From: a virus
DNA: 25,125 nucleotides
IMG/VR virus record: IMGVR_UViG_3300032296_000936
Span: 1 to 25,125 of that record
Direction: 5' to 3' (one strand)
Position 1 is the first letter of the stretch; the number at the start of each line of letters is the position of its first letter. The position numbers were made by a program, and so were the translations under genes. The notes under the pieces are model-generated. The model saw nothing but the letters and a program-made list of their open reading frames with translations, did no database searches and was not told where the DNA came from. Positions 1-25,125 of the stretch are shown here, piece after piece.

Positions 1-2079
1 AAATGCTGTAGCAGCATTACCAAGTTTATGACCTCTGCGACCAAGATACTGAAAGATTTCCTTGGCAGGTGCAGTCAAAATGTACAAAAATCCTTCATCA
101 ATAGATGAACGAATACCAAGACGTGGGAAAAGCGTCATAATAGTCCAGGCATTAACAAACTTGTTTGCAGTATGTGAGTTAGTTGCTCCACCCATAGCAT
201 GCAACAAGTTCTTGCGTGCCTTCATATTGTATACAGTCTCTGCTAACTTGATATAATCAAGTGTTGAGATAGCATTTGTTTCTTCAATAAACTGAACAGC
301 ACCAGTAACTTCATTAAAAGCATTACCAGCATCATCGTCCATTTTAGTCCAGGTTTTACCCATTACATCACTAAAAGATTTATCAACAGATACACGCTTT
401 GCTGCATTAAATACGCCAGTAGCACCAAATTGCTGCGTCAAAGTTTCACGAATAAGACGTTCGCCACCAGGCAAACCATCTAATCCATAACGCTGCATAA
501 CACCAATATACAAATTACGCAAAATAATAACTTGGTCTGCAATATCAGAAGTAACAAATGCATGGGTTACGCCTTCAGCCAAGTCACGTGGCATAATCTG
601 ACGTGCTACAAGTCTGAATGTTTCAGACGTTTCTATTGCGTCTTCGCCAATTTTAATCATACCACCCTGTGGGGTACGAGCAAGGGCTTCGCTTATTTTA
701 TAAAGAATCTTACGTGATCGAGATGTTTCTAATTCCTGCTTGCGATACTGCAAAATACCAGCAATATTTGTGCCTTCTGGGTTTTTAAGGATTTCATTAA
801 TATCCTCTACCTTTTTACCAGAATCTTTTGTAGCAGGCATTAAGGCTTCGGCTACCTTAACTCGTGTCCAGTCTCCCAAACGCCTATGTTTACTAGCAAC
901 ATCTACACCAGTACGCCAAAATTGCATACCATCTACACGACCAGAAAGAAGTTTAGTTACATTTTCAACTAATGAAAAATAATCTTTAGCACTTTCCGCA
1001 TCAACTAATTTATTATCTTCAAGAAGTTTAATAGCCTTGTCGCTATTCCATCCTTCAAAGTTATTCTTAATTGCAATACGTGCTGCATTTTTTGCTTCAG
1101 GAGTTTCTGCTTCAATTAAACTTTTAACACGTGGTCCAAGTTGCTCGTCCCATAGTCTCACAACACCAGCATCTTTTTCAAAAACTTCTTTAACACCAGC
1201 AGAGCCATACTTCTTTACAGAGTTTAAAATATCATCGGACTTTGTAAGTCCCTTACCCAAACCACCAGTTATATAAGTAAGTGGATCAATCAACAACTGA
1301 TAGAAAAAGTCAATATAGCCAGAAACATTTTTAGTTTTACCAGATACATAGTCTCCAGTTACTCCACCAAATTTTGTATTTTTTGTACCAACAATATCGC
1401 GTGCAACATCTCGACCAAGTGAAACCTGTGCGTACTTAACGCCATCTAGTACCTGACGAAATGTATCTGGGCTATTATACGCTTCTTCCATAGCCTTAAG
1501 AAATGAATCATTAATAGTTCCATATGACTCAACAATTTCTCCAGGCTTTTTACCAGCAAGAATGCCTTTAGCAATAATAGTTTTTTCTTTTCCAAAGTAT
1601 TGTTCTACTTCAGCAAGTGCTCCATTATCATAAACACGGCGGCCATCCCAAGCATCAGTCCATGTTTGTTTGTTCCAAAGTCCTTCATCTTGTGTTACTT
1701 GACGACCAACTAGATATGGTAGATTAATAAGTCTATTGTAGGCACCAGCAACTTTAAGTACACCAATAAGAGGGCTTGCTAGAACTTTACCAGCACCCTT
1801 AAGTACACCAAAAAAATTGTCTTTTAATGTTTCTGGTTCTTCTGTATACCCAGCAGTAGGATAAAGAAAACGTAATTTTTCTTGAACCTCTTCATCGAGG
1901 TTAGCAAATTCACTACGCGCTTTATCTACTGGCATACGAAGTAAATCTTTATTTTTACTTACAGTCCAACTAAACTGTTCAATTTGATTAATTTGTGATT
2001 TATCAAGATTAGATTGAACGGCAGCATTATAAAGATTAGGACTTACTTTGGCTACAGAAATATTTACTTTTTGAGCCAT
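1..2079 (-). CDS. Large phage structural protein, 3' end missing
   Basis: An uninterrupted reading frame of 693 codons runs leftward from an ATG at 2079 and is still open at base 1, so the protein is longer than 693 residues. The start overlaps the TAA of the upstream gene. The translation is a soluble, mostly helical protein rich in Lys, Val and Ala, with one more hydrophobic stretch near residues 95-110 (LKGAGKVLASPLIGVLKVAG). I recognise no catalytic motif. It lies downstream of terminase and portal on the same strand, so a virion role is inferred: an internal virion, ejection or tape-measure-like protein are all possible. Confidence is high that it is coding and low on the exact role. Confidence 0.8.
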   Translation of the reverse strand, partial: MAQKVNISVAKVSPNLYNAAVQSNLDKSQINQIEQFSWTVSKNKDLLRMPVDKARSEFANLDEEVQEKLRFLYPTAGYTEEPETLKDNFFGVLKGAGKVLASPLIGVLKVAGAYNRLINLPYLVGRQVTQDEGLWNKQTWTDAWDGRRVYDNGALAEVEQYFGKEKTIIAKGILAGKKPGEIVESYGTINDSFLKAMEEAYNSPDTFRQVLDGVKYAQVSLGRDVARDIVGTKNTKFGGVTGDYVSGKTKNVSGYIDFFYQLLIDPLTYITGGLGKGLTKSDDILNSVKKYGSAGVKEVFEKDAGVVRLWDEQLGPRVKSLIEAETPEAKNAARIAIKNNFEGWNSDKAIKLLEDNKLVDAESAKDYFSLVENVTKLLSGRVDGMQFWRTGVDVASKHRRLGDWTRVKVAEALMPATKDSGKKVEDINEILKNPEGTNIAGILQYRKQELETSRSRKILYKISEALARTPQGGMIKIGEDAIETSETFRLVARQIMPRDLAEGVTHAFVTSDIADQVIILRNLYIGVMQRYGLDGLPGGERLIRETLTQQFGATGVFNAAKRVSVDKSFSDVMGKTWTKMDDDAGNAFNEVTGAVQFIEETNAISTLDYIKLAETVYNMKARKNLLHAMGGATNSHTANKFVNAWTIMTLFPRLGIRSSIDEGFLYILTAPAKEIFQYLGRRGHKLGNAATAF

Positions 2080-2483
2080 TAGTATCCTTCGTCAATAAGT
2101 TTACGATAGATTAATTCTGCATCACCAGATGGATCAAATGGAATAAGTGCTTTAATTGTATCGACAATAGAATAAGATTTATTAGGAAGTTGTCCCATTG
2201 CTTCACTTCCTGGACCATCACCAATATCAACACCAGATGTAATAGGTTCGTTTGGTCGTGTAGTGGGAGCCATCAACGGTGTTGGCATTTCTATAGACGG
2301 CACTGATGGCTTACCAGCCATTGGTGCTGCAGTTTGTTGATCCATAGTATTTTCGCCATAAGGCATACCAGACATATATTTAGCGCCTTGCGCTGGACCA
2401 CCATCTGTACGGCGTGAGAGTGCGCCAGGACCTGATGCAGGTGCTGGGTTTTCTGGCTTGCGATATCCGCCCTGTTGTGCCAT
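2079..2483 (-). CDS. Small Pro/Gly-rich protein of the head gene block
   Basis: The product has 134 residues. The N-terminal two thirds are rich in Pro, Gly, Ala and Met and look disordered. The last 35 residues (SIVDTIKALIPFDPSGDAELIYRKLIDEGY region) look folded and helical. The start ATG overlaps the stop of the upstream gene, and its own stop overlaps the ATG of the next, so translation is probably coupled. I do not recognise a family. Its place between portal and a giant structural protein suggests a minor virion component or assembly factor. Confidence 0.75.
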   Translation of the reverse strand: MAQQGGYRKPENPAPASGPGALSRRTDGGPAQGAKYMSGMPYGENTMDQQTAAPMAGKPSVPSIEMPTPLMAPTTRPNEPITSGVDIGDGPGSEAMGQLPNKSYSIVDTIKALIPFDPSGDAELIYRKLIDEGY

Positions 2484-2737
2484 TAGTCTTCATCCTCATC
2501 ATCGTCATCATCTACATATTTAAGTGGATTCATTTTGTTTGGAATATCTGGAAGTATCCAGTCTGGATATGAATCCTTGTCTTGGATCATGCTTATACAA
2601 ATATCAACGGGAAATCCTGCAACTCGCAAAGCCTTATAATATTCATTTAGGCTAATGCAGTATTTTTCAAGTAGGCTATAATCATCACTAAGAACTGTTT
2701 TAACTTTAGTTCCAGTTGGCTTTTTGCGCGGTGCCAT
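2483..2737 (-). CDS. Small protein with poly-Asp/Glu tail
   Basis: The product has 84 residues. It starts with a basic stretch (MAPRKKPTGTKVK), followed by a compact helical part, and ends in an almost purely acidic tail (DDDDDEDED). It sits just after the portal gene, with the ATG 10 bases beyond the portal stop, and its stop overlaps the next start. No family recognised. The strong charge split could suit a head-assembly chaperone or a DNA- or protein-binding minor head protein, but that is inference only. Confidence 0.72.
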   Translation of the reverse strand: MAPRKKPTGTKVKTVLSDDYSLLEKYCISLNEYYKALRVAGFPVDICISMIQDKDSYPDWILPDIPNKMNPLKYVDDDDDEDED

Positions 2738-2747
2738 GATTTACCCC

Positions 2748-4496
2748 TTATATTACTCGTTGCTGTTGTGTCTGTACTGAACCAGATGCTTCACCACTTG
2801 TGTTTAAGCGGCTAAGCAGCATCTGTAAATCTGGTCGTCCTGGTTGAGCAGGAGCGCCTCCTACTGGAGCGCCAGGAGCAGAGGGGACGGCTTGCTCAAC
2901 TGCTGCCCCAGCAGGAGGATTCTCTGGAGTAAACACTTCCTCAATAACATCTTCAATCGATTTACCAGCCTTACGTCCCTTAATTGCCATAGCAATTTTC
3001 TGAATGATTGGTAGAGGGTCCTGTCCCTGAGATGCTAATTGTGGAATTGTTTGTGTATATGCCTGCAGTGAACCAATGAGAGCCTTACGAAGTTTTTCAA
3101 CTTCGATCTTCTCTTGTTCTTGTGTAACGTTAATTCCGAATGGCATTTCTCGCTGTGCCAAGTCTACGGAAATTAAATCGCCGCCCAACGCCTGAAGCAT
3201 AAAGATAAGGCCCTGTGCTGGATTAAGTCCAGCCAACATGCCGTAGCGAACATCTGCTGAGTAGTCACCCTTGATGTCCTTTGATGGAAGATACTCAAGT
3301 GCATATGGTGCACCTGAATCTACTCCACGGATAGTCTTCTTATAATCAAATACTAGTTCGTCAACAGTAAAGCATGTTGTAATAACATCTTTAAGGGTTG
3401 AAGCAAAGATGGCTTGAGCAGATTTAATCTGCGTATCGAAGCCACCCATAAGGGCTTGAACGCCCTGTCCCGTAATAATTGAAGCATCCACATTGCCAGT
3501 TCTTGATTCTGGATAACGTGTACCAGTACGTAGTTCTGACTGAAGTGTTTGCTGCTGGCTAAATGCGCCTGCAGGAATAGGAAGTTCTACGCGTCGCACA
3601 CCAGCAGGATTGTTGGTACGGATAACTCCGTCACCACCAAACTCAAACTCTTGTACATCGCTAGGCAAGACGATAGGTGACTGTACTGACTTCTCTGCTG
3701 CTTCCATTGCAAGTAATGCAAAACGATTGCGAAGCAACTGAATACCAAGTACGTCATCAAACTGTCCACGCATTTGTCCATCAACAGATGGACGACGTGC
3801 AATGTGAACTAGCATCTTCTTGACTGGGTTTTCCGCTACAGAGACAGCAAGATTGCCGCGCTCTGGAATATAAATAACAGACTGATCTTTATCGTAATAA
3901 CGAATAATCGTTAGTTCTATATTCATATTCTGCTCATAGCCATCGCGACCTAAGATCGTTTCTTCATGCTCAGGGAACTGAGCAACAAGTTCGGCTATTG
4001 TCATGCGGTATTTCTTAGCAAAGGCAATGCAACGCCCATAGCGGTCAAACTCTGGGTAAGCCCCCACTGGGTTTTCTATGCGAATACGTGGCAGCCCTGC
4101 TTCTTCGTCAAATTCTACAATGAATGGGACGAAACCAAATGTGATGTACCAGTCTGCACCTGTATACATCTGTACCTGTAAATCTGAATTAACAAAATAA
4201 TTTGCAGCAATCTGGGTACGGCGATCTGCAAACTTGCGTGGCTTATCTTCTGCTTGGTTAATTGCAGAGCAGTTGATGGCAGGAAGTGGAGCCATAACCT
4301 CAGATAGGTCACGGGCTACAATATCGATAAAGTTAGCGACAACATTAGAGTCAATACCATCTGGAAAAAAGTCTGGGTATAGCCCAGCAATGTTACCTTG
4401 ACGCACAGCAAGAACGCTTTCGTGACGAATATCGCGCTCACGCGATCTGTCCTTTAGCGATTCTACTCGCGCAGCAATCTGCTTAATTGTTAACAT
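2748..4496 (-). CDS. Portal-like protein
   Basis: The product has 582 residues, in the usual range of phage portal proteins. The portal is the ring at one head vertex through which DNA is packaged. The N-terminal part (about 1-60) is followed by a mixed alpha/beta region containing the GADWYITFGFVPFIVEFD segment at about 113-130, which resembles the strand-rich wing of portals. A central part at about 325-375 (FSQQQTLQSELRTGTRYPESRTG and GQGVQALMGG segments) resembles the portal crown/stem helices. The C-terminal 60 residues are Pro/Ala/Gln-rich and probably disordered. Position immediately downstream of terminase and one small gene supports the call. The assignment is from general resemblance and context, since there is no single diagnostic motif. 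Confidence 0.72.
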   Translation of the reverse strand: MLTIKQIAARVESLKDRSRERDIRHESVLAVRQGNIAGLYPDFFPDGIDSNVVANFIDIVARDLSEVMAPLPAINCSAINQAEDKPRKFADRRTQIAANYFVNSDLQVQMYTGADWYITFGFVPFIVEFDEEAGLPRIRIENPVGAYPEFDRYGRCIAFAKKYRMTIAELVAQFPEHEETILGRDGYEQNMNIELTIIRYYDKDQSVIYIPERGNLAVSVAENPVKKMLVHIARRPSVDGQMRGQFDDVLGIQLLRNRFALLAMEAAEKSVQSPIVLPSDVQEFEFGGDGVIRTNNPAGVRRVELPIPAGAFSQQQTLQSELRTGTRYPESRTGNVDASIITGQGVQALMGGFDTQIKSAQAIFASTLKDVITTCFTVDELVFDYKKTIRGVDSGAPYALEYLPSKDIKGDYSADVRYGMLAGLNPAQGLIFMLQALGGDLISVDLAQREMPFGINVTQEQEKIEVEKLRKALIGSLQAYTQTIPQLASQGQDPLPIIQKIAMAIKGRKAGKSIEDVIEEVFTPENPPAGAAVEQAVPSAPGAPVGGAPAQPGRPDLQMLLSRLNTSGEASGSVQTQQQRVI

Positions 4497-4527
4497 TGTT
4501 GTCCTAACGATTGATTAAAAAAATTAT

Positions 4528-4983
4528 TTACTTGCTCTTACGAATTGCGCCGCCACCAAAAAGACCGCCGCCACCCATACCACCGCGACCACCCTTAGTA
4601 GTTGCTTTAATTGTTTTCTTAAGAGTTTTAACCGAACCAGAAATTTTTTCTTTGTTGCCTTGTTTAGAAATTTTATCCGTATTTTTAAAGGCTAATTTTT
4701 CAGCCTTACGCATACCAGTAGTCTTAAGTTTAGGTATCTTCATTTCTGAACGCATTTTATTTTCTATTGCTAGTCCAGCCTTGCCACCTTTAGTAATTAC
4801 ATTTTTGTACAGCCCTTTACCAGCAGTTGGCTTAGGCTTTCCTGGCTTTTTTCTGCTACCATCAGGATTGCGCTTTACTTTTTTTGCTGCTTCTTCTTTT
4901 GCTAAACGAGCAATAGTTTCTTTAAGGCGAGCAGATACACCCTTTGGAACATCTTCCATTGGCTTTATGTTTTTTGCTGGCAT
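4528..4983 (-). CDS. Lys-rich basic protein between terminase and portal
   Basis: The product has 151 residues, very rich in Lys, with a Gly-rich end (RGGMGGGGLFGGGAIRKSK). I chose the ATG at 4983 because TAGGAA lies just upstream at ribosome-binding distance and the terminase stop falls 8 bases before it; the frame also extends to 5013. Composition suggests nucleic-acid binding or a disordered protein. No family recognised. Context between terminase and portal suggests a packaging or head-completion helper, which is inference. Confidence 0.72.
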   Translation of the reverse strand: MPAKNIKPMEDVPKGVSARLKETIARLAKEEAAKKVKRNPDGSRKKPGKPKPTAGKGLYKNVITKGGKAGLAIENKMRSEMKIPKLKTTGMRKAEKLAFKNTDKISKQGNKEKISGSVKTLKKTIKATTKGGRGGMGGGGLFGGGAIRKSK

Positions 4984-4991
4984 GTTAGTTC

Positions 4992-6878
4992 CTATCCATA
5001 CATATCTTGCCACTGCTCTTGGAAGGCAGCGTCTAGGTTGACTGATTGTCTTTTTGATAGTTGAGCCTTAGTAGCCCAACGGTTTTCTTTATAACGGTTT
5101 GTAAATGATGCAGCCTGCATAAGTTCTTGCACACGCAAGACCGCAAACCACAAAGCCATAACACAGTCAGTCTTACCTTTAGTGTTTGGTTTCCAGGTCA
5201 TTAGTTGCTGAAGTAAGGCTTTCATACCTTCTGAACCATCGGTTGAAGGAAATTCAATTGAGTTGTTATTTTGGAACTTACCTTCGCGGAGCGTGCCAAA
5301 GAAGTTAGACATAGAGGCAACGCCTAAGTTAGTATCCCATTTGTTCTTACCAGTAAAGTGTGGCTTTAGATCGCAGCCATACTGGGCAAGCCAGTTACGT
5401 AAGTCATCATCTAGGGCGTAACCCTTCTGATGAGCGTTAATCTCTACGCGTAATTCATTAGGTCGGTATCTTTGAACCAACTCTTCAATTGTATTGCGAA
5501 TCTTTTGCGGAGTAGGTTCACTCATATTGACGCAGTCAAGAACATAGATATTGCCATCGAGGGCGTTATAGTTAATTACTACAAAGGCTGAGTGACCTGC
5601 CATAGCAGGGTCAAAACCAATGATGGTATAACCGCGCACTTGAGCAGGATGTCCTGGTTTATTTGGGTCAAGTGGTCCGCGCTTACGCATTCCATTTACA
5701 CAACCTTGTACCAGCGGAGCAGCAAAGATGGAATCTTCTGCTATATCCTCTTGCTGGTAAACCAGCGCCCAGGTAGATGCGGTAACTTCACCACGTCGTT
5801 TGTGAAGGGCTGGTCCGTCCCACTTAGGGTATAAACCTTCTTCATCTGGAGTATCATCATCTCCATCCCAAGGGATGTCAGACTTAGGCCAGAGCGTAAT
5901 CCAATCTTCTTTTTTTTCTTTATACTCTAAAACTGCAGGCATTCCCATATAGGTAAAGGGACTCTTGCCGTTTGACCAGTACTTCGGGTCACGCAGTTCT
6001 TTGTAAAAATCTGTAGGGGCAATACGGGTTCCTACAATCAGGAGTTTACCGTTCTTGCCCAGACGGGTGATAACTTCCTTCTGCAGCCAGTTGATCTGCT
6101 TCTCATACTCATGAGCGTTGGAAGTGGTAATGCAGTCGTCTAGGATAATCAGGTCAGCACGAGCACCGTAAATCTGACCGCCCATACCAAGGGCTTGAAT
6201 GGTTGGGTCTTTCTCACTTGAATCACGCGCATCGCCACCAAGGTAGACGGTATCTACACGCCAGGTATCTGAGTCTGCTTTCCAACCGCCTTCTGGACCA
6301 AAAGTGTTTTGCATCTTCTGGTAGCGGGGGTGAGACAATCTCTGCTTAACAGAGTATACGAACTCGCGTGCTTTGTTCAACGTCTTAGAAACCACAATGA
6401 TGCGGACGTTCGAGTTGATGGCGATACGATAGGTTGAGTAGTTGACTGTAACGACAGTCGACTTGGCATGCTCTGGAGGTACATTGACCAACATGCGGGT
6501 CTTGTCCCCTGGCTCATAGGTCATGGCAGGGTGGAGCCAAGAAGGTTCATCGCCTTCTATCAAATCAATCCAGTCCTGATGATGAGGAAATACTTTAGAC
6601 CCCAAGTATATTTCTGAGAACTGGGCAAAGGAAATCTCATCCTTGGGGATACCGAGGGCCATCAAGGAATTAGACTTAGCGTCTACTTTGGCCTGCTCTA
6701 AACGACGGGCAAAGTCAGCATCTCTAATAATCCAGACTCTAGCGGTATCGGGCTTCTTGCCCACCTTTGACATCGCATTTGCCAGGGACATTCCCTCAGA
6801 TACAAGGTCTAGCACCTGCTGCTTATCGGCATTAGATTTCTGGGTCTTAGCGTTATCAGGCCCCTTTATAAACGTCAT
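4992..6878 (-). CDS. terL: Terminase large subunit with N-terminal HTH-like segment
   Basis: The product is 628 residues: the DNA-packaging motor ATPase and headful or site nuclease. Residues 134-141 (PPEHAKST region) are a phage-type variant Walker A, and residues 243-248 (LIILDD) are Walker B. A coupling-type motif (LIVGTR) follows. The C-terminal RNase H-like nuclease region has candidate acidic residues in GFDPAMAG, VLDCVN and near DCVMALWF. Residues about 20-70 (LVSEGMSLANAMSKVG, then TARVWIIRDADF) look like the helix-turn-helix of small terminase subunits. The ATG at 6878 is preceded by AGGGGA. It is the first gene of the leftward structural operon. Confidence 0.92.
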   Translation of the reverse strand: MTFIKGPDNAKTQKSNADKQQVLDLVSEGMSLANAMSKVGKKPDTARVWIIRDADFARRLEQAKVDAKSNSLMALGIPKDEISFAQFSEIYLGSKVFPHHQDWIDLIEGDEPSWLHPAMTYEPGDKTRMLVNVPPEHAKSTVVTVNYSTYRIAINSNVRIIVVSKTLNKAREFVYSVKQRLSHPRYQKMQNTFGPEGGWKADSDTWRVDTVYLGGDARDSSEKDPTIQALGMGGQIYGARADLIILDDCITTSNAHEYEKQINWLQKEVITRLGKNGKLLIVGTRIAPTDFYKELRDPKYWSNGKSPFTYMGMPAVLEYKEKKEDWITLWPKSDIPWDGDDDTPDEEGLYPKWDGPALHKRRGEVTASTWALVYQQEDIAEDSIFAAPLVQGCVNGMRKRGPLDPNKPGHPAQVRGYTIIGFDPAMAGHSAFVVINYNALDGNIYVLDCVNMSEPTPQKIRNTIEELVQRYRPNELRVEINAHQKGYALDDDLRNWLAQYGCDLKPHFTGKNKWDTNLGVASMSNFFGTLREGKFQNNNSIEFPSTDGSEGMKALLQQLMTWKPNTKGKTDCVMALWFAVLRVQELMQAASFTNRYKENRWATKAQLSKRQSVNLDAAFQEQWQDMYG

Positions 6879-6931
6879 ATCATCCCCTAGTTTTGGACAG
6901 AATACACCTGCCTTGTAACAGATTATTACAG

Positions 6932-6943
6932 ACTACTGTACAG
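6932..6943. repeat. 12-bp direct repeat ACTACTGTACAG, copy 1
   Basis: An exact copy of the 12-mer at 7069-7080, same orientation. It contains the perfect 8-bp palindrome CTGTACAG, the usual form of a half of, or a whole, dimeric repressor site. It lies between the minus-strand promoter candidate and the terminase start. An operator role is inferred. Confidence 0.6.
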
Positions 6944-6988
6944 GATGAGTAAGGCTCTAAAAAGACTTACGAATCTATTTTACTCTCT

Positions 6989-7018
6989 ACTATATATTAA
7001 TCCGTTCAAATAGGTCAA
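6989..7018 (-). promoter_or_regulatory. Sigma-70-type promoter candidate for the terminase operon
   Basis: On the minus strand TTGACC (7013-7018) and TATAGT (6989-6994) each match five of six consensus positions and are 18 bases apart. Transcription would begin near 6982 and give a leader of about 100 bases before the terminase ATG. This is sequence-pattern evidence only. In an AT-rich region such matches also occur by chance. Confidence 0.45.
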
Positions 7019-7068
7019 ACGAACATTTTTAATAGAACTATCTTAAAAGTCCTGTTCAGACTGGGGGT

Positions 7069-7080
7069 ACTACTGTACAG
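7069..7080. repeat. 12-bp direct repeat ACTACTGTACAG, copy 2
   Basis: The second exact copy, 137 bases from the first, again centred on the palindrome CTGTACAG. The two copies flank the minus-strand promoter candidate at 6989-7018, which is an arrangement compatible with looping repression. Confidence 0.6.
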
Positions 7081-7121
7081 AAATATTTTTGGTAGAGATA
7101 CAGTCTATATTACAGAACCAA

Positions 7122-7163
7122 ATTAAACAATCTGGGGTCTAATCGACCCACATATTGTTTAAT
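7122..7163. repeat. 42-bp palindrome in the control region
   Basis: ATTAAACAAT (7122-7131) and ATTGTTTAAT (7154-7163) are perfect inverted repeats. Inside them GGGTC (7135-7139) and GACCC (7145-7149) form a second perfect inverted pair around a 5-base loop, and TG/CA adds two more pairs with a bulge. No T-run follows on either strand, so it is not an ordinary terminator. It may be an operator, an origin cruciform or an RNA structure. Confidence 0.65.
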
Positions 7164-7289
7164 GCTGCCGCTCTATAGTACTGAAGGCTGGCATGTCTGG
7201 CAGACTACAGTCTAGACCGCAGATAAACCTATATGTCTGCGTCCCAGTTTAAATGCATATATGTGCGGATAGTCTATTGATCTACCAGT

Positions 7290-7340
7290 AGGTCTCCTTC
7301 CTCGTCAAGCAAAAAAGCGCTTGACGATTCCCTCCGACCT
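7290..7340. repeat. Nested inverted repeat with A6 loop ahead of the early operon
   Basis: CGTCAAGC (7303-7310) pairs perfectly with GCTTGACG (7319-7326) around the loop AAAAAAGC. An outer pair, AGGTC (7290-7294) with GACCT (7336-7340), encloses it. It lies 57 bases before the first early ATG. The right arm contains TTGACG, but no -10 lies at the proper distance. Possible roles are a leader RNA structure or an operator. Confidence 0.55.
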
Positions 7341-7396
7341 ATGGTGTGGTGATATTAGATTGAATGGTTCAATCGGTTCTAATGCTAGGAGTTATC

Positions 7397-7678
7397 ATGA
7401 AAGTTGTTCGTGTAGTTAATGGTTCTGCTCCTGATGGTGCAATCGCTATCGGTAGAGGCACAGTGTGGGGAAACCCGTTCTTGATCGGTGCAGATGGTGA
7501 TAGAGATGCGGTTGTCTCTAAGTTCTACTGCTACGCCAAGTGGCGTTTAGAGCGTGAGCCTAATTGGTTAGAGCCTCTGCGTGGTAAGAATCTAGCGTGT
7601 TACTGCGCTCCCCAAGCCTGCCATGCCCATGCAATCATAGCGCTAATCGAGCGCATCTACGAAGGAGAGAGCAAATGA
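7397..7678 (+). CDS. DUF4326 family protein
   Basis: The product has 93 residues. The ATG at 7397 follows AGGAG (7387-7391) at a good distance, so the longer frame from 7364 is not needed. The sequence has the DUF4326 signature: an early GRGTVWGNPF motif, then LRGKNLACYCAPQACHAHA near the end, with its conserved Cys and His residues. The family is common in phages and of unknown biochemical role. It is the first gene of the rightward operon, a place often used for host-takeover proteins. The stop overlaps the next ATG. Confidence 0.82.
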   Translation: MKVVRVVNGSAPDGAIAIGRGTVWGNPFLIGADGDRDAVVSKFYCYAKWRLEREPNWLEPLRGKNLACYCAPQACHAHAIIALIERIYEGESK

Positions 7679-7833
7679 ACGATATGCGTATGTGTGCCAA
7701 CTGCAAGCACGATATAGATATATTCCCACCTAATCGGTGTGAGTACGGCAAGCATGTGTGGCACGAGCCAGAGTTGGACACTCCCGACATGTGTTGTGAG
7801 TGTGGAGTAGATGTGGATTACCTAGACAAATGA
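7675..7833 (+). CDS. Small CxxC protein
   Basis: The product has 52 residues. The start ATG overlaps the TGA of the DUF4326 gene, with AAGGAGAG upstream. Two CxxC pairs (CANC near residue 7 and CCEC near residue 40) suggest a single zinc ribbon or rubredoxin-like knuckle. Its stop again overlaps the ATG of the next gene, forming a coupled chain. Function unknown. Confidence 0.72.
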   Translation: MNDMRMCANCKHDIDIFPPNRCEYGKHVWHEPELDTPDMCCECGVDVDYLDK

Positions 7834-7967
7834 TAACCACACATACATGCCACGACATACACTGCTTAGCCAAAACACAGTTGGCTAAATGGGAAACCAT
7901 TTGGGACGGCTCAGCACAAGTACTAAATACCATCGTAATCGACTACACAAAAGGAGAGAACATATGA
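7830..7967 (+). CDS. 45-residue micro-protein
   Basis: A short frame that fits exactly between its neighbours: its ATG shares bases with the upstream TGA, and its own TGA overlaps the ATG at 7964. It fills what would otherwise be a 130-base gap. The start lacks a strong ribosome site, which suits translation coupled to the gene before. The product has no recognisable motif beyond scattered Cys/His near the N-terminus (THTCHDIHC). Confidence 0.55.
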   Translation: MITTHTCHDIHCLAKTQLAKWETIWDGSAQVLNTIVIDYTKGENI

Positions 7968-8617
7968 CCGAATCACTAGGCATCACAGTCCACAATACAT
8001 GCTACGAATGTATGGTGATCGAACGCGACAAACAACTAGACGATAGCAAGCCCTGCTACGAGTGCGAGGTTCTCGCACAAGACAAAGCAAAAGGCTTCCC
8101 CGTTGGACCATGCCACACATGTGCAGATAAAGCCATGCTCAGGGCTACCGACTACCAAGCAGGCAAGTGTCCCACCTGCTTAAAGAATGATGAGGCTAGG
8201 GACGACGACAAAGCCCACAACCTACACGAAGATGATAGGTTGCATGAGGACGGAAAGGTTATGTCCTACGACACAAGCGACGAACCCAGCGCGAGCGACT
8301 GGGTTACATCGCAAACATATATAAGAAAGAGAGGATGGATCGTGAAGTTCACAGAGATATGGGATGAGGACAATCCCTTCAGACTGGTGGAGTTATCGGT
8401 CAAGTTCTTAGAAACAGATGAACCTCTAATCCGTCACGAGTTCCTGCCACCTATCGCTCAACTGGTAGATGGTGGAGTTTATGAGGAACTATGGGAACTA
8501 GAGGATTATGCACAAGCCAAGCGTGAGACTGAGTGCAGATGGTGCCATATACTCACGCCAAAACTATTCAATGACTGCCAATCATGTGATAGGCCATTGG
8601 AAAACAACTTAATATAG
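7964..8617 (+). CDS. Protein with six CxxC zinc knuckles
   Basis: The product has 217 residues. The ATG at 7964 follows AAAGGAGAG at about the right distance, so the longer frame from 7889 is rejected. Residues 1-75 hold four CxxC pairs (CYEC, CYEC, CHTC, CPTC). A His/Asp-rich linker follows, then a middle part with beta-like segments, and a C-terminal zinc ribbon (CRWC...CQSC). This could be two or three separate zinc-binding modules. No family recognised. A nucleic-acid or protein adaptor role is possible but unproven. Confidence 0.8.
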   Translation: MTESLGITVHNTCYECMVIERDKQLDDSKPCYECEVLAQDKAKGFPVGPCHTCADKAMLRATDYQAGKCPTCLKNDEARDDDKAHNLHEDDRLHEDGKVMSYDTSDEPSASDWVTSQTYIRKRGWIVKFTEIWDEDNPFRLVELSVKFLETDEPLIRHEFLPPIAQLVDGGVYEELWELEDYAQAKRETECRWCHILTPKLFNDCQSCDRPLENNLI

Positions 8618-8623
8618 GAACAA

Positions 8624-8660
8624 CAGGGTTCCCCTGCGCTCTGCGACAGGGGCAACCCTG
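8624..8660 (+). ncRNA. Strong hairpin between genes
   Basis: CAGGGTTCCCCTG (8624-8636) pairs with the segment 8647-8660 over 13 base pairs with one bulged C, around a 10-base loop. It lies 7 bases after a stop and 32 before the next ATG. No T-run follows, so an RNase-processing or mRNA-stability element is more likely than a terminator. Confidence 0.5.
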
Positions 8661-8691
8661 ACCAACTAACTACTATAAAAGGAGAAGCAAC

Positions 8692-9048
8692 ATGTTACAG
8701 AATACATTCACAGTTAGTGGCACAATCAAGGCACTAACAGAAAAAAGCGTCAAGACCAACGAGTACGGTACTCAACTAATCGGATGGATTAGTCAGCGAG
8801 ATGTACCACGCATGAGCAACGGTGATGCAGTAGGCTCACCAAAGTATGTTGTAGGCGTAGGCATCAAAGCAACAGACCCAGCGGTGGTAATGACGCTAAT
8901 CGAACTAGATCAAGCACGACAAGGTTCGATGGAATCACAACCAGTCACGCTAACAGGACGACTCACACAGTGGGTTGCAAAGTCCAAGACAGGCGGAGCA
9001 GACGAGTTCCGTTACCAACTAGAAGTACATGCAGTAGAACTAATCTAA
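8692..9048 (+). CDS. Probable OB-fold protein, possibly ssDNA-binding
   Basis: The product has 118 residues with a clear ribosome site (AAAGGAG) upstream. The sequence reads as a small beta barrel: VSGTIKALTEKSVKTNEYG, then LIGWISQRDV, a VVGVGIKA strand, LTGRLTQWV and a final YQLEVHAVELI strand. This resembles the strand pattern of single-stranded DNA-binding proteins, but lacks the acidic C-terminal tail of cellular SSB. Followed directly by an intrinsic terminator, so it may be the last gene of the first early transcript. SSB is a plausible but unproven role. Confidence 0.72.
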   Translation: MLQNTFTVSGTIKALTEKSVKTNEYGTQLIGWISQRDVPRMSNGDAVGSPKYVVGVGIKATDPAVVMTLIELDQARQGSMESQPVTLTGRLTQWVAKSKTGGADEFRYQLEVHAVELI

Positions 9049-9053
9049 AGATC

Positions 9054-9096
9054 AGGAGGGTGGGTGGCTATCACAGTCACTCACTCTCCTTTTTTT
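9054..9096 (+). terminator. Intrinsic terminator after the first early block
   Basis: AGGAGGGTGGGTG (9054-9066) pairs with CACTCACTCTCCT (9078-9090) over 13 base pairs including two G-U pairs, followed by seven T residues (9090-9096). It begins 6 bases after the upstream stop. Transcription of the genes beyond needs partial read-through or a new promoter. Confidence 0.85.
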
Positions 9097-9114
9097 GCGA
9101 GGAAACCGTAACCG

Positions 9115-9143
9115 CAGACGGACTGGTACGAGTCCATTATATT
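9115..9143 (+). promoter_or_regulatory. Weak promoter candidate after the terminator
   Basis: TATATT (9138-9143) has five of six -10 matches, and the -35 at 17 bases (CAGACG) is poor. Between them lies the inverted repeat GGACT-GGTACG-AGTCC (9120-9135), operator-like in shape. Position just after a terminator and 14 bases before a gene is the main argument. Confidence 0.3.
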
Positions 9144-9156
9144 CTAAGGAGAGATT

Positions 9157-9336
9157 ATGTTTATTAGTTATACAGAACTAGTAGTAATGCTAGTCTGCGC
9201 CTCAATCATTTCTATTATGGTAGTACTTCTATTCGTAGCAAACCACCACTTGCTTAATGAGAATAGATTCCTGCGTAGTAGACTAAGTGTATGGCGCAAG
9301 CGATGCCAGCGTGACCATGTAGAAATACCATTCTAA
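9157..9336 (+). CDS. Small single-pass membrane protein
   Basis: The product has 59 residues. AAGGAGAG lies just before the ATG. Residues about 7-29 form one strongly hydrophobic segment (LVVMLVCASIISIMVVLLFVA), followed by a basic helical tail (RSRLSVWRKRCQRD). This predicts an N-out/C-in inner-membrane protein with a cytoplasmic tail. Function unknown; early-expressed membrane micro-proteins of phages often act on the host envelope or exclude other phages, which is only a possibility here. Confidence 0.72.
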   Translation: MFISYTELVVMLVCASIISIMVVLLFVANHHLLNENRFLRSRLSVWRKRCQRDHVEIPF

Positions 9337-9576
9337 ATGAGCAACCAAGCAAGGTGGGCCAACATAAATTATGTTGACCTACCGCATACCTTCTATGGTA
9401 GAGGTATACTTAGCCCATCTAATCGCTTCTATATAAGCGTTAGATCAGAAAAGTCTAAGCCTAACGCCCTTAATTGGGGAGTTCTTAATCTAGATACATA
9501 CGAATACATAGATGGCTTTAGTTTCAGGAAAGAAGCAGTCAGTTATGTAGAAGCATATGAAAGGATGCGAGCATGA
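9337..9576 (+). CDS. Hypothetical protein, 79 residues
   Basis: The ATG follows the upstream TAA with no spacing and no clear ribosome site, so it is probably translated by coupling. The sequence is mixed alpha/beta with many aromatic residues (TFYGRG, FYISVRSEK, NWGVLNLDTYEYIDGFSF), suggesting a small beta-rich domain ending in a helix (KEAVSYVEAYERM). No family recognised. The stop overlaps the next ATG. Confidence 0.68.
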   Translation: MSNQARWANINYVDLPHTFYGRGILSPSNRFYISVRSEKSKPNALNWGVLNLDTYEYIDGFSFRKEAVSYVEAYERMRA

Positions 9577-9764
9577 TAAACTACGATGTATTATTTTTAG
9601 CAGATCATTTTGTATTAGTAACTACAGTTGAGATGACTGCACTTACATCAGAAGGAGAGATAGAAGACGAAGCATTAGAGCGCCTGGCTTCTATCTATGG
9701 TGTTGATTTAGCCAACACCCTCAAAGATTGCAGAGTAGAAATCACGGAGTCACCAACCAAATGA
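9573..9764 (+). CDS. Hypothetical acidic protein, 63 residues
   Basis: The start overlaps the preceding stop in an ATGA junction and the stop overlaps the next ATG. The protein has an N-terminal beta-like stretch (YDVLFLADHFVLVTTVEMTAL) and an acidic helical part (EIEDEALERLASIYG). No motif is recognised. The tight junctions on both sides support it as a real gene. Confidence 0.65.
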   Translation: MINYDVLFLADHFVLVTTVEMTALTSEGEIEDEALERLASIYGVDLANTLKDCRVEITESPTK

Positions 9765-9865
9765 ACTTCGTAATTGTATGTCGGCATTGCTGGCAAGGTA
9801 CTAAGTATGATGCACTTGATGTAGTAACAGGACTAGAGTGCGACAAGTGCGGCAAGATATTATAA
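9761..9865 (+). CDS. 34-residue zinc-ribbon micro-protein
   Basis: The ATG overlaps the previous TGA. The product has two Cys pairs, CRHC near residue 7 and CDKC near residue 27, spaced like a minimal zinc ribbon. It is one of several such micro-proteins in the window. Function unknown. Confidence 0.6.
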   Translation: MNFVIVCRHCWQGTKYDALDVVTGLECDKCGKIL

Positions 9866-9875
9866 GGAGACAACA

Positions 9876-10007
9876 ATGAGTGAACCAAGAGTTGATGATG
9901 ACGCAGCACTAGGTAAGGATGACGAGTGCGATAACTGCGGTTGTTTTATATGGGAATGTATATGCAGTGAACCCGACGTAACTTATGAGGAATACTACAA
10001 TGAGTAA
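9876..10007 (+). CDS. 43-residue acidic Cys-rich micro-protein
   Basis: A good ribosome site (AAGGAG) lies 7 bases before the ATG. The product is acidic with a cluster of Cys (CDNCGCFIWECIC). This could bind one zinc ion or form a redox motif. Its stop lies 8 bases inside the next gene. Function unknown. Confidence 0.6.
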   Translation: MSEPRVDDDAALGKDDECDNCGCFIWECICSEPDVTYEEYYNE

Positions 10008-10434
10008 GATACTAAAGAAATACATGGCGTTAACTAGCAGTATGATACTAGTCTTTGCTACCTTGATAGGCATACCAACCAAAGCATACATCAAACATAT
10101 AAAGGCTGACCCAAATTGTTTTGCCTTCGGTATACCTACACCTTGGAACAAACACATGGCTAAGACATACGCTTATGGATTCATACGAATGAACTATCCT
10201 AAGTGGGGCAGAGGTGAATGGGCTGCACTCACTAAACTATGGGGTAAAGAGTCAGCATGGAATCATGAAGCAGACAACCCTAACTCAACAGCATACGGCA
10301 TAGCACAAGTATTGGGTACCAAACCTGGAACACCAGCCCCTCTCCAGATTGAGAGGGGGCTGGCATACATAGAACATAGGTATGACAAACCTTCAGTAGC
10401 ATGGGCACATTGGAGAAAACACGGATGGTACTAG
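10000..10434 (+). CDS. Membrane-targeted lytic transglycosylase-like protein
   Basis: The product has 144 residues from the ATG at 10000, which has GAGGAA at good spacing; an in-frame ATG at 9985 is less well placed. Residues 4-30 form a signal peptide or membrane anchor (basic KILKK then a hydrophobic core). The C-terminal half has the SLT/lysozyme-like pattern: a likely catalytic Glu at 84 in KESAWN, followed by STAYGIAQVLG, with a closing HRYDKPSVAWAHWRKHGWY segment. Known members cleave peptidoglycan. Its place among early genes, away from the endolysin, is odd: it may act in superinfection control, envelope change or virion entry. Confidence 0.8.
   Translation: MSKILKKYMALTSSMILVFATLIGIPTKAYIKHIKADPNCFAFGIPTPWNKHMAKTYAYGFIRMNYPKWGRGEWAALTKLWGKESAWNHEADNPNSTAYGIAQVLGTKPGTPAPLQIERGLAYIEHRYDKPSVAWAHWRKHGWY
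10333..10363 (+). other. Strong hairpin inside the transglycosylase gene
   Basis: CCAGCCCCTCTC (10333-10344) pairs with 10351-10363 over 12 base pairs with one bulged base and a 6-base loop. Such a GC-rich stem is striking in AT-rich coding sequence. No T-run follows. It encodes the linker between the active-site part and the C-terminal end. Confidence 0.5.
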
Positions 10435-10435
10435 T

Positions 10436-10612
10436 ATGAAATCATATTACATTATACAATCAGAGATAGAAGTAGAAGCATCAGATGATGATACTGCTTT
10501 AGCACTACTGCAAGACACAATAGGTTTCAGCGGATTCAATATGATTCGCTGGATAGATACCCGACTATCAGAAAGAGAGAGCACAAATGACAACAGCAAT
10601 GACAATCAATGA
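10436..10612 (+). CDS. 58-residue hypothetical protein
   Basis: The ATG lies one base after the preceding stop. The sequence starts with beta-like YYIIQSEIEVEA, followed by a helix (DDDTALALLQDTIG) and a final strand (NMIRWIDTR), a beta-alpha-beta pattern shared with the small gene at 16083. The last 26 bases overlap the next gene, and that tail (Asn/Asp/Ser) is probably not conserved. Function unknown. Confidence 0.6.
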   Translation: MKSYYIIQSEIEVEASDDDTALALLQDTIGFSGFNMIRWIDTRLSERESTNDNSNDNQ

Positions 10613-11090
10613 CCGACTCGTAGAGTTGGGAACACTAGTAGACAATCAAGACAAGGCAATCCAGCGTGCTGGTGCCGAGATGATCGAAGCCTTCTTTAAT
10701 ACACATAATCAAGGCGACAATGTAGGTGAGGATACAGTAGCGCAGTTGCTATTCTATCTAACAGATATCCAAGTGCGTGACTATGCACTAGGATTATTGG
10801 AGCCATCAGTATCAGATAAGATTAAGCCTGCACTATCACTATTAGTTGAGGCAGCACCAACAGATGGTGATTACATCAATGGACCAGCATGTTTGCTTGC
10901 TTCACTAGAGTATGAGCAAGATAACAAAGAGGATGCATTGATTATGCTATCAAATGCTAGTGAAGATTACTCACTTGCTCTGCTATTGCGCCGTGTATTT
11001 GCAGCCAACTGGCCTGCAGTTGCATTCGGAAACATGCGTGATGAATTGCACCCTAAGGTAACAGCAGGTATCTTCGGAGATGAAGCATAA
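10587..11090 (+). CDS. DUF4192-like protein
   Basis: The product has 167 residues; an in-frame ATG at 10599 is an alternative start. The C-terminal part (PACLLASLEYEQDNKEDALIMLSNASEDYSLALLLRRVFAANWP) has the pattern of DUF4192, a family mostly seen in Actinobacteria and their phages, with an Ala-rich paired-helix repeat ending near a Trp-Pro. The function of the family is not known to me. It supports an actinobacterial host. It is shorter than cellular DUF4192 proteins. Confidence 0.65.
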   Translation: MTTAMTINDRLVELGTLVDNQDKAIQRAGAEMIEAFFNTHNQGDNVGEDTVAQLLFYLTDIQVRDYALGLLEPSVSDKIKPALSLLVEAAPTDGDYINGPACLLASLEYEQDNKEDALIMLSNASEDYSLALLLRRVFAANWPAVAFGNMRDELHPKVTAGIFGDEA

Positions 11091-11092
11091 TC

Positions 11093-11449
11093 ATGGGTCT
11101 TGATATGTATCTATATCAAAAAGAAACACATGAGGTAGCATACTGGCGTAAGTCTAACGCTATTCATGGCTGGATTATCAATCACACTGGTGCAGTAGAC
11201 GACTGCACACCTATCAATCTAACCAAACAAGACTTGTATGAACTGCGTGAGTTGTGCATTAAAGTATTAGATGTACATACAACAGATTATGCAGAAGAAA
11301 TGTTGCCGCCAGCATCAGGATTCTTTTTTGGTAGTACACAAATAGATGAGTGGTACTGGGAAGATATTAAAGATACAATTGATAAACTAAACACAGCATT
11401 AAATGAATCAGTAGATGATGCTATGTTTGAGTATCAGGCAAGTTGGTAA
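11093..11449 (+). CDS. Conserved phage hypothetical protein (MGLDMYLY type)
   Basis: The product has 118 residues. The beginning (MGLDMYLYQKETHEVAYWRKSNAIHGWI) and the later SGFFFGSTQIDEWYW motif are familiar from small conserved proteins of phages and bacteria of unknown function, which keep the same AYWRKxNAIHxW and FFFGS...DEWY blocks. The many conserved aromatic residues suggest a compact fold. No biochemical role is known to me. It starts 3 bases after the upstream stop. Confidence 0.75.
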   Translation: MGLDMYLYQKETHEVAYWRKSNAIHGWIINHTGAVDDCTPINLTKQDLYELRELCIKVLDVHTTDYAEEMLPPASGFFFGSTQIDEWYWEDIKDTIDKLNTALNESVDDAMFEYQASW

Positions 11450-11451
11450 AC

Positions 11452-11736
11452 ATGGGACGACAAACAGCAGATGCTATAGCAGGATTTGATATACCATTAT
11501 TAAATCAAATAGAATTACATCTAACAAACAACTTCTACCCAGCAGTACCAAGGTTCATGGCACAAGCATGTGTCGATGCACTCAATGCATATTGGGAAGA
11601 AGACATTGATCGCATGATTGATATGCCTAAAGGCGTAACATATAAAGGCTCGACTTCTGCCCCTGCGTGGGCTATCGTCGAGCAACACAGGCTTGAGTCA
11701 TGGCTAGATGAGGAAGAAGATTATGACAGCGAATGA
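11452..11736 (+). CDS. Hypothetical protein, 94 residues
   Basis: The ATG at 11452 follows the preceding TAA by two bases. The sequence is helical with an N-terminal part (FDIPLLNQIELHLTNNFYPAVPRFMAQACVDAL) and a very acidic C-terminus (DEEEDYDSE). The N-terminal section resembles small phage proteins with a repeated NNFxPxVP-type loop, but I cannot name a family. It overlaps the next gene by 14 bases. Confidence 0.68.
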   Translation: MGRQTADAIAGFDIPLLNQIELHLTNNFYPAVPRFMAQACVDALNAYWEEDIDRMIDMPKGVTYKGSTSAPAWAIVEQHRLESWLDEEEDYDSE

Positions 11737-11902
11737 GATTATGAAGATACGTAATAAAGCCGCAGGTTATGCAAAATCATTTCTTGCTAATAAATACTAT
11801 GAGGAATACAAAGAATTGTATGATGCATATCTAGTTAACCGTGGCGTTAACACACGTAGAGGTAGAGTTATAGCAGATGAGAGGGGAATTACTAGTGAGT
11901 AG
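11723..11902 (+). CDS. 59-residue basic helical protein
   Basis: The ATG at 11723 follows AGGAAGAAG; the frame itself opens earlier at 11708. The product is almost wholly helical and charged (MKIRNKAAGYAKSFLANKYYEEYKELYDAYL), with a basic end (RRGRVIADERG). No motif recognised. It overlaps genes on both sides, in keeping with this operon. Confidence 0.65.
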   Translation: MTANEIMKIRNKAAGYAKSFLANKYYEEYKELYDAYLVNRGVNTRRGRVIADERGITSE

Positions 11903-12002
11903 CACTAACGAACGAATAGCAGATGCACTAGAATTAATTGCACACTTAATGCTACAGCAACACAAACAACTAAAAGAAAGAGAGAGCAATGCTACAAGTT
12001 AG
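11895..12002 (+). CDS. 35-residue micro-protein with GTG start
   Basis: GTG at 11895 lies 8 bases after AGGGG and overlaps the end of the previous gene; the stop runs 14 bases into the DUF932 gene. The product is one amphipathic helix (TNERIADALELIAHLMLQQHKQLKERE), a pattern I associate with small coiled-coil proteins of phages. It fills the only gap here. Confidence 0.55.
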   Translation: MSSTNERIADALELIAHLMLQQHKQLKERESNATS

Positions 12003-13008
12003 CGAAGCATATAATGATAAGCACACCAAGCGCCTAAACAAAATGGCGTGGGTGCAGGCAGGCACTGCGGTAAACGCAGGGTCTGCATCAGAAGCAGCAC
12101 GACAGGCTGGCCTAGATTGGACAGTCGAACTATCAGATATGATTGTTGAACGTAAGACAATCGTATCTCCATATGAAACCGTAACAGATAAGTTAGAAGT
12201 ACCACGCCGACAGGCAGTTGTTAAGCGTACTGAAGATGGTGAATCTATTATCGGTGTAGTCGGTGACAAGTATAAGATCGTGCAGAACATGGAAGTATTC
12301 TCTGCACTTGATTCCCTAGTTGACTCAGGTGATGCACGATATACAGCAGCAGGTGAGTACAATGGTGGTGCTAACATCTGGATGGTAATGGAATTACCAA
12401 CAGGTGTACAGGTAGCCAACGATCCACACGCTGCGTTCTTGCTAGTGCAATCATCACATGATGGTTCATGTGCAGTTCGTATCCGACCAATCATTGAGCG
12501 TTTGTTCTGCATGAATCAGATCAACCGCATCATCAAAGGTAAGCATAAGAATGACTTTACTTATGTTATGAAACATACTACTAACTCAGAGTTATCAGTC
12601 AGCGACATACGCAACATCACTCAGTTGACTTATAATTCTATTCAAGAGTATGAGTCAGTAGCAGGTATACTACTAGATCGCAAGGTAGATAATACGCAAG
12701 TGCGTAACATCTTCAAAGCAGTATGGTCGCTACCATCTACAATTGAAGAGATGCCAGAGCATCTACTATCACAGGGTGAGAAGCGTCAGCGCACTATAGC
12801 CTTGGCTGGTCGTGAGTCTGCTTGGAATATCTACAGCCAGTCAGAAACACAAGAGAACATCAGAGGTACAGCCTTCGGTGTATGGCAAGCAGTCATTGAA
12901 CACGCAGATCACTACGCATCTGGTGGCTCTGATCGCCGCGCAATTTCCACATTAAGTGGACGCAATGATAAGATAAAAGACAAGGCACTAAGTCTTGTCT
13001 TGGTTTAA
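11989..13008 (+). CDS. DUF932 / phage-plasmid-like protein
   Basis: The product has 339 residues with AAAGAGAGAGC before the ATG. It fits DUF932 (also called the LGT_TIGR03299 phage/plasmid-like family): an early MAWVQAGTAV segment, the IGVVGDKYKIVQNMEVFSALDSLV core, then AGEYNGGANIWMVMELP, and SSHDGSCAVRIRPIIERLFCMN. The C-terminal third has GREStyle AWNIYSQSETQENIRGTAFGVWQAVIEHADH, also typical. The family is widespread on phages and plasmids; its biochemical role is not established to my knowledge. Context suggests DNA metabolism. Confidence 0.88.
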   Translation: MLQVSEAYNDKHTKRLNKMAWVQAGTAVNAGSASEAARQAGLDWTVELSDMIVERKTIVSPYETVTDKLEVPRRQAVVKRTEDGESIIGVVGDKYKIVQNMEVFSALDSLVDSGDARYTAAGEYNGGANIWMVMELPTGVQVANDPHAAFLLVQSSHDGSCAVRIRPIIERLFCMNQINRIIKGKHKNDFTYVMKHTTNSELSVSDIRNITQLTYNSIQEYESVAGILLDRKVDNTQVRNIFKAVWSLPSTIEEMPEHLLSQGEKRQRTIALAGRESAWNIYSQSETQENIRGTAFGVWQAVIEHADHYASGGSDRRAISTLSGRNDKIKDKALSLVLV

Positions 13009-13030
13009 TAAAAAACAACGAGAGGAAAAC

Positions 13031-13411
13031 ATGAACACAATCGAAGTAACAACAGATAACAGTGTAATAAACTATACTGAGTTAGATGTAAAGCGTTTCA
13101 TCGAGAGAGCAGGACAACTAAGTGATGTTAAGTATAAAGTGCGTGACTTCTTCGGTGAACTTGAATGGTCAGATGGTATGGCAACAATCGGTCGTGATGA
13201 AGTCAACGAGTTACTCAAAGCAATCCAATGCGACCTCATCAGAGCAGAGTATCGAGCAACCGTTACTATTACTGCATACATTTCAGGATACGCAGCAGAA
13301 AATCAAGATGAAGCAATCGATTGCATCGGAGATGATATCGAAGTAAGCATCGGTTCATCTGCTGATATACAGGTAGATAATATTGATGTCTCTGATGTAG
13401 AAGAAGAGTGA
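13031..13411 (+). CDS. Hypothetical acidic protein, 126 residues
   Basis: The ATG at 13031 follows GAGAGGAAAAC, better placed than earlier in-frame starts. Residues 15-75 are helical (TELDVKRFIERAGQLSDVKYKVRDFFGELEW and VNELLKAIQCDL). Residues 78-126 form a beta-alpha-beta unit (ATVTITAYISGYAAENQDEAIDCIGDDIEVSIG) ending in a very acidic tail. The second part resembles small phage modules with a YxAxxxDEA turn. Function unknown. Confidence 0.72.
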   Translation: MNTIEVTTDNSVINYTELDVKRFIERAGQLSDVKYKVRDFFGELEWSDGMATIGRDEVNELLKAIQCDLIRAEYRATVTITAYISGYAAENQDEAIDCIGDDIEVSIGSSADIQVDNIDVSDVEEE

Positions 13412-13563
13412 GTAAAGAATTTATTACACTAGCACATTACCCAGATAGTGCTGCTCTAATACTAGAGAAGCACACATCTAGTTATGGATTATGTACCGAG
13501 TGTAGCACTTTTAGTATTCATGTAGCCTATCCTTGCGATATTGTAAAGGAGGCAACACAATGA
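13408..13563 (+). CDS. 51-residue Cys-containing protein, GTG start
   Basis: The GTG overlaps the preceding TGA, and the stop overlaps the ATG of the wHTH gene. Residues SYGLCTECSTFSIHVAYPCD hold a CxxC and another Cys and His, suggesting a zinc-binding knuckle. It fills a 150-base gap with tight junctions on both sides, the main evidence for a gene. Confidence 0.6.
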   Translation: MSKEFITLAHYPDSAALILEKHTSSYGLCTECSTFSIHVAYPCDIVKEATQ

Positions 13564-13934
13564 CATCAGCATACGTGCCATACAATGGCACTGCTGGTTG
13601 GTCAGGTACAGATACATCCGAGCAGAGAGCGCTGGATAATTTGTACTCAGGTAGGGAATTAAACAACCAGCAAATAGCGTTAGCATATTTAAAAAGCAAA
13701 GGCACCAATGGTGCTACTTGGAAAGAGTTAGCGACAGAAACTGGATGGCATCACGGCACCTCAAGTGGCGTGTTGTCAGTACTGCACCAGTCAGGTGCAA
13801 TAGTACGCACAATTAAAACAAGAAATAGATGCAAGATATATGTGCATCAAAATTTCAAAGACCAAGTTATGTATGAGGAATACAAACGAAAAGAAAAACT
13901 TTGTCCACATTGTGGGCATGACATCAATGCATAA
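13560..13934 (+). CDS. Winged helix-turn-helix protein with C-terminal zinc half-site
   Basis: The product has 124 residues, from the ATG at 13560 that follows AAGGAGG. Residues about 36-96 form a winged HTH: IALAYLKSKGTNGATWKELA, then TGWHHGTSSGVLSVLHQSGAIV as the recognition helix, and a TRNRCKIYV wing. It ends in CPHCGHDINA, half of a zinc ribbon. Such proteins are common in actinobacteriophages and are assumed to bind DNA. A promoter candidate and hairpin follow directly, which may be its target or its own attenuation site. Confidence 0.8.
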   Translation: MTSAYVPYNGTAGWSGTDTSEQRALDNLYSGRELNNQQIALAYLKSKGTNGATWKELATETGWHHGTSSGVLSVLHQSGAIVRTIKTRNRCKIYVHQNFKDQVMYEEYKRKEKLCPHCGHDINA

Positions 13935-13945
13935 GCCCATCCTTA

Positions 13946-13954
13946 TGCTATGAT
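13946..13954 (+). promoter_or_regulatory. Extended -10 promoter candidate
   Basis: TGCTATGAT (13946-13954) matches the extended -10 pattern TGnTATAAT in all but one position. No good -35 lies upstream, as is usual for extended -10 promoters. It lies in a rare 94-base gap ahead of the exonuclease and replication genes. Confidence 0.4.
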
Positions 13955-13961
13955 GGGACAA

Positions 13962-14009
13962 CCAGTGGGCGGTAGGTTTTGGCTCTCTCCTTGTCCTACC
14001 CCCTGCTGG
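13962..14009 (+). promoter_or_regulatory. Leader hairpin before the exonuclease gene
   Basis: CCAGTGGGCGGTAGG (13962-13976) pairs with 13995-14009 over 15 positions, with two G-U pairs and one mismatch, around an 18-base loop. No T-run follows the stem, so it is not a plain terminator. It would lie in the 5' leader of a transcript starting near 13961. Confidence 0.45.
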
Positions 14010-14028
14010 CTCTAATCAAAGGAGAAAT

Positions 14029-14802
14029 ATGGCAGAGTTAGTTATACCTAGAGATAGGTACGGTAGACCTATGGTTGTACCACCAAAGGGTGGTAAGCCA
14101 GTAGCGTATACAAGAACAACAACAGTTGCAGGTTCATTAGATGATGGCACTGCATTAGTTGCATGGAAGTTACGAATGGCTGCGACTGGTTTAACATTAC
14201 GACCAGACCTTTTACTTGCTGCATCTGCAGCACGTGAAGATAAATTAGAGATGGATAAATTAGTAGAAGATTCAATGGAAGCAGCAGGCGCTACGCGTCA
14301 GGCTACTATTGGTACTGCAATCCATGCTCTAACAGAAAAGTTAGACAGAGGTGAGGAACTTGGTCCGATCCCAGAAGATTATGTAGCAGACATACAGGCA
14401 TATGCTAGTGCTACTAGTAACTTCACTAACATTCACATCGAACAATTCTGCGTACTGGATAAGTATAAAATTGCAGGAACTCCAGATAGAATTGTTGAAT
14501 ACAAAGGCGAGAGATTTATCTCCGACCTTAAAACTGGTAGCATTAGTTACCCAAATAAGATTGCCATGCAGTTAGCAGTGTATGCACACGGCTTGCCGTA
14601 TGACCCTGCTACGGCAACCCGTGGTAGTTGGGGTGACATCAACACAGAGAAAGGAATCATCGTTCACTTACCAGCAGGTAGTGGACAATGTACTTTACAC
14701 TTTGTAGACTTAGTTCATGGTTGGAAAGGTATTGAACTAGCCATGAAAGTAAGAAAGCACCGCGATAAAAAGAATATATCAACACCAATACAAGGAGAAT
14801 GA
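14029..14802 (+). CDS. PD-(D/E)XK exonuclease (Cas4/RecB-like)
   Basis: The product has 257 residues with AAAGGAG before the ATG. It has the motif order of PD-(D/E)XK nucleases of the RecB/Cas4 type: GTAIH at 95-99, an acidic GTPDRI at 150-155, DLKTG at 166-170 as the D-x-K core, and the QLAVYA helix (Q181) of motif IV. No Cys cluster of Cas4 type is present. Known relatives are 5'-3' or recombination-linked exonucleases. It stands next to a zinc-ribbon protein and an ATPase, forming a recombination and replication group. Confidence 0.85.
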   Translation: MAELVIPRDRYGRPMVVPPKGGKPVAYTRTTTVAGSLDDGTALVAWKLRMAATGLTLRPDLLLAASAAREDKLEMDKLVEDSMEAAGATRQATIGTAIHALTEKLDRGEELGPIPEDYVADIQAYASATSNFTNIHIEQFCVLDKYKIAGTPDRIVEYKGERFISDLKTGSISYPNKIAMQLAVYAHGLPYDPATATRGSWGDINTEKGIIVHLPAGSGQCTLHFVDLVHGWKGIELAMKVRKHRDKKNISTPIQGE

Positions 14803-15266
14803 TGACTCATTCAGAAGCACCAATCAGCATCACAGTTAAATCAGCAGCAGGTTCTTTGGTTACAGTTCGTGCATCTAATGCAGATGAACTCGATCAGACA
14901 GTTGCGAATGCACTAGCATCACTTGCATCAGCAACAGAAGAACTCGAAAAAGCAGTGCGTGGTACTGGTTTTAGCGCACCTGCAGCAACTCCAGTCTCAC
15001 CAGCAGTTGGCTATACAGCCAACGCACTAGGTGGAACTATCGTTGCTGAATCATTTACACCATCACCTGCACCTGCAGGTAGTGGGCAGCGCATGTGTCC
15101 TCATGGAACCATGACTCGCATTCATGGACTAACAGGTAAGTTTGGTCCATACAAGGGACACTTCTGCCCTGCTAAGCAAGGTGATCCAACCAAATGTACA
15201 ACTCAGTATGTCAAGGCTAACTCGCCAGAGTTTGCTACATTTGTAGCCGACCAAACAAAACAGTAG
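14802..15266 (+). CDS. Exonuclease-partner protein with C-terminal Cys cluster
   Basis: The product has 154 residues. Two ATGs are adjacent (14799, 14802); the second has the better distance from AAGGAG. The N-terminal part has a strand-rich start and helix (ISITVKSAAGSLVTVRASNADELDQ). A Pro/Ala linker follows, then RMCPHGTMTRIHGLTGKFGPYKGHFCPAKQGDPTKC, a four-ligand Cys/His zinc-binding module. Proteins of this layout sit beside PD-(D/E)XK nucleases in many actinobacteriophages as far as I recall; a recombination or ssDNA-binding role is inferred. Confidence 0.7.
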   Translation: MTHSEAPISITVKSAAGSLVTVRASNADELDQTVANALASLASATEELEKAVRGTGFSAPAATPVSPAVGYTANALGGTIVAESFTPSPAPAGSGQRMCPHGTMTRIHGLTGKFGPYKGHFCPAKQGDPTKCTTQYVKANSPEFATFVADQTKQ

Positions 15267-15267
15267 T

Positions 15268-16083
15268 ATGAAAACACTACGTCGTAGCGTAGGTAAGGCA
15301 GAGGTGGGAGGGGAACCATTACTCCCACCTTTCCAAGCCTTTGCTAGAGAAGGAATCATTCTACGGCGTGCAGAAGTAACAGTAATTGCTGGCACCCCTG
15401 GTGCTGGTAAGTCAAGTATTGCATTGCATATCGCTGCAAGATTAAAACAACCGACATTATATTTCTCAGCAGATACCAATGCACATACAATGGCTATGCG
15501 ATTACTCGCACTTCGAGCACGCATACCACAACAACAAGCAGAACAAATGCTAAAGACCCAACCAGATACAGCCGAATCTATCTTGCGTGAGTATGGAAAT
15601 ATGTATTGGTCATTCGAACCAAGCCCTACTCTCCGTGATTTAGATGAAGAAGTATCTGCATTCGAAACTATATGGGGTAGAAGTCCTACTCTTATAGTCG
15701 TTGATAATCTTATGGACATTGCTATTGATGGACATGAAGAGTTTGCAGGTATGCGACAGGTTATGAAGGAGTTAAAGTATCTAGCCCGTGATACTAATGC
15801 AGCAGTGTTAGTCTTACACCATACGCAGGAAGGTGCACCTGGTTATCCGTGTCAGCCACGCTCAGCGTTGCAAGGCAAAGTTGCACAGATTCCTGCTATG
15901 GTTCTAACAGTAGGACAGATGATGCAGGGTACAGATATGTACTTATGTGTAGCCCCAGTTAAAAATCGGTATGGCAAAGCCGATCCAACTGGTAACACAT
16001 ATGTATCTCTATCATTTGACCCAGCATCAATGCATCTAGAAGATATAGTTAGAGACTACAGACAAGTGGAGATGAAAGTATAA
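15268..16083 (+). CDS. RecA/DnaB-type ATPase (helicase-like)
   Basis: The product has 271 residues. Walker A is GTPGAGKS at 42-49, after the ITVIAG-like strand; Walker B is LIVVDN at 142-147, followed by an LVLHHT strand with the sensor-type His pair, as in DnaB and AAA_25/RepA-like ATPases. The N-terminal DnaB domain is absent, so it is a short helicase core or a recombinase-type motor. Together with the primase halves just downstream it probably forms the replication machinery. The start is two bases after the upstream stop, without a strong ribosome site. Confidence 0.85.
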   Translation: MKTLRRSVGKAEVGGEPLLPPFQAFAREGIILRRAEVTVIAGTPGAGKSSIALHIAARLKQPTLYFSADTNAHTMAMRLLALRARIPQQQAEQMLKTQPDTAESILREYGNMYWSFEPSPTLRDLDEEVSAFETIWGRSPTLIVVDNLMDIAIDGHEEFAGMRQVMKELKYLARDTNAAVLVLHHTQEGAPGYPCQPRSALQGKVAQIPAMVLTVGQMMQGTDMYLCVAPVKNRYGKADPTGNTYVSLSFDPASMHLEDIVRDYRQVEMKV

Positions 16084-16226
16084 TGCCAAAGTATAGAATC
16101 ACATACTCACAATATAAAGTAAAAGTTATTCGTGCTTCCTCATTAGAGATAGCAGAAGAACGTGCAAAGAAAATGGAAACAGGACGTTGGGAACTAACAG
16201 AAGTTAGAGACGAACCTAACGAATGA
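16083..16226 (+). CDS. 47-residue basic micro-protein
   Basis: The ATG overlaps the ATPase stop, and the stop overlaps the ATG of the next gene. The product has strand-helix-strand shape (YRITYSQYKVKVIRA, SLEIAEERAKKME, RWELTEVRD), the same beta-alpha-beta pattern as the small gene at 10436. It may be a minimal phage module of unknown role. Confidence 0.62.
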   Translation: MPKYRITYSQYKVKVIRASSLEIAEERAKKMETGRWELTEVRDEPNE

Positions 16227-16579
16227 GTAGCGCAGCCAAAGCCAAAGGCTCAGGAGCCGAACGGGATGTAGTTAAGTACCTCAAGCAATGGTTTCCTTAT
16301 GTTGATAGGCGTTTGGCTGGTGCTACACTAGATAAAGGTGACATCTCAGGTATACCTGGAGTTACAATTGAGATAAAAAATCATGCCAAGATGGACTTGG
16401 CTGGTTGGACAGAAGAGTTGATAGTCGAAATGGCTAACGACAAAGCATGGACAGGCGTGGTGTGGCACAAGCGCAAGGGTAGGGGAAGTCCTGGCGACTG
16501 GTACTGCACCATGCCTGCACATGTATGGGTAGACTTACTAAGGAGAGCATTAAATGACTCAGGAAAAAACGTATTGTGA
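16223..16579 (+). CDS. Resolvase-like PD-(D/E)XK nuclease
   Basis: The product has 118 residues, the length of archaeal-type Holliday junction resolvases. Key residues are Glu13 in GSGAERDVV, Asp40 in KGDISG and EIKN at 50-53, giving the E...D...E-x-K active site. It lies between the helicase-like ATPase and the primase, in keeping with a role in resolving branched DNA before packaging. It could also be a VRR-NUC type endonuclease. The reading frame starts in an ATGA overlap with the gene before. Confidence 0.8.
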   Translation: MSSAAKAKGSGAERDVVKYLKQWFPYVDRRLAGATLDKGDISGIPGVTIEIKNHAKMDLAGWTEELIVEMANDKAWTGVVWHKRKGRGSPGDWYCTMPAHVWVDLLRRALNDSGKNVL

Positions 16580-16664
16580 AAGTTGTTTAGAGAATCTAGA
16601 TGATGATGAGTTTGATTACAGATATGATTTCCCTATATGTTTAGATTGTACAAATGCAAGATAA
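16554..16664 (+). CDS. 36-residue zinc-ribbon micro-protein
   Basis: AAGGAG lies 8 bases before the ATG, which is inside the end of the resolvase gene. Two pairs, CESC near residue 8 and CLDC near residue 29, make a minimal zinc ribbon with a highly acidic middle (ENLDDDEFDY). The stop overlaps the primase start by 11 bases. Confidence 0.6.
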   Translation: MTQEKTYCESCLENLDDDEFDYRYDFPICLDCTNAR

Positions 16665-17034
16665 GCCCAGCATTGAAGAGTATCTCAACTACATAGGAGC
16701 AGAGATACCAGCACGTGGTAGTGGTTGGCGTAAAATGAAATGCTGCTTCCACATAGACACACATGCAAGTGCAGCAATAAACTTCGACAAGAACGCCTTT
16801 GTCTGCCACGGGTGTGGTGTCAAAGGCGATACTTATTCCCTGATTATGCATAAGGAAGGAATTAATTTTAGTGAGGCTAAACAATTCGCAGAGAAGTTTT
16901 CTTCTTCAGGCAACACAGAGATACGCAGCCAAGATAGAAGGCGTAGCCGACTATCTATCAAGCCGTCAACTCTCGGTAGAAGAGGCAAACATATTTCATC
17001 TGGGTCTGGTAGAAGACCCGCTGCCAGGGCATGA
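16654..17034 (+). CDS. DNA primase, CHC2 zinc-finger part
   Basis: The frame has 126 residues. Residues 1-82 form a CHC2-type primase zinc finger: C30-x2-H33 (CCFH), then C51-x2-C54 (CHGC), with the following GVKGDTYSLI and EAKQFAEKF helix. This module recognises template DNA. From about residue 83 the sequence turns into an Arg/Ser-rich string lacking domain character. The TOPRIM domain that should follow is in the +1 frame from 16898. The real product is therefore probably longer, joined by a +1 frameshift at the TTTT run; otherwise the two parts act as separate proteins, or there is a base error. Confidence 0.8.
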   Translation: MQDKPSIEEYLNYIGAEIPARGSGWRKMKCCFHIDTHASAAINFDKNAFVCHGCGVKGDTYSLIMHKEGINFSEAKQFAEKFSSSGNTEIRSQDRRRSRLSIKPSTLGRRGKHISSGSGRRPAARA

Positions 17035-17506
17035 GCCGTATACTGGCAGGCTAGCCATTCCATATATCACGCCATCAGGCGTGGTAGATATTAGATTCCG
17101 TGACTTAACAGGTACCCACGATGCTAAGTACATGGGATTAGTTGGTTCCGAAACCACCATGTTTAATACTCAGGCAGTATTTGCAGCCGATGATTATATA
17201 TGTGTGACCGAAGGTGAGTTCGATTGTATTATGATGAGCGTCAAGACTCAGCACCCAACAGTAGGTATTCCTGGCGCAAATAACTGGAAGAAACACTACT
17301 CGAAAATCCTAGATGATTTCGAAACAGTGATAGTATTAGCCGATGGCGATAAGCCAGGGCTAGAGTTCGGTAAGAAGATTAGCCGTGAGTTAGGTAATGT
17401 AAACATTATCTCTATGCCAGACGGTGAAGATGTAAACAGTATGATAATCAAGCAAGGGAGTGAATGGATTGACGAACGAATCAGAGAATGCATTGCCATT
17501 GGATGA
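16871..17506 (+). CDS. DNA primase, TOPRIM part
   Basis: The frame has 211 residues counted from a GTG at 16871 that has AGGAAGGA about 10 bases before it. The useful domain begins at about residue 13 with ATQRYAAKIEGVADYLSSRQLS, then LPGHEPYTGRLAIPY and IRFRDLTG, and the TOPRIM motifs: TEGEFD (113-118, catalytic Glu) and ADGD (157-160, metal-binding Asp). It is the catalytic half of a phage DnaG-type primase, which makes RNA primers. It lacks its own zinc finger, which lies in the upstream frame. Confidence 0.8.
   Translation: MRLNNSQRSFLLQATQRYAAKIEGVADYLSSRQLSVEEANIFHLGLVEDPLPGHEPYTGRLAIPYITPSGVVDIRFRDLTGTHDAKYMGLVGSETTMFNTQAVFAADDYICVTEGEFDCIMMSVKTQHPTVGIPGANNWKKHYSKILDDFETVIVLADGDKPGLEFGKKISRELGNVNIISMPDGEDVNSMIIKQGSEWIDERIRECIAIG
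16894..16903 (+). other. Possible +1 frameshift site in primase
   Basis: The zero frame reads AAG TTT TCT. The TTTT run (16897-16900) lets a Phe tRNA on TTT move one base forward, after which the frame reads CTT CTT CAG, giving EKF-LLQATQRYAAK. This joins the CHC2 and TOPRIM halves into one sensible chain of about 280 residues. A missing or extra T in the assembly would look the same. Confidence 0.45.
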
Positions 17507-17783
17507 TACTTTTTGGGAGCATGTTAAGCACCTAAAGTTTCAGGTAGGTATACAACTAGAAGAAGATACATATTTAAATATCCTGACCGCACTTGAAAGT
17601 ATCTACGATCTTATCAAGAAGGATGAAAAAGAAGATGCTATGTTCTTCATTACAGGACTGGCTGCAACTATAATAGCCTCTAAGTATGGTAAGAGTCAAG
17701 ATGTTCTCAATGAGATGACAGTTAAAATACTAAATGAAGATATAGATAAAGAGATAAAGGACTTGCTCAGTGAAAAACCCTAA
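17469..17783 (+). CDS. Hypothetical helical protein, 104 residues
   Basis: The start is uncertain: TTG at 17469 lies 8 bases from AAGGGAG, while a GTG at 17460 is too close to it. Both lie inside the end of the primase gene. The protein is helical and acidic (YLNILTALESIYDLIKKDEKEDAMFFITGLAATIIASKYG), with a short hydrophobic helix. No family recognised. It may be an accessory replication protein given its place, but nothing in the sequence shows this. Confidence 0.65.
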   Translation: MTNESENALPLDDTFWEHVKHLKFQVGIQLEEDTYLNILTALESIYDLIKKDEKEDAMFFITGLAATIIASKYGKSQDVLNEMTVKILNEDIDKEIKDLLSEKP

Positions 17784-18153
17784 AGATTTAGAAAATATTC
17801 TACTGCAATTGACTACCCTCATGCTTAAGAAACATGCTGATTATGGGCCTATGAACATAGCAGGGGCACCAGGTGGCCCCATGAATGGGCTACGAGTAAG
17901 GATGTATGATAAGTTGGCTAGGCTTAACAACCTAGTAGATACAGGCGACACGCCCAACTACGAATCAATCGAAGATACCTTACTTGACCTTGCAAACTAC
18001 GCTATAATTGGACTACTAGTCCAGCGTGGACAGTGGGAAGGTTTACCCAATTCGCATGACAACAAAACAAAAGCGAGTAGTAGTACTCAGCGACCTGCAA
18101 ATACCATATCAAAACAACAAGGTAGTGCAAATAGCAACAGACTTCATCCGTGA
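17770..18153 (+). CDS. Nmad1/DUF1599-like protein
   Basis: The product has 127 residues from a GTG start with AAAGGA 8 bases upstream. Residues 1-90 match the nucleotide modification associated domain 1 (formerly DUF1599): HADYGPMNI at 22-30, GLRVRMYDKLARLNNL at 40-55, and ESIEDTLLDLANYAII at 65-80. The helical bundle with acidic residues resembles MazG-type nucleotide-binding folds, so a role in nucleotide handling is inferred. The last 32 residues overlap the next gene by 98 bases and are Ser/Asn/Lys-rich, probably a non-conserved tail from a lost stop. Confidence 0.78.
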   Translation: MKNPKDLENILLQLTTLMLKKHADYGPMNIAGAPGGPMNGLRVRMYDKLARLNNLVDTGDTPNYESIEDTLLDLANYAIIGLLVQRGQWEGLPNSHDNKTKASSSTQRPANTISKQQGSANSNRLHP

Positions 18154-18805
18154 CTACAAGCCTGACGAACTATGGTGTGTGGGTGATGAACTAGATGCAC
18201 CCGAACCTAGTCGTTGGAACAAAGGAATGGCTGGCGAATATGCTGGTACATTGCAGCAAGGCATTGATGATACAAAAGAAATCATTGGTGAGTTTAAGAA
18301 AGCACTAGGAAAGAAACCATTTTATATTCAGCGATCTAACCATACAGATCGCATCGACACTTACATTCGTAAGTATGCCCCAGCGTTCAACAGTCTCAAG
18401 TCATTAGAGATTGAAGAACTACTGGGGTATAATTCTTTAGGCGTAACTTACTTGCATAAGATGCACGAGTTACTTCCTGGCTGGGTTATGGCACATGGAG
18501 ACGAAGGTAAGTTATCTCAAACTCCAGGGGCTACAGCCCTATCATTAGCCAAACGCTTAGGCAAGTCAGTAGTATGTGGACACACGCATCGTGTGGGATT
18601 ACAACATGAAACAGTTGGCATGTATGGCAAGACTAATACCTTGTTCGGTCTCGAAGTCGGACACATGATGGACATGAAGCAAGCGGATTACCTATCAGCA
18701 GGTACAGCCAATTGGCAGCATGGTATTGGAATCTTAGTACAATCAGGGAATAAAGTAACTCCATATGCAGTTCCTATTATCAACGGGGAGATTAATCTTC
18801 CGTGA
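18056..18805 (+). CDS. Calcineurin-like metallophosphoesterase
   Basis: The product has 249 residues from the ATG at 18056; the frame opens earlier at a GTG (18026), which is less likely. The metallophosphatase signature is complete: D13 in LSDLQIP, GDELD at 43-47, N95-H96 in RSNHTDR, His147 in AHGDE, and GHTH at 175-178. Such enzymes hydrolyse phosphomono- or diesters with two metal ions; substrates range from nucleotides to DNA ends. Phage versions are common beside replication genes. The exact substrate is unknown. Confidence 0.88.
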   Translation: MTTKQKRVVVLSDLQIPYQNNKVVQIATDFIRDYKPDELWCVGDELDAPEPSRWNKGMAGEYAGTLQQGIDDTKEIIGEFKKALGKKPFYIQRSNHTDRIDTYIRKYAPAFNSLKSLEIEELLGYNSLGVTYLHKMHELLPGWVMAHGDEGKLSQTPGATALSLAKRLGKSVVCGHTHRVGLQHETVGMYGKTNTLFGLEVGHMMDMKQADYLSAGTANWQHGIGILVQSGNKVTPYAVPIINGEINLP

Positions 18806-19440
18806 ATTACCTAGAAGAATACAGCGAGATGGTTCAACAACTATCTGCTGAGTATCATAAACGCTATGCCATGTTAGAGCGTGATGATATTAGGCAGGAG
18901 TTGTGGCTATGGTTTGTAACACATCCTCGCAAGTTCCAAGAATGGGATAAGTTAGAACAAAAAGATAAAGATAAATTAATCGCTAAATCATTACGCAATG
19001 CTGCCCTTAAATACTGCGAAAAAGAGAAAGCCCGTAAGTCTGGCTATGATTCTTCCGACCTTTATTACTATGATGCAACAGTGGTCGAAGCATTCTTGCC
19101 CTCAATTATTGCAGGTACCTATGCAATACCAGTCAGTATCCAAGACCTTAACGCTAAGTTTGGTACGGGTAATGACGCAGAAGGTAACAACTGGTTGGCT
19201 TTACGTAGCGATATATCCCATGCATTTGAAAAATTAAGTGAAACCAAGCAGAATGTTCTTCGTTTACGCTTTAGTATAGACTCACCTGACTGGGCATTGC
19301 TAGCCAAGGATATGGATAGCACTCCAGATGGTGCACGTATGAAGGTACAGCGTGCAATAAGTTCACTGATTAAAAATCTAGGTGGATGGCGACCATACCA
19401 CGAAGACGATACAGTTAAGCAGGAGCAAGATGGAGTCTAA
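18802..19440 (+). CDS. Sigma-70-like RNA polymerase sigma factor
   Basis: The product has 212 residues. The GTG start overlaps the stop of the phosphoesterase gene. An N-terminal helical part (MLERDDIRQELWLWFVTHP, then LIAKSLRNAALKYCEKEKARK) resembles sigma region 2 (core binding). Residues about 142-193 (FEKLSETKQNVLRLRFSID, then WALLAKDMDSTPDGARMKVQRAISSLIKNL) are a sigma region 4 HTH. The middle, where regions 1 and 3 would lie, is short, as in ECF factors. It could direct host polymerase to late promoters. It might instead be a sigma-like regulator without full sigma activity. Confidence 0.78.
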   Translation: MNYLEEYSEMVQQLSAEYHKRYAMLERDDIRQELWLWFVTHPRKFQEWDKLEQKDKDKLIAKSLRNAALKYCEKEKARKSGYDSSDLYYYDATVVEAFLPSIIAGTYAIPVSIQDLNAKFGTGNDAEGNNWLALRSDISHAFEKLSETKQNVLRLRFSIDSPDWALLAKDMDSTPDGARMKVQRAISSLIKNLGGWRPYHEDDTVKQEQDGV

Positions 19441-19615
19441 GGTAGACCTAAGAGGCGAACCTACATTCGCCTGTATATGTGGCTGTATGATGTTTAGAAT
19501 TACAGTTATGTGGGATGAAGATACTAGAGCAGTTGGTTGGTACGATCTAGCACAAGAGTGTATAGAATGTGGAGCCATAACAACTGCACCGACAGAGATA
19601 GATGGGTGTGAGTAA
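19430..19615 (+). CDS. 61-residue Cys-rich zinc-binding protein
   Basis: AGGAG at 19421-19425 precedes the ATG at 19430, which lies in the end of the sigma-like gene. The product has CICGC near residue 15 and CIEC near residue 45, with beta-like FRITVMWDEDTRAVGWYDLA in between, consistent with a zinc ribbon of about 45 residues. No family recognised. Its stop shares a base with the ATG of the next gene. Confidence 0.7.
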   Translation: MESKVDLRGEPTFACICGCMMFRITVMWDEDTRAVGWYDLAQECIECGAITTAPTEIDGCE

Positions 19616-19776
19616 TGCCATTATATGATTTCAAATGTATGACTTGCAGTGAGGTGATAGAAACAAATGAAAACATACCACCAGTTTGTTCTACGTGTAG
19701 TGGAACTATGCAGCGCATCTGGTCTGCTCCAGCAATTAAATTTAATGCACCAGGCTTTTACTCGACGGGAGGATAA
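19615..19776 (+). CDS. FmdB-like zinc ribbon protein
   Basis: The product has 53 residues and starts by a one-base overlap with the preceding TAA. It has the FmdB (CxxC_CxxC_SSSS) layout: MPLYDFKC, CMTC then CSTC, ending in the typical WSAPAIKFNAPGFYSTGG with the Gly-Phe-Tyr-x-Thr tail. The family is small and of unclear role; regulatory function has been suggested from its name only. Phage copies are common. Followed by WhiB, three bases on. Confidence 0.82.
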   Translation: MPLYDFKCMTCSEVIETNENIPPVCSTCSGTMQRIWSAPAIKFNAPGFYSTGG

Positions 19777-19779
19777 GTA

Positions 19780-20052
19780 GTGCAAGAAACAAAATGGATG
19801 GAACAAGCCAACTGTGCAAGCACAGACACAGAACAGTTCTTTACTGTAGGTGAATCAAAGGTATACAAGAATGTTCCTATGTTAAAAAGAATTTGTTCAG
19901 CATGTCCAGTCATATCAGAATGCAAAGAATATTCCTTACGCTATTACGTACTAGGATGGTGGGGGAACACATCTGAAAAGATGCGAAGAGAAGAAAGAAG
20001 AAGGTTAGGTATCACCGCGATACCGATTGTTTCAGAAGGGGTATATGAATGA
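19780..20052 (+). CDS. WhiB-family regulator
   Basis: The product has 90 residues from a GTG start with GGAGG about 6 bases upstream. It has the WhiB pattern: C12, then C39-x2-C42-x5-C48 (ICSACPVISEC), which bind a [4Fe-4S] cluster, followed by a GWWGNTSEKMRREERRR turn and basic helix for DNA contact. The usual GVWGG turn reads GWWGN here. WhiB proteins are restricted to Actinobacteria and their phages and bind the sigma factor of RNA polymerase; phage copies are known to affect host WhiB genes. The nearby sigma-like gene suggests co-operation. Confidence 0.9.
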   Translation: MQETKWMEQANCASTDTEQFFTVGESKVYKNVPMLKRICSACPVISECKEYSLRYYVLGWWGNTSEKMRREERRRLGITAIPIVSEGVYE

Positions 20053-20318
20053 TTGATCTAACAATTATATTTAACGTTGTTATTGGTATTGCAATCTTTA
20101 ACATACTAGATATTTTAGGAGAGCATCTAGCCTTAAAGATTGATGCCTATAAGTTTAAGAGACGCTTGTCTAAACTAGAATATAGTTATGAGTCTTGGCT
20201 AGGTAAAGACTGGAGTAAGCGTGACTGTGATGATGAGTGTGATTTCTGCGATGAGGTCTATGTTCCAGCCAAAAAGCCAGTAGGAAAAAAGGCTACAGTT
20301 AAAAAGAAGATTCGCTAA
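20049..20318 (+). CDS. Membrane-anchored Lys-rich protein
   Basis: The product has 89 residues; the ATG overlaps the WhiB stop and AAGGGG lies upstream. Residues 2-22 form a hydrophobic segment (IDLTIIFNVVIGIAIFNILDIL), and the rest is polar with CDDECDFC and a Lys-rich C-terminus (KKPVGKKATVKKKIR). This predicts one membrane pass with a cytoplasmic basic tail. It is the last gene before the bidirectional terminator. Function unknown. Confidence 0.7.
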   Translation: MIDLTIIFNVVIGIAIFNILDILGEHLALKIDAYKFKRRLSKLEYSYESWLGKDWSKRDCDDECDFCDEVYVPAKKPVGKKATVKKKIR

Positions 20319-20323
20319 ATAGC

Positions 20324-20372
20324 AAAAAGACCCCCGTCAGGTAGGTTAAAGTACCTGAACGGGGGCTTTTGT
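20324..20372. terminator. Bidirectional intrinsic terminator
   Basis: CCCCCGTCAGGTA (20331-20343) pairs with TACCTGAACGGGGG (20352-20365) with one bulged base. On the plus strand CTTTT follows; on the minus strand AAAAA at 20324-20328 gives a T-run. It ends both the early plus operon and the minus lysis/tail operon. A second short stem, GGGGC (20381-20385) with GCCCC (20392-20396), lies next to it. Confidence 0.88.
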
Positions 20373-20412
20373 GTCTCTACGGGGCTACTAGGCCCCTAAA
20401 ACAGGGTGTTTA

Positions 20413-20604
20413 TTACTTGCTTCCGCGTCCAAACTCCTTGGCTTTAGGGTCTAAAGCCTTCCAGAGTGGAGCAATAAAGGCAGACAGGAAGGCATAAGCC
20501 AAAGTCTTAGGGTCGGTAACCCCTGCTGCATATAGGGCTACCACTGATGGGACAGCAGCACGTGCGTATGTAGTTGCAACTGCAATTAGTTTATCTGTAT
20601 TCAT
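20413..20604 (-). CDS. Small holin-like protein
   Basis: The product has 63 residues with hydrophobic and Ala-rich parts (ARAAVPSVVALYAAGV and LAYAFLSAFIAPLWKAL), separated by a polar turn (TDPKT), and a basic end (KAKEFGRGSK). This resembles small holin-class proteins with one or two membrane passes found beside endolysins of actinobacteriophages. Holins open the membrane for the lysin. Three other small membrane proteins lie nearby, so which is the true holin is open. It is the last gene of the leftward operon. Confidence 0.65.
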   Translation of the reverse strand: MNTDKLIAVATTYARAAVPSVVALYAAGVTDPKTLAYAFLSAFIAPLWKALDPKAKEFGRGSK

Positions 20605-20613
20605 TGTTACTCC

Positions 20614-21123
20614 TTATGATTTAAAGACAGGCTTGCCAAAGCCTACGATATAAATTGGCAGTGACTTCTTTAGTGCAGGTCCGTTCTTAACTTTGTAAGC
20701 ACGAATCTTTCGGCAGACTTGACCACCATTGCGCTGGTCGCCCTTCTTATCAGGGCTAGTGTTGCCTTCAATGCAGGTTATAGTTCCGTCTCCGTTGTCT
20801 TTAACCACGATTCCAACATGACTAATGCGATCCACGCCATCGTTGGGAAAGTCAAAGAAAACAATATCCCCAGGTAGTGGAGTGGCTTCACTTACTTTCT
20901 CCCATTGCTTCTTCTTCATGAATGCTGTTGCTCCTACAACTGTTGACACACAGTTAGGAATCTTTAAGCCTACTTCATTAGCACACCAGTTAACAAAACT
21001 TCCACACCAAGGTAAGAAGTTTGCCTTTGTGAATGCACCATACTTTGTCTCGTTATCTTTAGGTCCCTCGATTACTCCGAGTTCACCTCTTGCTACTTCA
21101 ATAAAGTCATTACGTTGACCCAT
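20614..21123 (-). CDS. CHAP-domain endolysin
   Basis: The product has 169 residues. It is a CHAP amidase/endopeptidase: catalytic Cys40 in LPWCGSFVNWC, His102 in ISHVGIV, and Glu119/Asn121 in CIEGNT. The order matches CHAP domains that cut peptidoglycan peptides. No cell-wall binding domain follows and no signal peptide is seen, so release would need a holin. Its length is that of a bare CHAP module. Small membrane proteins lie on both sides. Confidence 0.87.
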   Translation of the reverse strand: MGQRNDFIEVARGELGVIEGPKDNETKYGAFTKANFLPWCGSFVNWCANEVGLKIPNCVSTVVGATAFMKKKQWEKVSEATPLPGDIVFFDFPNDGVDRISHVGIVVKDNGDGTITCIEGNTSPDKKGDQRNGGQVCRKIRAYKVKNGPALKKSLPIYIVGFGKPVFKS

Positions 21124-21124
21124 G

Positions 21125-21364
21125 TTATGCTGCCTTCTTATCTACTTTGGCAAATGCTGCGTTGATTTCTTCTGTTGTTAGGGAACCATCTGCTAGATAA
21201 AAGCGAGCAAGCGCTTCAACTACACGAGCAGCACCCAATGCACCAGCAAGAACTGCTGCCTGCCATACTTCAATGCCAACCAATGAGCCAGCACCAATGA
21301 CACCTAGTGATTCTGCTGCAATCACAGCAAGAATACGCATCATTACATTCTTAAGTGTATCCAT
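21125..21364 (-). CDS. Holin-like protein (r1t-type pattern)
   Basis: The product has 79 residues. Residues about 8-55 contain two hydrophobic Ala/Gly-rich helices (MRILAVIAAESLGVIGAGSLVGI and WQAAVLAGALGAARVVEALARFYL), then a polar tail with ADGSLTTEEINAAFAKVD. This layout, including the DGxLxxEEINAAFA tail, is like r1t-family holins of actinobacterial phages as I remember them. The ATG is two bases beyond the stop of the upstream gene. It lies directly before the endolysin gene, which supports the role. Confidence 0.75.
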   Translation of the reverse strand: MDTLKNVMMRILAVIAAESLGVIGAGSLVGIEVWQAAVLAGALGAARVVEALARFYLADGSLTTEEINAAFAKVDKKAA

Positions 21365-21365
21365 A

Positions 21366-21533
21366 TTATTCCTTTGGGTTACGTAGTCTAAATGTCACAA
21401 CGTGTGCGACAAAGGTAATTACTATAAAGTAACCAACAACTGATTTGGCTGACCCATCTAGTACTACCCATGCAATGAACATTCCTAAGAATGTCCACAA
21501 CTGGTTTGCTAAATCTGACAGGAAGTTCTTCAT
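21366..21533 (-). CDS. 55-residue two-helix membrane protein
   Basis: This short gene fills the gap between its neighbours. The ATG at 21531-21533 overlaps the upstream TGA and has AGGAG upstream. Two hydrophobic stretches are seen: FLGMFIAWVVL and SVVGYFIVITFVAHVVTF, with a short basic end (RLRNPKE). It may be a second holin, an antiholin or an accessory lysis protein. Tight coupling supports a real gene. Confidence 0.68.
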   Translation of the reverse strand: MKNFLSDLANQLWTFLGMFIAWVVLDGSAKSVVGYFIVITFVAHVVTFRLRNPKE

Positions 21534-22735
21534 GGTTTTCTCCTATATGCGGCGGCTCCAGCGGCTGCTGCCGCTGATTGTGTTGCTATGCCCCCTGCGA
21601 TAATGGCAGATACCACTACCTTTTCAGACTCTTCTCTTTCTTCTGATGTCATGTCTGCACCAACTGACCCCAACGCAGCCAAGGCTGCGGCTGGGTCTGT
21701 AAATAATTCTGCTAATAATTCTGTAGGATTAGACAGCAACACGACTGCTGCTGCCTGCTCTTCTGTCAGAACTACACCGTTGTCTAGTGTTACCATTGGC
21801 TCACTAACGATAGGAGCAACTGGTGAAACTTCAGGTACAACGATTGGTTGCGGTTCTTGAACAGGCTGAGGTTGAGACACAGGTGACTCTTCGCTCGATT
21901 CCTGAACAATTTCCTCAACTGGAATCTCATTTATTTCTTCTTCTTCTGGACGTTCAGAAGGTTGCTCGTCAGGCAAAGGCTCTTCAGGAACTGGCTCTGT
22001 CTCTTCCAAAGGCACCTCAGTCACCTCTTCGTCAACAGGCTCAGGCTCAGGTAAAATCTCAGGCTCAGGTTCAGGCTGAGGTTCAGGCTCTGGTTGAGGC
22101 TGAGGCTCAGGTTGAGGTACTGGAACCACAACTGGTTCAGGACGAACTGGTTCAGGTTGAGGTAAAGGAGTAACTACAGGTGTTGGAATTGATTCTACTG
22201 TTTGGGTATCTACCGTTGATGATTCTACTGGTAGCACAGGTGTTACAGATTCGACACTTGAAGTCGGAGTATCAAGCGTCGCAGAAGGTGTCTCAACTGT
22301 GGAGGTCTGAGTATCAGAAGTTACAGGTACAGACTCGGAAGCAGTCACGCTTTCAGAAGATGGAACAGTCGAACTCTCTGAAGGAGCGGTCACAGTTTCG
22401 GAAGCGGTCTCCGTCTCAGGACTGGGACTTACAACAGGGGTAGGAACTACCCCATTGTAGTAACCAGTAGAACTATCAGAAAGATTATCACTAACATAGA
22501 TAGTGAATCCTGGTGGTGCATATCCGCCCTCACAAAATAATCTAGGGATATAACCTCTGTCTACAAAAAACTGATTGTTATTATCCCATCCAATTTGGTA
22601 TGTCTGTTCTGTGCTTTCTTGATTAGCACAAGTTACATCAGCATAGACAACTGCTGCGTATGCTTGCGGATGCAAGAGGAATGTAGTTCCAATTAATATA
22701 AGTAGTGTTGCTAACTTACTTAATTTCTCTCTCAC
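21530..22735 (-). CDS. Secreted Pro/Glu-rich protein with membrane-like C-terminus
   Basis: The frame runs from a TTG at 22771; I prefer the GTG at 22735 because it gives a perfect signal peptide: basic REKLSK, core LATLLILIGTTFLL, and a cleavage site after HPQAYA. About 401 residues. After it comes a folded part of about 70 residues (CANQESTEQTYQIGWDNNNQF, then RLFCEGGYAPPGFTIYVSD) with two Cys. Next is a long Ser/Thr/Val/Pro region, then an almost pure Pro/Glu/Gln region (QPEPEPQPEPEPE), a helical domain, and a hydrophobic end (SAIIAGGIATQSAAAAAGAAAYRRKP) shaped like a membrane anchor. No LPxTG is seen. This would be an envelope or cell-wall spanning protein. Confidence 0.78.
   Translation of the reverse strand: MREKLSKLATLLILIGTTFLLHPQAYAAVVYADVTCANQESTEQTYQIGWDNNNQFFVDRGYIPRLFCEGGYAPPGFTIYVSDNLSDSSTGYYNGVVPTPVVSPSPETETASETVTAPSESSTVPSSESVTASESVPVTSDTQTSTVETPSATLDTPTSSVESVTPVLPVESSTVDTQTVESIPTPVVTPLPQPEPVRPEPVVVPVPQPEPQPQPEPEPQPEPEPEILPEPEPVDEEVTEVPLEETEPVPEEPLPDEQPSERPEEEEINEIPVEEIVQESSEESPVSQPQPVQEPQPIVVPEVSPVAPIVSEPMVTLDNGVVLTEEQAAAVVLLSNPTELLAELFTDPAAALAALGSVGADMTSEEREESEKVVVSAIIAGGIATQSAAAAAGAAAYRRKP
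22036..22164 (-). repeat. Low-complexity hexamer repeat coding Pro/Glu/Gln
   Basis: Degenerate tandem units of the type GGCTCA/GGTTCA/GGTTGA on the plus strand run through this stretch and encode the Pro-Gln-Pro-Glu core of the secreted protein on the minus strand. Such repeats can change length by slippage. They also create the misleading plus-strand open frames here. Confidence 0.7.
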
Positions 22736-22940
22736 AAAGTAAGAGGTAAATCTGGTCAACGCGTTGTTCAACTCGATCCAATCGTTCAGTGTTGATATTA
22801 ACTGCGTCCCTCATACTGCTACCAGAGTTAGGTTTTAACTCACTCAAGTAGTGTTTAACTAACCAGCGAACGGCAGCAGAAAAGCCACCGAGTAGTGTCA
22901 TTATGGCTACGGCAAAGCCAGCCCATTCAGTTGCTGTCAT
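22716..22940 (-). CDS. Membrane protein with coiled-coil tail
   Basis: The product has 74 residues. Residues 3-28 form a membrane segment (ATEWAGFAVAIMTLLGGFSAAVRWLV), then a polar linker and a coiled coil (NINTERLDRVEQRVDQIYLLLCE). This shape resembles small DUF2746-type holin-associated proteins of actinobacteriophages. The ATG shares a base with the TAA of the tail gene. Its end overlaps the secreted-protein gene by at least 20 bases. Confidence 0.72.
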   Translation of the reverse strand: MTATEWAGFAVAIMTLLGGFSAAVRWLVKHYLSELKPNSGSSMRDAVNINTERLDRVEQRVDQIYLLLCEREIK

Positions 22941-24925
22941 TAAACCGTCCTTACAGTTACTTCAATAATCCCACCATAGCCAGAAAATCCTGCACTAGGT
23001 GGAGTCATGCGAGTAAATAAAGTTCTTTCAATTTGTACTTGTCGTAGTTCAGATGTATTTAAATCTTGCCACAAAACAATATCACCAGATTGTTCTAGTT
23101 CTTCTAATTGATTCATACGTTCATATGCTCTGCCTTTGTAACCAACAACAACACCATTGCGATCTGCTTCTGTATCAAAGTTATATACAGGATAGGTAAT
23201 TAAACGCTGACGTGGCGTAGCAATGGTAGCCTTAATCTGATAGCCCTTAAATACTGGACCACGTGAAGTGGTAGTAGTATCACGATTAAACACAAACTTA
23301 TAGGCTACATATTCACGGGCTGCATTTGGTTGGTTAGTTCCAACTTCAATGGAAGATACTGTAGAGTCATATGAAATGTGTTCATACTCAGTACCATTTA
23401 TATCAACAGTTTCAAGAATAAGAGTTCCATATGTAAAGTCACCGCGTCCAATAAGACGCTTAAAGTTCTTTGGCTCTAGTGTTCCAAAACGAATATTGCC
23501 TGTAGTTATATAGCCAGTTGTTATTAAAGTAGACTCTGATTCTACATAGATGTAACCATTTGATGTGCCATTGTTGGCAGTAACATAGGTAAGGCGATTG
23601 GTATCGCCAGCAAATGCACAACCAGTAGTTGTAAAATTAGACACACTTGATACGTAAATATCATTAGCGTAGGCAAAACGTAGTGGTTCTAATTCATTGC
23701 TTAAATCAAGACGGATAACTCCTGGACTTCCATTAACACCAGTAGCACACCAAACATAGTGGTCACGAGCAGCAAAGTCATAACACGGCTGAGTAGTCTC
23801 CACAATAAGTGGGCCATAATCTAGTGAGCCATCAGTATCAGATACTGCTGCAGCACGAATACCCTTGCTAGTGCCAATAAGCACAAAGCCTAAGTAGTAG
23901 TAAATTTTATGGACTACTTCACCTACTGGTAGTTCTGCTGCAACAATAGCAGATGTAAGAGTAGGCATAGTTCCATTAGTATTGAGCGTAAACTTTTGAA
24001 TGGTAGATTGAATACCATTGTAGCCAGCAATGTAAATTGCTGGGCCAGATGCTGTTATAGAAGTATATGTGTGGCTAGTAACTGGATGTGTGTATAAAGC
24101 AGTTGGCATAGCCACTGCTGAACCAGCAAACTCATAGACTTTGTTATCAGCACACATAACAATACGGTCTTTGACGTACTCCATAGTGGCGTTGGTAATT
24201 AAACCAACTTCATCAAACATTGTTGTACCTGCAGTAGATGAGGTAAGGGTTAAAGCCTTTTTGTATACGGTTTTCTTTGTGGCTGTATTTGTAATCCAAT
24301 ATGCAGTAGTACCATCATCGCAGATTGCGTAAACAGGTGAGTCTGTGCCAGCATTGTAATCAATAAAATGAATTGGATTTGTTGGGTCGTTAACTGGTAC
24401 TTTGTCTACATCATAGCCATCAAGTAGCAATACACCCTTTGTTCCACTCCATTGAATAGAACGAGTGTACTGCTGCACACGACCATTAGATAGTATTGGT
24501 TCTGTAACTACGTGTCCTTGTGTGGAATCCTTAAGCATAGTTACTTCGCCCTTAGTCCAAACATTTACGCCCCTGCTATCGGCAAAACGATAGTGTCCTG
24601 ACTCATCATTAGTTAGTGGGTCATAGAATGAGATACCACTACCACTATGAAAAGACATCTGTGAGCGTAGCCACCAGCCAGTTAGCGACTGCTCACCTGG
24701 CTCTTGACCATTATCAAACTGATCTTTACGAAATGGTGCAGTCTCACGAGTAGATATATTCTTGTCACTGATAGCGGAAATAAAAGGCATACCAGCAACA
24801 GCCATATCATAAGATATATTTGTATTTTGCCAGACAGCATCAGTTGATACAATACCAATATCTGCAAAAGCACGTGCAATATCAACTTCATTACCACGAC
24901 CTTCGGTAATATCTCTGCCTGCCAA
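22940..24925 (-). CDS. Large beta-rich tail or receptor-binding type protein
   Basis: The product has 661 residues. The start is TTG at 24925, chosen for GGAGGT 6 bases upstream. The sequence is rich in Thr, Ser, Gly, Asp and Tyr. It has repeated strand patterns (PVYAICDDGTTAYWITNTATKKTVYKKAL; GPAIYIAGYNGIQSTIQKF; VLIGTSKGIRAAAVSDTDGSLD; HYVWCATGVNGSPGVIRLD), about 40-50 residues apart, suggesting a beta-propeller. No enzymatic motif is seen. Position in the minus late operon and length suggest a tail, baseplate or host-recognition protein. The exact role is inferred. Confidence 0.72.
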   Translation of the reverse strand: MAGRDITEGRGNEVDIARAFADIGIVSTDAVWQNTNISYDMAVAGMPFISAISDKNISTRETAPFRKDQFDNGQEPGEQSLTGWWLRSQMSFHSGSGISFYDPLTNDESGHYRFADSRGVNVWTKGEVTMLKDSTQGHVVTEPILSNGRVQQYTRSIQWSGTKGVLLLDGYDVDKVPVNDPTNPIHFIDYNAGTDSPVYAICDDGTTAYWITNTATKKTVYKKALTLTSSTAGTTMFDEVGLITNATMEYVKDRIVMCADNKVYEFAGSAVAMPTALYTHPVTSHTYTSITASGPAIYIAGYNGIQSTIQKFTLNTNGTMPTLTSAIVAAELPVGEVVHKIYYYLGFVLIGTSKGIRAAAVSDTDGSLDYGPLIVETTQPCYDFAARDHYVWCATGVNGSPGVIRLDLSNELEPLRFAYANDIYVSSVSNFTTTGCAFAGDTNRLTYVTANNGTSNGYIYVESESTLITTGYITTGNIRFGTLEPKNFKRLIGRGDFTYGTLILETVDINGTEYEHISYDSTVSSIEVGTNQPNAAREYVAYKFVFNRDTTTTSRGPVFKGYQIKATIATPRQRLITYPVYNFDTEADRNGVVVGYKGRAYERMNQLEELEQSGDIVLWQDLNTSELRQVQIERTLFTRMTPPSAGFSGYGGIIEVTVRTV

Positions 24926-24953
24926 GGCGTACCTCCACTACTAGAAAATTAAA

Positions 24954-25125
24954 TTAGAGAACGAGTGTTGCTGCTTCTTCTTCGGTAAGAGGTGTACCTG
25001 CTACCAGTTTTGCACGAGCAGATGTCTTGAGTGCAGCGAGTGCTTCTGCTGCTGCATCATCTTCTGCCTTCTGTGCTGCAAATGCTGCTGCATCTGCCTC
25101 ACGCTGGGCGATTTCTTCTGCTGTT
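24954..25125 (-). CDS. Ala/Glu-rich protein, 5' end missing
   Basis: A frame of 57 codons ends at TAA (24954-24956) and runs off the right edge. The visible part is a long Ala/Glu helix (AEEIAQREADAAAFAAQKAEDD), followed by ARAKLVAGTPLTEEEAATLVL, a tail seen in several phage structural proteins. A coiled-coil structural or assembly protein is likely. It lies 28 bases before the tail gene, on the same strand. Confidence 0.7.
   Translation of the reverse strand, partial: TAEEIAQREADAAAFAAQKAEDDAAAEALAALKTSARAKLVAGTPLTEEEAATLVL

Follow-up and report, generated by a model that had tools for sequence, protein, structure and literature searches.

How is a primase produced when its zinc-binding and catalytic halves are encoded in different reading frames of the same DNA? 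The question is raised by a 25,125-base IMG/VR virus record, referred to below as the window, which is actinophage-like and encodes WhiB, a DnaB-like helicase, RusA, a terminase, and a portal protein. The CHC2 and TOPRIM open reading frames of the window are in a +1 relation and share 164 nt (Table 1). The sequence-only reading of the locus had left three explanations open: a programmed frameshift at TTT-T, two cooperating proteins, or a sequencing error. Its coordinates, motifs, and bases are correct, and both open reading frames, their +1 relation, the TTT-T at 16897–16900, and the GTG at 16871 were confirmed. From the comparison of relatives we conclude, with a probability of about 93%, that the primase consists of two separately initiated proteins from overlapping genes, a zinc subunit and a DnaG-like catalytic subunit. 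The two primase genes are already listed in databases, and what is added here is the dual-coding overlap and the natural separation of the genes in one lineage. No description of the dual coding was found in the open-access literature searched.

Table 1. Features of the primase locus and its neighbours in the window
Feature	Positions	Strand	Description
DnaB-like helicase, probable partner	15268–16083	+	phrog_243 E=4.6e-69; DnaB_C E=3.7e-13
RusA-like Holliday junction resolvase, conserved neighbour	16223–16579	+	phrog_244 E=8.8e-25
CHC2 zinc-binding primase subunit	16654–17034	+	126 aa; Pfam Zn_ribbon_DnaG E=5.9e-11; phrog_360 E=1.8e-28
Shine-Dalgarno-like AAGGAAGG	16852–16859	+	11 nt spacing to GTG 16871; duplex energy -9.8 kcal/mol
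TOPRIM catalytic (RNA polymerase domain) primase subunit	16871–17506	+	211 aa, GTG start; Pfam Toprim_2 E=6.6e-9; phrog_849 E=2.4e-43
TOPRIM start codon GTG	16871–16873	+	start-codon conservation in relatives
Dual-coding overlap, 164 nt	16871–17034	+	constraint in both frames
TTTT, proposed slip site	16897–16900	+	present in window; poorly kept among relatives
CHC2 stop codon TGA	17032–17034	+	within CAT-GAG (His-Glu) of TOPRIM frame

Structures of the two subunits

The zinc ligands of the CHC2 subunit, Cys30, His33, Cys51, and Cys54, are arranged as C-x2-H...C-x2-C and are invariant in 41 CHC2 relatives. The AlphaFold model of the subunit has a pLDDT of about 90 up to residue 80 and is confident up to approximately residue 84, where the last helix (residues 72–84) ends. 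It matches primase zinc domains in Foldseek searches, the best of which is the primase zinc-binding domain 1d0q; the zinc domain also hits 1d0q with E=1.4e-16 in a separate comparison. The C-terminal tail, approximately residues 86–126, is predicted to be disordered, with pLDDT below 50 at residues 86–124. In phages of cluster A, Streptomyces, and Cutibacterium, P-x-W and basic residues form the end of the tail. A small open reading frame (MTQEKTYCESCLENLDDDEFDYRYDFPICLDCTNAR, 16554–16664, + strand) with two CxxC pairs overlaps the start of the CHC2 gene, and a CxxC frame is found at this place in only 3 of 309 loci.

The TOPRIM subunit was predicted with a mean pLDDT of 92, and its first helix is formed by residues 5–19. 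Residues E114, G115, E116, D118, D158, and D160, which include those of the EGxxD and DxD motifs, are invariant in 45 relatives. Foldseek matches the model to DnaG catalytic cores (E=2e-10), T7 gp4, and Twinkle. Annotated-phage rows were left out of the alignments used for the structure predictions. The last helix of the CHC2 subunit and the first helix of the TOPRIM subunit, both confidently predicted, share the DNA at approximately 16883–16905. Because the helices overlap on the DNA, a fusion made by a single slip could not hold both of them whole.

Conservation of the arrangement in relatives

Relatives of the TOPRIM subunit were retrieved from viral contigs by six queries, one of which was the window. 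The same +1 offset is present in 271 of 271 loci, which are those of the first sets in which the upstream DNA is long enough and include a few contigs counted twice, and the CHC2 stop is located 143–185 nt past the TOPRIM start. The offset and the position of the stop are also the same in 61 Cutibacterium-phage loci. TOPRIM matches occur in 1,478 annotated phage records, mainly of Mycobacterium, Streptomyces, Propionibacterium/Cutibacterium, Rhodococcus, and Gordonia phages, and a single match, which is prophage-like, was obtained from 84,980 genomes of bacterial and archaeal species. A second primase copy on contigs retrieved twice, for example L047 and L231, was rejected because the positions coincide and belong to one locus. 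Since the layout is kept in hundreds of phages, it is not due to chance. The overlapping arrangement is old and common to hundreds of phages of actinobacteria.

Start of the catalytic subunit

The TOPRIM start codon is GTG in 64 and ATG in two of the 66 representatives of the window's clade, and GTG in 35 and ATG in 22 of the 57 representatives of the OX clade. Among the 56 representatives of cluster A, the start is TTG (44), ATG (3), ATC (8), or ATT (1). The TOPRIM frame is closed by a stop just upstream of the start in most OX and cluster A sequences. The start is preceded by a Shine-Dalgarno sequence, with clade medians of the anti-Shine-Dalgarno duplex energy of -11.9 (fresh, the window's clade), -9.2 (OX), and -15.6 (cluster A), compared to control means of approximately -3.5 to -4.6. 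The cluster A sequence, GAGGAGGTGA, has ideal spacing, and the 11 nt spacing in the window is long. The overlapping Streptomyces clade (29 sequences) exhibits no enrichment of the signal over background. The N-terminus of the TOPRIM subunit is kept upstream of TTTT, as VRLNNSQR, VRLSSSQR, or LQRLSESQR, and in one case the arginine of frame 2 is retained (AGA to CGT) while two residues of frame 1 differ.

Most of the loci with ATC or ATT at the start position contain a frame-2 stop just upstream. As such loci make up 9 of the 56 in cluster A, initiation there needs a rare start codon, and AUC or AUU initiation is possible in these cluster A phages. The codon near position 1501 is ATC in L177, L180, L181, L187, L188, L203, L217, and L222, and ATT in L209. 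Mycobacterium phage IronMan (L278, 1281–1374) has ATC at the TOPRIM start, and in it, as in the other loci named here, the codon is located behind a Shine-Dalgarno sequence.

Dual coding in the overlap

The synonymous O/E of the TOPRIM frame in the overlap is mostly 0.06–0.77 in the window's clade and 0.30–0.90 in the OX clade, and it is back to approximately 1 in the ten codons that hold or follow the CHC2 stop. The strongest block is formed by TOPRIM codons 31–40, a near-invariant segment of 30 nt (16961–16990) with an O/E of 0.06 in 66 relatives, which also encodes the conserved sequence KPSTLGRRGK of the CHC2 tail. From codon 13 to the stop, the CHC2 frame of the overlap has an omega of 1.4, 0.8, and 1.0 in three clades, compared to 4.3, 6.1, and 2.1 in the same clades just downstream, where the frame is noncoding. 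In trees of the window's clade, 2 of 420 changes create a stop in the CHC2 frame within the overlap, compared to 48 of 546 after it (p=1.6e-10; Fisher p-values take substitutions as independent and are therefore indicative). The synonymous fraction of changes in the CHC2 frame of the same clade is 0.245 in the overlap and 0.038 after it. The CHC2 stop is read within CATGAR in 64 of 66 sequences of the window's clade. Cluster A uses CAT-GAN at the stop, although the CAC:CAT ratio for histidine elsewhere in the gene is 73:7.

These substitution patterns indicate that both frames are selected across the overlap up to the CHC2 stop. The sequence-only reading had placed a passage of coding from one frame to the other between approximately 16897 and 16914; no such point exists, as both frames are under selection over the whole of 16871–17034. 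The dual-coding substitution tests were not significant in the overlapping Streptomyces clade (29 sequences), and thus the case there rests on the homology of the tail.

Natural separation of the genes in the Animus lineage

In the lineage of Streptomyces phage Animus, comprising 38 loci including that of Animus, the CHC2 and TOPRIM genes do not overlap. The CHC2 stop is followed by AAGGAGG and, 13–15 nt further on, by a TTG start. The relative frame of the genes is the usual one in 12 loci, another one in 23, and the third in 3. Because all three relative frames occur, a single shift cannot join the halves across the lineage. The variation of the frames also implies that it is the overlap that holds the relation at +1 in the other phages.

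The CHC2 tail of the Animus lineage has the sequence SRYGGG...GGGYVPAWKRK, and that encoded in the overlap by other Streptomyces phages is ...GGGYTPAWRRR. The profile of the former matches the overlap-encoded Streptomyces tails with E down to 1.8e-5, compared to 2.4 for the best decoy; the tail of the window is not recovered by this profile (E=14). The profile matches indicate that the tail of the Animus lineage is homologous to that encoded in the overlap by other Streptomyces phages.

Alternative explanations

An error of sequencing or assembly, in which a wrong T count splits a single primase gene, could be envisaged for a metagenomic virus record in which a one-base change would open a single frame. 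However, all 271 loci, which come from independent samples, have the same split, as do the genomes of isolated phages of Mycobacterium, Gordonia, Rhodococcus, Streptomyces, and Cutibacterium, so that hundreds of independent relatives exclude this explanation. A programmed +1 ribosomal frameshift at TTT-T that fuses the halves, with or without separate products, would agree with the long overlap and unchanging +1 offset of most relatives and with the nine cluster A sequences, out of 56, whose start position holds ATC or ATT. It has also been claimed, without data, for the primase gene of mycobacteriophage OKCentral2016 (PMC5824014). Nevertheless, the slippery bases are mostly absent in relatives: of 81 close relatives, only eight contain the slip-site codons AAG-TTT-TCT, and 63 carry G-TTC instead of TTT-T. 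Downstream RNA structure is inconsistent across relatives, with z from -2.5 to 0.4. Furthermore, constraint on the TOPRIM frame reaches back beyond the slip site to a conserved start codon with a Shine-Dalgarno sequence; the CHC2 frame is constrained past the slip site to its own stop; and 26 of the 38 loci with separated genes are in other relative frames. A frameshift is therefore very unlikely, and the label of a programmed frameshift in the primase of OKCentral2016 is probably wrong.

It could also be argued that only the zinc domain and the TOPRIM protein are important. The CHC2 tail would then result incidentally from a stop that comes late, and the low synonymous rate would be due to a signal in the DNA or RNA, such as an origin or a regulatory element. 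The predicted disorder of the tail and the near-invariant 30-nt block of the window's clade are in line with this explanation, which we nevertheless consider improbable to the same high degree as the frameshift. The constraint tracks the codon structure of CHC2, avoids stops, and ends at the CHC2 stop, and homology of the tail persists where the genes do not overlap. Moreover, folding z-scores are unremarkable in most sequences.

Expression and proposed assembly of the primase

Two separately initiated proteins remain the best explanation. As shown by the comparison of sequences, both frames appear as translated proteins with conserved start and stop codons, whose genes work unlinked in one lineage. 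A primase of the DnaG/T7-gp4 type would be encoded as two proteins on one mRNA. The CHC2 gene would provide the zinc-binding, template-recognising subunit with a disordered tail of approximately 40 residues, and the TOPRIM gene would be initiated independently at GTG 16871, aided by the upstream Shine-Dalgarno sequence, to provide the catalytic subunit. In one frame, the overlap would encode the tail and, before it, the helix that ends the zinc domain; in the other, it would encode the first helix of the catalytic subunit. The subunits and the DnaB-like helicase, whose gene lies a short way upstream, may assemble in trans, with the tail as a putative tether. Of the two cooperating proteins that the sequence-only reading had suggested, the two proteins are borne out by the start codon, Shine-Dalgarno sequence, dual-coding constraint, and separated lineage; their cooperation is what we infer. 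Action from one chain on another has been reported for DnaG subunits (Corn et al. 2005, as cited in PMC6163395). We tentatively propose, at somewhat less than even odds, that the disordered tail encoded within the catalytic gene is a specific tether between the zinc domain and the catalytic subunit or helicase, replacing the covalent linker of DnaG and T7 gp4, and that the catalytic subunit starts at AUC or AUU in some cluster A phages.

Comparison alone settles the expression mode of a very common replication gene pair of actinophages. The locus represents a clean natural case of long dual coding that several phage groups have retained and one lineage has lost, and the pair is a ready two-chain primase for studying the action of the zinc domain in trans. 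The results also indicate recurrent annotation errors, in which zinc subunits are missing and catalytic subunits are truncated at the N-terminus. The annotated TOPRIM gene of IronMan begins 93 nt downstream, without the conserved first helix. The CHC2 gene is present in the DNA yet unannotated in RetrieverFever (L279), CA1NRNZ (L280), and SargentShorty9 (L287), and in RetrieverFever a hypothetical gene is annotated over it on the other strand.

Comparison with known systems

The pair of PHROG 360 and PHROG 849 proteins of cluster A mycobacteriophages and their relatives has the same two domains and the same +1 overlap as the window. The overlap is 164–173 nt long in VohminGhazi gp61/gp60, Cutibacterium phage PA6 gp32/gp31, and the N-terminal and C-terminal genes of Gordonia phage Strosahl. 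A table of P. acnes phage genes lists both gp31 and gp32 as DNA primase with overlapping coordinates, on which the passages found do not comment (PMC3094311). Genes for a DnaB-like helicase and a metallophosphoesterase are located near the primase pair in several annotated phages. However, identity between the window protein and its mycobacteriophage counterpart is only about 45%, and the GTG start of the window is located one codon further downstream than the TTG of cluster A. Gp38 and gp39 of the Animus lineage are the same two proteins in the same gene neighbourhood, but, unlike in the window, their genes do not overlap and their frame relation varies.

The pair shares a Shine-Dalgarno-like sequence and a +1 overlapping frame with programmed frameshifting of the prfB type, but it does not have a conserved slippery codon, and both frames are fully coding through the overlap. 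The CHC2 zinc domain (1d0q, 2au3) and TOPRIM core (3b39, 5vaz) of bacterial DnaG are similar to those of the window. Whereas DnaG has the zinc and catalytic domains in one chain, the window encodes two chains in two frames with two starts, and the 211-residue subunit does not contain the C-terminal helicase-binding domain of DnaG. The TOPRIM half also resembles T7 gp4 structures, as in the comparison with T7 gp4 and Twinkle, and phrog_239 matches both the TOPRIM and the helicase proteins. T7 combines all three parts in one chain, whereas the window distributes them among three genes; including the helicase, the locus looks like a primase-helicase of the T7 gp4 type divided into three genes.
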